Shown: positions 1 to 64,000 of the stretch, one piece after another
How the letters are laid out: the number at the start of each line of letters is the position of its first letter
How positions within the stretch are numbered: the first letter of the stretch is position 1
Source: Flavobacterium psychrophilum
Lineage (GTDB): Bacteria > Bacteroidota > Bacteroidia > Flavobacteriales > Flavobacteriaceae
Reading direction: 5' to 3'
Length of the DNA: 64,000 nucleotides
Assembly: GCA_945862065.1 (NCBI GenBank)
Contig: CAMAWT010000002.1
Coordinates: 180,474-244,473, forward strand
Translations under genes and position numbers: made by a program
The notes under the pieces: generated by a model
What the model was told of the DNA's origin: nothing
Databases searched by the model: none
The model's input: the letters and a program-made list of their open reading frames with translations, nothing else

Positions 1-566
1 CGGTTTCAAATTTTGTAGATATACCTGTTGGCGAAACTCCCATTGATAGTTTAGAAATTGAAAATACTGTAGCCGTTGATGCTGTAAAAATTACTCCCGA
101 AAAAGAAACTATAAAAGATACCGTTTCTAAAAAAGTAGCGCCAGTAGTTGACGAACCTAAAAAGAAAAAATCGGGGTATTCTAAATATTTTGCTGGAATT
201 GACAATGGTAAAAAACTAGTTTGCTATTTTGTTCCAGGATGTGACCACTGTCGTGATGCCGCTAAAGAGCTGACCGAAATGCGTAAAGCTGACCCTGGTT
301 TACCGCCAGTTTCCATCATTTTTATGAATGAAGAACCTGAATTTATTCCTGATTTTTTCAAAGCATCGGGTGCGACATATCCTTACAAAATCATTGAAAT
401 TATTCCGTTTTGGAATGAGCTTGGAAGCGGAAAAGACACGCCAGGAGTAAAGTATTTATGGAACGGAAACGAAATAAAATACTATTGGGGCATTAATGAA
501 AACAAATTCATTGGTAGCGATTTAGCAAAATATTTGAACAAACCATATTCTGAACTTAAAAAATAA
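1..566 (+). CDS. C-terminal part of a DoxX/BT_3928-like membrane protein with thioredoxin-fold tail (5' end outside window)
   Basis: The reading frame is open from position 3 without a start, so the gene begins upstream of the window; about 187 codons are visible. The visible part opens with a Thr/Lys/Pro-rich linker and continues into a thioredoxin-like domain with a CDHC motif (Cys codons at 240 and 249) and a YFVPG lead-in typical of this fold. In Bacteroidota such domains follow a DoxX-like membrane region in BT_3928-family proteins; the membrane part cannot be seen here, so that assignment is inference from the tail and from the neighbours. It ends 4 bases before the TlpA-like gene, with which it probably forms an operon that also includes tpiA. 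Confidence 0.7.
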   Translation, partial: VSNFVDIPVGETPIDSLEIENTVAVDAVKITPEKETIKDTVSKKVAPVVDEPKKKKSGYSKYFAGIDNGKKLVCYFVPGCDHCRDAAKELTEMRKADPGLPPVSIIFMNEEPEFIPDFFKASGATYPYKIIEIIPFWNELGSGKDTPGVKYLWNGNEIKYYWGINENKFIGSDLAKYLNKPYSELKK

Positions 567-570
567 AACT

Positions 571-1068
571 ATGAAAAAAATCATTGCACTTACCACCTTT
601 TTAATTTCTGTAATATCATGTACCAACGCGCAGCCGAAAGCATTTTCTAACAAAGCGCTTAAAGGAAAATTAACCGATTTAAACGGTGCTGAAGTTACCT
701 TCAAATCTGTACTAAAAGCACATGAAGGAAAAACAATACTTATTGAAGTTTGGGCTTCTTGGTGTGGCGATTGTGTGAAAGCTATGCCAAAAGTAAAAGA
801 AATTCAGGCTGAAAATCCTGATGTTGCTTATGTATTTATTTCTATGGATAAATCAATTGAAAAATGGAAAGCCGGAATAGAGAAGCATGCAGTAACTGGC
901 GACAATTACTGGGTTAACGATGCGAAAGGTATGAAAGGTAGTTTTGGAAAATCGATTGATGTTGATTGGATTCCGAGATACATTGTCATCAATAAAAAAG
1001 GAGAAGTAGTACTTTACAGAGCTATTGAAACCGACTTTGAAAAAATTAAAACCGAATTAAAAAAATAA
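571..1068 (+). CDS. TlpA-like thiol-disulfide oxidoreductase lipoprotein
   Basis: A 165-residue protein. The N-terminus is a lipoprotein signal with a lipobox-like stretch ending in Cys17, so it should be lipidated and face the periplasm. The thioredoxin fold carries the active site WCGDC (Cys65 and Cys68) followed by a proline-containing helix, and the pattern DxDWIPRYIVINKKG supplies the cis-proline segment. The family (TlpA/ResA-like) reduces or oxidises periplasmic disulfides; the partner is unknown. It lies 4 bases after the preceding thioredoxin-tailed gene and 15 bases before tpiA, so the three are probably co-transcribed. Confidence 0.85.
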   Translation: MKKIIALTTFLISVISCTNAQPKAFSNKALKGKLTDLNGAEVTFKSVLKAHEGKTILIEVWASWCGDCVKAMPKVKEIQAENPDVAYVFISMDKSIEKWKAGIEKHAVTGDNYWVNDAKGMKGSFGKSIDVDWIPRYIVINKKGEVVLYRAIETDFEKIKTELKK

Positions 1069-1083
1069 TAATCCAACACAAAA

Positions 1084-1836
1084 ATGAGAACAAAAATTGT
1101 TGCAGGTAACTGGAAAATGAACAAAAACAGTGAAGAAACTGAAGATTTATTAAACGAATTAATTGACAAATTGCCTAATGATAAAGAAGTCGAAATTATT
1201 GTAGCGCCTACCTTTATCAATTTAGCTTCAGCGGTAGATCATTTAGAATTTACAAACATTCAGGTTGCAGCACAAAACATGAACCAATTTGATAGCGGCG
1301 CTTATACAGGAGAAATTTCTGCTGATATGCTAAAAAGTGTTGGCGTAAACACCGTGATTCTTGGTCATTCTGAAAGAAGAGCTATTTTTCATGAATCGGA
1401 TGTCATCATTGCTGACAAAGTAACCAATGCACTGAAACATGAAATGAGAGTTATTTTTTGTTTTGGTGAAGAATTAAAAGACCGCCAAAGCGAACAACAT
1501 TTCAATGTGGTTGAAAATCAGTTAAGAGACGGGATTTTCCATATTTCAAACGAGTCATGGGAACACATCGTTTTGGCTTACGAACCTGTTTGGGCCATTG
1601 GCACAGGAGAAACCGCAAGTCCAGACCAAGCACAAGAGATGCACGCTTTTATTAGAGAAACCATTCGTCACACGTTTGGCAGCGCAATAGCAGATGAAGT
1701 TTCTATCCTTTATGGCGGAAGCGTAAAACCAGATAATGCGCAAGAAATTTTCGGAAAACCCGATGTTGATGGCGGATTAATTGGTGGTGCTGCGTTAAAA
1801 GCAGAAGATTTTGCCGCGATTGTAAACGCAATTTAG
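1084..1836 (+). CDS. tpiA: Triosephosphate isomerase
   Basis: Cytoplasmic glycolytic enzyme interconverting dihydroxyacetone phosphate and glyceraldehyde 3-phosphate. At 250 residues it has the normal family length. All signature elements are present: GNWKMN with Asn9 and Lys11, catalytic His95 in GHSERR, catalytic Glu167 in AYEPVWAIGTG, and the phosphate-binding YGGSV near residue 210. It is the last gene of a short plus-strand operon and is followed by a strong hairpin terminator at 1858-1892. Confidence 0.97.
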   Translation: MRTKIVAGNWKMNKNSEETEDLLNELIDKLPNDKEVEIIVAPTFINLASAVDHLEFTNIQVAAQNMNQFDSGAYTGEISADMLKSVGVNTVILGHSERRAIFHESDVIIADKVTNALKHEMRVIFCFGEELKDRQSEQHFNVVENQLRDGIFHISNESWEHIVLAYEPVWAIGTGETASPDQAQEMHAFIRETIRHTFGSAIADEVSILYGGSVKPDNAQEIFGKPDVDGGLIGGAALKAEDFAAIVNAI

Positions 1837-1857
1837 AAAATCTCATATTCGACATAA

Positions 1858-1892
1858 AACCCAAATTAGCCACATGTTAATTTGGGTTTTTT
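1858..1892 (+). terminator. Rho-independent terminator after tpiA
   Basis: Inverted repeat ACCCAAATTA / TAATTTGGGT with an 8-base loop followed by a T-rich run, 22 bases after the tpiA stop. Confidence 0.85.
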
Positions 1893-1977
1893 ATTTTTAA
1901 TCTGTTTTTTAAACATATAAGTCATATAAGTTTTTTTATGTGGAGACGCTTCTCTTGGTAGAAAGACATTTAAAATG

Positions 1978-2156
1978 GTGAATAATAATTTGTAATTACT
2001 ATTCACTTGTCACTTTTGCCTAGTTGCCTTTTGACTAATCACTTTTCACTTTTCACTAATTACTTTTGCCTATTGCCTAAACAAATCACTTTTCACTAAT
2101 TACTTTTCACTAATTACTAGTACACTTTCCCCTATTGCCTATCGCCTATTTAATGC
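1978..2156. repeat. Low-complexity word repeats between tpiA and the helicase
   Basis: The gene-free stretch 1893-2157 consists largely of recurring words: CACTTTTCACTAATTA-like units (about five, 2011-2120) and TTGCCTATTGCC-like units. At 1978-2006 a GTGAATA...AATTACTATTCAC inverted repeat can form a 13-bp hairpin with one mismatch; almost the same hairpin recurs at 34961-34994. The ATTGCC-ATCGCCTATT word recurs at about 24386-24412. No gene seen. Confidence 0.7.
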
Positions 2157-2157
2157 G

Positions 2158-2165
2158 TACCTTTG
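2158..2165 (+). promoter_or_regulatory. -7 promoter element of the DEAD-box helicase gene
   Basis: TACCTTTG matches the Bacteroidota sigma-A -7 consensus TAnnTTTG and lies 15 bases before the chosen ATG at 2181. This placement rules out the upstream in-frame TTG at 2163, which is inside the box. Confidence 0.7.
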
Positions 2166-2180
2166 CAAAAAAGTTATCTA

Positions 2181-3530
2181 ATGAACACCTTTGAGCAATT
2201 CAATCTTCCAAAATCCTTACAAAAAGCATTGGATGAAATGGGACTAACAACCCCAACACCCATTCAAGAAAAATCTTTTTCAGTAATCATGTCTGGTAGA
2301 GATGTTATGGGAATCGCTCAAACAGGAACGGGAAAAACGTTGGCGTACTTGCTACCCGTTTTAAAACAATGGAAATTCGTTGCAACTGACACTCCAAGGT
2401 TGGTTATTTTAGTGCCTACTCGTGAATTGGTAGTTCAAATTGTGGACGTCATTGAAAATCTTACCCAATTTATGTCGGTGCGCACCCTCGGGATTTATGG
2501 AGGTGTAAACATCAACACACAAAAAAAAGCCGTTTATACTGGTATCGATATTTTGGTTGGAACCCCAGGAAGAACCATGGATTTAGCACTTGATAATGTC
2601 ATTAGATTTGATTCACTTCAAAAATTAATCATCGATGAATTTGATGAAATTCTAAATTTAGGTTTCCGATTTCAAGTAACTTCGTTGCTTACTATGATGA
2701 AAAACAAACGTCAAAACATACTTTTTTCGGCTACGATGACTGATGATGTAGATGAAATTTTGGACGAATATTTTGAACTTCCAGAAGAAGTAACTTTGGC
2801 ACCATCTGGAACGCCATTAGAAAAAATTGAACAATTAGCTTATAAAGTTCCAAATTTTTTAACCAAAATAAACTTACTAAGTCATCTTTTGGAAAGTGAC
2901 GAAAGCACCCAACGCGTTCTTATTTTTGCAAATAACAAAAAAACGGTTGACCTCATCTCTAATAGTATTGAAGATCAGTACCCGGAGCAATTTGGAGTAA
3001 TTCACTCGAATAAATCTCAAAATTATCGATTGAATACCATGGCGACTTTTCAGGCGGGTGAAATTCGAGGTATTATTACCACCGATGTTATGGCGCGCGG
3101 ACTCGATATTTCGGATGTAACACACGTAATCAATTTTGAGTTTACCGATATTCCAGAACAATATATTCATAGAATTGGTAGAACAGGGCGTGCCGATAAA
3201 ACAGGTATTGCCATCAGTTTTATCAGTCCGAGTGAGGAAGAAATTCAAATTGAGGCTGAACTATTGATGGAAAAAGAAATAGAATTCCTTACTTTTCCAG
3301 AAGAAGTTACGGTTGCCGACCGCTTGTTGGAATTTGAAAAAGACCGTAAAAAAGTAAAGCAACTTCTCAAGAAACCAAAGTTTGATGGTGGCGCTGCCTT
3401 TCATGAAAAATCAATCAAAAACAAAAAAGTAAACCTTGGCGGACCAGCTAAAACCAAGCCTCGCAAAACGGAATCGCGCAACAGAGGTGTGGAACGAACA
3501 AGGGATGCAAAGAAGAAGAAGAAGAAGTAA
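2181..3530 (+). CDS. DEAD-box family ATP-dependent RNA helicase (DEFD variant)
   Basis: A 449-residue helicase with Q motif (FEQFNLPKSLQKAL...TPIQ), Walker A AQTGTGKT, PTREL, GTPGR, motif II written DEFD instead of DEAD, SAT, a helicase C domain with DVMARGLDI, and HRIGRTGRA. The C-terminal 60 residues are a lysine/arginine-rich tail ending in a poly-Lys run, typical of RNA-binding extensions in RhlE/DbpA-like helicases acting in RNA decay or ribosome assembly. The ATG at 2181 is preferred to the TTG 18 bases earlier because that TTG overlaps the promoter. It is monocistronic. Confidence 0.93.
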   Translation: MNTFEQFNLPKSLQKALDEMGLTTPTPIQEKSFSVIMSGRDVMGIAQTGTGKTLAYLLPVLKQWKFVATDTPRLVILVPTRELVVQIVDVIENLTQFMSVRTLGIYGGVNINTQKKAVYTGIDILVGTPGRTMDLALDNVIRFDSLQKLIIDEFDEILNLGFRFQVTSLLTMMKNKRQNILFSATMTDDVDEILDEYFELPEEVTLAPSGTPLEKIEQLAYKVPNFLTKINLLSHLLESDESTQRVLIFANNKKTVDLISNSIEDQYPEQFGVIHSNKSQNYRLNTMATFQAGEIRGIITTDVMARGLDISDVTHVINFEFTDIPEQYIHRIGRTGRADKTGIAISFISPSEEEIQIEAELLMEKEIEFLTFPEEVTVADRLLEFEKDRKKVKQLLKKPKFDGGAAFHEKSIKNKKVNLGGPAKTKPRKTESRNRGVERTRDAKKKKKK

Positions 3531-3643
3531 AGTTTGTAGATTTTGAAGTAGCAACCTTTTAATCAAAATCAAAAAAGCACACCTATTCCTATACGATTTG
3601 CATTCTCAATAATATGAGTATGTAATGTAATTAGGAACCTCAT

Positions 3644-4171
3644 TCATTCATCAGGATAAGACCAATACCTTTTTTTGGTATTATAAAAAGGATCTTGTTC
3701 CCAATTTTGTTGGTTTGTTGCAATATATTCAGAGATGCCAATATAGGCATCATAATCTTGAATGATGTGTTGGTGATTTATTCGTTGCCAAGAAAATGTC
3801 GGGAAATCGAGTTCTCTGATTAATTTTCTAACAGTTATTTTAAAGGAGGATATAACAACCGAAAGGCTTTTTACTTTTCTTGTTTGTTGCAACATTTTTT
3901 CTTCATCTAATTCTACAATTAAATGAATATGATTGGGCATAACAACATAATTATGAATATGAATATACTCATATTGCACTTTTATTTGTTCTATTTGATT
4001 TTTAACTATTTGACCAAAATGTGTTAGCTGAAGTTTTCGATTGCTATAGTTTATTGGGTTGTTAATGGTGCTAAGACAACAAATATTATTTTTTACACAA
4101 ATGGTGATAAAATAAATGTTGTTCTTTTTATAATCGAATTTCATCATTCGATTTAATTGCAAATCGTTCAT
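3644..4171 (-). CDS. REP-associated tyrosine transposase (Y1/HUH, IS200-like fold)
   Basis: A 175-residue single-domain Y1 transposase. It shows the N-terminal YFITICVKN strand, the HUH motif in MPNHIHLIV, the conserved SFK helix (region around residue 105) and the WQ-xxxx-H-I-I-D closing segment typical of RAYT proteins. These nick single-stranded DNA at palindromic repeats and are usually single-copy domesticated genes rather than complete insertion sequences. No IS ends or obvious REP palindromes flank the gene. It is convergent with the helicase and close to the minus-strand MATE group; base composition is like the surroundings. Confidence 0.9.
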   Translation of the reverse strand: MNDLQLNRMMKFDYKKNNIYFITICVKNNICCLSTINNPINYSNRKLQLTHFGQIVKNQIEQIKVQYEYIHIHNYVVMPNHIHLIVELDEEKMLQQTRKVKSLSVVISSFKITVRKLIRELDFPTFSWQRINHQHIIQDYDAYIGISEYIATNQQNWEQDPFYNTKKRYWSYPDE

Positions 4172-4248
4172 GGCGTATAAAATTAATTAACCTTTGGCTT
4201 TGAGGTGATTACCCGCTTTTTTTTTGGAGGTGCAAGGTACTAATTTTT

Positions 4249-4280
4249 TTGGAATAAAAAAAACCGCATTAATGCGGTTT
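4249..4280 (-). terminator. Rho-independent terminator for the MATE/small acidic protein unit
   Basis: A perfect 20-base palindrome AAACCGCATTAATGCGGTTT (4261-4280) lies just after the stop at 4285 and is followed on the minus strand by a long T run. Confidence 0.9.
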
Positions 4281-4284
4281 CAAT

Positions 4285-4512
4285 TTATTCGTCATATCGA
4301 GAAATTTCTCTGTCATAAAAGTCATTGGCCTGCGTAATTAAACCTTCCATTTCAGCTTTTAATTCAGCTTCGTCAAGGTCTTCGTCTTCTTCCATAAATT
4401 CGACCTCATCATCTTTTAAATTAATGATAAATCGAGGGTAATCTAAATGAATAATAAAAATATCATCTGGATAGTCAGTGTTGTCGCCTAATACAAATTT
4501 TGGTAATTCCAT
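4285..4512 (-). CDS. Small acidic conserved protein of unknown function
   Basis: A 75-residue, strongly acidic protein: a hydrophobic beta-like first half (IFIIHLDYPRFIINL) followed by an Asp/Glu-rich stretch (EFMEEDEDLDEAELKAEME) and a helical tail. No signal peptide or membrane segment. It starts 18 bases after the MATE gene ends and is followed by a terminator, so it is the last gene of the minus-strand nucleotide-sugar/MATE unit. I do not recognise a function; the composition would suit a protein-binding partner. Confidence 0.75.
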   Translation of the reverse strand: MELPKFVLGDNTDYPDDIFIIHLDYPRFIINLKDDEVEFMEEDEDLDEAELKAEMEGLITQANDFYDREISRYDE

Positions 4513-4530
4513 AGTGGTTTATTTTTTAAA

Positions 4531-5979
4531 TTAATATGCTATGTTTTCTTTTGGTTCGCCTTCTTTAACCATTTTTTTAGTTAAATAATGAAAACGAATA
4601 TACAAAAATACTGCTGCCGCTGTAAGTCCTGCCAATAATCCTATCCAAACTCCTTCTGCCTTGAGTGGTGTATATTCTCCCAAATAATAAGAAATTGGAA
4701 AACCTATCACCCAATAAGCCACAAAAGTTATATACATTGGTATTTTTACATCTTGTAACCCTCGAAGTGCACCCAAAACTACGACTTGAATCCCGTCTGA
4801 AATTTGAAAAACAGCGGCAACTAAAAGTAATTTTGAAGCAATTTCAATCACTTCTTTGTTGTCTAATAACTGACTTTGATTTTCCATATTTAGAAATAAA
4901 TAAGGTAAAGTTGTATGTAGTGCCACAAACATAATAGCAAAAACTATTTCAATGAAAATTGCCAATAAAAAAATAGAACGGGCAACTACAATCAATTGCT
5001 TATAATCGTGTAATCCTTTTTGTTGGCTAATGCGTATCATAGAAACCACGCTCAATCCCATGGCAAACATGAAAGTCATAGAAGCCAGACTTAACGCAAT
5101 TTGATTGGCGGCTTGACTGGTCTTTCCGATATTTCCACATAACCAAATCGCTGCTGTAAACAAAACAACCTCAAACAACATTTGCATGGCGGATGGAAAT
5201 CCAAGATTGACAATTTTTTTGATAACCGGTTTTTTAATTTCGCTAAAGCTAAAATTTTTAAAATAGGGTCGAAGTTTATTATGATTAATCAAAATGAAGT
5301 GCATAAAAACAACCATGGCAATTCTCGAAATAACGGTTCCGAGGCCAGCTCCAAGTATTCCCATTTTTGGAAAAATCCAAATTCCATAAATAAGCCAATA
5401 ATTGAATGCAACGTGAACAATATTTGCCATAATGATTGCATACATGGAGTATTTGGTCATTGACAAACCATCAGCAAATTGTTTATATCCTTGGTATATT
5501 ATCAGTGGAACCAATGAAAATGCTACCCAATCCAAATAGGGCTTTGCCAACTCGATTACCTCTTTTGGTTGTTGTAATAATTCCATGATTGGTTTTGCAA
5601 AAACAATCAATCCAAACAGGAAAAACCCTAAAATGATGCACAAAAGTAATCCGTGATGAAAAGTAGAACGTATTTTATGTTCATCGTTTTCTGCATCAGC
5701 TTCAGCAACAATTGGTGTAATTGCTGTTGAAAACCCGATACCAATAGACATGGCAATAAAAATCAAACTGTTTCCAAGCGACACGGCAGCAAGTTCTGTT
5801 GCGCCAAGTTTACCGACCATAATATTGTCCACAATTCCGATAAGGGTATGACCTAGCATCCCGAGGATTACAGGATAAGCCAATTGCAGATTAGTAGCAA
5901 ACTCTTTGGTGTATTTGGATAAAATCAAACTAATTGTATTGTTTTTGGTAATAATTTTGGTAATCGCCCGATGTGACAT
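4531..5979 (-). CDS. MATE family multidrug/Na+ (H+) antiporter
   Basis: An inner-membrane exporter with about 12 hydrophobic segments and the MATE hallmark near the N-terminus (LAYPVILGMLGHTLIGIVDNIMVGKLG), repeated in the second half (NLGFPSAMQMLFEV). The listed frame starts 50 bases inside rfbB. The first 17 residues are not family-like, and a TTG at 5928, one base after the rfbB stop, would give a start directly before the conserved region; the true start is therefore uncertain. MATE proteins expel cationic drugs; location behind sugar-nucleotide genes could also suit a polysaccharide-related (flippase-like) exporter, but the sequence looks like NorM rather than Wzx. Confidence 0.9.
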   Translation of the reverse strand: MSHRAITKIITKNNTISLILSKYTKEFATNLQLAYPVILGMLGHTLIGIVDNIMVGKLGATELAAVSLGNSLIFIAMSIGIGFSTAITPIVAEADAENDEHKIRSTFHHGLLLCIILGFFLFGLIVFAKPIMELLQQPKEVIELAKPYLDWVAFSLVPLIIYQGYKQFADGLSMTKYSMYAIIMANIVHVAFNYWLIYGIWIFPKMGILGAGLGTVISRIAMVVFMHFILINHNKLRPYFKNFSFSEIKKPVIKKIVNLGFPSAMQMLFEVVLFTAAIWLCGNIGKTSQAANQIALSLASMTFMFAMGLSVVSMIRISQQKGLHDYKQLIVVARSIFLLAIFIEIVFAIMFVALHTTLPYLFLNMENQSQLLDNKEVIEIASKLLLVAAVFQISDGIQVVVLGALRGLQDVKIPMYITFVAYWVIGFPISYYLGEYTPLKAEGVWIGLLAGLTAAAVFLYIRFHYLTKKMVKEGEPKENIAY

Positions 5980-6976
5980 TTTTTAACCACTGCTCGTTTG
6001 ACAAAAACCAATCGATTGTTTTTTCGAGTCCTTGTTCAAAAGTTACAGAAGGTTTCCACCCCAATTCTTTGTTTATTTTACTAGCGTCTATTGCATAACG
6101 TAAATCGTGACCTGGTCTGTCTTTTACGTATGTAATTAAATGATCAGAAGTTCCTGCTGGTCGTCCTAATTTGGCATCCATTTGAGCAATCAATAATTTA
6201 ACCAAATTAATATTTTGCCATTCATTGAACCCACCAATATTGTACGTTTCGTGATTTCTACCTTCATGAAAAACCAAATCAATAGCCACCGCATGGTCTT
6301 CAACAAAAAGCCAATCGCGTGTATATTTTCCATCGCCATATACTGGAAGCGGCTTATTATTAATGATGTTATTTATAAAAAGGGGGATTAATTTTTCTGG
6401 AAAATGATTAGGTCCATAATTATTAGAACAATTGGTAATCACATAAGGCAAACCATAGGTTTCTCCGTAAGCTCTCACAAAATGATCAGAACTAGCTTTT
6501 GAAGCCGAGTAAGGAGAGTTTGGATCGTATGAGGTTGTTTCAGTAAAAAGTCCTGTTTCGCCCAAAGCGCCATACACTTCATCTGTAGAAACATGATAAA
6601 ATCGTTTGCCTTCAAAATTGTCTTTCCAAATTGTTTTGGCGGCGTTCAGTAAATTCATGGTGCCAATTACATTGGTTTTCACAAAACTCAACGGATCTAA
6701 AATGGATCGATCTACATGTGATTCTGCAGCCAAATGGATTACTCCATCAAACTGGTACTCATTGAATAAATTATTGATAAAATCAGCATCGACAATATCC
6801 CCTTTTATAAAAGTATAATTGGGTTCGTTTTCAATATCTGAAATATTTTCTAAATTTCCTGCGTAGGTTAAAGCATCCAAATTAAAAATTTGATAGTTTG
6901 GATAGTTTTTTACGAATCTTCTAACTACGTGTGAGCCAATAAAACCAGCCCCTCCAGTGATTACAATTTTTTTCAT
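5930..6976 (-). CDS. rfbB: dTDP-glucose 4,6-dehydratase
   Basis: Extended short-chain dehydrogenase converting dTDP-glucose to dTDP-4-keto-6-deoxyglucose, the first committed step to dTDP-rhamnose and related sugars. The Rossmann motif TGGAGFIGS follows the start directly; STDEVYG and the catalytic YSASK are present, with NNYGPNHFPEKLIP typical of RmlB. I chose ATG 6976 (348 residues) because the seven residues before it are not family-like and lie inside the preceding gene; the remaining overlap with that gene's stop is none to a few bases. No rfbA, C or D genes are visible nearby, so they must lie elsewhere. Confidence 0.95.
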   Translation of the reverse strand: MKKIVITGGAGFIGSHVVRRFVKNYPNYQIFNLDALTYAGNLENISDIENEPNYTFIKGDIVDADFINNLFNEYQFDGVIHLAAESHVDRSILDPLSFVKTNVIGTMNLLNAAKTIWKDNFEGKRFYHVSTDEVYGALGETGLFTETTSYDPNSPYSASKASSDHFVRAYGETYGLPYVITNCSNNYGPNHFPEKLIPLFINNIINNKPLPVYGDGKYTRDWLFVEDHAVAIDLVFHEGRNHETYNIGGFNEWQNINLVKLLIAQMDAKLGRPAGTSDHLITYVKDRPGHDLRYAIDASKINKELGWKPSVTFEQGLEKTIDWFLSNEQWLKNVTSGDYQNYYQKQYN

Positions 6977-6980
6977 TTCT

Positions 6981-8258
6981 TTATAATTTTCCGTCAATCG
7001 GAGAGGTTAAAACGCCTTTTACATCATACACTATAGATGTTTCTTTTTGTAATGGTTGTAAATCCATTTTTAAAAATTCTTTATGAGAAACGCCTAAAAC
7101 CAACGCATCAAACTGATTGGTTGGTTGTTGGTTTGTGGTTGTTAATCCATATTCATGCAATACATCGTCTGGGTTTGCCCAAGGATCAAAAATGGTTACA
7201 GAAATACTATAACTTTCAAGTGCTTTTACAACATCAATGATTTTGGTATTTCGAACATCGGGACAATTTTCTTTAAAAGTAATTCCTAACATTAATAGCT
7301 TAGCGCCGTTTACTGTAATCCCTTTTTTAATCATTAATTTGACCACTTGCGAAGCAACATATTCGCCCATACTGTCATTCAATCGTCTTCCTGCCAAAAT
7401 AATTTCAGGATGATACCCAGCTTCTTGTGCTCTTTGTGCTAAATAATACGGGTCAACACCAATGCAATGACCACCAACCAAACCTGGTTTGAAAGGCAAG
7501 AAATTCCATTTTGTTCCGGCTGCTTCTAGAACATCTTGAGTATCAATGTTTAATAAATTGAAAATTTTTGCTAATTCATTTACAAAAGCAATATTGATGT
7601 CTCTTTGAGAATTTTCAATCACTTTTGCTGCTTCAGCTACTTTAATTGTTGGTGCCAAATGTGTCCCTGCAATAATTACAGATTTGTACAATTCGTCCAC
7701 TTTTATACCAATTTCGGGAGTAGAACCTGAAGTAACTTTTAATATTTTTTCAACGGTATGTTCTTTATCGCCCGGGTTGATTCGTTCTGGAGAATAACCT
7801 GCAAAGAAATCAACATTAAATTGTAATCCCGAAATTTTTTCTAAAACCGGAATACACTCTTCTTCTGTTGCACCAGGATAAACAGTAGATTCATAAATGA
7901 CAATATCTCCTTTTTTAAGAACTTTCCCTACCGTTTCGCTTGCTTTATAAAGTGGCGTTAAATCGGGTCTGTTATTTTTGTCAATAGGCGTTGGAACAGT
8001 AACAACATAATAATTACAATCCTTAATATCCTCTGTATTTGAAGAACAATAAAGTCCATTGGATGCTAATGGTTTTGAAATAATGACCTCTTTCAATAAA
8101 TTTTCACTTACTTCTAAAGTTACGTCAACACCTTTATTTAGTTGTTCAATTCTGGTTTGATTGATGTCAAATCCAACCACAGGAAATTTAGTTGCGAAAA
8201 GCCTTGCTAATGGTAAACCAACATATCCTAAACCAATTATACCAATTTTAATTTTCAT
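6981..8258 (-). CDS. UDP-N-acetyl-hexosamine 6-dehydrogenase (WbpO/TviB-like)
   Basis: A 425-residue nucleotide-sugar dehydrogenase with N-terminal NAD-binding [10 protein letters not shown], central helix with [16 protein letters not shown], and the catalytic Cys in [17 protein letters not shown]. This arrangement matches the TviB/WbpO group that oxidises UDP-GlcNAc or UDP-GalNAc to the uronic acid. Twelve bases separate it from the upstream UDP-glucose dehydrogenase, and a WbpP/TviC-like epimerase is in the same unit: together these could make UDP-GalNAcA for a capsule or O-antigen. Exact substrate cannot be read from the sequence. Confidence 0.9.
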
Positions 8259-8270
8259 TTTACTAGTTAT

Positions 8271-9662
8271 TTATGACCCAATAGCCTGATAATGAAAACC
8301 TATTTGTTTTAATTTTTCTCCGTCTAATATGTTACGCCCATCAAAAACAAAAGCGGGTTTTAACATATTATCGTATATTTTTTGCCAGTCATATGCTGTA
8401 AACTCATCCCACTCAGTCAAGATGGCAATAGCATGTGCGTTATGACATGCTTCGTAAGGATCTTGTTGATATGAAATATGCTTTTCATTTTCAGATTCTG
8501 ATCTGGTTTCTAAATAATTCAAATCAGATAAAACTTGTGAATGTTTGACTTTTGGATCAAAAACAGCTATGGTAGCTTGTTCATATATTAAATCATTTGC
8601 AACATAAATAGCTGCAGATTCTCTTGTATCATTGGTGTCTTTTTTGAAAGCCCAACCCAAAAACGCGATTTTTTTTCCTGAAACGGTATTGTAAAGAGTG
8701 CTTACAATGTTTTTTGCAAATCTTCTTTTTTGATGATCATTCATTATAATTACTTGTTCCCAGTAATCGGCTACTTCATTCAATCCGTAAGATTTTGCGA
8801 TATAAACTAAATTTAAAATATCTTTTTGGAAACATGACCCTCCAAAACCTACAGATGATTTTAAAAATTTGGGTCCGATTCTGCTATCCATACCAATGGC
8901 TCTGGCCACTTCGTTTACATCGGCGCCTGTTTTCTCACACAATTCCGACATCGCATTTATAGATGAAACACGTTGTGCTAAAAAGGCATTTGCTGTTAGT
9001 TTAGAAAGTTCAGATGACCAAACATTTGTGGTTAATATTTTTTCTTTCGGAACCCAATTCGCATAAATATCTACCAATTTCTGAATGGCAATTTGCCCTT
9101 CTGTAGATGTATCGCCACCAATTAGTACTCTATCAGGTTGCAATAAATCTTCAACGGCAGTACCTTCAGCTAAAAACTCTGGGTTGGAAAGGATCTGAAA
9201 TTGGACCCCATTTCCAGTATTATCCAAAATATTTTTGATAGCTTGCGCAGTTCTTACAGGTAGTGTTGATTTTTCAACTACAATTTTATCTTGTTTTGAA
9301 ACACGAGCTATTTGTCTTGCGCAAAGCTCAATATACTTTAAATCGGCAGCCATACCTTTACCTGAACCGTATGTTTTGGTAGGTGTATTTACCGAAATAA
9401 ATATAAGTTGGGCTTCATCAATGGCTTTATCAACTTCCGTTGAAAAAAATAAGTTTTTCCCTCTAGATTGACCAACAATTTCACCTAAACCAGGTTCATA
9501 AACAGGAATATTATCAACATCTTGATCGTTCCATTTGGCAATTCTATCTTCATTTAAATCGACAACCGTAACTTTTATATGCGGACATTTTTGGGCAATA
9601 ACCGCCATTGTTGGTCCGCCAACATATCCTGCTCCAATACAGCAAATATTTGTAATTTTCAT
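8271..9662 (-). CDS. UDP-glucose 6-dehydrogenase, eukaryote-like type
   Basis: A 463-residue enzyme oxidising UDP-glucose to UDP-glucuronate. It opens with [16 protein letters not shown] and has [25 protein letters not shown] and the catalytic [11 protein letters not shown], a version long recognised as close to animal UGDH (longer than the roughly 390-residue proteobacterial Ugd). It is followed 12 bases later by a second, unrelated-type sugar dehydrogenase and preceded 6 bases earlier by the epimerase gene, indicating one operon for acidic sugar nucleotides. Confidence 0.92.
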
Positions 9663-9668
9663 TTTATT

Positions 9669-10640
9669 TTATTTTAAATTTTCCCAATACCATTTGGCTG
9701 CTTCTTTCAAACCAGCTTTAAATGAAAATTGAGGTTGATAATCTAGTAATTGTTTTGCTTTGTCTATACTTGCTAAAGAATGTGGGATGTCTCCAGCTCT
9801 ATTACTTCCGTAAATAATAGGAACTTCTGCTATTTTAGAATCATACTCTGAAAGGTATTGTTTTAATAACGTAACCATTTCATTTAGTGTGGTTTGTTCT
9901 CCAAAAGCGGTGTTATAAACCATATTTATAGATTCTTTGTTATCAGAAAAAAGTGCCAATTCATTCATTTGAATGACATTGTCAATATAAGTAAAATCTC
10001 TAGAAAAGGTTCCGTCTCCATTGATAACAGGGCTTTCGTGTGCCATTAATTGCATTACAAATTTCGGAATGACAGCTGCATAGGCGCCGTTTGGATCTTG
10101 TTTTCTGCCGAATACATTAAAATATCGTAATCCAATTGTTTCAAGTCCGTAAGTATTACTGAAAATTTCTGCGTATAATTCGTTTACATATTTTGTAATA
10201 GCATATGGAGAAAGAGGTTTCCCGATTTTATCTTCTACTTTAGGTAACGCTTTAGAATCACCATAAGTTGAAGAACTTGCGGCAAACACAAAACGCTTTA
10301 TTTTGGCATCGCGCGAAGCTACCAACATATTTAAAAAACCTGAAACATTAACATCGTTGGAAGTTATAGGATCATTAATGGAACGAGGAACTGAACCCAA
10401 TGCAGCTTGATGCAACACATAATCGGCACCATCTACTGCTTTTTTACAATCATCCAAATTACGAATATCGCCTTCAATCAATGTAAAATGTTCGTTTGAC
10501 AATAAATGTTCAACATTATATCTATGTCCAGTAGCAAAATTATCCAAACAAACTACTTCATTTCCTTTTGATAAAAAGTACTCACATAGATTTGATCCAA
10601 TAAATCCTGCACCACCCGTAATAACAATTTTTGAACTCAT
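9669..10640 (-). CDS. UDP-N-acetylglucosamine 4-epimerase-like SDR (WbpP/TviC type)
   Basis: Extended SDR of 323 residues with TGGAGFIGSNL, the Asp of CLDNFATG for NAD ribose binding, SSSTYGD, and catalytic YAITK; LRYFNVFGRKQDPNGAYAAVIPKF is typical of the WbpP/TviC and Gne group, which interconvert UDP-GlcNAc/UDP-GalNAc or their uronates. First gene of the minus-strand nucleotide-sugar unit; its -7 box is at 10663-10670. Confidence 0.9.
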   Translation of the reverse strand: MSSKIVITGGAGFIGSNLCEYFLSKGNEVVCLDNFATGHRYNVEHLLSNEHFTLIEGDIRNLDDCKKAVDGADYVLHQAALGSVPRSINDPITSNDVNVSGFLNMLVASRDAKIKRFVFAASSSTYGDSKALPKVEDKIGKPLSPYAITKYVNELYAEIFSNTYGLETIGLRYFNVFGRKQDPNGAYAAVIPKFVMQLMAHESPVINGDGTFSRDFTYIDNVIQMNELALFSDNKESINMVYNTAFGEQTTLNEMVTLLKQYLSEYDSKIAEVPIIYGSNRAGDIPHSLASIDKAKQLLDYQPQFSFKAGLKEAAKWYWENLK

Positions 10641-10662
10641 TTATTTTAAAAATAATTAGCAA

Positions 10663-10670
10663 CAAATATA
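10663..10670 (-). promoter_or_regulatory. -7 promoter element of the nucleotide-sugar operon
   Basis: TATATTTG on the minus strand, 22 bases before the epimerase ATG, matches TAnnTTTG. No clear TTG element at the usual distance. Confidence 0.55.
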
Positions 10671-10712
10671 GGTTTTCTCCGTAAATTATGAAAATAGAAA
10701 TTTCAAATGCAT

Positions 10713-11333
10713 TTAATTATTTTTCAAAACCCCTTCAAAAGGGACACGTTGCAAAATACTTCTGCCCAAAGTAACTTCATCAGCATATTCTAATTCGTCT
10801 CCTACAGATATTCCGCGGGCAATGGTTGATGTTTTAATTTCGAACTCTTTGATTTGTTTATACACATAAAAATTGGTAGTATCGCCTTCCATCGTTGAGC
10901 TCAAGGCAAAAATAATTTCAGAAATAGTTCCAGATTTTGCTTTTTGAACTAAGGTTGAAATGTTTAATTGACTTGGTCCAACGCCATCAATGGGAGAAAT
11001 TTTTCCGCCCAATACATGATAAACACCTTTAAATTGATTGGTGTTTTCTATCGCCATCACGTCTCTAATGTCTTCTACCACACAAATTATTTGATGATTT
11101 CTATTTTTATTAGCGCAAATTTCGCAAACTTCATCATCAGAAATATTATGACAGTTGACACAAAACTTAATTTCCTCACGCATCAAAGTCAATGCCTGAG
11201 ATAGATATTGCGTTTGTTCTTTGGGTTGTTTTAAAAGGTGTAACATCAATCGAAGTGCCGTTCTTTTTCCAATTCCGGGCAATTGAGCCATTTCGTTTAC
11301 TGCTTTTTCGAGAAGTTTTGAAGAAAATTCCAT
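10713..11333 (-). CDS. recR: Recombination protein RecR
   Basis: A 206-residue RecR with the helix-hairpin-helix [12 protein letters not shown] near residue 20, a four-Cys zinc motif (CVNCHN...CEIC) around residues 57-72, and a Toprim domain starting [12 protein letters not shown]. It loads RecA through the RecFOR pathway in the cytoplasm. The -7 box sits only four bases before ATG, so the mRNA may be leaderless. Confidence 0.97.
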
Positions 11334-11337
11334 GATG

Positions 11338-11345
11338 CAAATTTA
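11338..11345 (-). promoter_or_regulatory. -7 promoter element of recR, four bases from ATG
   Basis: TAAATTTG on the minus strand, then CATC, then ATG. The start site expected from this box falls at or next to the start codon. Confidence 0.6.
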
Positions 11346-11414
11346 GATAATTTGAATTTCAGATAATTTGAATTTAGCATTTATTTATATACTTTTATCA
11401 AAAATAATTTTCAA

Positions 11415-12917
11415 ATGAATCCAACTACCATTTTAGCATTGATATTAATTTATTTTGGACTACTTATTTTTATTTCCAATAGGGTAAGTAAAAAAAATTC
11501 CGATAATGATGCCTTTTTCAAAGCCAATAAAAATTCGAAATGGTACTTGGTTGCTTTTGGAATGATTGGAACGGCACTTTCTGGCGTAACTTTTATTTCA
11601 GTTCCAGGTAATGTGGGTTCGCCCGAAAATCAGTTTGGCTATTTTCAATTGGTTTTAGGAAATGCCATTGGTTTTATTATTATTGCCAAAGTACTTTTAC
11701 CCTTATATTACCGCATGAATTTGACTTCTATATATGGTTACATCGAGCAAAGATTAGGGATTATTAGTTATAAAACAGCTGCTAGTATCTTTTTGATTAG
11801 TAGAACAATAGGATCGGCATTTAGACTTTATTTGGTTGTAATTGTTTTACAGAGATATGTTTTTGATGCATTCAATATTCCGTTTTTTGCTACGGTTTTA
11901 ATTTCACTTGCCTTGATTTTTGCTTATACGTATCGAGGCGGATTAAAAACAATTATTATTACAGATACATTACAGACCTTTTTCTTAGTTACATCGGTTT
12001 TTTTGACCATTATTTTTATATGTAATAGTTTAGATTATAGTGCAGTAGAAGCTTTTGAGGCTGTAAAAAACAGTAATTACTCCAAAGTATTTTTTTATGA
12101 AGATTACTTGAAAGGAAGTTACTTTTTTAAACAAATTTTGGGCGGAATTTTTGTAACGATTGCCATGGTTGGTTTGGATCAAGATTTGATGCAAAAAAAC
12201 TTGAGTTGTGCCAACATTAAAGAAGCTCAAAAAAACATGTTTACTTTTACGGGTGTTTTTGTTTTGATTAATATTTTCTTTTTGAGCGTTGGAGCTTTAT
12301 TGTATATTTATGCTGAGCGACATGGCATTGCAATTCCGACAGATTTGATTACTGGAAAGCCAAGAACTGATTTATTATTTCCTGAAATAGCCTTTCATCA
12401 TTTGAGTACAATTCCGGCTGTGGTTTTTTTACTAGGTTTGACGGCAGCTACTTTTGCTACTACAGATTCGGCTTTAACAGCGCTTACCACTTCTTTTTGT
12501 GTTGATTTTTTAAACATGGATAAGGAAGAAAATAGTCATAAAAACAATCAAGTTAAAACCAGACATTTGGTTCATCTTGGTTTTTCATTTTTAATGTTTT
12601 TGGTGATTATTTTTTTCAATGCGATAAATGACGCATCGGTTGTAACGATGATTTTTAAAGTTGCTAGTTATACTTATGGTCCGTTATTGGGATTGTATGC
12701 TTTTGGGTTATTTATGAAAAATAAAACCGTTCATGATAAATGGGTTCCTGTAGTTTGCGTTGTTGCGCCGGCTGTTTGTTTTGTTATTAGTAAAAATTCA
12801 GCTCTTCTTTTTGGAAGTTATGTATTTGACATTGAGTTAATTATTCTCAATGGAGGTTTAACCTTTTTAGGATTACTTTTTATTAGTAAAAAAGCAACAA
12901 GCGAAACTAGATTCTAG
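11415..12917 (+). CDS. Sodium:solute symporter (SSS family)
   Basis: A 500-residue inner-membrane protein with about 13 hydrophobic segments. SSS features include the FGMIGTALSGVTFISVPG stretch (helix 1-2 region), YRMNLTSIYGYIEQRLG, and the conserved TAATFATTDSALTALTTSF segment that carries Na+-site Ser/Thr residues in this family. Substrate unknown; Bacteroidota members of this subfamily are often annotated simply as Na+/solute symporters. Divergent from recR, with which it shares an 81-base intergenic region. Confidence 0.9.
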   Translation: MNPTTILALILIYFGLLIFISNRVSKKNSDNDAFFKANKNSKWYLVAFGMIGTALSGVTFISVPGNVGSPENQFGYFQLVLGNAIGFIIIAKVLLPLYYRMNLTSIYGYIEQRLGIISYKTAASIFLISRTIGSAFRLYLVVIVLQRYVFDAFNIPFFATVLISLALIFAYTYRGGLKTIIITDTLQTFFLVTSVFLTIIFICNSLDYSAVEAFEAVKNSNYSKVFFYEDYLKGSYFFKQILGGIFVTIAMVGLDQDLMQKNLSCANIKEAQKNMFTFTGVFVLINIFFLSVGALLYIYAERHGIAIPTDLITGKPRTDLLFPEIAFHHLSTIPAVVFLLGLTAATFATTDSALTALTTSFCVDFLNMDKEENSHKNNQVKTRHLVHLGFSFLMFLVIIFFNAINDASVVTMIFKVASYTYGPLLGLYAFGLFMKNKTVHDKWVPVVCVVAPAVCFVISKNSALLFGSYVFDIELIILNGGLTFLGLLFISKKATSETRF

Positions 12918-13039
12918 AAACACGATTTAATTGAAAAATGTTTCGTTTTGTTTTGATAGAAATTTTCAAATTTCATTACGAATTGTAGTATGAAATTTGG
13001 TTTGAACAAAAAACGTGATCTGAAAAGCTATTTTTCAGT

Positions 13040-13110
13040 TTTAGCCCCGATTGAACCGATATCCTGCCGAAGTCCCGAAGGGCGAGGGAGATAAAGGCGA
13101 AAGCGGGACA
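13040..13110 (+). repeat. Flavobacterial structured intergenic repeat, copy 1
   Basis: Shares with the copies at 38648, 48726 and (inverted) 51151 the frame TTTTAGCCC-GAT-GA-C-ATCCT ... GAGATA-A-GCG-AAGC-GGGA. The middle pairs as CCGAAGTCCCGAAGGGCG-like hairpin. The rest of the 284-base gap 12918-13201 holds no gene. Confidence 0.75.
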
Positions 13111-13201
13111 AAATGGCAATTGGAATGAGGTTTTGTGCTTCTAATTATTTGACAATAACGTGTTGTTATTATATGAAATTGGTTTTAAAAAAAATATTAT
13201 T

Positions 13202-13921
13202 ATGAAAAAATGTGTCTTTTTATTGTTAGTTGTTTTATTTCAACAATTTGCATTTGCACAATCTACTGAAATGAATGGAAATAAAATTAGCGCTGTTGGA
13301 ATGGGATCAACCACTGCTTTTCCAAATGCTTCTCAAATTACCATAGCTTTATTACACATAAAACCGACATTGAGAGAAGCTGTAAACGAAAATCAAAAAA
13401 CGGCTGATGACGTAATCAAAATTGTAAAAAAATATATTATTGACTCGACCGATATCAAAATCAGTTTGATTGCTACCAACAAAGCTACTAGATGGGATAA
13501 TAAATTGAATCGTGAAGTATTTGTTGGATTTGAATCATCGCAAAAAATAATTTATACGTTAAAAGACCTGAAAAAAATGCAGGATTTTACCGAAGAATTA
13601 TTGAAAACAAAGTTCAATAAAATTGAAAGCATTACCTATTTTAATACAGAAGCCGAAACATTTATTAAAAAAGCGCAAGAACTTGCTGTGCTTGATGCTA
13701 TCGAAACAACAAAAAGACTGGCTAAAGTTGCTGATGTAAAAACAGGCAAAATAATATATATGCAAACCAGTAAAAGCCCGAATGACAAAAGCAATGAAAG
13801 TTTTGACCGAAATGAATTTGAAGCCTACGGAAAAGGAATGGGTGGAAGAGGTGTTTCGTCTAGTGGACAATTGATTATTTATTCTGCCACTGTTTCATTA
13901 CATACAGAAATTGTAAATTAA
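13202..13921 (+). CDS. Periplasmic SIMPL-domain (DUF541) protein
   Basis: A 239-residue protein with a signal peptide (MKKCVFLLLVVLFQQFAFAQS, cleavage after about residue 20) and a SIMPL domain: ISAVGMGSTTAFPNASQI at the start, VFVGFESSQKIIYTLKDL in the middle and the C-terminal SGQLIIYSATVSLHTEI strand. Family function is poorly defined (signalling/stress related). The ATG at 13202 is preferred to an in-frame TTG 42 bases earlier because the signal peptide starts here. Its stop overlaps the stop of the convergent downstream gene on one TTAA. Confidence 0.88.
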   Translation: MKKCVFLLLVVLFQQFAFAQSTEMNGNKISAVGMGSTTAFPNASQITIALLHIKPTLREAVNENQKTADDVIKIVKKYIIDSTDIKISLIATNKATRWDNKLNREVFVGFESSQKIIYTLKDLKKMQDFTEELLKTKFNKIESITYFNTEAETFIKKAQELAVLDAIETTKRLAKVADVKTGKIIYMQTSKSPNDKSNESFDRNEFEAYGKGMGGRGVSSSGQLIIYSATVSLHTEIVN

Positions 13922-14283
13922 TATTGATTCGTAGTCAACAAAACTAAGGTACAAGCTACTTCTGCTTTTATATTGTTTAGCTTTAGTAACTGATAAAACT
14001 CAGGATTTTCGGTGCCTGGATTAAAAATGACACGTTTGGGTTGTGTAGCAATGATAAAGTTGTAATAATCTCGTTGACGCAACGGATTGAGGTATAAGGT
14101 AACCGTATCGATGTTTTTCAAGGGGATGTTTTTTGTTTTGATGATAATTCCTGCAACTTCTCCTGAATTTTGACCAATTGCCATTACAGAATGTCCTTTT
14201 TCTACTAACATTGAAATGGCTTTGAAAGCATATCGATCAGGCTTTGTAGAAGCACCTAATACAAGTGTTTTTTTATTCTTCAT
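13918..14283 (-). CDS. CoA-binding (YccU-like) Rossmann protein
   Basis: A 121-residue CoA-binding domain protein: KTLVLGASTKPDRYAFKAISMLVEKGHSV is the nucleotide-binding start, PVN-like NPLRQRDYY and VIFNPGTENPEF follow, and the conserved Cys lies near the end (AEVACTLVLL). The family binds CoA in the cytoplasm; physiological role unknown. ATG 14283 is used rather than one five codons upstream because the upstream codon falls in the -7 box; with this start the mRNA would be leaderless. Confidence 0.85.
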   Translation of the reverse strand: MKNKKTLVLGASTKPDRYAFKAISMLVEKGHSVMAIGQNSGEVAGIIIKTKNIPLKNIDTVTLYLNPLRQRDYYNFIIATQPKRVIFNPGTENPEFYQLLKLNNIKAEVACTLVLLTTNQY

Positions 14284-14287
14284 TTTG

Positions 14288-14295
14288 CAAAAATA
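14288..14295 (-). promoter_or_regulatory. -7 promoter element of the CoA-binding gene, four bases from ATG
   Basis: TATTTTTG on the minus strand, then CAAA, then ATG; same geometry as recR and rlmB. Confidence 0.6.
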
Positions 14296-14339
14296 CAAAA
14301 TTTTGATGGTTTATAAGTTTAATACATAAATTTATAGTT

Positions 14340-14347
14340 TATATTTG
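14340..14347 (+). promoter_or_regulatory. -7 promoter element of the marC-like gene
   Basis: TATATTTG 18 bases before ATG 14366. The box contains the in-frame TTG (14345) that would otherwise extend the frame by seven codons. Confidence 0.6.
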
Positions 14348-14365
14348 TATACTAATTTTAGCATC

Positions 14366-14989
14366 ATGGAATTATTAATTTACTTATTTGCCTCACTTTT
14401 TTCGGTTTTAAACCCCATTGGAACCGTACCAATATTTGTTAGTTTAACACAAGAGTTTAGTAAAAAAGACCGCTCCAGAGTAGCCTTGCTTACTTCTTTT
14501 AATGTCTTTTTAATTTTAGTGATTTCTTATTTTATTGGTCAGTATGTACTTGCTTTTTTTGGAATTACTATTGATGCACTCCGAATTGCGGGAGGAATTA
14601 TCATTGCTCATTCTGGATTTTCGTTATTAAATAAAAAATTTAAAAAATCGCGAGGTATCAATAAAGAGATTGAAGTTGATATTCAGAAACGAAACGATAT
14701 TGCATTAACGCCACTAGCTATTCCGATGCTTGCTGGCCCTGGATCTATTTCATTATTGATTGCTTTTTATCAAGACCATCATGAACCGTTAGACATTCTT
14801 TTTTCAACCTTGGCAATATTAGCTGTGGCGATATCTATTTTTATCATATTAAAAAGCGCCCATTATCTTTCAAGGATATTAGGCGCATCTGGTATTGTAG
14901 CTATTTCTAGAATTGTAGGGTTTTTAACGATTGCTATTGGGGTTCAATACGTTATAAGTTCGATACTCAATATTATCAAACAAGTTTAA
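14366..14989 (+). CDS. MarC family integral membrane protein
   Basis: A 207-residue inner-membrane protein with six hydrophobic segments. MarC signatures are present: LFSVLNPIGTVPIFVSLT at the N-terminus, RIAGGIIIAHSGFSLL, and LAIPMLAGPGSISLLI. The family was once linked to antibiotic resistance but has no proven transport substrate. Its stop overlaps the stop of the convergent ctlX-like gene on one TTAA. Confidence 0.93.
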   Translation: MELLIYLFASLFSVLNPIGTVPIFVSLTQEFSKKDRSRVALLTSFNVFLILVISYFIGQYVLAFFGITIDALRIAGGIIIAHSGFSLLNKKFKKSRGINKEIEVDIQKRNDIALTPLAIPMLAGPGSISLLIAFYQDHHEPLDILFSTLAILAVAISIFIILKSAHYLSRILGASGIVAISRIVGFLTIAIGVQYVISSILNIIKQV

Positions 14990-15918
14990 TTTTTTGGAAG
15001 AAAAACTTCTGCCATCATACAACGAGCACTTCCGCCACCGCAAGCTTCGATAGTATCTAGAGAAGAATGTAAAATTTCGGCATGTTTTTCTAATTGTTCT
15101 ATTTGTTTTGGTGTTAATATATTGAATGCAGAATCGGACATTACAATATAATTTTTATCAGCACCTTTTACTTCAAGCATGTTTCCTGCAAAATTATTTA
15201 CTTGCTTTTCGGTAATTAAAATCACCTCTTTTCCATCTTGTTTCAAAGAATCCAAAACCATTTTACGTTCTTTTTTGTCATCAATACAATCAGAACAAAT
15301 CACCGCAAAAGTTTCGCCAATGCACATCATTACATTGGTATGATAAATTAATTTACGTTCGTCTTCCACCGTTTGAAATGCTTCAAAAATAACTGGGTGC
15401 ATATCAAAATCTTCGCAAAATTCAATAAAAAGTTCTTCATCTGCGCGAGGAGATAAAGCACAATATGCTTTGCCATTTGCTCTATCTAAAACGATACTAC
15501 CCGTACCTTCCAGAAAAAAACCATCTAGTTCTGCTTCGGTATAATCAACAATATTCTCAATTTGAAAACCCTTTTCTTCTAATAAATCCAAGAGATCTTC
15601 TCTACGTTCTAAACGACGATTTTCTGCAAACATTGGAAATAAAGTAACATCTGCATTTTCATGAAAAGATATCCAATTATTCGGAAAAATAGAATCGGGG
15701 GTATCTGGCGTTAATGAATCTTCTACAACAATCACTTCTACACCAACATTTTTGAGTTTATCTACAAAAGTGTCAAATTCATCTTGAGCTTTTGCATTTA
15801 CTGTTGAAGGCAATAAATTGTCTAGTACTTTTTGATAATAATTATTTACTGCCGTTTGCTCATTCATACGAAAAGCAATTGGTCGAATCATTACTATTGA
15901 ATTGGTAGTTTGTTTCAT
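14986..15918 (-). CDS. ctlX: Citrulline utilization hydrolase-type protein (CtlX), guanidino-group modifying fold
   Basis: A 310-residue member of the amidinotransferase/deiminase superfamily. Visible markers are SIVMIRPIAFRMNEQTAVNNYYQ at the start, IFPNNWISFH with the substrate-binding Asn/Asp region, ERKLIYHTNVMMCIG with the catalytic His, and CGGGSARCMMAEVF with the nucleophilic Cys at about residue 300. CtlX-type proteins are tied to citrulline/arginine metabolism. A second member of the superfamily follows immediately upstream on the same strand, so both may act on one arginine-derived substrate. Confidence 0.88.
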   Translation of the reverse strand: MKQTTNSIVMIRPIAFRMNEQTAVNNYYQKVLDNLLPSTVNAKAQDEFDTFVDKLKNVGVEVIVVEDSLTPDTPDSIFPNNWISFHENADVTLFPMFAENRRLERREDLLDLLEEKGFQIENIVDYTEAELDGFFLEGTGSIVLDRANGKAYCALSPRADEELFIEFCEDFDMHPVIFEAFQTVEDERKLIYHTNVMMCIGETFAVICSDCIDDKKERKMVLDSLKQDGKEVILITEKQVNNFAGNMLEVKGADKNYIVMSDSAFNILTPKQIEQLEKHAEILHSSLDTIEACGGGSARCMMAEVFLPKN

Positions 15919-15988
15919 TTTTTTGAATTAGGTTTCAAATTAAAGTTTCAAATTAAATAAATCGAAACTATCTTTTGAAAAAATTAAT

Positions 15989-16903
15989 TTAATCTCTTAT
16001 TAATGGTAAAGTTGAACATCTTAATAATCCTTCTTGCTTAGCAATTTCAGAATAAGAAATTTCTTCAACTGTAAAATCTTGATTTCTAAGCCAATCATTC
16101 AACCTTGTGAACTTAATATCGGAAACAATTACAGTAGGCGAAATAGAAAATATATTGGAATTCATGTGGTACATTTCATCCCTTGTAATATGAAATAAAT
16201 TGTCTTTTCCGAAAAGATTGACTAAATATAAATAATCGGATTCTTCTCTGAAGCCACTTTTATAAATGATGCCTTTATTAAGACCAATCGGTTGAAAGCA
16301 ACAATCTAAATGAAGTGCGTTGTCTCTAGCCTCCAATTTTGACTTTACTAGATCAAATTCTTTAACAATCTTGTGAGGAAAAAGAGTTTTGATATAATTC
16401 ACGCCCAACATATTTGTTCTAGCAGTGATGTAACTACTATAATCTGATCCTTTGTAGGTTCCAATAAAAATATAATCATTCCACAACATTACATCGCCAC
16501 CTTCAATATGAACTTCTTCAGGCGGACGTACTACTTTTGCTGGATTTATTCGGTCTATAATGTATTGAATGGCATCCAACTCACGTTCTCTATCTGGTAA
16601 AATATTCGATTTTATAAAAACATCATCAATTACAAATCCGATATCTCGTGTAAAGATTTGATTGTAATTTTCAATCATTTCTGGACGATAAACGGTAACA
16701 TCATATTTTTGAAACACAGCATTAAAAGCTTCCATTTCAGTTACCATATCGGCTTCTATTGGATAGGTTCCTGCTAAAATATGTTCTAATGATTTTGGGT
16801 CATACGCTTCATCTACAGTGGGAGTTGGCCCATTACTAATTGCTGATCCTAGAACAACTGCTCGTAGTCTTGAAGTTTCGTTTTTTACATTTAATTGAAG
16901 CAT
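15989..16903 (-). CDS. Arginine deiminase / dimethylarginine dimethylaminohydrolase-like protein
   Basis: A 304-residue protein of the guanidino-group modifying superfamily: RDIGFVIDD, the catalytic HIEGGDVM (Glu/Asp), LHLDCCFQPIG with catalytic His, and a near-terminal nucleophile Cys296 in LLRCSTLPLIRD. These elements fit hydrolytic or amidino-transfer chemistry on arginine-like substrates; whether it is a DDAH, arginine deiminase or amidinotransferase cannot be decided. First gene of a probable two-gene unit with ctlX, 70 bases apart. Confidence 0.82.
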   Translation of the reverse strand: MLQLNVKNETSRLRAVVLGSAISNGPTPTVDEAYDPKSLEHILAGTYPIEADMVTEMEAFNAVFQKYDVTVYRPEMIENYNQIFTRDIGFVIDDVFIKSNILPDRERELDAIQYIIDRINPAKVVRPPEEVHIEGGDVMLWNDYIFIGTYKGSDYSSYITARTNMLGVNYIKTLFPHKIVKEFDLVKSKLEARDNALHLDCCFQPIGLNKGIIYKSGFREESDYLYLVNLFGKDNLFHITRDEMYHMNSNIFSISPTVIVSDIKFTRLNDWLRNQDFTVEEISYSEIAKQEGLLRCSTLPLIRD

Positions 16904-16925
16904 ACATTTGATTTTTGGCTTTGTA

Positions 16926-16933
16926 CAAAGATA
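16926..16933 (-). promoter_or_regulatory. -7 promoter element overlapping the gltA terminator T-tract
   Basis: TATCTTTG on the minus strand, 22 bases before the ATG at 16903. It starts within the T run of the gltA terminator at 16931-16960. Confidence 0.55.
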
Positions 16934-16960
16934 AAAAAGCTTCTCGATTAAGAGAAGCTT
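16931..16960 (-). terminator. Rho-independent terminator after gltA
   Basis: Stem AAGCTTCTC / GAGAAGCTT with a 6-base loop, followed on the minus strand by a T run; 21 bases after the gltA stop. Confidence 0.9.
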
Positions 16961-16981
16961 TATGAATTATTTTAAAAAAAA

Positions 16982-18265
16982 TTATCGTTTTTCTAATGTC
17001 ACAAATGGTCGCAATGGGTGACCATTATATATTTGTCTAGGTCTTCCTATTGGTTCTTTGTTAATTCTCATTTCTTTCCACTGTGCAATCCATCCTGGTA
17101 AACGACCAATTGCAAAAAGAACGGTAAACATATCGGTTGGAATTCCTAATGCACGGTAAATAATACCTGAATAAAAATCTACGTTTGGATATAATTTTCT
17201 AGAAACGAAATAATCATCTACTAAAGCTGATTCTTCTAATTTTTTGGCAATTTGAAGAATTGGATCATTAACACCTAACGTATTTAAAACTTCATCCGCT
17301 GCTTTTTTAATAATTTTTGCTCTTGGATCAAAGTTTTTATATACTCTATGTCCAAACCCCATCAAACGGAATGGGTCTTCTTTATCTTTAGCTTTCGCCA
17401 AATATTTATCAGCATCACCACCATTTTTTTGAATTTCTTCAAGCATTTCTAGTACAGCTTGGTTAGCTCCACCATGAAGGGGACCCCATAAAGCTGAAAC
17501 TCCAGAAGAAATAGAAGCAAATAAACCAGCGTGAGAAGATCCAACTATTCTTACAGTTGATGTAGAACAATTTTGCTCATGATCTGCATGAAGTATGAAA
17601 AGTTTATCTAAAGCATCAATAATTTCTGGACTTGTTGAATAAGGAGATGTTGGTAATTCAAACATCAAACGCATGAAATTTTCAACATACCCTTTGGTAT
17701 TATCATAATAATTTAATGGATAACCCATCATTTTTCTGTAAGTCCAAGTAGCAATAACTAGAAATTTTCCCATAGTTTTGCATACTGCCTCATACATTTC
17801 TTTCTCATTTTCAACATTAACTACTTTTGGATTAAAAGCTGTCAAGGCGCTTGTAAGCGAAGATAAAACTCCCATTGGATGTGCCGTTTTTGGAAAACCA
17901 TCAATGATGTTTTTCATTTCTTCATTTACCAAAGTGTATCTTCTGATATCATTTTCAAATTGATCTAGTTGCGTTTTTGTTGGTAATTCTCCAAAAATAA
18001 CTAGATAAGAAACTTCTAAAAAATTGGCATTCCCAGCCAAATCTTCAATGGCATATCCTCTGTAACGTAAAATTCCTTCTTCACCATCTAGAAAAGTAAT
18101 TTCACTTGTGCATGAACCCGAATTTTTGTAACCTGGATCTAAAGTGATTGCGCCTGTTAAATCACGAAGTTTGCTAATATCAATTGCCGGTTCATTTTCA
18201 CTTCCTGTTATTACAGGAAACTCATATTTTTGGCCATCATATTCTAATATTGCTGTTTTTGACAT
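16982..18265 (-). CDS. gltA: Citrate synthase
   Basis: A 427-residue hexameric-type citrate synthase that condenses acetyl-CoA and oxaloacetate in the TCA cycle. The small beta N-terminal domain (KTAILEYDGQKYEFPVI), DPGYKNSGSC, GILRYRGYAIEDL, the catalytic HADHEQNCSTSTVR, GPLHGGANQAVLEML, and MGFGHRVYKNFDPRA are all intact. The ATG at 18265 starts the usual MSKTA-type N-terminus; a frame extension 14 codons upstream is not family-like. -7 box TATTTTTG at 18305-18312. Confidence 0.97.
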   Translation of the reverse strand: MSKTAILEYDGQKYEFPVITGSENEPAIDISKLRDLTGAITLDPGYKNSGSCTSEITFLDGEEGILRYRGYAIEDLAGNANFLEVSYLVIFGELPTKTQLDQFENDIRRYTLVNEEMKNIIDGFPKTAHPMGVLSSLTSALTAFNPKVVNVENEKEMYEAVCKTMGKFLVIATWTYRKMMGYPLNYYDNTKGYVENFMRLMFELPTSPYSTSPEIIDALDKLFILHADHEQNCSTSTVRIVGSSHAGLFASISSGVSALWGPLHGGANQAVLEMLEEIQKNGGDADKYLAKAKDKEDPFRLMGFGHRVYKNFDPRAKIIKKAADEVLNTLGVNDPILQIAKKLEESALVDDYFVSRKLYPNVDFYSGIIYRALGIPTDMFTVLFAIGRLPGWIAQWKEMRINKEPIGRPRQIYNGHPLRPFVTLEKR

Positions 18266-18304
18266 AGTATAAAGGTGTTTAAATCTTTGAAATTTGTAAT
18301 GAAA

Positions 18305-18312
18305 CAAAAATA
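18305..18312 (-). promoter_or_regulatory. -7 promoter element of gltA
   Basis: TATTTTTG on the minus strand, 39 bases before ATG 18265, matching TAnnTTTG. Confidence 0.5.
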
Positions 18313-18408
18313 TGAAATTTCAAATTAAAAATAAAATATTTAGTATAACGTTTTCGTTAATATTTTGCTAATTTGATATATATTTTATTTCTAATTAGTA
18401 AAAATTAA

Positions 18409-18441
18409 AACCCCAAAAAAGAACTATTCTGTTTTGGGGAA
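18409..18441 (-). terminator. Rho-independent terminator after eno
   Basis: TTCCCCAAAAC...TTTTGGGGTT-type stem (CCCCAAAA paired with TTTTGGGG) followed on the minus strand by a T-rich tail, 23 bases after the eno stop. Confidence 0.8.
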
Positions 18442-18464
18442 TTATTTTAATTTGCAATTTAATT

Positions 18465-19760
<1,296 letters not shown>

Positions 19761-19791
19761 TTATAGTTTTTTTATTTTTATTTTGTATCTA

Positions 19792-19799
19792 CAAATATA
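19792..19799 (-). promoter_or_regulatory. -7 promoter element of eno
   Basis: TATATTTG on the minus strand, 34 bases before ATG. Confidence 0.5.
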
Positions 19800-19902
19800 T
19801 TCTAACTTTTTTTAAGGAATTAGAAATATGTATTGAAATTTATTAACTCCAACGTTTTAGTTGCAGAAGGTTAATAATTAGATTATTGTAATATAATATA
19901 GA

Positions 19903-21009
19903 TTATTTATTGTTTTTCATTAATGAAATAAAATCATCAAAAAGATAGGCAGAATCATGAGGGCCTGGACTTGCTTCAGGATGATATTGAACCGAAAAAC
20001 AATCTTTAGATTTGACTTTCATTCCAGCAACTGTGTTGTCGTTGATGTGATAGTGTGTGATTTCTAAATCTGGATGTTTTTCAAGAGCTTCTCTATCTAC
20101 TGCAAATCCGTGATTTTGAGAAGTTATTTCGCCTTTTCCTGTTTGAATATTCATTACAGGATGATTAATTCCTCTATGACCATTGAACATTTTATAGGTT
20201 GGAACCCCATTTGCAAGAGCAATAATTTGATGACCTAAACAAATGCCAAATAGGGGTTTGTCCGAACTCAAGATTTCTTTTGCAACTGATTGTACGCTTG
20301 TTAAAGGATCTGGATCTCCAGGACCATTCGATAAAAAGTAACCATCTGGGTTAAATGATTGTAACACTTCAAATGAGGCATCGTAAGGAAAAACCTTTAT
20401 GTAACAATCTCTTTTAGCGAAATTTCTTAATATATTTTTTTTAATTCCTAAATCTAAGGCTGCAATTTTATAAGTTGCGTTTTCATCTCCAAAAAAATAA
20501 GGCTCTTTTGTTGAAACTACAGAAGCTAATTCTAAACCTTTCATGTTTGGAATAGATTCCAGTTTTAATTTCAAATCCTCAATTGAAGCTCCATCGGTAG
20601 AAATAACCGCGTTTTGAGCTCCGTTGTCACGAATATAACTAACCAATGCTCGCGTATCTACATCTGAAATAGCAACAAGATTCTGTTTTTTAAAATAATC
20701 AAACAAATTGCCTTCAGAATCAGGACGAGAATGATTAAAACTAAAATTTTTACAAACTAAACCTGAAATCATTATTTTATCGGATTCAGTTTCGTTTACA
20801 TTAACTCCGTAATTTCCAATATGTGGATTTGTTGCAACCATGATTTGTCCAAAATAGGATGGATCCGTAAATATTTCTTGGTAACCCGTCATTCCAGTAT
20901 TGAAACAAACTTCACCAAAAGTAGTCCCTGAAATTCCAATTGATTTTCCATAAAAAATAGTTCCATCAGCAAGAAGTAAAATAGCTTGAGGTCGTGTATT
21001 ATATTTCAT
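19903..21009 (-). CDS. carA: Carbamoyl-phosphate synthase small (glutaminase) subunit
   Basis: A 368-residue protein with the N-terminal CarA domain (ALLLADGTIFYGKSIG, FNTGMTGYQEIFTDPSYFGQI) and a class I glutamine amidotransferase domain: nucleophile Cys in FGICLGHQIIAL, HRGINHPV, and the His/Glu pair in QYHPEASPGP. It supplies ammonia to CarB for pyrimidine and arginine synthesis. carB is not adjacent. It follows the alpha operon but after a terminator and with its own -7 box (21056-21063). Confidence 0.97.
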   Translation of the reverse strand: MKYNTRPQAILLLADGTIFYGKSIGISGTTFGEVCFNTGMTGYQEIFTDPSYFGQIMVATNPHIGNYGVNVNETESDKIMISGLVCKNFSFNHSRPDSEGNLFDYFKKQNLVAISDVDTRALVSYIRDNGAQNAVISTDGASIEDLKLKLESIPNMKGLELASVVSTKEPYFFGDENATYKIAALDLGIKKNILRNFAKRDCYIKVFPYDASFEVLQSFNPDGYFLSNGPGDPDPLTSVQSVAKEILSSDKPLFGICLGHQIIALANGVPTYKMFNGHRGINHPVMNIQTGKGEITSQNHGFAVDREALEKHPDLEITHYHINDNTVAGMKVKSKDCFSVQYHPEASPGPHDSAYLFDDFISLMKNNK

Positions 21010-21055
21010 TTGTAGTAGTTAATTGAATAAATGATTGTTGAATTTAATCGATGTG

Positions 21056-21063
21056 CAAATTTA
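21056..21063 (-). promoter_or_regulatory. -7 promoter element of carA
   Basis: TAAATTTG on the minus strand, 46 bases before the carA ATG. Confidence 0.5.
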
Positions 21064-21137
21064 AATTAATTTTTAATACTGATAAAATAAGTTTATGAAC
21101 AATAATCTCAAACTCACTAAAAGTTACATTATGGTAT

Positions 21138-21175
21138 AAAAAAAAAAGGATAAACTTAAAAAAAGTTTATCCTTA
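21138..21175 (-). terminator. Terminator of the ribosomal protein supercluster
   Basis: AAGGATAAACTT / AAGTTTATCC stem with a short T loop followed by about nine T on the minus strand, 22 bases after the rplQ stop. This is the only clear hairpin terminator between rpsL and carA. Confidence 0.9.
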
Positions 21176-21196
21176 ATATTTAGTAAGTAAGAATCA

Positions 21197-21724
21197 TTAT
21201 TCTGCACTTTCAGTAGTTTCTTCAGAAGAATCAGAAACCGGAGTTTCTTCAGCAGATTCAGCAACAGGTGTTTCAGCAACAACGGTTTCAGTTTCAACTT
21301 TTTTAGCTTTTCCACCACGACGGCTTTTAGCTTTTTTCTCTTCTTTTTTACCTCCATTGTACAACTCGTTAAAGTCTACCAATTCGATCATCGCCATATC
21401 AGCGTTATCACCTAAACGGTTTCCAACTTTGATGATACGAGTATAACCGCCTGGACGATCTCCAACTTTAGCTGCAACTTCTCTAAAAAGTTCCGTTACA
21501 CCATATTTGTTTCTTAGATAAGCAAAAACCACACGACGATTGTGCGTAGTATCTTCTTTTGATTTTGTAATAAGTGGCTCAACAAATTGTTTAAGCGCTT
21601 TAGCCTTAGCAACAGTAGTATTAATACGTTTGTGTTCAATTAATGAACAAGCCATGTTAGCCAACATAGATTTTCTATGTCCTGTTTGTCTGCTTAGGTG
21701 ATTGAATTTTTTTCCGTGTCTCAT
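21197..21724 (-). CDS. rplQ: 50S ribosomal protein L17 with acidic C-terminal extension
   Basis: The first ~115 residues are a normal L17 ([25 protein letters not shown]). After a Lys/Arg-rich segment ([17 protein letters not shown]) a 40-residue tail of Glu, Thr, Ser, Val and Ala follows, ending in TTESAE; total 175 residues versus about 120-130 in many bacteria. Such extensions are common in Bacteroidota L17. Last gene of the supercluster, 27 bases after rpoA. Confidence 0.96.
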
Positions 21725-21751
21725 TTTAAATGCTATTTAACTTGATAAAAA

Positions 21752-22744
21752 CTAGTCTTTATCTAATTTATATTTTGACAAATCCATTCCGAAAGTTAAA
21801 TTTTTGATAGCAACTAATTCATCTAACTCTGTTAGTGATTTTTTACCAAAATTTCTGAATTTCATTAAATCGTGTTTATTAAAAGAGACAAGGTCTCCTA
21901 GTGTATCAACTTCAGCTGCTTTAAGGCAATTTAATGCTCTTACAGATAAATCCATATCAACAAGCTTCGTTTTAAGTAATTGTCTCATGTGTAAAGATTC
22001 TTCATCATAAGAATCAGTTTGAGCAATTTCATCAGCTTCTAAAGTAATTCTCTCATCAGAGAATAACATAAAGTGGTGAATCAGTACTTTAGCTGCTTCT
22101 GTAAGTGCATCTTTTGGATTAATTGATCCATCAGTTTTTATTTCAAAAACTAATTTTTCATAATCTGTTTTTTGCTCTACACGGAAGTTTTCAATTGCAT
22201 ATTTTACGTTTTTAACAGGCGTAAAAATAGAATCGGTAAAAATAGTACCAATTGCTGCATTTTGCTTTTTGTTTTCTTCAGCTGGAACATAACCTCTTCC
22301 TTTTTCTATTGTTAATTCAAGATTGAAATTAACTTTAGTTTCAAGGTTACATATAACTAATTCAGGATTTAATACTTGAAAACCAGAAATAAATTTTTGG
22401 AAATCACCTGCAGTTACTTGATCTTTTCCTGAAATTGAAACTGTTACTGATTCATTATCTACATCTTCAATTTGACGTTTAAAACGTACTTGTTTAAGAT
22501 TAAGAATGATTTCTGTAACATCTTCTACAACACCTGAAATAGTTGAAAACTCGTGCTCAACACCTTCTATTCTTATAGATGTAATTGCGTAACCTTCTAA
22601 AGCAGAGAGCATAACTCTTCTAAGGGCATTACCAACCGTCAATCCGTAACCAGGTTCCAAAGGTCTAAATTCGAATTTACCTTCAAAATCGGTTGAATCG
22701 ATCATGATAACTTTATCGGGTTTCTGAAAATTAAATATTGCCAT
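21752..22744 (-). CDS. rpoA: RNA polymerase alpha subunit
   Basis: 330 residues. The N-terminal dimerisation domain has [34 protein letters not shown], the C-terminal domain (from about residue 245) has the HhH segment [21 protein letters not shown] and [12 protein letters not shown]. It assembles core RNA polymerase and contacts UP-elements and activators. Twenty-two bases after rpsD. Confidence 0.98.
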
Positions 22745-22766
22745 AATTTTAGACTGGTGTCAATTA

Positions 22767-23372
22767 TTATTTGTTGTACAATTCTACGATTAATTGCTCT
22801 TTGATATTTTCTGTAATTTGCAATCTTGCAGGAACAGAAACGAATGTACCTTCTTTAGTGTCATTGTTCCAAGTGATCCACTCGTAAACATGACTAGAAT
22901 TTGATAAAGAACGTTCGATAGCTTCTAATGACTTAGATTTTTCACGAACTGCAACTTTATCACCTGCTTTTAAGTGATATGAAGGAATATTTACTAATTC
23001 TCCATTTACTGTAATGTGACGGTGCGAAACAATTTGTCTTGCGGCTCTTCTAGAAGAAGCAATTCCCATTCTATAAACAACATTGTCAAGTCTTGACTCA
23101 CAAAGTTGTAATAAAATCTCACCAGTTACACCTTTAGATGCAGCTGCTTTTTCAAACAAATTTCTAAATTGTTTTTCTAGAATACCATAAGTATATTTAG
23201 CTTTTTGTTTCTCCATCAGCTGTACTGCGTACTCTGATTTTTTTCCTCTTCTTTTAGCCAAACCGTGTTGTCCTGGCGGGTAATTTCTTTTTTCGAAGGC
23301 TTTGTCATCTCCGAAAATAGCTTCGCCAAATTTACGAGCTATTTTAGTTTTTGGACCAGTATATCTTGCCAT
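22767..23372 (-). CDS. rpsD: 30S ribosomal protein S4
   Basis: 201 residues, with [10 protein letters not shown] and [27 protein letters not shown] at the N-terminus, then the S4 RNA-binding domain ([33 protein letters not shown]). No Cys zinc site at the N-terminus. It is a primary 16S rRNA binder and in many bacteria a translational regulator. An 81-base gap separates it from rpsK. Confidence 0.98.
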
Positions 23373-23453
23373 TTTAAATTGTTTTTAGATAGAGATTATG
23401 AATTCAGGTCAAATCCTTCGATAATCTGAAACCTATCTTTGGTTATACTATAA

Positions 23454-23837
23454 TTATACTCTACGTCTTTTTGGTGGACGACAACCATTGTGCGGCATTG
23501 GTGTAACATCAATAATTTCTGTTACCTCAATTCCACTATTATGCAAAGATCTGATAGCAGATTCTCTTCCATTACCTGGACCTTTAACATAAACTTTTAC
23601 TTTTTTAAGACCAGCTTCTAATGCTACTTTTCCACAATCTTCTGCTGCCATTTGAGCTGCGTATGGAGTGTTCTTTTTAGAACCTCTAAAACCCATTTTA
23701 CCTGCAGATGACCAAGAAATAACTTCACCTTTCTTGTTTGTCAAAGAAATAATAATGTTATTAAAAGTTGCGCTAATATGAGCTTCGCCAGAAGATTCAA
23801 TTATAACTTTACGTTTTTTTGTACTTGCTTTAGCCAT
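23454..23837 (-). CDS. rpsK: 30S ribosomal protein S11
   Basis: 127 residues, [46 protein letters not shown] and the terminal [12 protein letters not shown] are diagnostic. Platform protein of the small subunit; 8 bases after rpsM. Confidence 0.98.
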
Positions 23838-23845
23838 ACTATTTA

Positions 23846-24220
23846 CTATTTAGTTGCTTTTTTCTTGTTTGCAACAGTTTTTCTTTTACCTTTTCTTGTT
23901 CTAGAGTTGTTCTTGGTTCTTTGTCCTCTTAATGGAAGACCCGATCTATGACGAATTCCTCTGTAACAACCGATGTCCATCAAACGTTTAATGTTTAATG
24001 AAGTCTCTGAACGTAATTCACCTTCAATTTTGTAAAATGATACAGCTTCACGGATTCCTCCGATTTCATCATCATTCCAATCTTGAACTTTCTTATCTTG
24101 GCTAACTTGAGCTTTTTCTAAAACCTCAATTGCTCTACTTTTTCCTACTCCGAAGATGTAGGTTAGTGCTATAACACCTCTCTTGTTTTTAGGAATGTCT
24201 ACCCCTGCGATTCTTGCCAT
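23846..24220 (-). CDS. rpsM: 30S ribosomal protein S13
   Basis: 124 residues: [26 protein letters not shown] at the start, [23 protein letters not shown] at the end. Subunit-bridge protein at the head of the 30S; 2 bases after rpmJ. Confidence 0.98.
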
Positions 24221-24222
24221 AA

Positions 24223-24339
24223 TTATCCTTGTCTTTGTTTAAATCTAGGATTCTTTTTATTAATAACGTATAATCTACCTTTTCTGCGCACGATAATACA
24301 ATCGGCACTTCTTTTTTTAACTGATGTTCTTACTTTCAT
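24223..24339 (-). CDS. rpmJ: 50S ribosomal protein L36 (zinc-free form)
   Basis: A 38-codon gene read from ATG 24339 to TAA 24223: [20 protein letters not shown], then [18 protein letters not shown]. The RRKG and NPRFKQRQG parts are canonical, but only one Cys is present, so the CCCH zinc site of standard L36 is missing (the C-minus paralogue type). It fits exactly between infA and rpsM, its usual place. Confidence 0.95.
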
Positions 24340-24359
24340 CTTAATTTACTTTATGCTTT

Positions 24360-24409
24360 AAGCTTTGTGCTTTAAGTTTACTGCTTATTGCCAATCGCCT
24401 ATTGCTTAT
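24360..24409. repeat. Word-like low-complexity repeat between infA and rpmJ
   Basis: CTTTAAGCTTTGTGCTTTAAG and ATTGCCAATCGCCTATTGC words fill the 70-base gap; the second word also occurs at 2132-2152 before the helicase gene. Confidence 0.55.
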
Positions 24410-24625
24410 TTAATATCTATAGGTAATTCTTGCTTTCGACAAATCATAAGGACTCATTTCTAGTTTCACTTTATCACCAGGTAATAATTTGATATAATGC
24501 ATACGCATTTTTCCAGATATATGAGCTATTACAATATGTCCATTTTCTAATTCAACACGGAACATAGCATTTGACAATGCTTCAATTATTGATCCGTCTT
24601 GTTCTATTGCTGATTGTTTTGCCAT
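24410..24625 (-). CDS. infA: Translation initiation factor IF-1
   Basis: 71 residues, a single S1/OB fold: [53 protein letters not shown] with the typical ARITYRY end. Binds the 30S A site during initiation. Six bases after secY. Confidence 0.97.
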
Positions 24626-24631
24626 AAAAAA

Positions 24632-25975
24632 TTAAGCGATTGCTTTTCTATTTTTACCACTTTTCATCAAACCATCATAGTGTTTATTCAATAAATAAGA
24701 ATTTATTTGTTGAATAGTATCAATTGCAACACCCACCATAATAATTAATGATGTCCCCCCGTAAAACATTGCCCATGATTGTTGCACATTTAAGTTAACA
24801 ACAATTGAAGGGAAAATAGCAATAAAAGCTAAAAACAATGCACCTGGGAACGTAATTAATGACATAACCTTATCAAGGAAATCTGAAGTTTCTAATCCAG
24901 GTTTAACACCAGGAATAAAACCACCACTTCGTTTCAAATCATCTGCCATTTTATTAGTAGGAACGGTGATTGCCGTGTAAAAGAATGTAAAGATAATAAT
25001 TAATGATGCAAAAACAACATTATACCATAACCCAAACATATTACTAAATGTTCCTGCAATAGATTGTGAAATTTCTGAATCTGAAATACCAGCTAAAGCG
25101 GCAGGGATGAACATAATTGCTTGTGCAAATATGATAGGCATTACACCCGCGGCATTTAATTTTAATGGTATCCATTGTCTATTTCCATCCAACATATCTT
25201 GTTCAAAATCTCCAGTAGTTGATCTACGTGCATATTGAACAGGAATTTTTCTTATTGCCATTACTAATAAAATACATGCAATAATAACCAATAGCCATAC
25301 AATAATTTCAAAAACTAATATCATTGGTCCACCGTTATTGTTGGTTACTCTAGAAGTAAATTCTTGAATTAAAGCCTGAGGTAATCTAGCTATAATACCA
25401 ACCATAATCAATAATGAAATACCATTTCCAATCCCTTTATCTGTAATTTTTTCACCTAACCACATGGCGAAAATTGTACCTGTAGTTAAAATCAATACAG
25501 ATGAGAATAAAAATGAAAATGAATCAAACCCAAGTAAAAAAGCACTTTGAGGGATTGTTTGTCTTAAATTAAGAATATAACCTGGTCCTTGTAAAAGTGT
25601 AATACCAATAGTAAGCCAACGTGTAATTTGATTCAATTTTTTTCGGCCACTTTCACCATCTTTTTGCAATTTCTGTAAATAAGGTATTGCAATTCCCATT
25701 AACTGAACAACAATTGAAGCTGAAATGTAAGGCATAATACCTAACGCAAATACAGAAGCTTTAGAAAAAGCACCACCAGTAAACATATCAAGAATAGATC
25801 CTATTCCTTCTTTTGTTTGACCTGTTAAGCCACTTAATTGTGTTGCATCTATACCAGGAAGCGTAACATGAGCTCCAAATCTGTAAACTAAGAGCAAACC
25901 TAGAGTTACAAGAATTCTATTCTTTAACTCTTCTATTTTCCATACATTTTTGAATGATTCAATAAAATTCTTCAT
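24632..25975 (-). CDS. secY: Protein translocase subunit SecY
   Basis: 447 residues with ten hydrophobic segments. MKNFIESFKNVWKIEELKNRILVTLGLLLVYRFGAHVTLPGID opens it; the plug/TM2 area MFTGGAFSKASVFALGIMPYISASIVVQL and the cytoplasmic loop GFIPGVKPGLET follow. It is the pore of the Sec channel. Twelve bases after rplO, in the canonical spc position. Confidence 0.98.
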   Translation of the reverse strand: MKNFIESFKNVWKIEELKNRILVTLGLLLVYRFGAHVTLPGIDATQLSGLTGQTKEGIGSILDMFTGGAFSKASVFALGIMPYISASIVVQLMGIAIPYLQKLQKDGESGRKKLNQITRWLTIGITLLQGPGYILNLRQTIPQSAFLLGFDSFSFLFSSVLILTTGTIFAMWLGEKITDKGIGNGISLLIMVGIIARLPQALIQEFTSRVTNNNGGPMILVFEIIVWLLVIIACILLVMAIRKIPVQYARRSTTGDFEQDMLDGNRQWIPLKLNAAGVMPIIFAQAIMFIPAALAGISDSEISQSIAGTFSNMFGLWYNVVFASLIIIFTFFYTAITVPTNKMADDLKRSGGFIPGVKPGLETSDFLDKVMSLITFPGALFLAFIAIFPSIVVNLNVQQSWAMFYGGTSLIIMVGVAIDTIQQINSYLLNKHYDGLMKSGKNRKAIA

Positions 25976-25987
25976 ATAATAGAAATA

Positions 25988-26440
25988 TTATAAAATTACT
26001 ATTTCACCACCAGCTGCTTCGATAGCTGCTTTGGCTGTTGCAGTAAATTTGTGAGCAGATACTTTCAATTTAGTTTTTAGCTCTCCTCTACCCAAAATTT
26101 TAACAAGTTCGGTTTTGGTAGCTAAACGATTTGACACTAATACTGAAAAATCTACAGTATCAGTTACAATTCCGTTATCAACTAAAAGTTGAAGTGTATC
26201 TAGATTTACACCTTGATGTTCAATTCTATTGATGTTTGTGAAACCAAACTTAGGTACACGTCTTTGTAATGGCATTTGACCACCTTCAAAACCAATCTTT
26301 TTAGAATATCCAGAACGAGATTTTGCTCCTTTGTGACCTCTTGCAGATGTACCACCTTTTCCAGAACCTTCTCCTCTACCTAATCTTTTATTTTGATTGT
26401 GCGTAGAACCTTCAGCAGGTTGTAAGTTACTTAAATTCAT
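25988..26440 (-). CDS. rplO: 50S ribosomal protein L15
   Basis: 150 residues: [43 protein letters not shown] is the unmistakable Gly/Arg-rich N-terminus. Eleven bases after rpmD. Confidence 0.98.
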
Positions 26441-26451
26441 AACTATAATTG

Positions 26452-26634
26452 TTATTTAACTTCCTCAACGGAAACTAAGTGTTTAACTTTATTTATCATT
26501 CCAAGGATCGCTGGATTTGAATCATGCTCCACAACCTGTCCCATTTTACGAAGACCTAAAGCTTCTAATCCTCTTTTTTGTGAAAGAGGACAATTGATTT
26601 TGCTTCTTACTTGTTTTACTAATAATTTAGCCAT
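26452..26634 (-). CDS. rpmD: 50S ribosomal protein L30
   Basis: 60 residues: [49 protein letters not shown], standard length and pattern. Twelve bases after rpsE. Confidence 0.97.
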
Positions 26635-26646
26635 AATTTCCTTGAA

Positions 26647-27171
26647 TTAACCTTTAAAAACTTTCTCTAAAGAAACACCTCTTTGTTTTGCAACAGTATA
26701 GGCGCTTCTCATTTGTAGTAATGCATCAAAAGTTGCTTTCACCACGTTGTGTGGATTTGAAGAACCTTGAGACTTTGATAATACATCGTGTACACCAACT
26801 GATTCAAGTACTGAACGAACAGCACCACCAGCAATAACTCCTGTACCATGAGATGCAGGCATTAAAAATACACGAGCTCCACCAAATTTACCTTTTTGTT
26901 CGTGAGGTACAGATTGACCACTTAAAGGAATTCTTACAAGATTTTTCTTAGCATCTTCAACTGCTTTTGCAATAGCTTCAGAAACATCTTTTGATTTACC
27001 TAATCCGTGACCAACAACACCGTTTTCATCACCTACAACAACAATAGCAGAAAAACCAAAAGCTCTTCCTCCTTTTGTTACTTTGGTAACACGATTTACA
27101 CTTACCAGACGATCTTTTAATTCAAGACCACTTGGTTTTACTAACTCTACATTCTTGTATTTATTAGACAT
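26647..27171 (-). CDS. rpsE: 30S ribosomal protein S5
   Basis: 174 residues. The dsRNA-binding fold has [46 protein letters not shown]; the C-terminal half has [18 protein letters not shown] and [12 protein letters not shown]. Involved in decoding fidelity. Confidence 0.98.
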
Positions 27172-27178
27172 AATATAA

Positions 27179-27532
27179 TTAGAATTTAAGTCCAGCCGCT
27201 CTTGCGCCTTCTGCTAATGATTTAATACGACCGTGATATAAATAACCTCCTCTATCAAAAGTTACTGTATCTATACCAGCTTTTAACGCTTTTTCCGCAA
27301 CTAGTTTTCCAACTTGTGAAGCAATTTCTACGCTAGTACCTTTAGTTTCCGCACCCTTGTCTCTTGACGAAGCTGCTAACAAAGTAACTCCATTTAAATC
27401 ATCAATGAGCTGAGCATAGATTTCTTTATTACTTCTGAATACAGAAAGTCTTGGTCTAGCGGCAGTACCGCTAACTATCTTTCTAATTCTATACTGGATT
27501 CTCTGTCTTCTTTCAGATTTTGTTAATGACAT
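27179..27532 (-). CDS. rplR: 50S ribosomal protein L18
   Basis: 117 residues: [38 protein letters not shown] and [24 protein letters not shown]. Binds 5S rRNA. Eleven bases after rplF. Confidence 0.98.
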
Positions 27533-27543
27533 AACCTTTATTT

Positions 27544-28086
27544 TTAAGCTGATTTACCTGCTTTTCTTCTTAATACTTCACCTACGAATTTAACACCTTT
27601 TCCTTTGTATGGCTCAGGCTTACGGAAACCTCTAATTTTCGCAGCAACTTGACCTAAAAGTTGTTTGTCCAAAGATGTTAATTTTACGATTGGATTCTTA
27701 CCTTTCTCAGAAATTGTTTCAACAGTTACTTCTTTTGCAACTTCTAAAACGATATTGTGAGAATATCCTAAAGCTAAATCTAGTTTTTGACCTTGATTTG
27801 ACGCTCTATATCCAACACCCACAAGCTCTAATTCTTTAGTGAAACCAGTTGATACTCCAGCAATCATATTATTGATTAATGATCTGTACAAACCGTGTTT
27901 AGCTCTGTGGTCTTTATGATCTGAAGATCTCTCAACAATCACTTGACCTTCTTCAACTTTTACTGTTACGTCCGAAAACTCTTGTGTAAGTTGACCTAAT
28001 TTACCTTTTACTGTAACCAAAGCTTCTGTAACCTCTACAGTTACACCATCAGTAATTACTATTGGATTTTTACCTATTCTTGACAT
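27544..28086 (-). CDS. rplF: 50S ribosomal protein L6
   Basis: 180 residues: [45 protein letters not shown], and [23 protein letters not shown]. Located near the sarcin-ricin loop in the 50S. Confidence 0.98.
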
Positions 28087-28101
28087 CGTGTAGTCTTTTA
28101 A

Positions 28102-28500
28102 TTAGTATACGTAACAAATTACTTCTCCCCCTACATTTAATTGTCTAGCTTGTTTGCCAGTCATCAACCCTTTTGAAGTTGAAACAATAGCAATTCCTAA
28201 ACCATTAAGAATTCTTGGTATTTTAGAAGAACCTGCGTACTTACGTAAACCTGGTTTACTAATTCTTTGGATATCTTTTATTACAGACTCCTTAGTATCT
28301 TTATCATACTTAAGAGCAATTTTAATAGAGCCTTGAACGTTGTTCTGCTCAAATTTGTAACTTAAGATATATCCTTGATCGAATAAAATCTTTGTGATTT
28401 CTTTCTTGAAATTAGAAGCAGGTACTTCAACCACCTTGTGGTTTGCACGTACAGCATTTCTAACTCTCGTAAGATAATCCGCAATTGGATCTGTATACAT
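28102..28500 (-). CDS. rpsH: 30S ribosomal protein S8
   Basis: 132 residues: [33 protein letters not shown] at the start and the conserved [26 protein letters not shown] end. Primary 16S binder and, in E. coli, the spc-operon repressor. Unusually for this cluster it is preceded by a 140-base gap with a hairpin and a promoter-like element. Confidence 0.98.
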
Positions 28501-28640
28501 ATTTATAAAATTTCGGATGCGGTTTTCAGAAGAACTATTCCGCTGAACCTGAACCCATTAAACACACTTTTTAAAACAGGTAATTGTACGTTGCCCTCAA
28601 AAAGCTGGCAAATGTACAATTAACTGCTGAAATAAACTAA
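28501..28640 (-). promoter_or_regulatory. rpsN-rpsH intergenic leader with hairpin and -7 element
   Basis: Within an otherwise tightly packed operon, this gap holds an inverted repeat TTGTACGTTGCC (28584-28595) / GGCAAATGTACAA (28607-28619) and, on the minus strand at 28609-28616, TACATTTG matching the -7 consensus. It may be an internal promoter for rpsH onward, or a structured leader used for feedback control; both are inference. Confidence 0.5.
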
Positions 28641-28910
28641 CTACCAGCTAGCTTTTTTAACTCCTGGAATTAATCCTTGGTTAGCCATTTCACGGAATGT
28701 AACACGTGAAATACCGAATTGACGCATATACCCTCTTGGTCTTCCTGTTAATTTACAACGATTGTGTAAACGTACTGGAGAAGCATTTTTAGGTAATTTT
28801 TGTAAGCCTTCATAATCACCAGCTTCTAACAAAGCTTTTCTTTTTTCAGCGTACTTTTCTACTGTCTTTTCTCTTTTAACCTCACGGGCTTTCATTGATT
28901 CTTTAGCCAT
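28641..28910 (-). CDS. rpsN: 30S ribosomal protein S14 (long, zinc-free form)
   Basis: 89 residues: [36 protein letters not shown] followed by [30 protein letters not shown]. There is no CxxC...CxxC zinc site, and the length fits the C-minus form. Three bases after rplE. Confidence 0.97.
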
Positions 28911-28913
28911 AAC

Positions 28914-29465
28914 TTAATTCTTTTTAAAAGGTAAACCTAATTCTGCTAATAATGATTTTGCTTCTTTATCTGTTGCAGCAGAAGTAACGAAGGTTATATC
29001 CATACCAGAGATTTTATTAACTTTATCAATATCAATTTCTGGGAAAATGATTTGTTCTAAAACACCAAGGTTATAGTTACCTCTTCCGTCAAAACCAGTT
29101 GCTTTGATTCCGCTAAAATCTCTTACACGAGGTAAAGCTGAAGTTATAAGTCTATCTAAAAACTCATACATTCTTTCACCGCGTAAAGTAACTTTTGCTC
29201 CAATCGGCATTCCTTTTCTTAATTTGAATGACGCAACATCTTTTTTGGAAATAGTAGCTAACGCTTTTTGACCAGTAATTTTAGTTAATTCATCTACTGC
29301 GTAGTCAACTAATTTTTTATCTGATACAGCTGCACCAACTCCACGGCTAATAACGATTTTTTCAAGTTTTGGAACTTGCATAACGTTTTTGTAACCGAAT
29401 TCTTCTCTAAGAGCAGAAATAACTCTACTCTTATACTCCTCTTTTAGTCTAGGTATATATGCCAT
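28914..29465 (-). CDS. rplE: 50S ribosomal protein L5
   Basis: 183 residues: [47 protein letters not shown] and [18 protein letters not shown]. 5S rRNA-binding; 2 bases after rplX. Confidence 0.98.
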
Positions 29466-29467
29466 AA

Positions 29468-29785
29468 CTATAGTACTTGATTAGATTTTTTTGAAAATCT
29501 TACTTTTTTATCACCTTCTACTCGTATTCCAACTTTAGTAATCTCTTTTGACTTTGGATCAATTAGAGATAAATTAGAAATTTGCATTGGCGCTTCTTTC
29601 TTAACGATTCCTCCTTGAGGGCTTTTTGCACTTGGCTTCGTGTGTCTTGAAACCATGTTTATTCCTTCAACGATCGCTTTATTGTCATCACGGTTTACTT
29701 TAAGTACTTTACCTTCAGATCCTTTATGGTCTCCAGCAATTACTCTTACAATGTCTCCCGATTTAATTTTTAACTTTGTCATCAT
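29468..29785 (-). CDS. rplX: 50S ribosomal protein L24
   Basis: 105 residues with the KOW motif in [25 protein letters not shown]. Two consecutive ATG codons (29785 and 29782) are possible starts. Assembly-initiating protein. Confidence 0.97.
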
Positions 29786-29793
29786 TATATGAA

Positions 29794-30162
29794 TTAAAGC
29801 ACTTCAGGTGCTAATGATACAATTTTCATGAATTGTTTTTCACGAAGTTCTCTTGCTACAGGACCAAAAACACGAGTTCCTCTCATTTCACCAGCAGCAT
29901 TCAACAATACGCATGCGTTATCGTCAAATCTGATGTATGAACCATCGGCTCTTCTCACTTCTTTTTTAGTACGTACAACTACTGCAGTTGAAACCGACCC
30001 TTTTTTAACGTTTCCGTTAGGTGTGGCGTCTTTAATTGAAACTACAATTTTATCTCCAACAGAGGCATAACGTCTTTTCGTTCCTCCTAAAACACGGATA
30101 GTCAAAACTTCTTTTGCTCCTGTGTTATCTGCTACTTTTAGTCTAGATTCTTGTTGTACCAT
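29794..30162 (-). CDS. rplN: 50S ribosomal protein L14
   Basis: 122 residues: [28 protein letters not shown] and [29 protein letters not shown]. Two bases after rpsQ. Confidence 0.98.
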
Positions 30163-30164
30163 AA

Positions 30165-30422
30165 TTACTTAGCTCTTTCAATGATTTCAACTAATCTCCA
30201 ACATTTTAATTTACTTAAAGGTCTTGTTTCCATGATCTTTACCGTATCGCCAATGTTACAGTCATTTTTTTCGTCGTGTGCAACATATTTCTTTGTTTTC
30301 AACACGAACTTACCGTATAATGGGTGTTTTACTTTTCTTGTTTCAGAAACAACAATAGATTTCTCCATTTTGTTGCTAGTAACAACACCAACTCTCTCTT
30401 TTCTTAAATTTCTTTTTTCCAT
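30165..30422 (-). CDS. rpsQ: 30S ribosomal protein S17
   Basis: 85 residues: [47 protein letters not shown], an OB fold; [22 protein letters not shown] at the end. Confidence 0.98.
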
Positions 30423-30439
30423 CTTTCAGCAGATTACAA

Positions 30440-30631
30440 TTATTGTAACTCTCTTTTACTTAATTCTGTTGCCAATCTTGCTACCGATCTTCTCAATGTT
30501 CTAATTTGAAGAGGGTTTTGAATTGGTGAAATAGTATGAGCCGTTTTTAATTCAGCATATGTTTTTTTTAACTGACTAAGTTGTACTTGTAAATCAGCTG
30601 TGGACAGATTGATAATTTCTGATTGTTTCAT
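30440..30631 (-). CDS. rpmC: 50S ribosomal protein L29
   Basis: 63 residues: MKQSEIINLSTADLQVQLSQLKKTYAELKTAH and PLQIRTLRRSVARLATELSKREL, a two-helix protein at the exit tunnel. Confidence 0.97.
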   Translation of the reverse strand: MKQSEIINLSTADLQVQLSQLKKTYAELKTAHTISPIQNPLQIRTLRRSVARLATELSKRELQ

Positions 30632-30642
30632 AATAAATTAGA

Positions 30643-31062
30643 TTATGCTTCGAAATCTCTAGCGACAACAAACTTAGTTTTAACTGGAAGCTTTTGAGCT
30701 GCAAGACGCAAAGCCTCTTTTGCAACTGACATTGGTACTCCTCCAACTTCAAACATAATTCTTCCGGGTTTAACAACAGCAGCCCAATATTCTACGGCTC
30801 CTTTACCTTTACCCATACGTACTTCTAGTGGTTTCTTTGTTATTGGTTTATCTGGAAATATTTTGATCCACAATTGTCCTTCTCTTTTCATAAAACGAGT
30901 GGCGGCAATACGTGCAGCTTCTATTTGACGAGAAGTTAAAAATGAAGAATCCATTGATTTAATCCCAAACATACCATTTGAAAGTTCATGTCCTCTTTGA
31001 GAATTTCCTTTCATTCTACCTTTCTGTACCTTACGGTATTTTGTTCTTTTAGGCTGTAACAT
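30643..31062 (-). CDS. rplP: 50S ribosomal protein L16
   Basis: 139 residues: [24 protein letters not shown], then [44 protein letters not shown]. Near the A-site tRNA. Confidence 0.98.
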
Positions 31063-31081
31063 TTTTCTTTAATTTAAAAAA

Positions 31082-31825
31082 TTACTTTCTTTTACGAGGG
31101 TTTGATTTTCCGTTTGGTTTTCCTCCTCTTGGAGCATCACCACCTTTTCCACCAGAAGCTTGTTTTTTATCCATTCCAACTAGTGGAGATAAATCACGCT
31201 TTCCATAAACCTCACCTTTCATGATCCACACTTTGATACCCATTCTACCATAAGTAGTATGAGCTTCAGCAAGTGCGTAATCAATATCTGCTCTGAAAGT
31301 TGATAGAGGAATTCTACCTTCTTTGAAACCTTCTGAACGTGCCATTTCAGCACCATTCAAACGACCCGAAATCAAAACTTTGATACCTTCTGCATTCATA
31401 CGCATTGACGCTGCAATTGCCATTTTAATAGCTCTTCTGTAAGAAATACGGTTCTCAATTTGACGCGCGATACTTGTTGCAACTAAATAAGCATCTAACT
31501 CAGGTCTTTTTATTTCAAAGATGTTAATTTGAACCTCTTTGTCAGTAACTTTCTTAAGTTCTTCTTTCAACTTGTCTACCTCTTGACCACCTTTTCCGAT
31601 AATAATACCAGGTCTAGCAGTAGTGATAGTAACGGTTACAAGTTTTAAAGTTCTCTCGATAATTACTTTCGATACACTAGCTTTTGATAAACGAGCATGG
31701 ATGTACTTTCTGATTTTATAATCTTCGGCGATTTTATCACCGTAATCATTTCCACCATACCAGTTTGAATCCCATCCTCTGATGATACCAAGGCGATTTC
31801 CAATTGGATTTGTCTTTTGTCCCAT
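31082..31825 (-). CDS. rpsC: 30S ribosomal protein S3
   Basis: 247 residues: [34 protein letters not shown] domain with [20 protein letters not shown], and a Gly/Lys/Arg-rich C-terminal tail ([23 protein letters not shown]). Confidence 0.98.
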
Positions 31826-31833
31826 ACTGTTTA

Positions 31834-32244
31834 TTAATTACTTTGTGTGTTATCATTAGCCCCTAACACGATTGTCACGTGGTTTGAACGTTTTCTAATT
31901 CTGTGTGCACGACCTTGAGGTGCTGGACGAAGTCTTTTTAACATCATTCCTCCATCAACTCTGATCTCTTTTATAAATAAGCCTGCTTCAGCTACATTAC
32001 CTTCACTATTTTTTTGCTCCCAGTTATTGATTGCAGATAATAATAGTTTCTCTAATTTTCTTGAAGCTTCTTTTGAGCTAAATCTTAATATATTTAGTGC
32101 TCTTTCCACTTTCTGACCTCTTACCAAGTCCGCAACTAAGCGCATTTTTCTAGGTGAAGTAGGGCAGTTATTTAACTTTGCAAAAGCTATAGACTTATTA
32201 GCCTCTTTTCTTGCGTCTGCTGTTTCTCTTTTACGAACTCCCAT
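31834..32244 (-). CDS. rplV: 50S ribosomal protein L22
   Basis: 136 residues: [28 protein letters not shown] and the exit-tunnel loop [27 protein letters not shown]. Confidence 0.98.
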
Positions 32245-32250
32245 TGCTTC

Positions 32251-32529
32251 TTATTTTTTACCTTTATTTTTTGCTCCAGCGTGACCTCTAAATGATCTTG
32301 TTGGTGAAAATTCTCCTAATTTGTGACCTACCATGTTCTCAGTTACATAAACTGGAACAAATTGACGACCGTTATGTACAGCGATTGTTTGTCCAACAAA
32401 ATCTGGAGTAATCATTGATGCTCTAGACCAAGTCTTAACAACACCTTTATTTCCTCCTTCAATATTTTCTTGAACTTTTTTCTCTAATTTATAGTGTACA
32501 AAAGGTCCTTTTTTTAATGAACGTGCCAT
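32251..32529 (-). CDS. rpsS: 30S ribosomal protein S19
   Basis: 92 residues: [67 protein letters not shown]. Canonical. Confidence 0.98.
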
Positions 32530-32539
32530 GTCTATCTAA

Positions 32540-33364
32540 TTATTTCTTTCTGCGTTCAACAATATACTTATTACTCGGGTTAACTTTAGAACGAGTTCTA
32601 TAACCTTTAGCAGGAAGACCTTTTCTAGAACGAGGATGACCTCCAGAAGAACGTCCTTCTCCACCTCCCATAGGGTGATCAACAGGGTTCATCGCTACTG
32701 GTCTTGTTCTTGGTCTTCTACCTAACCATCTTGTTCTACCTGCTTTACCAGATACAATTAATTGATGATCAGAATTAGATACAGCTCCAATTGTTGCTGA
32801 ACAAGTTAACAAGATTAATCTTGTTTCACCTGATGGCATTTTAATTGTTGCATACTTACCATCTCTTGCCATTAATTGAGCAAAAGTTCCAGCGCTTCTA
32901 GCAATAGTAGCACCTTGTGAAGGGCGTAATTCAATACATGAAATTACGGTTCCTAATGGAATTTTTGACAACGGTAACGTGTTACCAATTTCTGGGGAAG
33001 CATCTTCTCCTGAAACAACGGTTTGACCTACTTGCAAACCATTTTGAGCAATGATATAAGCTTTAGCTCCATCAACATAATGTAATAATGCGATAAAAGC
33101 AGTTCTGTTTGGATCATACTCGATAGAATTAACTTTCGCTGGAACTCCAACTTTAGCTCTTTTAAAATCTACGATACGATACTTTTGTTTGTGACCACCG
33201 CCTGTATAACGCATGGTCATTTTTCCTTGACTATTTCTACCTCCAGAGTTATTTTTCGGTGCGATCAATGAACGCTCCGGCTTATCAGTTGTAATGGCGT
33301 CAAAACCATTCACAACTCTAAAACGCTGACCCGGGGTAATAGGTTTTAATTTTCTTACTGACAT
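32540..33364 (-). CDS. rplB: 50S ribosomal protein L2
   Basis: 274 residues: [28 protein letters not shown] and the peptidyl-transferase loop [27 protein letters not shown]. Primary 23S binder. Confidence 0.98.
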
Positions 33365-33373
33365 CTTTTTTTT

Positions 33374-33664
33374 CTAGATATTGTTGTAAAAATCAATTGT
33401 TTCTCCTTCTTGTACTTGTACAATTGCTTTTTTATAAGCATTTGTCTTTCCAGTGATTAAACCACTTTTAGTGTATTTTGTAGATCTATCTGGTCTAACG
33501 TTCATTGTATTTACATTCACAACAGTAATACCATAAGTAGCCTCAACAGCTTTCTTAATTTGTACTTTGTTTGCTTTTTTATCTACAACAAAACCAAATC
33601 GATTAAAAAGTTCACCATCTTTAGTGATTTTTTCCGTGATTATAGGTTTAATAATGATACTCAT
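33374..33664 (-). CDS. rplW: 50S ribosomal protein L23
   Basis: 96 residues: IIIKPIITEKITKDGELFNRFGFVVDKKANKVQIKKAVEATYGI. Docking site for trigger factor and SRP at the tunnel exit. Confidence 0.97.
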   Translation of the reverse strand: MSIIIKPIITEKITKDGELFNRFGFVVDKKANKVQIKKAVEATYGITVVNVNTMNVRPDRSTKYTKSGLITGKTNAYKKAIVQVQEGETIDFYNNI

Positions 33665-33670
33665 GTCCTA

Positions 33671-34300
33671 TTATTTGCTTAAATTTTCTTCAATTCCTTC
33701 TAAAGAACCTTCTAAAAGTACTATGTTATTAGCATTTAAAATAGCGTAAGTACTTAACTCTGAATTAGTTACTACGCTAGAAGCCTTTAAATTGCGTGAG
33801 GACAAATATACATTTTTATTTGAATCACCCAACACAAATAAAGATTTTTTATTATCTAATCCTAAAGCACTTAAAACTGAAATGAAGTTTTTAGTGTTTG
33901 GGGTATCAAATGTAAAGTCTTCAACTACTACTAAATTAGATTCTTTTACTTTTAAAGAGAAAGCAGATTTTCTTGCTAATCTTTTTAAATTTTTGTTTAA
34001 TTTGAAAGAGTAGCTTCTTGGTCTTGGACCGAAAACTGTACCCCCTCCTTTAAACAAAGGATTTTTAGCACTACCAGCACGAGCTGTACCCGTACCTTTT
34101 TGCTTTTTAATTTTGCGTGTACTTCCTGCAACTTCAGCTCTTTCTTTAGCTTTGTGAGTTCCTTGTCTTTGATTTGCTAAATACTGTTTAACATCAAGAT
34201 ATACCGCATGTTTGTTTGGCTCTATACCAAATACTGAATCAGAAAGTTGAACTTTTCTTCCAGTATCTTTTCCTTTGATATCTAAAACTTTTACTTCCAT
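33671..34300 (-). CDS. rplD: 50S ribosomal protein L4
   Basis: 209 residues: the extended loop QRQGTHKAKERAEVAGSTRKIKKQKGTGTARAGSAKNPLFKGGGTVFGPRPRSY is canonical. Its start shares one base with the rplC stop, suggesting coupled translation. Confidence 0.98.
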   Translation of the reverse strand: MEVKVLDIKGKDTGRKVQLSDSVFGIEPNKHAVYLDVKQYLANQRQGTHKAKERAEVAGSTRKIKKQKGTGTARAGSAKNPLFKGGGTVFGPRPRSYSFKLNKNLKRLARKSAFSLKVKESNLVVVEDFTFDTPNTKNFISVLSALGLDNKKSLFVLGDSNKNVYLSSRNLKASSVVTNSELSTYAILNANNIVLLEGSLEGIEENLSK

Positions 34301-34917
34301 TACTTCTGAATGATTACATAAGAGTTTTTGTGACCAGGAATAGCTCCTTTTACAACAAGTAAATTCTTTTCAGAAACTACTTTTAAAACTCTAAGGTTTT
34401 GAATTTTTACATTATCTCCTCCCATTCTTCCAGCCATTCGCATTCCTTTGAATACTCTTGATGGATAAGAAGAAGCTCCTACTGATCCAGGCGCTCTTAA
34501 ACGGTTGTGTTGACCGTGAGTTGCTTGTCCAACACCACCAAATCCGTGACGTTTAACAACCCCTTGAAAACCTTTACCTTTAGATACACCTTGAACATCT
34601 ACAAATTCTCCTTCAGCGAATACAGCAACGGTAACATTGTCACCTAATTTGTACTCCCCTTCGAAACCTTGAAATTCAACGACTTTCTTTTTAGCAGAAG
34701 TTCCCGCTTTTTTAAAGTGACCTAAATCAGCTTTAGTGGCGTGTTTTTCTGTTTTGTCATCGAAACCAAGTTGCAACGCTTCATACCCGTCAACCTCATT
34801 GGTTCTGACTTGGGTAACGACACAAGGGCCAGCTTCGATTACTGTACAAGGAATGTTCTTCCCGTTTTCATCGAAAATGCTAGTCATGCCGATTTTTCTT
34901 CCAATTAACCCAGACAT
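34300..34917 (-). CDS. rplC: 50S ribosomal protein L3
   Basis: 205 residues: [75 protein letters not shown]. Preceded by a 97-base gap with a repeat-derived hairpin. Confidence 0.98.
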
Positions 34918-34937
34918 AATTATTATTTATTGATTAT

Positions 34938-35000
34938 TAAAAAATAGTGATTAGTAATCAGTGAATAGTAATTAGTAAACTAATTACTATTCACAAATTA
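34938..35000. repeat. Word-repeat hairpin inside the ribosomal operon (rpsJ-rplC gap)
   Basis: GTGAATAGTAATTAGT (34961-34976) pairs perfectly over 13 bases with AATTACTATTCAC (34982-34994). The same words appear in the tpiA-helicase gap at 1978-2006. No promoter match seen in the gap. Confidence 0.75.
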
Positions 35001-35014
35001 CGAATAACCGAAAA

Positions 35015-35320
35015 TTATACTTTTATTTCTACTTCAACACCACTTGGCAACTCTAACTTCATCAAGGCATCAATTGTTTTTGATGAAGATGAATAGATGT
35101 CAAGAAGTCTTTTGTATGACATAACTTCAAACTGTTCTCTCGATTTTTTGTTAACGTGTGGAGAACGTAATACTGTGAAAATCTTTTTGTGAGTTGGTAA
35201 TGGAATAGGTCCAGTTACTACAGCTCCAGTGCTTTTTACAGTTTTTACAATCTTTTCAGCAGACTTATCTACCAACATGTGATCGTAAGATTTTAATTTT
35301 ATTCTAATTTTTTGACTCAT
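35015..35320 (-). CDS. rpsJ: 30S ribosomal protein S10
   Basis: 101 residues: [40 protein letters not shown]. It directly follows fusA by 11 bases; tuf, found here in many bacteria, is absent. Confidence 0.98.
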
Positions 35321-35331
35321 CTTGATAAATA

Positions 35332-37488
35332 TTAGGCGTTTCCTTTTGCTTTTTTGATAACTGCTTCTGATATATTAGAAGGTGTTTCTGCATAGTGAGA
35401 GAATTCCATTGTTGAAGTTGCTCTACCTGATGATAACGTTCTTAATGTTGTTACATATCCGAACATTTCAGACAAAGGCACGTCAGCTTTGATAGTTTTA
35501 GCTCCATTTCTGTCACCCATATCATTCACTTGACCTCTACGACGGTTAATATCTCCTACGATATCTCCCATGTTTTCTTCTGGAGTAATAACTTCCATCT
35601 TCATGATTGGCTCAAGGATAATAGCTCCAGCAGCTTTTGCTACTTCTTTATATCCCATTCTTGCAGCTAATTCAAAAGACAAAGCATCAGAATCGACAGG
35701 GTGGAAAGATCCATCAGTTAAAGTTACTTTTAAACTATCTACTTGGTATCCAGCTAATGGACCCGTTTTCATAGCTTCTCTGAAACCTTTTTCTACTGAA
35801 GGAATATATTCTTTAGGAACGTTTCCTCCTTTTACTGCATTCACGAATTGTAAACCTACAGGAACTTTACCATCCACTTCATCAGCAGGCTCTAATGTAA
35901 ATACGATATCACCGAATTTACCACGACCTCCAGATTGTTTTTTGTATGTTTCTCTATGTGTTGCAGTTCTTGTAAATGCTTCTTTATATTCTACTTGAGG
36001 CTCACCTTGGTCAACTTCAACTTTGAATTCACGTTTCATACGGTCAACAAGGATGTCTAAGTGCAACTCTCCCATTCCTGAGATAATAGTTTGACCTGAA
36101 GCCTCATCTGTACGTACTGTAAATGTTGGATCTTCTTCAGCTAATTTTGCTAAAGCCATACCCATTTTATCTACGTCTGCTTTTGTTTTTGGCTCGATAG
36201 CGATACCAATTACCGGTGCAGGGAATTTCATAGACTCAAGAACAATTGGGTGTTTTTCATCACACAATGTATCTCCAGTTTTAATATCTTTAAATCCAAC
36301 TGCTGCTCCAATATCTCCAGCCTCGATATATTCGATAGGATTTTGTTTGTTAGCGTGCATTTGATAGATTCGAGAAATTCTTTCTTTGTTACCAGAACGA
36401 GTGTTCAAAACATAAGAACCAGCATCTAAACGCCCAGAATAAGCACGGAAGAAAGCTAAACGACCTACGAATGGGTCAGTAGCAATTTTGAATGCTAATG
36501 CAGCGAATGGCTCTTTTACATCTGGCTTACGTAATATTTTAGTTTGATCTTCTTCTAATAATTCAGAATCATCTGGGTGAATACCCGTGATACCTTCTTT
36601 ATCCATTGGAGATGGTAAGTATTTACATACTGCATCTAACATGAATTGAACTCCTTTATTTTTGAATGAAGAACCAGCGATCATAGGAATGATAGCCATG
36701 TCCATTACAGCTGCTCTTAGAGCAATATTAATTTCTTCTTCAGTAATTGTAGATTCATCTTCCATGAATTTTTCAAGAAGATTCTCATCATAATCGGCTA
36801 CTGCTTCAATTAGGATAGATCTATATTCTTTAACCTCAGCAAGCATATCTTCTGGAATAGGCACAATCTCATAAGTTGCTCCCATACCTTCTTCATCCCA
36901 AACAATAGCTTGGTTTTTAACTAAATCTACAACACCTTTGAAATCATTTTCTTCACCAATTGGCAAAGTGATAGCCACTGCGTTTGATTTTAGCATGTCT
37001 CTTACTTGTTGACAAACCATCAAAAAGTTTGAACCTTGTCTATCCATTTTGTTAACAAAACCGATACGAGGCACACGGTATTGATCAGCAAGTCTCCAGT
37101 TAGTTTCTGATTGTGGCTCAACACCATCAACAGCAGAAAATAAGAAAACCAACCCATCCAATACACGCAAAGAACGATTTACCTCAACGGTAAAGTCAAC
37201 GTGTCCTGGGGTATCAATAATGTTAAAGTGGTAAGGTAATGTTTCAGGTAATCTTTTACCTTGTACAGTTGGGAAATTCCATTCACAAGTTGTAGCAGCA
37301 GAAGTAATAGTAATACCTCTTTCTTGCTCTTGCGCCATCCAGTCCATTGTTGCAGCACCATCGTGTACTTCACCAATTTTGTGTGATTTTCCTGTGTAAA
37401 AAAGAATACGCTCTGTTGTTGTTGTTTTACCAGCATCAATGTGAGCAGCAATTCCGATGTTTCTTGTGTATTTAAGTTCTCTAGCCAT
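35332..37488 (-). CDS. fusA: Elongation factor G
   Basis: 718-residue translocation GTPase: G1 [15 protein letters not shown], switch [24 protein letters not shown], domain [17 protein letters not shown] and [13 protein letters not shown]. Full length, in the str-type position between rpsG and rpsJ. Confidence 0.98.
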
Positions 37489-37499
37489 TTCTTATCGTA

Positions 37500-37976
37500 T
37501 TAAAATCTAAAATGTGAAAATGCTTTGTTTGCTTCTGCCATTTTGTGAGTATCCATTCTCTTTTTAACTGCTGCACCTTCTTCTTTAGCTGCTGCTAAAA
37601 TTTCGGAAGCAAGTTTTTGAGCCATTGATTTCTCATTTCTTCTACGAGCGTAAAGAAGCATCCACTTCATTGCCATAGAGATTTTACGATCTGGACGAAT
37701 TTGCATTGGTATTTGGAATGTTGCTCCACCTACTCTACGACTACGTACTTCTACGTGAGGCATAACGTTTGTTAATGCATCTTTCCAAACTTCTAATGAC
37801 GATTTTTCGTCATTGTTCTTTTTAGCTTCTACGATGTCAATTGCATCATAAAATACTTTAAAAGCTGTTGATTTTTTACCATCCCACATTAAGTTGTTTA
37901 CAAAACGTGTTACCAATTGGTCATTAAACCTTGGATCTGGTAAAAGAGGTCTTTTCTTTGCTGCTCTTTTTCTCAT
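37500..37976 (-). CDS. rpsG: 30S ribosomal protein S7
   Basis: 158 residues: [68 protein letters not shown]. Primary 16S 3'-domain binder; 11 bases before fusA. Confidence 0.98.
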
Positions 37977-37979
37977 GTC

Positions 37980-38065
37980 TTTGTTTTTTGTCGAAAGTTG
38001 AAATTGGAAAGTCGTAAAGAAGTTACTTTATGACGTTGAAATTTTACTTTTGACTAGTTAAAAAT
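37980..38065. repeat. Word-like repeat in the rpsL-rpsG gap
   Basis: Contains GAAAGTTGAAATTGGAAAG and GTCGTAAAG AAGTTA CTTTATGAC (a near-perfect 9-bp hairpin). Third gap of the ribosomal cluster filled by such sequence. Confidence 0.5.
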
Positions 38066-38449
38066 TTACTTTTTCGCCTCTTTTGGACGTTTTGCACCAT
38101 ACTTAGATCTACGTTGCGTTCTTCCTGCTACACCTGAGGTATCAAGTGCACCACGAACGATGTGGTATCTAACTCCTGGTAAATCTTTTACTCTTCCGCC
38201 TCGCACTAATACTATCGAGTGCTCTTGCAGATTGTGTCCTTCTCCTGGGATGTAAGCATTTACTTCGTTTCCATTAGTCAAACGTACACGCGCTACTTTA
38301 CGCATTGCAGAGTTTGGTTTTTTTGGAGTTGTAGTATAAACACGTGTACATACACCTCTTCTTTGAGGACAAGAATCTAAAGCAACCGATTTACTCTTCT
38401 TAGTGATTTGAGTTCTTCCTGTTCTTACTAATTGTTGAATAGTTGGCAT
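38066..38449 (-). CDS. rpsL: 30S ribosomal protein S12
   Basis: 127 residues: [57 protein letters not shown] and [16 protein letters not shown]. The lysines whose mutation gives streptomycin resistance are unchanged (PKKPNS, RVKDLPG). First gene of the whole ribosomal supercluster. Confidence 0.98.
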
Positions 38450-38502
38450 AATTAAATACTAAAAATTACTTGTTTATAAAATTCCCGCTTTTTACGGGGT
38501 TG

Positions 38503-38510
38503 CAAATGTA
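38503..38510 (-). promoter_or_regulatory. -7 element upstream of rpsL (start of the ribosomal supercluster)
   Basis: TACATTTG on the minus strand, 53 bases before the rpsL ATG. The leader in between has a small CCCCG/GCGGG-type hairpin. With the divergent promoter at 38636 and the repeat at 38648 this accounts for the 310-base gap 38450-38759. Confidence 0.6.
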
Positions 38511-38635
38511 ATAAATATTTTTAATAAAAAAAATCATAATTCATTAATTTTCAATAAGATTATTTGAAACTCGGATTTTTAAGATACGATGGTTTGATTT
38601 TTTACGTTATTTGTAGTGACTTTATAAAAATGCAA

Positions 38636-38643
38636 TAACTTTG
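38636..38643 (+). promoter_or_regulatory. Promoter of the BamA-like gene, directly before the structured repeat
   Basis: TAACTTTG matches the -7 consensus, with a TTG element 22 bases upstream (TTATTTG). Transcription from here would place the repeat 38648-38724 in the 5' leader. Confidence 0.6.
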
Positions 38644-38647
38644 GTCT

Positions 38648-38724
38648 TTTAGCCCAGATTGAAGCAAGTATCCTTTCTTGTGGTTTTTTTTAACCACAAG
38701 AAAGATACTGCGGAAAGCTGGAAT
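38648..38724 (+). repeat. Flavobacterial structured intergenic repeat, copy 2
   Basis: TTTAGCCCAGATTGAAGC-ATCCT, a perfect long hairpin CTTGTGGTT...AACCACAAG, then AAGATACTGCGGAAAGCTGGA. The hairpin arms are the best paired of the four copies. Confidence 0.8.
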
Positions 38725-38759
38725 GACCTTTATTGAAATGCCCAAGCCATTTGCTTCAA

Positions 38760-40412
38760 ATGATGAAAAAGATATTTTTTCTTATTGTTTTTTTCTTTTC
38801 CCAATTGATTTGGGGGCAATCTTTTTATTTAAAAATGGAAGGCACAAACGAGCCTACTGATTTTTTGAAAAACATGCATTATGTTGAAAAACATAAAAAT
38901 GTGCAATTACTTTATAATGAAGCCAAAATTGTGCTGACTGCTATACAGAAGCAAGGGTTTTTGGAAAGCAATTTGCATGCACCTTTGCAAGCTAACGATT
39001 CTACTTTTTTGGTTGGTATTGATTTTGGGAAACAGACGAAATTTATTTGTATATATGTAGGTAAGGAAAATGGTGTTTTGATAGATCAACAAGAGATTGA
39101 AGTTACGTTGCCATTTATAGAATCCGAAAATTTTTTGAATGAGGCTTTGAACAAATTAGAATCAAAAGGGTATTCGTTGGCAAAATTGAAACTGAAATCG
39201 ATTGAAGTAAAAAACGACACGTTGTTTTCTGAACTTACAATTGATTTAGAGCAGAAAAGAATTTTGAACGCAATTGTTGTGAATGGAATGGAGAAATTTC
39301 CTGTTGGTTTTAAAAAACAATTGGAACGTTTGTATAAAAACAAACCTTTTAACAAAGAAAATTTGGAGAAATTGAGTGCTGACATTGATCAGTTTGGGTT
39401 TGTTCGACAGATAAAATTTCCGGAGATTCTATTTACTAAAAATGATACGCAGGTTTATATTTATGTTGAAAAATCGAAATCGAATAATTTTGATGGTTTT
39501 ATTGGATTTAATTCGAATGAAAAGAGCGCCCTTGTTTTGAATGGATATTTGGATTTGAGTTTACAAAATATTTTGAACACGGGTGAAAAAATGTCGTTGT
39601 ACTGGAAAAGTAACGGCGATGGACAAAAAGACATTAATTTATCCGTAGAATTGCCATTTGTGTTTGACAGTTCTGTTGGAGTTAAAGCCCAATTGCGGAT
39701 TTTTAAACAAGATAGCACGTTTCAGAACACGAAAACGAATTTTGGTTTGGGATATTATTTTACGGCACATTCAAGGGTGTTTTTGAATTATGAGACTTCT
39801 GAATCGAGTGACATTCAAAATACAAACAGCAGTTTATTGAACGATTTTACCAATAAATTTGTTGTTGTTGATTTTGATTTTGATAAAAGGCGTTCGGATT
39901 TTATAGATTTTAAAGAGTCCGATTTTTTTAGTATTAAAATTGGATCTGGAAAGCGAATGGCTAAAACGTCTGATAACAATCAATTGTTTGCCAATATTTC
40001 TGCACGATATAATTGGTATTTGAATCCAAAAAACTGTGTTGTATTGAAAAGTCAGAATTATTATTTACAAAGTAATCAATATATTACGAATGAATTATTT
40101 CGATTTGGCGGTATCAATTCTATTCGCGGATTTACAGAAAATAGTTTACAGGGAAATCTATTTTCTTCAATTTCTTCGGAATATAGATACCTAGTTTCAC
40201 CTACTTTATATGTTCATTCTATTATTGATTATGGATATTATAATGACAAAACGAATAATTTGAGTGAAAGCATATTAGGACTTGGATTTGGTTTTGGCAT
40301 TGTAACCAAAAACGGTTTGTTTAATTTGGTTTATACCAATGGAAGCGCTCAAAACCAAGCAATTAAATTGAATAACTCAATAATTCAAATAAGTTTGAAA
40401 ACACGGTTTTAA
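38760..40412 (+). CDS. Outer-membrane BamA/TamA-like barrel protein
   Basis: About 550 residues with a signal peptide (KKIFFLIVFFFSQLIWGQS). Residues ~180-260 look like POTRA-type domains (ILNAIVVNGMEKFPVGFKKQLERLYKNKPFNKENLEKLSADID). The C-terminal half is beta-rich, contains FGGINSIRGFTENSLQG, the conserved RGF loop of the Omp85 superfamily, and ends in Phe (QISLKTRF), as for outer-membrane barrels. The ATG pair at 38760/38763 precedes the signal peptide. Its cargo or role (BamA paralogue, ShlB-like, patatin-less) cannot be assigned. Confidence 0.75.
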   Translation: MMKKIFFLIVFFFSQLIWGQSFYLKMEGTNEPTDFLKNMHYVEKHKNVQLLYNEAKIVLTAIQKQGFLESNLHAPLQANDSTFLVGIDFGKQTKFICIYVGKENGVLIDQQEIEVTLPFIESENFLNEALNKLESKGYSLAKLKLKSIEVKNDTLFSELTIDLEQKRILNAIVVNGMEKFPVGFKKQLERLYKNKPFNKENLEKLSADIDQFGFVRQIKFPEILFTKNDTQVYIYVEKSKSNNFDGFIGFNSNEKSALVLNGYLDLSLQNILNTGEKMSLYWKSNGDGQKDINLSVELPFVFDSSVGVKAQLRIFKQDSTFQNTKTNFGLGYYFTAHSRVFLNYETSESSDIQNTNSSLLNDFTNKFVVVDFDFDKRRSDFIDFKESDFFSIKIGSGKRMAKTSDNNQLFANISARYNWYLNPKNCVVLKSQNYYLQSNQYITNELFRFGGINSIRGFTENSLQGNLFSSISSEYRYLVSPTLYVHSIIDYGYYNDKTNNLSESILGLGFGFGIVTKNGLFNLVYTNGSAQNQAIKLNNSIIQISLKTRF

Positions 40413-40429
40413 ACTTCGATCAAAAAATG

Positions 40430-40437
40430 TACCTTTG
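40430..40437 (+). promoter_or_regulatory. -7 promoter element of rlmB, four bases from ATG
   Basis: TACCTTTG, then CGAC, then ATG 40442. The box lies 18 bases after the BamA-like stop and also rules out the in-frame upstream start at 40427. Confidence 0.6.
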
Positions 40438-40441
40438 CGAC

Positions 40442-41176
40442 ATGGAAAAAGAACATCAGATTTTTGGAATTAGAGCAATTATTGAAGCTATAAATGCAGG
40501 GAAAGAAATTGACAAAGTGTTTATTCAAAGCGATACACAAAGCGAATTGATGCAGGAGTTGATGAAAGCTATGAAAAAAAATAGTGTCAATTTCTCTTAC
40601 GTTCCAGTAGAAAAATTAAACCGATTAACTCCAAATAATCATCAAGGTGCGGTGGCAACCATTGCTCCTATTTCGTTTGTGAAATTAGAAACTTTAGTGG
40701 ACAGCGTTGTAGAAAGCGGAAAAATGCCTTTGTTTTTAATCCTTGACCAGTTGAGCGATGCTAGAAATTTTGGCGCTATAATAAGAACTGCAGAATGTAC
40801 TGGCGTTGACGGAATTATAGTTCAAAAAACGGGTTCGGCGCCCGTAAATGGCGATACTGTAAAAACTTCGGCTGGAGCTGTATTTAATGTGCCTATTTGT
40901 AAAGTGGATCATATTAAAGATGCTATTTTTTATCTTCAAGGAAGCGGCATTAAAACGGTTGCTGCTACTGAAAAAACAGAAGATAACATTTATGATGTTT
41001 CTCTTAACGAACCCATTGCCATCATTATGGGAAGCGAAGATAGAGGTATCAATCCATCTGTTTTAAAAATTGTAGATGCAAAAGCCAAGTTGCCGATGTT
41101 TGGAACCATTGGCTCATTGAATGTTTCTGTTGCTTGTGGCGCTTTTTTGTATGAAGCTGTTAGGCAGAGAGGGTAA
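40442..41176 (+). CDS. rlmB: 23S rRNA (guanosine-2'-O-)-methyltransferase RlmB (TrmH/SpoU family)
   Basis: A 244-residue SPOUT methyltransferase. The N-terminal substrate-binding domain starts HQIFGIRAIIEAINAGKEIDKVFIQ; the knot motifs are LILDQLSDARNFGAIIRTAECTGVDGII, PIAIIMGSEDRGI and LNVSVACGAFLYEAVRQR. It methylates G2251 of 23S rRNA (E. coli numbering) in the P loop. Confidence 0.95.
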   Translation: MEKEHQIFGIRAIIEAINAGKEIDKVFIQSDTQSELMQELMKAMKKNSVNFSYVPVEKLNRLTPNNHQGAVATIAPISFVKLETLVDSVVESGKMPLFLILDQLSDARNFGAIIRTAECTGVDGIIVQKTGSAPVNGDTVKTSAGAVFNVPICKVDHIKDAIFYLQGSGIKTVAATEKTEDNIYDVSLNEPIAIIMGSEDRGINPSVLKIVDAKAKLPMFGTIGSLNVSVACGAFLYEAVRQRG

Positions 41177-41242
41177 TTTTAAAACAAACTAAAGTGTTTA
41201 TTATTTTTTTTCATCCATTTTACATTTATAACAAAATTTAAT

Positions 41243-41250
41243 TATTTTTG
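41243..41250 (+). promoter_or_regulatory. -7 promoter element of the PDZ/T9SS gene
   Basis: TATTTTTG, 22 bases before ATG 41273. Confidence 0.5.
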
Positions 41251-41272
41251 TAAAAATATAAAAAACGAAATC

Positions 41273-41950
41273 ATGAAATTAAAAGCCTTATTTTTAGTAG
41301 CCATTTGTTCTGTAAATGCTACTTTTTCTCAAGAGAATAATTTAGAAAATTGCAAAAAAACCTGTGATAAAACAGAAATCATTAAAGAAAATGTATTTCT
41401 AGGTGTAAAAATCAACACTATTGGCGCAAATAGAGTTCAGATTATAGAGATTGTACCAAATACAGCAGCATTTAGACAAGGATTAAAAGTTAATGATGTT
41501 ATTACCAAACTTGATGGTTACGATGTTCCTAATCACGGACGTTTTATTTGCGAAATCAAATCACATAAACCAGAAGATGAAATTACTTTAACATTTGAAA
41601 GAGATGGTAAGGAGATAACTAAAAAATATATTTTAGGATGGCAAACAAGTAGAGTTGTAACAAGTAAAATTTGTTGCGATGACTTAAAACAAATTGCTTT
41701 GGAAAGCTCTTTAAAATTATATCCAGTTCCTGCAAAAGACAAATTAACAATAGAATCTTCATCACTTAAAGGAGATTATTCAGTTGAAGTTTACAACATG
41801 AATGGCGCTTTAATTGATAGCTATCAAGACAACACGGACGTAACTGGAAACAGTAAAGTAATAAATATTTCAAAATTAGCAGCTAGTAGCTATTTTGTAA
41901 GAGTTAGCAACAATGGTAAAATCGTTACTAAAAACTTTACTAAAGAATAA
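41273..41950 (+). CDS. Secreted PDZ-domain protein with type IX secretion C-terminal domain
   Basis: 225 residues. Signal peptide to about residue 19 (VNATFSQ), a PDZ domain around residues 40-115 (FLGVKINTIG...VQIIEIVPNTAAFRQGLKVNDVITKLDG), and a type A T9SS sorting domain from about residue 147 (LKLYPVPAKDKLTIES ... KLAASSYFVRVSNNGKIVTKNF). It should be exported across the outer membrane and anchored or released at the surface. No catalytic domain is present; an adaptor or inhibitor role is only a guess. Confidence 0.88.
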   Translation: MKLKALFLVAICSVNATFSQENNLENCKKTCDKTEIIKENVFLGVKINTIGANRVQIIEIVPNTAAFRQGLKVNDVITKLDGYDVPNHGRFICEIKSHKPEDEITLTFERDGKEITKKYILGWQTSRVVTSKICCDDLKQIALESSLKLYPVPAKDKLTIESSSLKGDYSVEVYNMNGALIDSYQDNTDVTGNSKVINISKLAASSYFVRVSNNGKIVTKNFTKE

Positions 41951-41970
41951 CATTATTATTTTTTACACAT

Positions 41971-42004
41971 AAAAAAAAGACTTTCTTTGGATAGTCTTTT
42001 TTTT
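41971..42004. terminator. Bidirectional terminator between the PDZ gene and the rhomboid gene
   Basis: AAAAAAAAGACT / AGTCTTTTTTTT stem with a 10-base loop; T runs are available on both strands, serving both convergent genes. Confidence 0.85.
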
Positions 42005-42026
42005 ATGTCAATTTTGAAAAAAGAAA

Positions 42027-42809
42027 CTACTCATCGTTTTTATTTTCTATAAAATGATAGATATACTTTAATTCAGGTTGGATTATTTCTTCAGCAATAA
42101 CTTCCATCTCTTCAGGTTTTGGTGGATTTACAAAAATGCCGTTTTCATCAAATCGTTTCATAAAATCATCGTTTTCCGGTTTAAAATCGGGTTTTTCCCA
42201 TTCAAATTGAATGTCTTTGATGTAGTCGGGAGTTTTAAATCGCATGGCAAAAACAAATCCCGTTACCAAACCAGCTAAATGACCTTCCCATGAAATGGAA
42301 CTCTCTCCGGCAATTTCAGGTTGCGGAAAAACATACCAAACCATACCACCATATAGTAAAACAACCGCAAAAGATAAAGCCATTAATCGGTAATATTGTG
42401 TTTTCAATCCTTTAAAGAAAATAAAAGAAAACAACACATAAATCAAACTACTTGCACCAATATGATACGATTCGCGACCAATTACCCAAGTGATTATTCC
42501 CGAAAGTAAAATTCCGTAAACTATTACCTTTAAGGAAACATCTCGATAAAAATAAATTAAAGCCGTGGATAAAATAAATAACGGCAACGTGTTACTTGCA
42601 ATATGACTCAAATCTCCGTGCAAAAAAGGACTAAAAAAAACACCTTGAATTCCAGAAAAAGTCCTTGGATAAATTCCGTGAACATCTAAATGTAAATGAA
42701 ATGAATTATCTACAAAATAAACCAACCAATTCAATAGAAGCATCACCGTTGGAATAATCCAAGTTGCTGGTGAAAATTTAAAATGATTGAGTTCGTTATT
42801 GTTTATCAT
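42027..42809 (-). CDS. Rhomboid family intramembrane serine protease
   Basis: 260 residues with about six hydrophobic segments. The loop and helix with HGDLSHIASNTLPLFILS, the catalytic serine motif YHIGASSLIYVLFSF and the catalytic His in WEGHLAGLVTGFVFA are in the expected order. A hydrophilic C-terminal tail of about 70 residues follows. Substrates unknown. -7 box TATTTTTG at 42827-42834. Confidence 0.92.
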   Translation of the reverse strand: MINNNELNHFKFSPATWIIPTVMLLLNWLVYFVDNSFHLHLDVHGIYPRTFSGIQGVFFSPFLHGDLSHIASNTLPLFILSTALIYFYRDVSLKVIVYGILLSGIITWVIGRESYHIGASSLIYVLFSFIFFKGLKTQYYRLMALSFAVVLLYGGMVWYVFPQPEIAGESSISWEGHLAGLVTGFVFAMRFKTPDYIKDIQFEWEKPDFKPENDDFMKRFDENGIFVNPPKPEEMEVIAEEIIQPELKYIYHFIENKNDE

Positions 42810-42826
42810 ATTGATAATTCATTTAT

Positions 42827-42834
42827 CAAAAATA
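42827..42834 (-). promoter_or_regulatory. -7 promoter element of the rhomboid gene
   Basis: TATTTTTG on the minus strand, 17 bases before the ATG at 42809. Confidence 0.5.
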
Positions 42835-42877
42835 TAACCAATAATTTTTTAATGCTATTTTGTCATATTAATTTGAT

Positions 42878-43018
42878 GATTTGAAAATTTGAAAATTAGA
42901 TAATTTGAAAATTTGAAAATTAGACAATGAGAAAATTATTAAAACAGATTAATAGTTTTAAATTTGTAAATATTAATTTCAAGATAATTATCTAATTATC
43001 TAATTGAATTATTATCTA
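42878..43018. repeat. AT-rich tandem word repeat upstream of rarA
   Basis: GATTTGAAAATTTGAAAATTAGA and ATAATTATCTAATTATCTAATT units are repeated between the divergent rhomboid and rarA genes. The ATAATTTGAA word also appears before recR (11341-11375) and before the recombinase (51258-51285). Confidence 0.6.
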
Positions 43019-43026
43019 ATTAACAA

Positions 43027-44304
43027 ATGGAAGCACCACTAGCCGAACGTATTCGTCCGCAAAGATTAGAAGATTACATCAGTCAATTGCATTTGGTTGG
43101 ACCTAGTGGTTCGCTAACGCATCAAATTACGCGAGGCATCATTCCGTCGATGATTTTTTGGGGATCTCCTGGAACTGGTAAAACTACTTTGGCACAAATA
43201 ATTGCCAAGCAAAGCAACCGTCCGTATTTTGAATTAAGTGCTATCAATTCTGGAGTGAAAGACATTCGGGATGTAATTGAAAAAGCCAAACAAAGTGGCG
43301 GATTGTTCACAGCTAAAAATCCGATTTTGTTTATTGATGAAATCCATCGGTTTAGCAAATCGCAACAAGATTCGTTATTAGCGGCAGTTGAAAAAGGTTG
43401 GGTTACTTTGATTGGTGCCACAACCGAAAACCCAAGTTTTGAGGTAATTCCTGCGCTTCTTTCTCGTTGTCAAGTATATGTTTTAAATCCGTTTTCAAAA
43501 GATGATTTATTATCACTTTTGGATAGAGCGATGAAAGAAGATACCTATTTAAAAACAAAAAATATTACGTTGATTGAAACGGAAGCTTTACTCAGATTAT
43601 CTGGTGGTGATGGACGAAAATTATTAAATATTTTTGAACTTGTAATAAATGCTTCAGCTGATGATTCAATTGAAATTACCAATGAAAAAGTACTGCAATT
43701 AGTTCAACAAAATACCGCATTGTATGACAAAACTGGCGAACAGCATTATGACATAGTATCTGCTTTTATCAAATCGATTCGTGGGAGTGACCCAAATGGA
43801 GCCGTTTATTGGTTGGCCCGAATGATTGAAGGCGGCGAAGACGTGAAATTTATAGCCCGAAGAATGTTGATTTTATCAAGTGAAGATATTGGCAATGCCA
43901 ATCCGACGGCTTTCATTATGGCAAACAATACGTTTCAAGCTGTGGCAACCATTGGATATCCAGAAAGCAGAATTATCTTGAGCCAATGCGCCGTTTATTT
44001 GGCTACTTCTCCCAAAAGCAATGCGAGTTATATGGCAATAGGCAACGCTCAAGCCGTTGTGAAACAAACAGGTGACTTGCCCGTGCCGATTCATTTACGT
44101 AATGCACCAACAAAATTGATGAAAGAATTGGGATATGGCGAAGAGTACCAATATTCACATAATTATTCTAATAATTTCAGCGAGCAAGAATACCTTCCAG
44201 ATGCCATCAAAGAAACAAAATTTTATGACCCAGGAAACAACTCAAGAGAAAACGGAACGCGTGAATTTTTAAAAAATCGTTGGAACGATAAGTATAAATA
44301 TTAA
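43027..44304 (+). CDS. rarA: Replication-associated recombination protein A (RarA/MgsA AAA+ ATPase)
   Basis: 425 residues. Opens with PLAERIRPQRLEDYISQLHLVG, Walker A GSPGTGKTT (residues 46-53), Walker B FIDEIHRFS, sensor GATTENPSF, and the C-terminal tetramerisation part with MLILSSEDIGNANPTA. It acts at stalled replication forks. Its stop codon overlaps that of the convergent downstream gene on a TTAA. Confidence 0.97.
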   Translation: MEAPLAERIRPQRLEDYISQLHLVGPSGSLTHQITRGIIPSMIFWGSPGTGKTTLAQIIAKQSNRPYFELSAINSGVKDIRDVIEKAKQSGGLFTAKNPILFIDEIHRFSKSQQDSLLAAVEKGWVTLIGATTENPSFEVIPALLSRCQVYVLNPFSKDDLLSLLDRAMKEDTYLKTKNITLIETEALLRLSGGDGRKLLNIFELVINASADDSIEITNEKVLQLVQQNTALYDKTGEQHYDIVSAFIKSIRGSDPNGAVYWLARMIEGGEDVKFIARRMLILSSEDIGNANPTAFIMANNTFQAVATIGYPESRIILSQCAVYLATSPKSNASYMAIGNAQAVVKQTGDLPVPIHLRNAPTKLMKELGYGEEYQYSHNYSNNFSEQEYLPDAIKETKFYDPGNNSRENGTREFLKNRWNDKYKY

Positions 44305-45023
44305 AGATTGAATAGTAAAGATTCTGAAATTAATTTTTTATTGCCGTCTCTGTAATATTCAAAATGCCAAACACCCTCGCTGTTTTTTTGTAATACCCCT
44401 CTTTCTGCACCAGCAATAGCAATAAAAACATTTTTAACACTGGTTTTTTTGGCAGACAAAACCAATTTGCTTTCTATATTGTATAAATCAAAACCGTTTT
44501 CTGTCGTAACAACAGACAATTTACTATCTAAAATTTCTGAGGTAGTTTCACCAACATTGGAATCAGTACTATTATTTTCTACGATTTTATCTTTTGAAAC
44601 GTATGTGTGACTTTTCAAAACACTAAATTTATCAAATGCACTTCTCAATGCTTGGTTGTATGCCACTGCATATTGCTTTTCTCGACTAGTACCTTCTTCA
44701 GATGTAAAAAGAATGTTGTTCTTACAATCTTTCAAAACGATTTTAAGCTTTGTCATAAAAATCGTGCTGTTACTAACAACATCCACATAAACTTTTCCGC
44801 AATTATCATTAGCAAATTCTTCTGGTAAAACATCGGTATCAAAGTAGGTTATGAATTGATATTTTTCCATAAACAACTTTGTTAAAGTGTTTAAACGATG
44901 TTCATCTACAGTATTTAAAAAAGAAAATTTCGAAGGAACTAGCGCGTATTTATATTGATTTAATTGTTGGGAAAAACCCAAACAAGATATAAGAAGCAAA
45001 CAAATTAAAAGGTATTTTTTCAT
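44301..45023 (-). CDS. Exported conserved protein of unknown function
   Basis: 240 residues with a signal peptide (MKKYLLICLLLISCLGFSQQ; the Cys14 could also be a lipobox). Residues 20-130 resemble a periplasmic fold with FVDV-like strands (GKVYVDVVSNSTIFMTKLKIVLKDCKNNILFTSEEG); the last 70 residues contain FDLYNIESKLVLSAKKTSVKNVFIA and a WHFEYYRDGNKKLI end. I recognise it only as a type widespread in flavobacteria; no function can be given. No -7 box seen just upstream. Confidence 0.75.
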   Translation of the reverse strand: MKKYLLICLLLISCLGFSQQLNQYKYALVPSKFSFLNTVDEHRLNTLTKLFMEKYQFITYFDTDVLPEEFANDNCGKVYVDVVSNSTIFMTKLKIVLKDCKNNILFTSEEGTSREKQYAVAYNQALRSAFDKFSVLKSHTYVSKDKIVENNSTDSNVGETTSEILDSKLSVVTTENGFDLYNIESKLVLSAKKTSVKNVFIAIAGAERGVLQKNSEGVWHFEYYRDGNKKLISESLLFNL

Positions 45024-45062
45024 TTCATTTAATTTAGTAAGAAGGTTAAAATAGAATTGGTA

Positions 45063-45746
45063 TCAAAAATAGTTTTTTATATCTAATAAATGATGAACTT
45101 GCTTCACATCATTTGAAACTTCATTTTTTAGTTCGTTAAAATAAATAGCATCCATCCCAAAAGACAAAGCACCATTTACATCAGCATCAATGCAATCACC
45201 AATCATGATACTCTTTTCTTTGGTAGTTTTAGCAAGTGAAAGTGCGTGTTCAAATATTTTCGGATTGGGTTTTTTTACACCAGCCATTTCAGAATTAGTT
45301 ACCGTAATAAAATATTCTGCAAGTCCAGAATTTTGCAATTTTTTGAATTGCACTTCAGCAAAACCATTTGTAATAATATGCAACTTATAATTGGGTTTCA
45401 AATAATCTAAAATTTCGATGGCACCTTCAAAAAGTTGATTATTTAAAGGTAAATAATCTATATAATCTATGGCAATTTTATTAATATCATCATCAGAAAT
45501 TTGGTAATCTAAAGCATCAAAAGAAAATTTCAACCTATTGTATCTCAATTCGTCATGCGAAATTTTATCCATTTGAAACAATTTCCAACAAGCTTGGTTG
45601 ATAGGTGCGTATACTTCAACAAATTTTATGGTAGAAATTTCTGGGTAATTGGTTTTAAAAATACGCTCAAACGCTAACTCAGAATTTTTATCAAAATCCC
45701 AAAGTGTATGATCTAAATCAAAAAAAATGTCGGTAATGTGTTTCAT
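45063..45746 (-). CDS. yjjG: HAD-family noncanonical pyrimidine nucleotidase (YjjG-like)
   Basis: 227 residues: motif I FFDLDHTLWDFDKNS, motif II ITNGFAEVQFKKL, Lys in GVKKPNPKIFEHAL and motif IV MIGDCIDADVNGALSFGM. The substrate class (noncanonical pyrimidine nucleotides) is taken from the family. Start shares a base with the radC stop (TAATG), so translation is probably coupled. Confidence 0.88.
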   Translation of the reverse strand: MKHITDIFFDLDHTLWDFDKNSELAFERIFKTNYPEISTIKFVEVYAPINQACWKLFQMDKISHDELRYNRLKFSFDALDYQISDDDINKIAIDYIDYLPLNNQLFEGAIEILDYLKPNYKLHIITNGFAEVQFKKLQNSGLAEYFITVTNSEMAGVKKPNPKIFEHALSLAKTTKEKSIMIGDCIDADVNGALSFGMDAIYFNELKNEVSNDVKQVHHLLDIKNYF

Positions 45747-46429
45747 TAAAATATGCCTTCGTCGTTAAAGCTGTAATAGCCTTTATCTGTTATTATGATG
45801 TGATCTAAAACTTTTATATCAATATGTTGTCCTGCCAATTTTATTTTTTTGGTTATTTGAATATCTGGTTCACTTGCCATTAATTTCCCTGACGGGTGGT
45901 TATGAGTCAAGATGATTGACATTGCATTGTGCTCTAATGCAAATTTAAAAACAATTCGAACATCAACAATTGTGGCTGCCATGCCTCCTTTTGAAATTTG
46001 TGTTTTATGAACGACTTTATTCGAATTATTTAAATACAAAACCCAAAATTCTTCATGCATCAAATCGCCAATGATGGGGTGCATTATTTCAAAAACTGAT
46101 TTACTTGAACTGATTTTATCCAATTCAAAAGGGTCCTCCAATTTTCTTCGTCGTCCCAATTCTAATGCAGCCGCAATAGAAATAGCTTTTGCCTCACCAA
46201 TACCTTTAAAATCAGTCAATTGTTTAATAGTCAATTTTCCTAACTGGGTCAAATTATTATTTGATGAGGCTAAAATTCGTTGACACAATTGCACGGCACT
46301 TTCATTTCGAGATCCAGAACCAATCAAAATTGCTAATAATTCTGAATCTGATAAAGCTGATTTTCCTTTAGACAAAAATTTTTCTCTTGGGCGATCGTCT
46401 TCTGCCCATTGATTTATTGGCGTGTACAT
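45746..46429 (-). CDS. radC: RadC/JAB-domain DNA repair-type protein
   Basis: 227 residues: N-terminal HhH segment (QLTDFKGIGEAKAISIAAALELGRR) and a JAB/MPN+ domain with the zinc ligands in LTHNHPSGKLMASEPDIQIT and the upstream Glu region. Function in the family is uncertain despite the name. Confidence 0.95.
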   Translation of the reverse strand: MYTPINQWAEDDRPREKFLSKGKSALSDSELLAILIGSGSRNESAVQLCQRILASSNNNLTQLGKLTIKQLTDFKGIGEAKAISIAAALELGRRRKLEDPFELDKISSSKSVFEIMHPIIGDLMHEEFWVLYLNNSNKVVHKTQISKGGMAATIVDVRIVFKFALEHNAMSIILTHNHPSGKLMASEPDIQITKKIKLAGQHIDIKVLDHIIITDKGYYSFNDEGIF

Positions 46430-46521
46430 AGCTTTTAATTTGATGTATATTAAAAGACAAATAACTATCTTTTTTTAATGAGTTCAAAATAAAATAATTA
46501 GAATTTTTGAAAGTTCGTCAG

Positions 46522-46534
46522 ATTCCTTCGGAAT
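46522..46534. repeat. Short palindrome downstream of mpl
   Basis: ATTCC TTC GGAAT within a CGTCAGATTCCTTCGGAATGAC context, a palindromic sequence that resembles short interspersed repeats; a T run does not follow, so terminator function is doubtful. Confidence 0.4.
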
Positions 46535-46552
46535 GACAAACTGAACGCAAAA

Positions 46553-47908
46553 TTACCTCATCAAGCCTTTCACTTCATCAAAATCCAACCCACCATAATT
46601 TCCAGAACTCATCAACAACAAAGCTGCATTATCAAAATTCTTTTTAAATAAATAATCTTTAAACTCCGTTGGATTCGTATAAATAATTAAATCCTTTCTA
46701 TTAAAAGCTTTTGCAATTTGCTCGTAACTTACTTCTTCCAACTGTTTGATTTTCACTGCATCGGGCGAATAAAAAACAACAGCTTCATCTGCAAAATCCA
46801 ATGCGCCTTCGTATTCTTTCAAAAATTCGGCATTTAAACTACTATACGTATGCAATTCCAAACAGGCAATCAAGGTTCGGTTTGGATATTGATTTTTAAC
46901 TGCTTGTGTGGTTGCAGCAACCTTACTTGGCGAATGTGCAAAATCTTTGTAAGCTACTTTCCCTTTACTTTCAGCAATTTTTTCCAATCGTTTTGAGGCG
47001 CCTTTGAAACTCGCAATGGCTTCATAAAAATCGGCCTCATCAACGCCCATATTTTGACAAATCCATTTGGCTCCAGCCAAATTATTCAAATTGTGCGCAC
47101 CAAAAACCTCAATAGGCATGGCACCTTCGGGTGTATCGAGTAAGGTTGTACCGTCTTCTACTGAATAATTTGGGGTAACATAAGGCATTTTTCGGATGGT
47201 ATTGGTAGTTTCTTCAGCCACTTTTTTCATAATTAAATCTTCTTCATTATAAACCAAAATTCCTCCTTTTGTAATCTGATTTACAAAAATTTCAAATTGC
47301 TCTACATAATTTTCAAAGGTTGGAAAAACATTGATATGATCCCAAGCAATACCCGAAATGAGCGCAATATTTGGTTGATACAAATGGAATTTTGGTCGTC
47401 TATCCATAGGTGAAGACAAATATTCATCGCCTTCCAAAACGATAAAATCATTGTTTTCTGTAAGATGCACCATCGTGTCAAACCCTTCCAATTGTGCGCC
47501 CACCATATAATCTACTTCAATGTTATGATAATGCATTACGTGCAAAATCATCGAAGTGATTGTTGTTTTTCCGTGCGATCCACCAATTACTACACGTGTT
47601 TTGTTTTTAGATTGTTCGTACAAAAATTCAGGATACGAATATATTTTCAAACCCAATTCTTGTGCTTTCAACAGTTCAGGATTATCAGCTTTGGCGTGCA
47701 TTCCTAAAATAATTGATTCAATATCTGTTGTGATTTTTTCGGGAAACCAACCCAACTCAATAGGCAATAATCCTTTTTTATCTAATCTTGATTTGGAAGG
47801 TTCAAAAATGGCATCATCACTACCTGTAACTTGATATCCTTTATTGTGTAAAGCCAATGCCAAATTGTGCATAGCAGCACCGCCAATGGCTATAAAATGT
47901 GTTCTCAT
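46553..47908 (-). CDS. mpl: UDP-N-acetylmuramate:L-alanyl-gamma-D-glutamyl-meso-diaminopimelate ligase
   Basis: 451-residue Mur ligase: N-terminal FIAIGGAAMHNLALALHNKGYQVTGSDDAIFEPS, ATP site VVIGGSHGKTTITSMI, HINVFPTFENYVEQF and DFAHSPSKVAATTQAV. It reattaches recycled murein tripeptide to UDP-MurNAc. MurC-like enzymes are longer or lack this MRTHFIAIGG start, which favours Mpl. Confidence 0.93.
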   Translation of the reverse strand: MRTHFIAIGGAAMHNLALALHNKGYQVTGSDDAIFEPSKSRLDKKGLLPIELGWFPEKITTDIESIILGMHAKADNPELLKAQELGLKIYSYPEFLYEQSKNKTRVVIGGSHGKTTITSMILHVMHYHNIEVDYMVGAQLEGFDTMVHLTENNDFIVLEGDEYLSSPMDRRPKFHLYQPNIALISGIAWDHINVFPTFENYVEQFEIFVNQITKGGILVYNEEDLIMKKVAEETTNTIRKMPYVTPNYSVEDGTTLLDTPEGAMPIEVFGAHNLNNLAGAKWICQNMGVDEADFYEAIASFKGASKRLEKIAESKGKVAYKDFAHSPSKVAATTQAVKNQYPNRTLIACLELHTYSSLNAEFLKEYEGALDFADEAVVFYSPDAVKIKQLEEVSYEQIAKAFNRKDLIIYTNPTEFKDYLFKKNFDNAALLLMSSGNYGGLDFDEVKGLMR

Positions 47909-47961
47909 TTTTTTGGGTTTAGTTGTTTATTCGTTCAAAAGTGGTTTTCGCAGCTTTCAAA

Positions 47962-48648
47962 CTATTTTTCAAATTGTTCTTTTATTTTTTTTGCTTTGTT
48001 TTCCTCTTTACTTTTATATAAGTAAAAATTATATAATTTTTGAAAGGTCTTTTTGGACTTTTCAAGTTGATAGGCTTTCAAATAATACGTCTCTGCTTTT
48101 ACAATTCTGTTAAAATATTCTTCAATGTAGGCTTTCGCCAAATAACCATCAGCCTTTGACAAAAGTGCTATTTCATCCGCATATTTTTGGGCTTTTTTTT
48201 CACTTCCGCCAACGATGCCTGGTAATTCTATATAAAACATGATCAATGCCCATCGTGAATTCAAATCTTTTGTATCTAATTGAGAGGCTTTTAGAAAGGC
48301 ATTTTCAATGTCATCGATTAATTTGAGAGCTTTGAACTTATTGATTTCTTTTGCCTTCAATCCCAATGCGCCTCCATATTTATAATGATAATTGGCAACT
48401 GTTGGATGGCTTTTTTTTAGTAGTGAATAATATTTAATGGCTTCATCCCATTTTTTTTGTTGAATGGCAATGTCTCCAAGAAGTTCAGTTGCAACCAAAT
48501 TATTGGGATACTCTTTACTGAATTTTTCAAGTAGTGTGGTTGCTTCTGAATATTTTTTTTGGTCAAATAGTTTTTCTGCTTTATCAATTTCGCCTTGAGC
48601 AAAAACTGAAAAGGTAATAAGTAAAATAAAAAGTTTGGCGTAGTTCAT
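47962..48648 (-). CDS. Exported tetratricopeptide-repeat protein
   Basis: 228 residues: signal peptide MNYAKLFILLITFSVFAQG, then at least four TPR-like helices pairs (AEKLFDQKKYSEATTLLEKFSKEYPNN; ATELLGDIAIQQKKWDEAIKYYSLLKKSHP; LDTKDLNSRWALIMFYIELPGIVGG; AKAYIEEYFNRIVKAETYYLKAYQLE) and a lysine-rich end. Probably a periplasmic scaffold. -7 box TATTTTTG at 48666-48673. Confidence 0.82.
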   Translation of the reverse strand: MNYAKLFILLITFSVFAQGEIDKAEKLFDQKKYSEATTLLEKFSKEYPNNLVATELLGDIAIQQKKWDEAIKYYSLLKKSHPTVANYHYKYGGALGLKAKEINKFKALKLIDDIENAFLKASQLDTKDLNSRWALIMFYIELPGIVGGSEKKAQKYADEIALLSKADGYLAKAYIEEYFNRIVKAETYYLKAYQLEKSKKTFQKLYNFYLYKSKEENKAKKIKEQFEK

Positions 48649-48665
48649 TTGGTATATATATTTTT

Positions 48666-48673
48666 CAAAAATA
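48666..48673 (-). promoter_or_regulatory. -7 promoter element of the TPR gene
   Basis: TATTTTTG on the minus strand, 17 bases before ATG 48648. Confidence 0.5.
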
Positions 48674-48725
48674 AGAAATAGTTATTGTTTTTTGATAGAA
48701 GATTTTCTTTTTTATGAAATTTGTG

Positions 48726-48798
48726 TTTTAGCCCAGATAGAGCCGATATCCTCCTGCAGTCCCAAAGGGCAAAGGAGATAAAGGCGAAAGCTGGAAAT
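48726..48798 (+). repeat. Flavobacterial structured intergenic repeat, copy 3
   Basis: TTTTAGCCCAGATAGAGCCGATATCCTCC ... AGGAGATAAAGGCGAAAGCTGGA, here with a CCTGCAGTCCCAAAGGGCAAAGG core very similar to copy 1. It lies upstream of the S46 peptidase gene in a 258-base gap without other genes. Confidence 0.75.
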
Positions 48799-48906
48799 TG
48801 CTCCAAAAAAAAATCTTTTTATTGAATGATCTGTTGATTTTTTATTAAAACATTGTTATGAAATTTTAAAAATACATTATATTCGCATTTCTAAAAACAA
48901 ACTACT

Positions 48907-51057
48907 ATGAAAAAAATAATTGTATCGTTAATCGCGGCGATAATGCTGATGCCAATGAGTGCAAAGGCAGACGAAGGAATGTGGTTTTTGATGTTCATTG
49001 AACGTTTGAATCACAGAGATATGCAAAAAATGGGGCTTCAACTGACCGCTGAAGAAATTTATAGCATTAACAATCACAGTTTGAAAGATGCTATTGTACA
49101 ATTTAATGGTGGTTGTACGGCCGAAATCATTTCAAAAGACGGATTGGTTTTAACGAATCACCACTGTGGATATGATGCTATTGCTGAATTATCGTCGGCA
49201 GAAAATAATTATTTAAAGAACGGATATTGGGCAGCGAACCGAAAAGGAGAAATGAAACCTTCTAGCTTGTACGTTCGTTTTTTCGTTCGTATGGACGATT
49301 GTTCGAAACGTATTTTAGCAAAAGTAAACCCTTCAATGACAGAGGCTGAGCGCGAAAAAGCGATCAATGCTGAAATTGCAGTTATTGAAAAAGAAAACAA
49401 CGAAGGCGGAAAATATACGGTTTCTGTTCGTCCTTTTTTTCAAGGAAATGAGTACTACTATTTTGTATATCAAGATTATAAAGACGTTCGTTTAGTGGGA
49501 ACTCCGCCTGAAAGTTTAGGTAAATTTGGTGGCGATACCGACAACTGGGAATGGCCACGTCACACTGCCGATTTTTCTATGTTTAGAGTGTACGCTGATT
49601 CAAAAGGAAATCCGGCTGACTATTCTGAAAGCAATGTGCCTTTGCAACCAAAACATTACTTACCTGTTAATTTAGGTGGTGTAAAAGAAAATGATTTTGC
49701 CATGATTTTGGGATATCCTGGTAGAACCAACAGATGGATGCCAGCAAATGGAATTGACCAAAACGTGAAATTTGCTTACCCTGCTTGGGTTGAAGGAGCA
49801 AAAACAGGTATGGACGGCATGAAAAAATACATGGATCAAAGCGATGCATTGCGATTGGTTTATGCTTCAAAATTTGCTTCGACTGCCAATTACTGGAAAA
49901 ACCGTCAAGGAATGATTGATGCGTTGACGAAATTTGGAACAGCAAAATCAAAAACAGCTCAAGAAACTAAATTCAACACGTGGGCAAACAAGCCGGCAAA
50001 CAAAGCAAAATATGGTAATGTAGTAGCTACCATCAACAATTTTTACAATTTGACGAATGAAAAATCACGTCATGATAACTATTTACAACAGCTATTCAGA
50101 ACGACTTCTTTTGGAACTATCGGCAGAACTTTGGGTAAACAATTAGATAATTATACCAAAGCCAATGCTGCCAAAAGAGCGGAACTTGCGCCACAAATTA
50201 TTGAAATGGCTACCGAAATGTTTAAAGAATTACACGTTCCGGCTGAAAAAGAAATCATGGCGGCTCAATTGAAAGTATATGCAACCAAATCAACAGGTTA
50301 TGGTGTTGCACCTTTGGTAAAAAAAGTAGGTGACGAAAACAACAATGACTTTACTAAGTATGTAAATTCAACGTTTGAATTATCACTTTTCACCTCGTTA
50401 GACCGTATCAAAGCATATGTAGATTATCCAAATCAGGCTGTTTTAGACAACGATCCGTTGTATGTATTGTCAAATGACCTTAGTACGCATTTTGCAAAAA
50501 AATCAGACGAAATTGCTAAAGCTCAAAATGATTACGGTGCCTCTTTCCGTTTAATGGTTGAAGGTTTGCGTGAGTCTAAAATTGCAGACATCAAGTATCC
50601 AGACGCTAACTCAACCTTGCGATTAACCTACGGAAAAGTGCGCTCATTGCCAGCTGATAAAAGAAATGACGCTAAAATCAACAACTACACAACTCTTGAC
50701 GGGCAAGTAAAAAAATACAAAAAAGACGATCAAGAATTTGACCTTCCAACTCGTGTTATAGACATGAATAACAACAAAGATTTTGGACGTTATGCCGACA
50801 AAGACGGATCGCTTCACGTGAATTTCCTTACAGACAACGACATTACAGGAGGAAACTCTGGGTCGCCTGTACTAAACGGAAAAGGCGAATTGATTGGATT
50901 GGCTTTTGACGGAAACATCGAAGCAATGGCAGGTGATGTTATTTTCGACAAAAAACTACAACGCACCATCAACGTGGACATTCGTTATGTACTTTGGGTA
51001 ATCGAAAATTTCTCGGGAGCCAAACACATTGTTGACGAAATGACTTTGGTGAAATAA
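48907..51057 (+). CDS. S46 family dipeptidyl-peptidase, DPP7-like
   Basis: 716 residues with a signal peptide ending at about AKA-D22. Chymotrypsin-like catalytic residues are seen: His in VLTNHHCGYDAI (about residue 85), the Asp region DTDNWEWPRHTADFSMFRVY, and Ser651 in TGGNSGSPV. The specificity position 18 residues after the Ser is Gly669 (LAFDGN), as in DPP7-type enzymes that remove dipeptides with a hydrophobic penultimate residue; DPP11 has Arg there. Periplasmic peptide-scavenging enzyme of asaccharolytic and aquatic Bacteroidota. A near -7 box (TATATTCG) is at 48878-48885. Confidence 0.95.
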   Translation: MKKIIVSLIAAIMLMPMSAKADEGMWFLMFIERLNHRDMQKMGLQLTAEEIYSINNHSLKDAIVQFNGGCTAEIISKDGLVLTNHHCGYDAIAELSSAENNYLKNGYWAANRKGEMKPSSLYVRFFVRMDDCSKRILAKVNPSMTEAEREKAINAEIAVIEKENNEGGKYTVSVRPFFQGNEYYYFVYQDYKDVRLVGTPPESLGKFGGDTDNWEWPRHTADFSMFRVYADSKGNPADYSESNVPLQPKHYLPVNLGGVKENDFAMILGYPGRTNRWMPANGIDQNVKFAYPAWVEGAKTGMDGMKKYMDQSDALRLVYASKFASTANYWKNRQGMIDALTKFGTAKSKTAQETKFNTWANKPANKAKYGNVVATINNFYNLTNEKSRHDNYLQQLFRTTSFGTIGRTLGKQLDNYTKANAAKRAELAPQIIEMATEMFKELHVPAEKEIMAAQLKVYATKSTGYGVAPLVKKVGDENNNDFTKYVNSTFELSLFTSLDRIKAYVDYPNQAVLDNDPLYVLSNDLSTHFAKKSDEIAKAQNDYGASFRLMVEGLRESKIADIKYPDANSTLRLTYGKVRSLPADKRNDAKINNYTTLDGQVKKYKKDDQEFDLPTRVIDMNNNKDFGRYADKDGSLHVNFLTDNDITGGNSGSPVLNGKGELIGLAFDGNIEAMAGDVIFDKKLQRTINVDIRYVLWVIENFSGAKHIVDEMTLVK

Positions 51058-51077
51058 ACCAAAAAAAATACAATTTC

Positions 51078-51112
51078 AAAATCCGACTTAAGCAATTAAG
51101 TCGGATTTTTTT
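51078..51112 (+). terminator. Rho-independent terminator after the S46 peptidase
   Basis: AAATCCGACTTA / TAAGTCGGATTT perfect 12-bp stem, 6-base loop, seven T; 20 bases after the stop. Confidence 0.95.
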
Positions 51113-51150
51113 GTTTATTGGAAGCACACAAGTACGTTTTTCAAGACAAC

Positions 51151-51221
51151 CTGTCCTGCTGTACGCTATATCTCTTGTTCCGCTGCCGCTACACAAGAGG
51201 ATACCGCTTCCATCAGGGCTA
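51151..51221 (-). repeat. Flavobacterial structured intergenic repeat, copy 4 (inverted)
   Basis: Read on the minus strand: TAGCCCTGATGGAAGCGGTATCCTCTTGTG ... ACAAGAGATATAGCGTACAGCAGGA, the same frame as copies 1-3. The remaining part of the gap 51058-51384 holds the terminator, an AT-rich word repeat and the recombinase promoter. Confidence 0.75.
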
Positions 51222-51356
51222 CACTTGACGAGTTGTTTTTCAGAAGACTTTTTATTAATTAGAAAATGAGATAATTTGAAAATACGTGTTAAAAAAACAG
51301 CAAAGTTTTATGATTTTATAACTTACAATATTTTAACTATTTGTAACTATTTTTTT

Positions 51357-51364
51357 TAAATTTG
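51357..51364 (+). promoter_or_regulatory. -7 promoter element of the tyrosine recombinase gene
   Basis: TAAATTTG, 20 bases before ATG 51385, matches TAnnTTTG exactly; a TTG occurs 13 bases upstream, shorter than usual. Confidence 0.6.
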
Positions 51365-51384
51365 CATTATACAAGCCACTGTTT

Positions 51385-52422
51385 ATGAATTGGAAAGCCA
51401 AAATATTACTTCACAATGGAAACCCTAGAATAGCTATTTATTTTGAAAAAAATGTACAATTAATAGCTCGAATAAAAACCTTTGATGATGCCCGCTGGAG
51501 TACTTCAAAGAAATATTGGCATTTACCAGATACTGAAGCCAATCGTATCCATTTTAATCTACCTTTAGCCCATACTTTAGTGCCAAATGCAGAAGGAATG
51601 ACAAGTATTGAAATCTTTAAACGCTATTTATTATCAAAACGTTACAGCCCAAATACCATTAACACCTATAGTGAAGCTTTAAAATCGTTTTTAACTTTTT
51701 GCAATACCAAAGCAATAAAAGAAATTACCAATGAAGATGTTATTTCCTATAACAATGACTACATTTTAAAAAATAATTTATCGTCATCATATCAAAATCA
51801 GATAGTAAATGCAATTAAATTGTATTTTAAGATTGTAAAAGAAAAAACAATTGAAATTGATAAAATTCATCGTCCAAAAAGAGAAAAAACACTACCTAAC
51901 GTTTTAAGTAAAGAAGAAATAATAAAAATAATTGATTCAACCGAAAACTTAAAACACAAAACCTTAATAGCCTTAATTTATTCAGCTGGGCTTCGTATTA
52001 GTGAAGCGCTAAACATGAAACCAAAAGATATTGACAGTGTACGAATGTTAATTCATATAAAATATGCTAAAGGAAAAAAAGACCGATACACATTGTTGTC
52101 TGAAAAGGTATTGTTGTTGCTTCGTGAATATTATTTTGTTTACAAACCTAAAGTATATTTATTTGAAGGACAATTTGGCGGAATGTACAGTAGTAGAAGT
52201 GCTCAAATTATTTTAAAACAAACTGCAAAAAAAGCTGGGATAAGAAAACCGATAACACTTCATACACTTCGCCACAGTTTTGCAACACATTTGCTTGAGA
52301 GCGGCACAGATTTGCGTTATATTCAAGATTTATTAGGTCATAGCAGTCCGAAGACCACAATGATTTATACTCATGTAACAAACGATAGTTTGAAAAAAAT
52401 AAAAAATCCTTTTGATGTGTAA
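51385..52422 (+). CDS. Xer-type tyrosine recombinase, candidate integrase of the cassette array
   Basis: 345 residues in three parts: an N-terminal ~70-residue module not found in XerC/D (MNWKAKILLHNGNPRIAIYF...TFDDARWSTSKKYWHLP), a SAM-like core-binding domain (about 72-165: IFKRYLLSKRYSPNTINTYSEAL), and the catalytic domain with Arg204 (AGLRISEAL), Lys229, His293-x-x-Arg296 (HTLRHSFATHLL), His319 (LLGHSSPKTT) and Tyr328 (MIYTHV). IntI integrases carry an extra segment between the Lys and the HxxR box; here that interval is 64 residues against 106 in IntI1, so the segment is missing. The end (IKNPFD) resembles the IntI end (RSPLD). It is codirectional with and directly upstream of the array. 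Confidence 0.93.
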   Translation: MNWKAKILLHNGNPRIAIYFEKNVQLIARIKTFDDARWSTSKKYWHLPDTEANRIHFNLPLAHTLVPNAEGMTSIEIFKRYLLSKRYSPNTINTYSEALKSFLTFCNTKAIKEITNEDVISYNNDYILKNNLSSSYQNQIVNAIKLYFKIVKEKTIEIDKIHRPKREKTLPNVLSKEEIIKIIDSTENLKHKTLIALIYSAGLRISEALNMKPKDIDSVRMLIHIKYAKGKKDRYTLLSEKVLLLLREYYFVYKPKVYLFEGQFGGMYSSRSAQIILKQTAKKAGIRKPITLHTLRHSFATHLLESGTDLRYIQDLLGHSSPKTTMIYTHVTNDSLKKIKNPFDV

Positions 52423-52547
52423 GTTTTTTAATCTAAATTTGGAAAGCGAAATAAAAATAAGCGAAATAAATACAAGCAAAACTTTCGCAAATCTTTCCAA
52501 TTTGGAATAAAAGTAGTTTGAAAGTTTCGCATATAAACTAGTTGGCA
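52423..52547 (+). other. Putative attI-like primary recombination site
   Basis: The segment between the recombinase stop and the first cassette core GTTGGCA (52541-52547) is not an attC: it lacks the R''/L'' arm. It contains several related AAGCGAAAT / ACTTTCGC words (52441-52447, 52458-52464, 52480-52487, 52521-52530) in both orientations, and a palindrome TTCCAATTTGGAA (about 52495-52507). Direct and inverted integrase-binding words beside one core are the layout of attI. Binding is not demonstrated. Confidence 0.55.
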
Positions 52548-52611
52548 ACAATTGTAACCCAAAAAACCGCATAAAAAAACAACAAATAAACTAAAATCAA
52601 AGTGATTAAGT

Positions 52612-53067
52612 ATGAGAAAAATTAAGATTATTATAACTAATGTATTTATTTTAACATTTCTTTCAATAATTAGTTGCAAAGAAAACCGTGAGAAAACACC
52701 AGATGAATTAAAAATGGAATTACAAATATTGGAAGAAAATAACCCTTTACAATATTTAGAATTAGTGCAAACAACGATACAAAGAAATAAAATTAAAGAA
52801 GCTGGTTTATTTTCAAGTGCAAAATATGACGGATATTTAATAACGGGAAAAGTGAAGAATAGTGCAACTTTGACAAAGTTTAAGGATTTGAAACTAATGG
52901 TTGAGTTTTACTCTCAAACAAAAACGGTTATTGAAAGTAAATCTTATGTAAAATTTGAATATTTCGCACCAAATACAACTAAAGAATTTACACTAAAAGT
53001 TGACCCACCAGAAGCTATGAAAGGTTTTGGAGTTTCTGTTATTGAAGCATCACCAACTTATGAATAA
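52612..53067 (+). CDS. Lipoprotein of unknown function (cassette 1, gene 1)
   Basis: 151 residues. Lipoprotein signal with lipobox LSIISC (Cys22), then a charged linker and a beta-rich domain (GYLITGKVKNSATLTKFKDLKLMVEFYSQTKTVIESKSYVKFEYFAPNTTKEFTLKVDPPEAMKGFGVSVI) reminiscent of FxLYD-type carbohydrate/peptide-binding folds, which I cannot confirm. It starts 70 bases after the cassette core and is followed by the C10 protease gene after 44 bases. Confidence 0.8.
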   Translation: MRKIKIIITNVFILTFLSIISCKENREKTPDELKMELQILEENNPLQYLELVQTTIQRNKIKEAGLFSSAKYDGYLITGKVKNSATLTKFKDLKLMVEFYSQTKTVIESKSYVKFEYFAPNTTKEFTLKVDPPEAMKGFGVSVIEASPTYE

Positions 53068-53111
53068 CTTAACAATATATAATTAAAAATTAACATAACT
53101 AATTTAACAAA

Positions 53112-55727
53112 ATGAATAAAAAATTATTTTTTTCGGTTTTACTATCAATGTTCAGTATTGTGCTGTTTGCTAAACCTATTAGCGAAAATACAGCCAAAAA
53201 AGTAGGTGCTAACTTTTTAAGTTCAAAAACAAGCGTTTCAGCAAGTATGGCGGAACTTTCCTTGGTTTACTCCTTAAAAAACCAAACGCAAACACCTTAC
53301 TTTTATGTTTTTAATATTGCAAACAAAGGATTTGTAATTGTTTCAGGGGATGATGATGTGTTACCTATATTAGGATATTCCGATGAGGGCGTTTTTATTT
53401 CAGATAATATTGCTCCACAAGTTTTGAAATGGCTTGAAAGCTACAAAGACCAAATTCGTTATGTCATTGAAAAAAATATTAAGGCGACAGAAAAGATACA
53501 GCAAGAGTGGGAAGAATTACAAAAAGACAGAACAGTATTAAAAACACAACAAAGCACAAAGAGTACTTTAAGTACACAAGCGGTTAGCCCTTTGGTACAG
53601 GTACATTGGGGACAAAGTCCGTATGTAAATGCACAGTGTCCATCTGATGTAAATGCGGGTTCTGCTAATGGTTATCGTGCTGTTGCAGGTTGTCCAGCCA
53701 CGGCTATGGCACAAATTATGAAATATTGGGGTTATCCTGCACAAGGTGCGGGTTTTCATTCATACAACCACCCAACCTATGGTACACTTTCTGCAAACTT
53801 TGGTGCTACAACTTATAATTGGGCTTCTATGCCAAACTATGTAAATAGCTCAAATAGTGAAGTTGCTAAACTAATATATCACTGTGGGGTTGCTGTAGAG
53901 ATGCAATACGGTCCAACAAGTAGTGGCTCTTACGTGATTATGGACGGATACCCTGCTCAACAAACTTGTGAATACGCTTACAAAACATATTTTGGATATA
54001 ATCCAACGACCTTACAAGGATTAAAGCGTTCTAACTATTCAGATAGTAATTGGATAAATTTACTAAAAAATGAGTTAAATGCAAGCCGACCAATACAGTA
54101 TGCAGGTTTCGGAGGCGGTAGTGGGCACACTTTTGTATGTGACGGTTATGACAATAACAATCTTTTTCATATGAATTGGGGTTGGGCTGGAAGTTCAGAC
54201 GGTTATTTTAACTTAAATGCACTAAACCCTGGTTCGTTAGGAACAGGCGGTGGCTCTGGTGGTTACAATAATAATCAACAAGCTGTTATAGGTATTCAAC
54301 CGCTTAATGCACCACAAACATTTGATCTATCAATGTATTCCGATTTATCAACTTCACAATCAAGTTATTGGTTTGGCGGTTCAATTACAGTAACCGCACA
54401 AATACAAAATAGTGGTGCAGGGGCTTTTTCGGGCGAATTTGCCGCAGCTGTTTTTAATTCAAATGGTCAATTTGTGTCATTTTTATCATCACCACAAACA
54501 AGCAACTTGTCTACTGGTTTTTATACTACGAAAACATTTACAAATGCTGGCGGTGCGCCATTTATACCCGGTAACTATTCTGTTTCTGTTTTTTACAGAT
54601 TAAACGGAGGTTCTTGGACAATTGTAGCGGATGAAATTGGGGTAATTTTTAACGAAGTTAACTTATCTCAATTTGCAATAAATTATACGTCAAATATCGA
54701 AACTTATTCAAATTTTACTACTACCACAAATAATGGAATTCTTTATCAAGGTCAGTCAGCAACTATAAATGTGAATGCAACAAATACAAATGCAAGTACT
54801 TTTTTTGGAGATTTAAGAGTTAATTTATCTAATTTAGATGGTACTTTCGCTCAAAATATTCAAATTCTAACCGAAAATAATGGTCTTCCAAATAATTATA
54901 GTTATACAAATGGTCTTAATTTTACAGGAAATATTACGGTTGAACCAGGAACATATCTAATGGAACTAGCTTATAAACCACAAGGTACATCAAATTGGAT
55001 TTATGCTGGAAGTACTAATTTTCAAAATCCAATTTTTGTTACAGTTCAAGCACCACCATTTCAACCAGACCAATACGAAAACAATAATACTTTTGCTAAT
55101 TCTTATACTTTTTCACCCGTATTTTCAAATAATATAGCAAGTTTAAACACAACATCTTCAAATATACATATTGGTAACGATAATGACTTTTACAAAGTAA
55201 TATTACCAACAGGTTATGCTTATACAATAAGTGCTAGGCTTCACGATAGTTTTAATAGCAATAATGGAAATACTTATTCTGTAGATGCTCTTTTCTCTTA
55301 TTCAACAGATAATGGTGTAACTTGGTCAGAAGTCTTCGATACTATGCCTAATAACAATATTATTATGCAGAATGGTGGAAATATTATTTTTCGAGTTGCC
55401 AACTACTTTGAGGGAAATATGGGAACATATTTATTAGATGTTGGTATAAACAGACAAACATTAGATACTCAAGATTTTGATTTGAATAATCAAATTAAAG
55501 TTTATCCCAATCCTGCCAAAGATATTGTTAACATAAACCTTTCGGCTTTTACAAACGAAGTAAACGATATAATAATTAATAATGTACAAGGTCAAGTTAT
55601 TAGTAGAGTAAAAGTGCAAGATGAAAGTTTGGTTCAAATTCCGTTAAAAAATTTAGCCTCTGGAATTTATTTCGTACAAATTCACTCAACAAAAGGAGTT
55701 TCAACAAAAAAAATCATTGTACAATAA
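53112..55727 (+). CDS. C10 (streptopain-like) cysteine protease with T9SS sorting domain (cassette 1, gene 2)
   Basis: 871 residues. Signal peptide to about residue 20; Spi-type propeptide (KPISENTAKKVGANFL...LVYSLKNQTQTPYFYVFNIANKGFVIVSGDDDVLPILGYSDEG); peptidase C10 core with nucleophile Cys194 (VAGCPATAMAQIMKYW), His339 (GSGHTFVCDGY) and the NWGWAGSSDGYF end; two beta-sandwich domains; and a type A T9SS domain (IKVYPNPAKDIVNINLS ... LASGIYFVQIHSTKGVSTKKIIV). It should be exported to the cell surface. Large cargo for a cassette. SpeB relatives are virulence proteases, but many environmental Bacteroidota carry C10 enzymes. Confidence 0.93.
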   Translation: MNKKLFFSVLLSMFSIVLFAKPISENTAKKVGANFLSSKTSVSASMAELSLVYSLKNQTQTPYFYVFNIANKGFVIVSGDDDVLPILGYSDEGVFISDNIAPQVLKWLESYKDQIRYVIEKNIKATEKIQQEWEELQKDRTVLKTQQSTKSTLSTQAVSPLVQVHWGQSPYVNAQCPSDVNAGSANGYRAVAGCPATAMAQIMKYWGYPAQGAGFHSYNHPTYGTLSANFGATTYNWASMPNYVNSSNSEVAKLIYHCGVAVEMQYGPTSSGSYVIMDGYPAQQTCEYAYKTYFGYNPTTLQGLKRSNYSDSNWINLLKNELNASRPIQYAGFGGGSGHTFVCDGYDNNNLFHMNWGWAGSSDGYFNLNALNPGSLGTGGGSGGYNNNQQAVIGIQPLNAPQTFDLSMYSDLSTSQSSYWFGGSITVTAQIQNSGAGAFSGEFAAAVFNSNGQFVSFLSSPQTSNLSTGFYTTKTFTNAGGAPFIPGNYSVSVFYRLNGGSWTIVADEIGVIFNEVNLSQFAINYTSNIETYSNFTTTTNNGILYQGQSATINVNATNTNASTFFGDLRVNLSNLDGTFAQNIQILTENNGLPNNYSYTNGLNFTGNITVEPGTYLMELAYKPQGTSNWIYAGSTNFQNPIFVTVQAPPFQPDQYENNNTFANSYTFSPVFSNNIASLNTTSSNIHIGNDNDFYKVILPTGYAYTISARLHDSFNSNNGNTYSVDALFSYSTDNGVTWSEVFDTMPNNNIIMQNGGNIIFRVANYFEGNMGTYLLDVGINRQTLDTQDFDLNNQIKVYPNPAKDIVNINLSAFTNEVNDIIINNVQGQVISRVKVQDESLVQIPLKNLASGIYFVQIHSTKGVSTKKIIVQ

Positions 55728-56236
55728 TGAAAATAATAACGTTAATTATAATTTCGATATTTTTTATCTCGTGCAAATCAAGTGAAACAATGACAAACAA
55801 AAAAAAAGAAATTTCATTTGGTGGTAATGCCGTGTCCAGTTTGCCAATATTAGTTTACAAAACAAAAAAGGATTATAAAAATCTTGTTCCTGTTTTTCTA
55901 AATGATGATAAATTGCAAGTTGTATCGTACCCAGACCCAAAAGATGTTAAAGTAGGAAGTGATTTTTTTCTTCCTACTTCTTTACAAAAGGGTTATTTAT
56001 TGGATAACAAAGGAATAGGTATAAATGTTGCATTTTTAAAATACACTTATGAAGAATATTCAAATTTACAAACATTGCCTACACTAAAGGAATTATACAA
56101 TAACGTCATAGACAAAAATCCTTTAATTGAATTGTGTGATTGTGGTAATAAATCAAAATATGTAAATTTAGAAAAACAGTTGAATGAATACATAGACAAA
56201 GATATTATAAAGTTAAAATGTAAAGTATTGAAATAA
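55727..56236 (+). CDS. Small lipoprotein of unknown function (cassette 1, gene 3)
   Basis: 169 residues. The ATG overlaps the protease stop (TAATG), so it is translationally coupled to the protease. Lipobox IFFISC (Cys16), then a globular domain with KKDYKNLVPVFLNDDKLQVVSYPDPKDV and a C-terminal CDCGN motif. C10 proteases are often followed by a small lipoprotein inhibitor (Spi-like); whether this is one is unproved, since I see no clear Spi signature. Confidence 0.75.
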   Translation: MKIITLIIISIFFISCKSSETMTNKKKEISFGGNAVSSLPILVYKTKKDYKNLVPVFLNDDKLQVVSYPDPKDVKVGSDFFLPTSLQKGYLLDNKGIGINVAFLKYTYEEYSNLQTLPTLKELYNNVIDKNPLIELCDCGNKSKYVNLEKQLNEYIDKDIIKLKCKVLK

Positions 56237-56243
56237 CAACTGT

Positions 56244-56377
56244 TGCCAACAAGCGTTTTGCAAGATTGCGGGGTAAGTGATTAATTTCAAGGTTTTTTCT
56301 TATCTTTGTGGTCTGTGAATAACCGAAAGTTAAGGCTTCTTTAGTCCGCAACCTCGCAAAGCGCTGGGACGTTAGTG
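56244..56377 (+). other. attC-like site 1 (end of cassette 1)
   Basis: R'' TGCCAAC (56244-56250), left arm 56253-56271, right arm 56346-56364, R' GTTAGTG (56371-56377). The R'' core (TGTTGCCAAC) complements the start of cassette 1 (GTTGGCAACA at 52541). Arms pair over 19 positions with three mismatches at the array-typical places. Loop carries TATCTTTG (56301-56308). Confidence 0.85.
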
Positions 56378-56466
56378 GTCAGTTGCTGCCGAAAAATACG
56401 CAGACAAAAAACGGGACGGATTAATATCGGAAATCTGCTACTTTCATCACGATTGTTACGCCGAGA

Positions 56467-56729
56467 ACGTAAACTCGAAAAGCAGAAACTAGCAAAGCAG
56501 AAACTGGCAAAGCAGAAACTGGCAAAGCAGAAACTTGAAAAGCGGAAACTGGCAAAGCAGAAACTTGAAAAGCGGAAACTTGAAAAGCGGAAACTTGAAA
56601 GCAGAAACTCGAAAAGCGGAAGCTTGAAAACAGAAACTGGCAAAGCAGAAACTTGAAACAGAAGCTTGAAACAGAAGCTTGAAACAGAAGCTTGAAACAG
56701 AAACTCGAAAAGCGGAAACTTGAAAAATA
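56467..56729 (+). repeat. Cassette 2 minisatellite (13-15 bp units)
   Basis: The cassette of 539 bases (56372-56910) contains about 18 units of AAAGCAGAAACTGGC and its variants AAAGCGGAAACTTG and AAACAGAAGCTTG. Because early units are 15 bases, a frame with (KLAKQ)n / (KLEKR)n pentapeptides is open, but a deletion after about nine units breaks the phase, and frames on both strands stay open, so I do not call a gene. The rest of the 56237-56962 gap is attC sites 1 and 2. Confidence 0.8.
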
Positions 56730-56783
56730 GTACTCAAAAAATTGATTTTAACGAGAATATTTTTCGTCAAAATACAACCGAAC

Positions 56784-56916
56784 CACTAACAAGCGTTTGG
56801 CGTCAGTGCGGTTTTCGGTTTTTTTAGAAGCTTTGTTTTTTAATCAAAAATTTGTTTATATTTGAAAAGTCAATGCCAAAAATCCGCACCAAACGCCAAG
56901 CGCCAAAACGTTAGCG
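56784..56916 (+). other. attC-like site 2 (end of cassette 2)
   Basis: R'' CACTAAC (56784-56790) complements the start of cassette 2 (GTTAGTGG at 56371). Left arm 56793-56811, right arm 56884-56903 (one extra base in the right arm), R' GTTAGCG (56910-56916). Loop carries TATATTTG at 56857-56864 with a TTG 21 bases upstream. Confidence 0.85.
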
Positions 56917-56962
56917 GTCATTGTACCGAACCTCACGACAGACAAGAAACGAACAGAAAAAA

Positions 56963-58453
56963 ATGAAAAATATTTTTATACTTTTAATCTTCACTTTAAC
57001 GACAACCTTAACTTTTGGACAAACCAAAATAAATTACAAAGTATTTTATTCGGACAATCTTCAAAATGAAGGTTTAAAAATACAAGTTCTATTTTCTTCA
57101 AAAAAAGCATCTGACTCTACATATTTTCAATATTCAAACGAAGTTTGGGGAGAAACAAATCTTACAAACTGTTTGAAATTGATTGAAAAAGAAAACCCTA
57201 AATACACGTTTAAAATTGTAGCTGATAGCAATAGAATTGTTGTTTATCACCCAAATGAGAAAAATATTAGTTTTTCATATCACATTATACAAGACATAAA
57301 AGAAGAAAACCCTAAATCAAAAAACAGACCACTGTTACAAAAAGAGTATTTTCATATCTTAGGACAAAGTTTATTCGTTGTTCCTGAAGAAATATTTGAA
57401 CCTAAAATTGACGACCCAAAAATTATTGCAAATATTGAATGGATGAACTTTCCTAAAAACTTCATCATTCATAACACATTTGGCTCTCAACAATTAAAAC
57501 AAAACTTAAAAGTAAAACTTTGGAGTGAGTTTTACAATTCATTATTTGTTGGCGGTGATTACAGAATTAAATCATTTAACTATTTGGAAAAGCCAGTATA
57601 TTTTGCAATTAGAGGAAAATGGCTAGGAGAATATACTGATGACAACCTTTTTGAAGCATTAAAAAAGACAATTCCAACTCAAAGAGAGTTTTGGAAAGAT
57701 AATAATTTTGACTATTACACAGTTATCATAACGCCAACCATAACACAAACTGACAGCATTTATAAAGGACAAAGCATAACGGGTTCAGGTGTGAAGAATG
57801 GATTTTTAATTCAATCTTCAAACAATCCATTCAATCACTTTTCAACGATGAAATACATTTTCAATCACGAAATGATGCACGATTGGATTGGAGGGAAAAT
57901 TTCAATGCGAAATGAAGAGTTAAATTATTGGTTTAGTGAAGGATTTACCGATTATTACGCTTACAAAAATAGACTACGCAATAATGACATTACTTTGAAA
58001 GAATGGCTTGATGGTTTTAACGCAGATGTTATAAAAGCACATTGGGAAAATCCTGAAAGAAATAAACCAAATTATGTAATTAAAGATGACTTTTGGAAGA
58101 GCCGAAACGTTGAAAAGATACCTTACAGAAGAGGAGCGATTTTTGCTTTTTGGTTAGACAATCAAATTTTAAAGAAAAGTAATTATACAAAATCTCTTGA
58201 CGATTTAATGAGAGAAATTTTAAAAACTTGTACAACTGAAAATAGAAAGTTTACAGATGAACTATTTTTAGAAATTGCACAAAAATATCTTGACAAAGAC
58301 ATAACTTACTTTTTTCAAAAACACATAATTAATGGGTTAGATATTGAATTAAAAAGTGCAGATTTAATAGACGAATTTAATATTGAATACATTGAAAAAT
58401 TACCAAAAATAGTGGTTGAAAAAGAAATGAAAGATAAGTACATATTGAAATAA
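56963..58453 (+). CDS. Exported M1/M61-type gluzincin metallopeptidase (cassette 3)
   Basis: 496 residues with a signal peptide (MKNIFILLIFTLTTTLTFGQ). Zinc motif HEMMH at residues 302-306 and the downstream Glu in WFSEGFTDYYAY at about residue 326 define a gluzincin of the M1 or M61 type; the N-terminal ~170 residues form an M61-like beta domain. Expected in the periplasm or at the surface. ATG 56963 is used; an in-frame TTG 42 bases upstream lies in the cassette leader and does not begin a signal peptide. Starts 52 bases after the cassette core. Confidence 0.88.
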   Translation: MKNIFILLIFTLTTTLTFGQTKINYKVFYSDNLQNEGLKIQVLFSSKKASDSTYFQYSNEVWGETNLTNCLKLIEKENPKYTFKIVADSNRIVVYHPNEKNISFSYHIIQDIKEENPKSKNRPLLQKEYFHILGQSLFVVPEEIFEPKIDDPKIIANIEWMNFPKNFIIHNTFGSQQLKQNLKVKLWSEFYNSLFVGGDYRIKSFNYLEKPVYFAIRGKWLGEYTDDNLFEALKKTIPTQREFWKDNNFDYYTVIITPTITQTDSIYKGQSITGSGVKNGFLIQSSNNPFNHFSTMKYIFNHEMMHDWIGGKISMRNEELNYWFSEGFTDYYAYKNRLRNNDITLKEWLDGFNADVIKAHWENPERNKPNYVIKDDFWKSRNVEKIPYRRGAIFAFWLDNQILKKSNYTKSLDDLMREILKTCTTENRKFTDELFLEIAQKYLDKDITYFFQKHIINGLDIELKSADLIDEFNIEYIEKLPKIVVEKEMKDKYILK

Positions 58454-58464
58454 CAACAACGAAC

Positions 58465-58596
58465 CGCTAACAAGGTATTGCCAAAAGCGGGGCTGAAGGA
58501 ATTCTAATGAACATTTGTGCTGAAACAAAATTTAGTAATTCTAATCAACTTCAGTACTAAAAATCCCCGCCTTCGGCAATACCCAAAACGTTGTGC
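58465..58596 (+). other. attC-like site 3 (end of cassette 3)
   Basis: R'' CGCTAAC (58465-58471) complements the cassette 3 start (GTTAGCGG at 56910). Left arm 58474-58492, right arm 58565-58583, R' GTTGTGC (58590-58596). The stem is extended by CTGAAG/CTTCAG. No exact -7 match (AACATTTG only) in the loop. Confidence 0.85.
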
Positions 58597-58634
58597 GTCA
58601 TTTTAGCCGAACGAAATAGAAAAAGAATCTTTTT

Positions 58635-59126
58635 ATGAAAATTACATTTCTATCATTTATAATAATATTTTCAGCAAGTGTTTACTCTCAAGAGAAAAAG
58701 AAAAAATATGATTTTGCATTTTCTCCTGAATTAATTTCTCAAAAGGATTTATTCGGAGGTGCGAATTTGTTAATCGGAAGAGTTGTTAATGAAAAAATGA
58801 TTATTGGAATGTCAGGAGTTAGAATTGGTGTAGAAAGTAATTTAAAGAATAATAGCGACTTAATAATTGCCCCAAAAGTTGGATTTGAAACATCTGGAAC
58901 AATTTTAATAATGAGATTTTCGGCAGTAAATTATTTTCAAAATACAAAGAGTGAATTTAGATTGTTACCCGAAATTGGTTTAAGTTGGGGTGGTTTTGTG
59001 AATTTAACTTATGGTTATAATTTTAGAATAACAAATAAACAAATTAATGATTTAAGTGGACATAGATTTTGTTTAAGCTTTAATCTGAATAGAAAATTAA
59101 TAAAAGAAGGTTTACCAAGAATGTAA
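58635..59126 (+). CDS. Exported beta-barrel-like protein of unknown function (cassette 4)
   Basis: 163 residues with a signal peptide (MKITFLSFIIIFSASVYSQ). The mature part is alternating beta strands with Gly-rich turns (LFGGANLLIGRVVNEKMIIGMSGVRIGVE; IGLSWGGFVNLTYGYNFRI) and ends LIKEGLPRM. It resembles small outer-membrane proteins without a recognised family. Confidence 0.78.
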   Translation: MKITFLSFIIIFSASVYSQEKKKKYDFAFSPELISQKDLFGGANLLIGRVVNEKMIIGMSGVRIGVESNLKNNSDLIIAPKVGFETSGTILIMRFSAVNYFQNTKSEFRLLPEIGLSWGGFVNLTYGYNFRITNKQINDLSGHRFCLSFNLNRKLIKEGLPRM

Positions 59127-59139
59127 AAAAAAAACGAAC

Positions 59140-59271
59140 GCACAACAGGCGTTTGGCAAGATTGCGAATTTTGTAGTAAATTCACGTTTATTTCTCGCAA
59201 GAAATTTTATCTTTGATAGAAAATAATCGGTTCCGAAGTTCGCAACCTCGCCAAGCGCCGGAACGTTAGCA
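59140..59271 (+). other. attC-like site 4 (end of cassette 4)
   Basis: R'' GCACAAC (59140-59146) complements the cassette 4 start (GTTGTGCGT at 58590). Left arm 59148-59168, right arm 59239-59259, R' GTTAGCA (59265-59271). Loop carries TATCTTTG (59208-59215). Identical to site 10 from AAC to GTTAGC except for one base. Confidence 0.88.
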
Positions 59272-59307
59272 GTCACTTTGGTAGAACGCATAAAAAAAAC
59301 CGATTAT

Positions 59308-59850
59308 ATGATTGATACAGAAAGAAGAAAGAAACTCGCTTATCATTTGAGACATTTATCGATTGGTTTAATAACAAATGATGAATACGAAAATTATATA
59401 ACTGAAGATATTTCTTTTGGTTGGCTTCCTGAACAATATTATAGAGCTAAAGAAGCAGAATTTGATGACGCAATTATAAAACCAATGCTAGAATTAAGTT
59501 GGTTTTTATATAGCGACTTAAAGGAACATAAATTGATTGGTAAACATAAACTTACTGAAAATCAAATTAAAGATATTGCGAGATATATTTTGTTTTTACA
59601 TTCAGAAAACAAATATGAATGGAAATACATTGACCTTACAAATCCTCTAATGAGATTTTCATTTAAAGATATTATTTTAAGCGTAATAACATTAGGTAAA
59701 CATTACCAAAATAAATTAAACGAAAGAGAAAAAGAATATGCTGAATTGAAAAACAATGCAGATTATGAATATTGGCCTTTTATAAATCGTAAACAATACG
59801 AAGAAGAACTAAAAAACCAACCATTTCTAAAAGAAAAAGCGAACTGCTAA
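59308..59850 (+). CDS. Soluble protein of unknown function (cassette 5)
   Basis: 180 residues, no signal peptide, mostly helical and rich in Lys/Glu/Tyr: LAYHLRHLSIGLITNDEYENYI ... LGKHYQNKLNEREKEYAELKNNADYEYWPF. I recognise no family. ATG 59308 is preferred to a TTG 30 bases upstream in the cassette leader. The stop TAA lies in the R'' core of attC 5 (TGCTAAC). Confidence 0.75.
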   Translation: MIDTERRKKLAYHLRHLSIGLITNDEYENYITEDISFGWLPEQYYRAKEAEFDDAIIKPMLELSWFLYSDLKEHKLIGKHKLTENQIKDIARYILFLHSENKYEWKYIDLTNPLMRFSFKDIILSVITLGKHYQNKLNEREKEYAELKNNADYEYWPFINRKQYEEELKNQPFLKEKANC

Positions 59851-59979
59851 CAGCCGTTTCACGAAATTGCGGGGTTTGGGATTTATCAGAATTGGTAATT
59901 GTTGAAACTAAATTTTGTCTATATTTGTAAACAAAAGTGTTGAAAATCCGCAACTTCGTGAAGCGGCGACACGTTATGG
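59845..59979 (+). other. attC-like site 5 (end of cassette 5)
   Basis: R'' TGCTAAC (59845-59851) complements the cassette 5 start (GTTAGCAGT at 59265). Left arm 59853-59872, right arm 59948-59967, R' GTTATGG (59973-59979). Loop carries TATATTTG (59920-59927) with a TTG 18 bases upstream, the best promoter match of the array. Confidence 0.88.
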
Positions 59980-60001
59980 GCAAGGCTAAAAGACAACACC
60001 T

Positions 60002-60607
60002 ATGAAACTTAAAGACATTTTTTCGGACAATAAAACAAGAATTTTCGTGGTGACAAACCGAGACGATGAAGATGAACTTAATTGGACTATTGAGCCGACT
60101 AACTTTGACCTTTTACCAGAAGAAGAAAATATTTATTACGTAAAAGCATATCAAGTTTCGACAGACAGCACTTCCGACTGTTACCTTGGTATAATGACAC
60201 CTGAAAGAATTGCTGAGACTGTTGTTAAGAGAAAACAAAACGGACAAATTGTTGCGGAAAGTATTTACGACCAAGAACAAGAAACTATTCCGGCAGTTGC
60301 CTCTGACTGTTATGGCGACTATGAATTGTTTTATGCAAAGGGAAATCCACAAATTGGAATTGACGTTTTAAAAGAAGGACTTGCAAAAGCAGTAAACAAA
60401 AATGTAGTTGCAGAAGACTTAGGATACATTTTGCGAGACGAAGAACGAATTGAAGAAGCAATAGAAGCATTTAAAATTAGCGAGCAATTCGGACCTTCTT
60501 CCGAATATACTTTTTTAGAACTTTCAAGACTTTACAAAAGGTTAGGACAAAATTCTCTCCAATTGGAATACGAAAATAAGTTTAAAGACAATGGCGGAAT
60601 TGAATAG
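60002..60607 (+). CDS. Acidic soluble protein with TPR-like C-terminus (cassette 6)
   Basis: 201 residues without signal peptide. The first ~120 residues are an unknown acidic domain (LNWTIEPTNFDLLPEEENIYYVKAYQVSTDSTSDCYLGIMTPERIAETVVKRKQNG); residues ~125-200 form two TPR-like helix pairs (AEDLGYILRDEERIEEAIEAFKISEQFGPSSEYTFLELSRLYKRLG). Higher GC and different codon use compared with neighbouring cassettes hint at an independent origin. Confidence 0.75.
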   Translation: MKLKDIFSDNKTRIFVVTNRDDEDELNWTIEPTNFDLLPEEENIYYVKAYQVSTDSTSDCYLGIMTPERIAETVVKRKQNGQIVAESIYDQEQETIPAVASDCYGDYELFYAKGNPQIGIDVLKEGLAKAVNKNVVAEDLGYILRDEERIEEAIEAFKISEQFGPSSEYTFLELSRLYKRLGQNSLQLEYENKFKDNGGIE

Positions 60608-60625
60608 CGAACAAAGAAGCCCAGC

Positions 60626-60757
60626 CCATAACAGCACCTACCCAAAAGGCGGGGTTTCGTGCTCTAAAGATACATTTGTGGTGAATGAAACTTTTGTACT
60701 TTTAATCAACATTTGTGGTGAATCGCCCGCCCTTCGGGTAGCTGCAAAACGTTAGTG
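60626..60757 (+). other. attC-like site 6 (end of cassette 6)
   Basis: R'' CCATAAC (60626-60632) complements the cassette 6 start (GTTATGGGC at 59973). Left arm 60634-60653, right arm 60726-60745, R' GTTAGTG (60751-60757). Loop carries TACATTTG (60671-60678). Confidence 0.88.
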
Positions 60758-60781
60758 GCAATTTGTGCCGAAATGACGAAA

Positions 60782-61630
60782 ATGAAAAAAATTATACTAA
60801 TATTATTCCTAATTAATATCGTCAATTGTTATGCTGACGAGCCACGTTATTGCAATAAATTTAGAAGTTCAAACAAACTTTACGAATTTAAAATAACAGA
60901 AGTAAAAAACGATAGTATTTTAATTGACAATGTTTATTACAAGGAAAGCAGAGAAATAAAATGGGGACTTTTTAATAGAATTACAAAGAAAAAAATCTAT
61001 GAAATAGAAACCATTGCTTCTGAAAAAACTGCTTATGTATCAAATAATGGCAAATATATTGTTATAATAAACGATTGGCCAAGCGAAACTCCTGATGATA
61101 ACTTAGAAATGGTTTCTATTTATGAAAATGGTAATTTAATTAAATCTTTAAAACTAAACGATATCTTAAATTGCGGATATAATATTTCTTCGTCAGTTTC
61201 TCACTTTAGGTGGACAATTGAACAACCAAAAATATCATTTGCAACAAAAACTATTTCTTTCGTAACTTATGAACTAAACGAAATTAGAATAGATTTAACT
61301 GATGGGAAAATAACAAAAACAAAAAACGAATTAGTTGGAGAAAACTCACTTCTTGTTTACGGAAAGATAATTAAGAATAATGGTGGAAATTATAAATTTG
61401 AAGTTTGTCACAAAGTTTTCGGTACTTTATCAAGTCCAATAATTGAATTTCATTCAGAAAAAGATTTTAGACCAAATAGTTATTTCACAGTTTTAATAGA
61501 AAATGGAAACGAAATAAACGTTCAATTTAAAAAGCGAAATCTGAATGGTATTATACTAAACACTTGCTTAACAGAACCAGAAAAATTTAAAGAAAAATAT
61601 TTAGGATTCGGAAAAATAAACTGCCACTAA
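60782..61630 (+). CDS. Exported protein of unknown function (cassette 7)
   Basis: 282 residues with a signal peptide (MKKIILILFLINIVNCYADEP; Cys16 could be a lipobox Cys). Beta-rich repeats with Lys/Asn; no family recognised. An in-frame GTG at 60755 inside the core site is not used because the signal peptide starts at 60782. The stop TAA lies in R'' of attC 7. Confidence 0.75.
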   Translation: MKKIILILFLINIVNCYADEPRYCNKFRSSNKLYEFKITEVKNDSILIDNVYYKESREIKWGLFNRITKKKIYEIETIASEKTAYVSNNGKYIVIINDWPSETPDDNLEMVSIYENGNLIKSLKLNDILNCGYNISSSVSHFRWTIEQPKISFATKTISFVTYELNEIRIDLTDGKITKTKNELVGENSLLVYGKIIKNNGGNYKFEVCHKVFGTLSSPIIEFHSEKDFRPNSYFTVLIENGNEINVQFKKRNLNGIILNTCLTEPEKFKEKYLGFGKINCH

Positions 61631-61759
61631 CACAGGTTTTACGCTATTGCGGGTTTTGGGCTAAATTAAAAGTTTGTTTTGTATCTTTGAGGTCAGTTCA
61701 AAACCGAAAGTTTCGGCTTCTTTAGTCCGCAACAGTCGTAAAGCCTGGGAACGTTAGCG
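61625..61759 (+). other. attC-like site 7 (end of cassette 7)
   Basis: R'' CACTAAC (61625-61631) complements the cassette 7 start (GTTAGTGGCA at 60751) over ten bases. Left arm 61633-61652, right arm 61727-61747 (one extra base), R' GTTAGCG (61753-61759). Loop carries TATCTTTG (61682-61689) with a TTG 23 bases upstream. Loop closely related to site 1. Confidence 0.88.
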
Positions 61760-61811
61760 GTCAGCATAGAAAAACTCGGAGAAAATAGAACTTTAACTAA
61801 ATAAAAAACGA

Positions 61812-62354
61812 ATGGAAAAAGTAGAAATTCAATTAAGCAAAAAGAAAATAATCTTGTTATCAATTGGCTCATTTGTGTTTGTATTACTTGGAATATTATT
61901 CATAATTTATCCAGAAAAATTCATTTCGTACATAATGAGAAGTGAAGAATTTATAAGAATTGCTGGAATTGCAAGTGTTCTTTTCTTTGGCTCAACTGGA
62001 ATTTACGGAATATTTAAAATGTTTGATAAAAAAGTTGGATTGACGATTGACGAAAATGGAATAATAGACAATACTAACGCAACAAGCATCGGATTAATTA
62101 AATGGTCAGAAATCACAGAAATTAAAACTGAACAAGTTATGTCAACAAAGTTTTTACTGATTTTCGTTAATGACCAAAGAAATATTTTAGAAAAAGCTTC
62201 TGGAATGAAACGTAAACTTATGGAAGCTAATGCGAAAATGTATGGAACGCCAATTTCAATAACTGCAAATACATTGAAGTTTGACTTTGATAAATTGGAA
62301 AGTTTGATAAATAAAGCATTGATAGAAAATTCGGGGAAAATGCCGAACCGCTAA
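61812..62354 (+). CDS. STM3941-type membrane protein with PH-like domain (cassette 8)
   Basis: 180 residues: two N-terminal transmembrane segments (IILLSIGSFVFVLLGILFIIYP and IAGIASVLFFGSTGIYGIF) followed by a PH-like cytoplasmic domain (LTIDENGIIDNTNATSIGLIKWSEITEIKTEQVMSTKFLLIFVNDQ). This is the architecture of the STM3941 family of unknown function. The stop is in R'' of attC 8. Confidence 0.82.
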   Translation: MEKVEIQLSKKKIILLSIGSFVFVLLGILFIIYPEKFISYIMRSEEFIRIAGIASVLFFGSTGIYGIFKMFDKKVGLTIDENGIIDNTNATSIGLIKWSEITEIKTEQVMSTKFLLIFVNDQRNILEKASGMKRKLMEANAKMYGTPISITANTLKFDFDKLESLINKALIENSGKMPNR

Positions 62355-62479
62355 CAGCCGTTTGGCAAGATTGCGAATTTTGTGGTAAATTCACGTTCAC
62401 GTTTCGCAAGAAATATTATCTTAGTGGAAAATAAACGGTTACGAAGTTCGCAACCTCGCCAAGCGGCGGAACGTTGTGC
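62349..62479 (+). other. attC-like site 8 (end of cassette 8)
   Basis: R'' CGCTAAC (62349-62355) complements the cassette 8 start (GTTAGCGGT at 61753). Left arm 62357-62377, right arm 62447-62467, R' GTTGTGC (62473-62479). Loop related to sites 4 and 10 but with TATCTTAG (62417-62424), one base off the -7 consensus. Confidence 0.87.
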
Positions 62480-62524
62480 GTCAGCTTGGAGAACCAAATC
62501 TGACAAGTAAAAAACCTGTTAAAA

Positions 62525-62995
62525 ATGAATAAAAACCATTCAGAAAAATTAGATTTCTTATTAAAAGTTATATCTGAAAATAAACAATTTATAACCTCAA
62601 AGGATTTATATAAAAAACTTGATGGAAAAATTGAACAAGCAGAATTAACTTTAATCATTGATAAATTATTTTTAGATAATTATATTGAGAAAAAAATAAT
62701 TGAGGCGGATAATAATTCTAAATTGACACCGCCATATTTTTGCAGAATAACTTATCACGGTCTTTTATTTTTAGAGCATGGAGGCTTTATAAATGAAAGT
62801 AATACTTTAAAAAGAAAAAATAATTGGACTAAAGCCAAAATGATTGCGAACACGCTGAATGCCATAAGTATATTAGCCATTGCTTTTATTGGTATTTATG
62901 TTTCGTGGGATTCAAAAAAGAAAGACGAAACGATTGTTAAAAATAATATTATTATCGACAGTTTAAAAAATGAAAATAAACAGTTTAAAAAATAA
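62525..62995 (+). CDS. Membrane-anchored protein with winged-helix-like N-terminus (cassette 9)
   Basis: 156 residues: residues ~5-80 look like a winged helix (KLDFLLKVISENKQFITSKDLYKKLDGKIEQAELTLIIDKLFLDNYIEKK ... ITYHGLLFLEHGG), one transmembrane segment near residues 111-129 (NTLNAISILAIAFIGIYVSW) and a short charged coiled end. No established family recognised; related small proteins occur widely in Bacteroidota. Confidence 0.75.
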   Translation: MNKNHSEKLDFLLKVISENKQFITSKDLYKKLDGKIEQAELTLIIDKLFLDNYIEKKIIEADNNSKLTPPYFCRITYHGLLFLEHGGFINESNTLKRKNNWTKAKMIANTLNAISILAIAFIGIYVSWDSKKKDETIVKNNIIIDSLKNENKQFKK

Positions 62996-63003
62996 AGCCG
63001 AAC

Positions 63004-63129
63004 GCACAACAGCAGTTACACAAGATGCAAGGATTTAGTGGAATTGCCATTTCGCATTGAACTTTTTAATTAAATAGAAAATATGCAGTTACGAAGCCTT
63101 GCACCTCGTGTAGCTGCGGAACGTTGGCA
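63004..63129 (+). other. attC-like site 9 (end of cassette 9)
   Basis: R'' GCACAAC (63004-63010) complements the cassette 9 start (GTTGTGCGT at 62473). Left arm 63012-63031, right arm 63098-63117, R' GTTGGCA (63123-63129). Arms are unrelated in sequence to other sites yet keep the same three mismatch places. No -7 match in the loop. Confidence 0.85.
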
Positions 63130-63147
63130 GACATTTTTGACCGAAAT

Positions 63148-63720
63148 ATGAGAAACTACCTTTATTCAGACGAAGAACTATCAAATCTAAAATATATTAG
63201 AGATAATTCGCCAATCAGAATTTGGTTTGAACATATTCAATATGTTTTTGAATACGATAAATTTAATTTCACATTAGCAGTTAAATTAGCCGAAAAAATC
63301 AATCTTTCCGATTCAATTCAAAATAATCATCTGCAACAATACGCAATGAAAACCGCAATGGAATTTAAAGACAAAAAGTTTGTTGCTCAAGAAGGAAGCG
63401 AACTAGTTGTAGAAAATCCGAAAATAGATAAAATTGAAATTGCCAAGACAAAATTATATTTTGCGCAACATATAAAAAAATCTGAGAATTTTTGGAACTC
63501 AGAAAGTGGTCAAATCAACCCAAATCAAAATTCGCCAAAAAATACTGAAATAGAAATCATAGTTGACGCTGGTGTTATTTTAAAGCTTGAAAATAGAAAA
63601 ATATTTAATCTATTAATTATTGACAATGATGATGATTTTCAATTAACAAATCACAAATATCAAGAAGGCGATTTTCGAAATGAGTTAAGTGATAAATATC
63701 AATTTACAACGCTTAGTTAA
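63148..63720 (+). CDS. Soluble protein of unknown function (cassette 10)
   Basis: 190 residues, no signal or membrane segment; helical first half (SPIRIWFEHIQYVFEYDKFNFTLAVKLAEKINLSDSIQNNHLQQYAMKTAMEF), then a beta-rich acidic half (EIEIIVDAGVILKLENRKIFNLLIIDNDDDFQL). No family recognised. ATG 63148 is used, not the in-frame TTG in the core at 63124. Ends 7 bases before R'' of attC 10. Confidence 0.75.
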   Translation: MRNYLYSDEELSNLKYIRDNSPIRIWFEHIQYVFEYDKFNFTLAVKLAEKINLSDSIQNNHLQQYAMKTAMEFKDKKFVAQEGSELVVENPKIDKIEIAKTKLYFAQHIKKSENFWNSESGQINPNQNSPKNTEIEIIVDAGVILKLENRKIFNLLIIDNDDDFQLTNHKYQEGDFRNELSDKYQFTTLS

Positions 63721-63726
63721 AACGTC

Positions 63727-63858
63727 TGCCAACAGGCGTTTGGCAAGATTGCGAATTTTGTAGTAAATACACGTTTATTTCTCGCAAGAAATTTTATCTT
63801 TGATAGAAAATAATCGGTTCCGAAGTTCGCAACCTCGCCAAGCGCCGGAACGTTAGCG
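63727..63858 (+). other. attC-like site 10 (end of cassette 10)
   Basis: R'' TGCCAAC (63727-63733) complements the cassette 10 start (GTTGGCAGA at 63123). Left arm 63735-63755, right arm 63826-63846, R' GTTAGCG (63852-63858). Loop carries TATCTTTG (63795-63802). Confidence 0.88.
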
Positions 63859-63907
63859 GTCAGCTTGTGAAAAATCGACAGACTGAAAACACTATAACAA
63901 AATTTGA

Positions 63908-64000
63908 ATGGAAATATTAATAGACATTATATCTTTTTCGCTGTTTATTGGACTTATTTTGTGTCCTATATTTCTGATAAGACGAATAAACAAGACAAAA
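63908..64000 (+). CDS. Start of a membrane protein (cassette 11, truncated by window end)
   Basis: ATG 63908 opens a frame of 31 codons to the last base: MEILIDIISFSLFIGLILCP, then IFLIRRINKTK. It is a single hydrophobic segment followed by positive charges, as in a membrane anchor. It lies 55 bases after core GTTAGCG, the same geometry as the other cassettes. Confidence 0.55.
   Translation, partial: MEILIDIISFSLFIGLILCPIFLIRRINKTK

What the first reader, a model, noticed from the sequence alone, without database searches (positions are those of the whole stretch)
51357..64000. Integron-like cassette array driven by a non-IntI tyrosine recombinase in a flavobacterium
Seen: a complete tyrosine recombinase, a repeat-rich non-attC segment, then at least ten attC-like sites and eleven units, all genes in one direction and nothing else in between. 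Known: integrons consist of intI, attI and attC-bounded cassettes. Not canonical here: the recombinase lacks the IntI segment, is codirectional with the array, and the sites carry promoters. This could be an independently evolved integron or a Bacteroidota branch that current HMM-based tools score as an integrase-less cluster.
Basis: partly seen in the sequence, partly recalled or inferred. Interest (0 to 1): 0.95.

Follow-up and report, generated by a model that had tools for sequence, protein, structure and literature searches.

The report
Integron without the integron-integrase helix
A bacterium, likely a flavobacterium, carries an integron, a row of ten complete DNA cassettes that begins at an insertion site beside a recombinase, yet that recombinase lacks the extra segment that marks known integron integrases; it is predicted to move the cassettes itself, and matches to its cassette sites turned up in 185 of 247 genomes sampled from one bacterial class, Bacteroidia.

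Summary
The window has ten attC sites, ten complete cassettes and the start of an eleventh. The 9-base R'' arm of each site exactly complements the R' arm of the PREVIOUS site (60/60 variable positions; own arm 27/60; 0 of 200,000 permutations): the footprint of insertion at G^TT. The first cassette's partner, the attI, lies at 52541, 119 nt behind the recombinase stop. The recombinase lacks the IntI-specific insertion (39-40 residues in 78/78 family rows, window included; 81 in 37 canonical IntI) but groups with IntI, apart from XerC/D and two archaeal XerA (SH-aLRT 95). The arrangement recurs across Bacteroidia with a conserved attI (TATAAANNA^GTT). Three genera share an integrase+attI platform, over 99% identical, that ends at the attI before different cassettes. 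Canonical IntI was found in 1 of 247 Bacteroidia genomes, these attC sites in 185. Best reading: a widespread branch of integrons, sister to or ancestral to IntI integrons, whose I2-less integrase acts on its own attI and hairpin attC sites. That this enzyme catalyses it is inferred, not shown. A blaVEB cassette in class 1 integrons carries an attC matched by this model.

The parts
51385..52422 (+). integron-integrase-like tyrosine recombinase, 345 aa, without the IntI-specific (I2) insertion; catalytic R204, H293, R296, H319, Y328 and the KGKKDR motif present
52423..52549 (+). attI region: short direct repeats, then TTCGCATATAAACTA^GTTGGCAAC; G of the G^TT at 52541
52542..56371 (+). cassette 1 (3830 bp): genes 52612-53067 (unknown), 53112-55727 (C10 peptidase with Spi inhibitor domain and Por sorting tail), 55727-56236 (unknown)
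56242..56379 (+). attC 1
56372..56910 (+). cassette 2 (539 bp), about half of it a 15-bp tandem repeat (56471-56726); no convincing gene
56782..56918 (+). attC 2
56911..58590 (+). cassette 3: gene 56963-58453, M1-like metallopeptidase
58463..58598 (+). attC 3
58591..59265 (+). cassette 4: gene 58635-59126, unknown
59138..59273 (+). attC 4
59266..59973 (+). cassette 5: gene 59308-59850, unknown
59843..59981 (+). attC 5
59974..60751 (+). cassette 6: gene 60002-60607, unknown
60624..60759 (+). attC 6
60752..61753 (+). cassette 7: gene 60782-61630, unknown
61623..61761 (+). attC 7
61754..62473 (+). cassette 8: gene 61812-62354, unknown
62347..62481 (+). attC 8
62474..63123 (+). cassette 9: gene 62525-62995, not searched against families
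63002..63131 (+). attC 9
63124..63852 (+). cassette 10: gene 63124-63720, not searched against families; a homologue (36% identity) lies between attC sites of another species' array (L024)
63725..63860 (+). attC 10
63853..64000 (+). start of cassette 11, cut by the window end

Best explanation
This is an integron whose integrase lacks the I2 helix segment of canonical integron integrases, and that integrase likely inserts and excises the cassettes itself at its own attI and hairpin attC sites. Shown by sequence: a recombinase gene; an attI 119 nt behind it; ten cassettes with the G^TT insertion footprint; the same anatomy in many Bacteroidia; one near-identical platform in three genera joined to different cassettes at attI. 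Inferred: the recombinase binds the folded bottom strand of attC and exchanges one strand between G and TT, and replication resolves the junction, as in canonical integrons. Also inferred: cassettes enter at attI and are expressed partly from promoters inside the attC loops. The sites lack conserved one-sided extrahelical bases; instead they carry a nearly invariant A.C mismatch on the top strand, which is a T.G wobble on the bottom strand. So strand choice would rest on that asymmetry rather than on I2 gripping bulged bases. The enzyme branch is the sister of IntI or contains its root.
For: Footprint 60/60 in the window, attI included. In related loci 43 of 52 neighbour pairs match 6/6 (34 of 43 without the window's nine), own arm 1 of 52. 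In ten further genome stretches 47 of 53 pairs, own 0, permuted mean 2.0 and maximum 9, 74/74 sites coherent in orientation. attI motif TATAAANNA^GTT within 260 nt of the recombinase stop in 30 of 65 loci, window included (shuffles: mean 0.2, maximum 2; the motif was read from some of these loci), and its R' matches the first listed attC 6/6 in 15 of 23. Sphingobacterium, Empedobacter and Parapedobacter share 1006-1009 of 1010 bases over integrase+attI beside tRNA-Pro; in two of the three pairs they part at the base after the attI GTT, in the third six bases later because both first cassettes begin alike. One attC-to-attC unit (about 1.45 kb, 97%) is shared by three different arrays. Insertion absent: 39-40 against 81 residues. 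IntI plus this family form a clade against two archaeal XerA and XerC/D, SH-aLRT 95. No IntI over the cut-off in 30 relatives' genomes; 1 of 247 Bacteroidia. 199 Flavobacteriaceae genomes: attC in 117 of 121 with the recombinase, 47 of 78 without (Fisher p 4e-11). Stem covariation. Bottom strand folds more stably in 9 of 10 sites. A.C asymmetry.
Against: No recombination assay exists. Published work ties attC recombination to I2 (passages of PMC4792948 and PMC7790495). 47 of 78 Flavobacteriaceae genomes without a recombinase hit at E<=1e-50 still have attC hits (drafts, the cut-off or integrase-less clusters may explain this), and only 1 of the 10 array stretches contains a recombinase of this family (the stretches are parts of contigs). 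In 8 of 23 loci the attI did not match the first listed attC fully, and 35 of 65 loci lack the motif, among them those with divergent arrays. The 37 canonical IntI were picked by TIGR02249, a model that includes the missing segment. No genome of the window's own organism was available.
Confidence: 0.85

Rival explanations
1. The array is an integrase-less cluster of attC sites and the neighbouring recombinase is there by accident; host XerCD or an IntI acting in trans moves the cassettes.
For: attC hits also occur in 47 of 78 Flavobacteriaceae genomes without a recombinase hit; 9 of 10 array stretches show no recombinase of this family.
Against: An attI with the matching first-cassette footprint sits directly behind this gene in 15 of 23 loci tested; three genera share integrase+attI and differ from the attI on; no IntI over the cut-off in 30 genomes of relatives.
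Confidence: 0.07
2. The recombinase works on double-stranded sites like Xer or a phage integrase, with two strand exchanges, and the hairpin of attC is incidental.
For: No I2 segment; no conserved bulged bases; nearest solved structures are archaeal XerA.
Against: The stem is kept through compensatory changes while its sequence varies (16 of 18 pairs); the previous-site match begins at the G of GTT and does not extend 5' of it; the top and bottom strand differ in a conserved way.
Confidence: 0.12
3. The branch lost I2 secondarily from a canonical IntI, so it tells nothing about the ancestral state (an evolutionary rival; it does not exclude the mechanism above).
For: In the 60-row tree monophyly of the family has support 0, so its order relative to IntI is unsettled.
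Against: In the 126-row tree the family and IntI are separate groups (96 and 100); 78 of 78 family rows have a segment even shorter than in the 11 Xer rows.
Confidence: 0.25
4. The array is a fossil: the integrase once worked but no longer does.
For: Not excluded for the window itself; no close strain was available for comparison.
Against: The open frame and catalytic residues are intact and the R boxes are perfectly complementary; a relative shows recent turnover at attI between genera.
Confidence: 0.1

Closest known systems
Canonical integron (IntI, attI, attC cassettes)
   Same: attI beside the integrase gene, attC hairpins, one-way cassettes, G^TT boundaries with arm complementarity to the previous site
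   Different: integrase lacks the IntI-specific insertion; attC lacks conserved one-sided extrahelical bases; a distinct attC class (the model hits 1 of 148 genomes of the Desulforhabdus phylum although 52 of them hold an IntI over the cut-off; base composition may also differ); integrase codirectional with the array in the window clade; promoter-like motifs in the attC loops
CALIN (integrase-less attC cluster; IntegronFinder category)
   Same: how a tool that requires the IntI domain would presumably label it
   Different: an integrase-like gene and an attI are present
Archaeal XerA / NF040815 recombinases
   Same: scores above the NF040815 cut-off (230 against 220 bits); nearest PDB chains 5hxy and 4a8e
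   Different: linked to attI and attC arrays; groups with IntI rather than with two archaeal XerA
blaVEB cassette of class 1 integrons
   Same: its 138-nt attC is matched by the Bacteroidia attC model (52 bits) and the same cassette sits at the attI of a truncated I2-less recombinase
   Different: now also carried in class 1 integrons of Enterobacterales

Membership tests
canonical integron | integrase with the IntI-specific additional domain (I2, patch III region) | tested here: not met
   39 residues in the segment against 81 in 37 of 37 IntI picked by TIGR02249; TIGR02249 208 against cut-off 265
canonical integron | attI site next to the integrase gene | tested here: met
   (G^TT at 52541, match to the first cassette); conserved in relatives
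canonical integron | attC sites with R'/R'' boxes that fold into hairpins | tested here: met
canonical integron | conserved one-sided extrahelical bases on the bottom strand | tested here: not met
   in 77 aligned sites bulge columns are empty in 66-76; an A opposite a C in 75-76 instead (the alignment was fitted to the model)
canonical integron | cassette boundaries at G^TT with arm complementarity to the previous site | tested here: met
canonical integron | integrase divergent from the array (the usual layout, recalled) | tested here: not met
   codirectional in the window; divergent in the Sphingobacterium/Empedobacter branch
canonical integron | integrase-dependent excision and integration | not testable with these tools
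   no experiment
NF040815 (site-specific tyrosine recombinase/integron integrase) | score above the curated cut-off | tested here: met
   230 against 220 bits
XerC / XerD | score above TIGR02224 / TIGR02225 cut-offs | tested here: not met
   184 against 335 and 191 against 330 bits
CALIN | no integrase linked to the attC cluster | tested here: not met
   recombinase and attI adjacent

The most novel reading that the evidence does not exclude
A second, I2-less class of integron runs through the whole class Bacteroidia. It captures cassettes by folding attC without the I2 grip, descends from the state before IntI gained I2 (so attC came first), spreads between genera, and was the birthplace of cassettes now in clinical plasmids, blaVEB and probably tet(X3).
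Probability: 0.55. Interest if true: 0.97.

Novelty: new variant of a known kind. Interest (0 to 1): 0.93.

Why it matters
The field states that integrases innovated by gaining the I2 helix, that intermediates are lacking (PMC7790495, passages), and that I2 and attC pose a 'chicken-egg paradox' (PMC4792948, passages). A living branch next to IntI with attI and attC but no I2 makes that directly testable. It would also mean that most genomes of a major bacterial class hold gene-capture sites that tools requiring the IntI domain would not tie to an integrase: 185 of 247 have at least one site, 156 two or more (my hand count). IntegronFinder 2.0 reports for Bacteroidetes first only integrases without cassettes and then a complete integron in Salinibacter (PMC9024848, passages); a review lists Bacteroidota among phyla with integrons (PMC8618304, passages). 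It offers a candidate mechanism for the unexplained homology-independent insertion of a gene with a constant 140-bp attC-like tail in Riemerella (PMC13148043, section 11 read); whether Riemerella has such an integrase was not checked.

Tried and rejected
Tried without result: single-sequence AlphaFold (pLDDT 42), replaced by an alignment-based model (86.3). The first attI pattern was mis-spaced and found 3 of 69 loci, a second 3 of 65; the corrected one found 30 of 65. Homologues of twelve window proteins (eleven of the array) in all loci held at that time: only cassette 10 had one. Phage records: the 8 rows shown of 798 records cover 72-76% of the query at 40-43% identity; 5 of 798 have a best place at 60-80% identity and were not looked at. 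Rejected: 'independently evolved'; 'IntI elsewhere in the genome' (relatives only); 'chance repeats'. The tet(X3) context does not show a clean one-cassette footprint: the R' before it (GTTATGTGC) and the R'' after it (GCTACTAAC) do not match, and R2 finds no site there, so its origin from such an integron is only a suggestion.

Limits of counts: group names Bacteroidia, Flavobacteriaceae, Bacteroidota and Desulfobacterota are my inference, as the genome search names no groups ('class', 'family', 'phylum' of G002 = the genome of Flavobacterium sedimenticola, and phylum of G031 = Desulforhabdus). Those searches scored only the best 7-14 (TIGR02249), 10 (protein) or 13-22 (R2) candidates per genome. 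One search kept gaps under 2500 bp. Searches left out L036, L051, L073 and L079 (broken or fragment frames) and used a re-fetch (L164) for L080; the 78 family rows hold 76 distinct proteins. One search used 27 of the 78 family rows, 19 of the 37 IntI plus 2A3V, 10 of 11 Xer (L153 left out as a long branch) plus E. coli XerD, and two XerA. One search left out the same four loci and those with under 260 nt behind the gene, and used A4 (150 of 200 hits). One search skipped 5 sites without a clear AAC/GTT and gaps of 4000 bp or more; its ten stretches were chosen because they held clustered strong hits; two of them share one cassette with a locus used to build the model. The 30 genomes were my choice from 80; 29 had an attC hit.

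Papers: PMC9024848, PMC9668308, PMC8618304, PMC7790495, PMC4792948 and PMC8946536 seen as passages; PMC13148043 passages and section 11; all others only as search listings. I found no description of an I2-less integron in print in the searches, which cover open-access PMC only.
Full report
OBSERVATION. The region 51357-64000 holds a complete tyrosine recombinase (51385-52422) followed by ten attC-like sites. Their alignment and a structure prediction on it give a stem of 18 pairs, 16 of which have sequences with both sides changed and the pair kept. A covariance model (R1) finds in 64 kb these ten sites at 104-137 bits and, at E<=1, six of the same palindromes on the other strand at 26-34 bits.

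FOOTPRINT. In an integron the R' arm seen behind an attC belongs to the next cassette, because insertion cuts between G and TT (recalled). The prediction is that the R'' arm of each cassette is complementary to the R' of the previous site rather than to its own. In the window this holds at 60 of 60 variable positions (4-9 of the arm, ten cassettes), against 27 of 60 for the own R'; 0 of 200,000 permutations reach it (mean 32, maximum 59). The first cassette predicts where attI must be: GTTGGCAAC occurs once on the + strand of the window, at 52541, 119 nt behind the recombinase stop. Cassette 1 therefore runs 52542-56371 and holds three genes, among them a C10 peptidase with a Por sorting tail.

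TREE. With 126 rows the family (96), IntI (100) and bacterial Xer (86) are separate groups. With two archaeal XerA chains and E. coli XerD added and fewer rows (60), IntI plus this family form a clade with support 95, but the family's own monophyly then has support 0, so it may be sister to IntI or the stock IntI came from. Both are quick searches with SH-aLRT only.

RELATED LOCI. The one scan of GTDB genomes kept the best 80 loci, nearly all Bacteroidota. A second model (R2, from 77 sites) gives 200 hits at E<=0.01 in the window and 48 of these 80 loci (my count; a few hits are the reverse strand of the same palindrome, and many of the other loci end close to the gene). In most the array follows the recombinase in the same direction; in Sphingobacterium, Empedobacter, Parapedobacter, Avrilella and two more (L072, L078) the hits run the other way. 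Of 52 neighbour pairs (nine from the window) 43 match the previous R' at 6/6, 1 its own. A conserved attI, TATAAANNA^GTT, lies within 260 nt of the stop in 30 of 65 loci against 0.2 expected in shuffles; the motif was read from some of these loci, so the count describes rather than tests it. Its variable bases match the first listed attC fully in 15 of 23; in most of the 8 misses the first listed site lies 2 kb or more away.

CASSETTE TURNOVER. Three genera (Sphingobacterium sp. CZ-2, Empedobacter brevis, Parapedobacter sp. SGR-10) share the integrase and attI at 1006-1009 of 1010 bases, next to tRNA-Pro. Sphingobacterium parts from both others at the base right after the attI GTT; the other two share six more bases because both first cassettes begin alike. 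This is what insertion of different cassettes at one attI would leave, and it shows spread between families. A unit of about 1.45 kb that runs from one attC to the next is shared at 97% by three arrays of different genomes (L064, L182, L186, sites).

PREVALENCE AND CONTROLS. Group names are inferred (see Tried and rejected). R2 at E<=1e-5: 164 of 199 Flavobacteriaceae genomes, 185 of 247 Bacteroidia genomes, 1 of 148 genomes of the Desulforhabdus phylum, although 52 of these 148 hold an IntI over the cut-off. These control genomes may differ in base composition, so part of the contrast could come from that. IntI over the cut-off: 84 of 296 genomes of the phylum of Flavobacterium as a whole but 1 of 247 of its class and 0 of 30 genomes of relatives. 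In the 199 Flavobacteriaceae genomes attC occurs in 117 of 121 with the recombinase (E<=1e-50) and in 47 of 78 without; five or more attC in 95 of 121 against 20 of 78. Ten further stretches with clustered hits gave 47 of 53 neighbour pairs at 6/6, 0 own, permuted mean 2.0 and maximum 9, and 74 of 74 sites in one direction per stretch; one of the ten contains a recombinase of this family.

SITE ARCHITECTURE. In 77 aligned sites the columns where a one-sided bulge could sit are empty in 66-76; at one place an A stands opposite a C in 75-76 of 77, a mismatch on the top strand and a T.G wobble on the bottom strand; at another there is a T.G on top (A.C on the bottom) in 36 of 77. The alignment was fitted to the model. 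The bottom strand folds more stably in 9 of 10 window sites. Published work ties canonical strand choice to extrahelical bases and attC recognition to I2 (passages of PMC4792948; PMC8946536). Enzyme without I2 and sites without conserved bulges fit each other; this is inference.

EXPRESSION. The loops of 7 of 10 window sites contain TAnnTTTG on the array strand, 0 on the other, shuffle mean 0.8, maximum 4; in other loci 23 of 140 on the array strand and 12 on the other, shuffle mean 8.3, maximum 15. That this is a flavobacterial promoter element is recalled, not from a call. Sites 4 and 10 are near copies (132 of 137 columns), so the ten are not independent.

CLINICAL LINK. A 5'-truncated recombinase of this family on a Klebsiella plasmid is followed by TTCGGATATTAGGGA^GTTAGCGGT and then blaVEB-3. 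The blaVEB sequence shared with two other plasmids begins at the same G^TT (one base earlier by chance in one case): in one the segment before it reads as attI1 (recognised from memory) near intI1, with an IS10 element between, in the other it follows a cmlA5 cassette. The blaVEB attC is the only site that R2 finds in those two stretches at E<=10 (52 bits); the sites of the neighbouring cassettes were not located by other means. tpnF beside tet(X3) is another truncated member, but its footprint is not clean.

HOW IT WORKS. Shown: anatomy, footprint, conservation, turnover at attI. Inferred: that this recombinase is the catalyst, that the bottom strand hairpin is the substrate, that replication resolves the junction. 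Verdict: an integron in layout and, by inference, function, but not a canonical one, because the defining IntI domain was tested and is absent: a new variant of a known kind, on a branch beside or below all IntI sampled here.

Noticed in passing
L176 (CP006657.1 147372-157115), 4501-6263: Truncated I2-less recombinase plus an attI of this type directly before blaVEB-3 on a Klebsiella plasmid; the same blaVEB cassette in class 1 integrons (L179, L180) starts at the same G^TT and carries an attC matched by the Bacteroidia model.
   Followed up: yes
L174 4522-6543, L175 4522-6720: tpnF beside tet(X3) is a 5'-truncated member of this family; tet(X3) is followed by what reads as the left half of an attC of this type (by eye; no model hit) before the ISCR2 side.
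   Followed up: partly
L163 (G033:C289) and L164 (G031:C20): In a Planctomycetota MAG and a Desulforhabdus genome an I2-less relative lies within about 1 kb of a canonical IntI or a piece of one; a paired system or a hand-over between the two types.
   Followed up: no
L060, L061, L062: A nearly identical integrase+attI module of about 1.27 kb lies beside tRNA-Pro in three genera of two families; how the platform itself moves is unknown.
   Followed up: partly
L064 2924-4379, L182 3991-5446, L186 17762-19215: One attC-to-attC unit of about 1.45 kb is shared at 97% by arrays of three genomes.
   Followed up: no
L177 (NZ_CP041688.1): A Chryseobacterium plasmid carries a complete I2-less integron with an attI motif and three attC.
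   Followed up: partly
window 51148-51224 (-), 38647-38728 (+), 13039-13114 (+): Three Flavo-1 RNA matches, one directly upstream of the integrase.
   Followed up: no
window 56471-56726: About half of cassette 2 is a 15-bp tandem repeat (17.7 copies) and it has no convincing gene.
   Followed up: no
window 51385-51594 (protein residues 1-70): An N-terminal domain of about 70 residues precedes the SAM-like domain in the window clade and is absent in the Sphingobacterium branch; no Pfam match.
   Followed up: no
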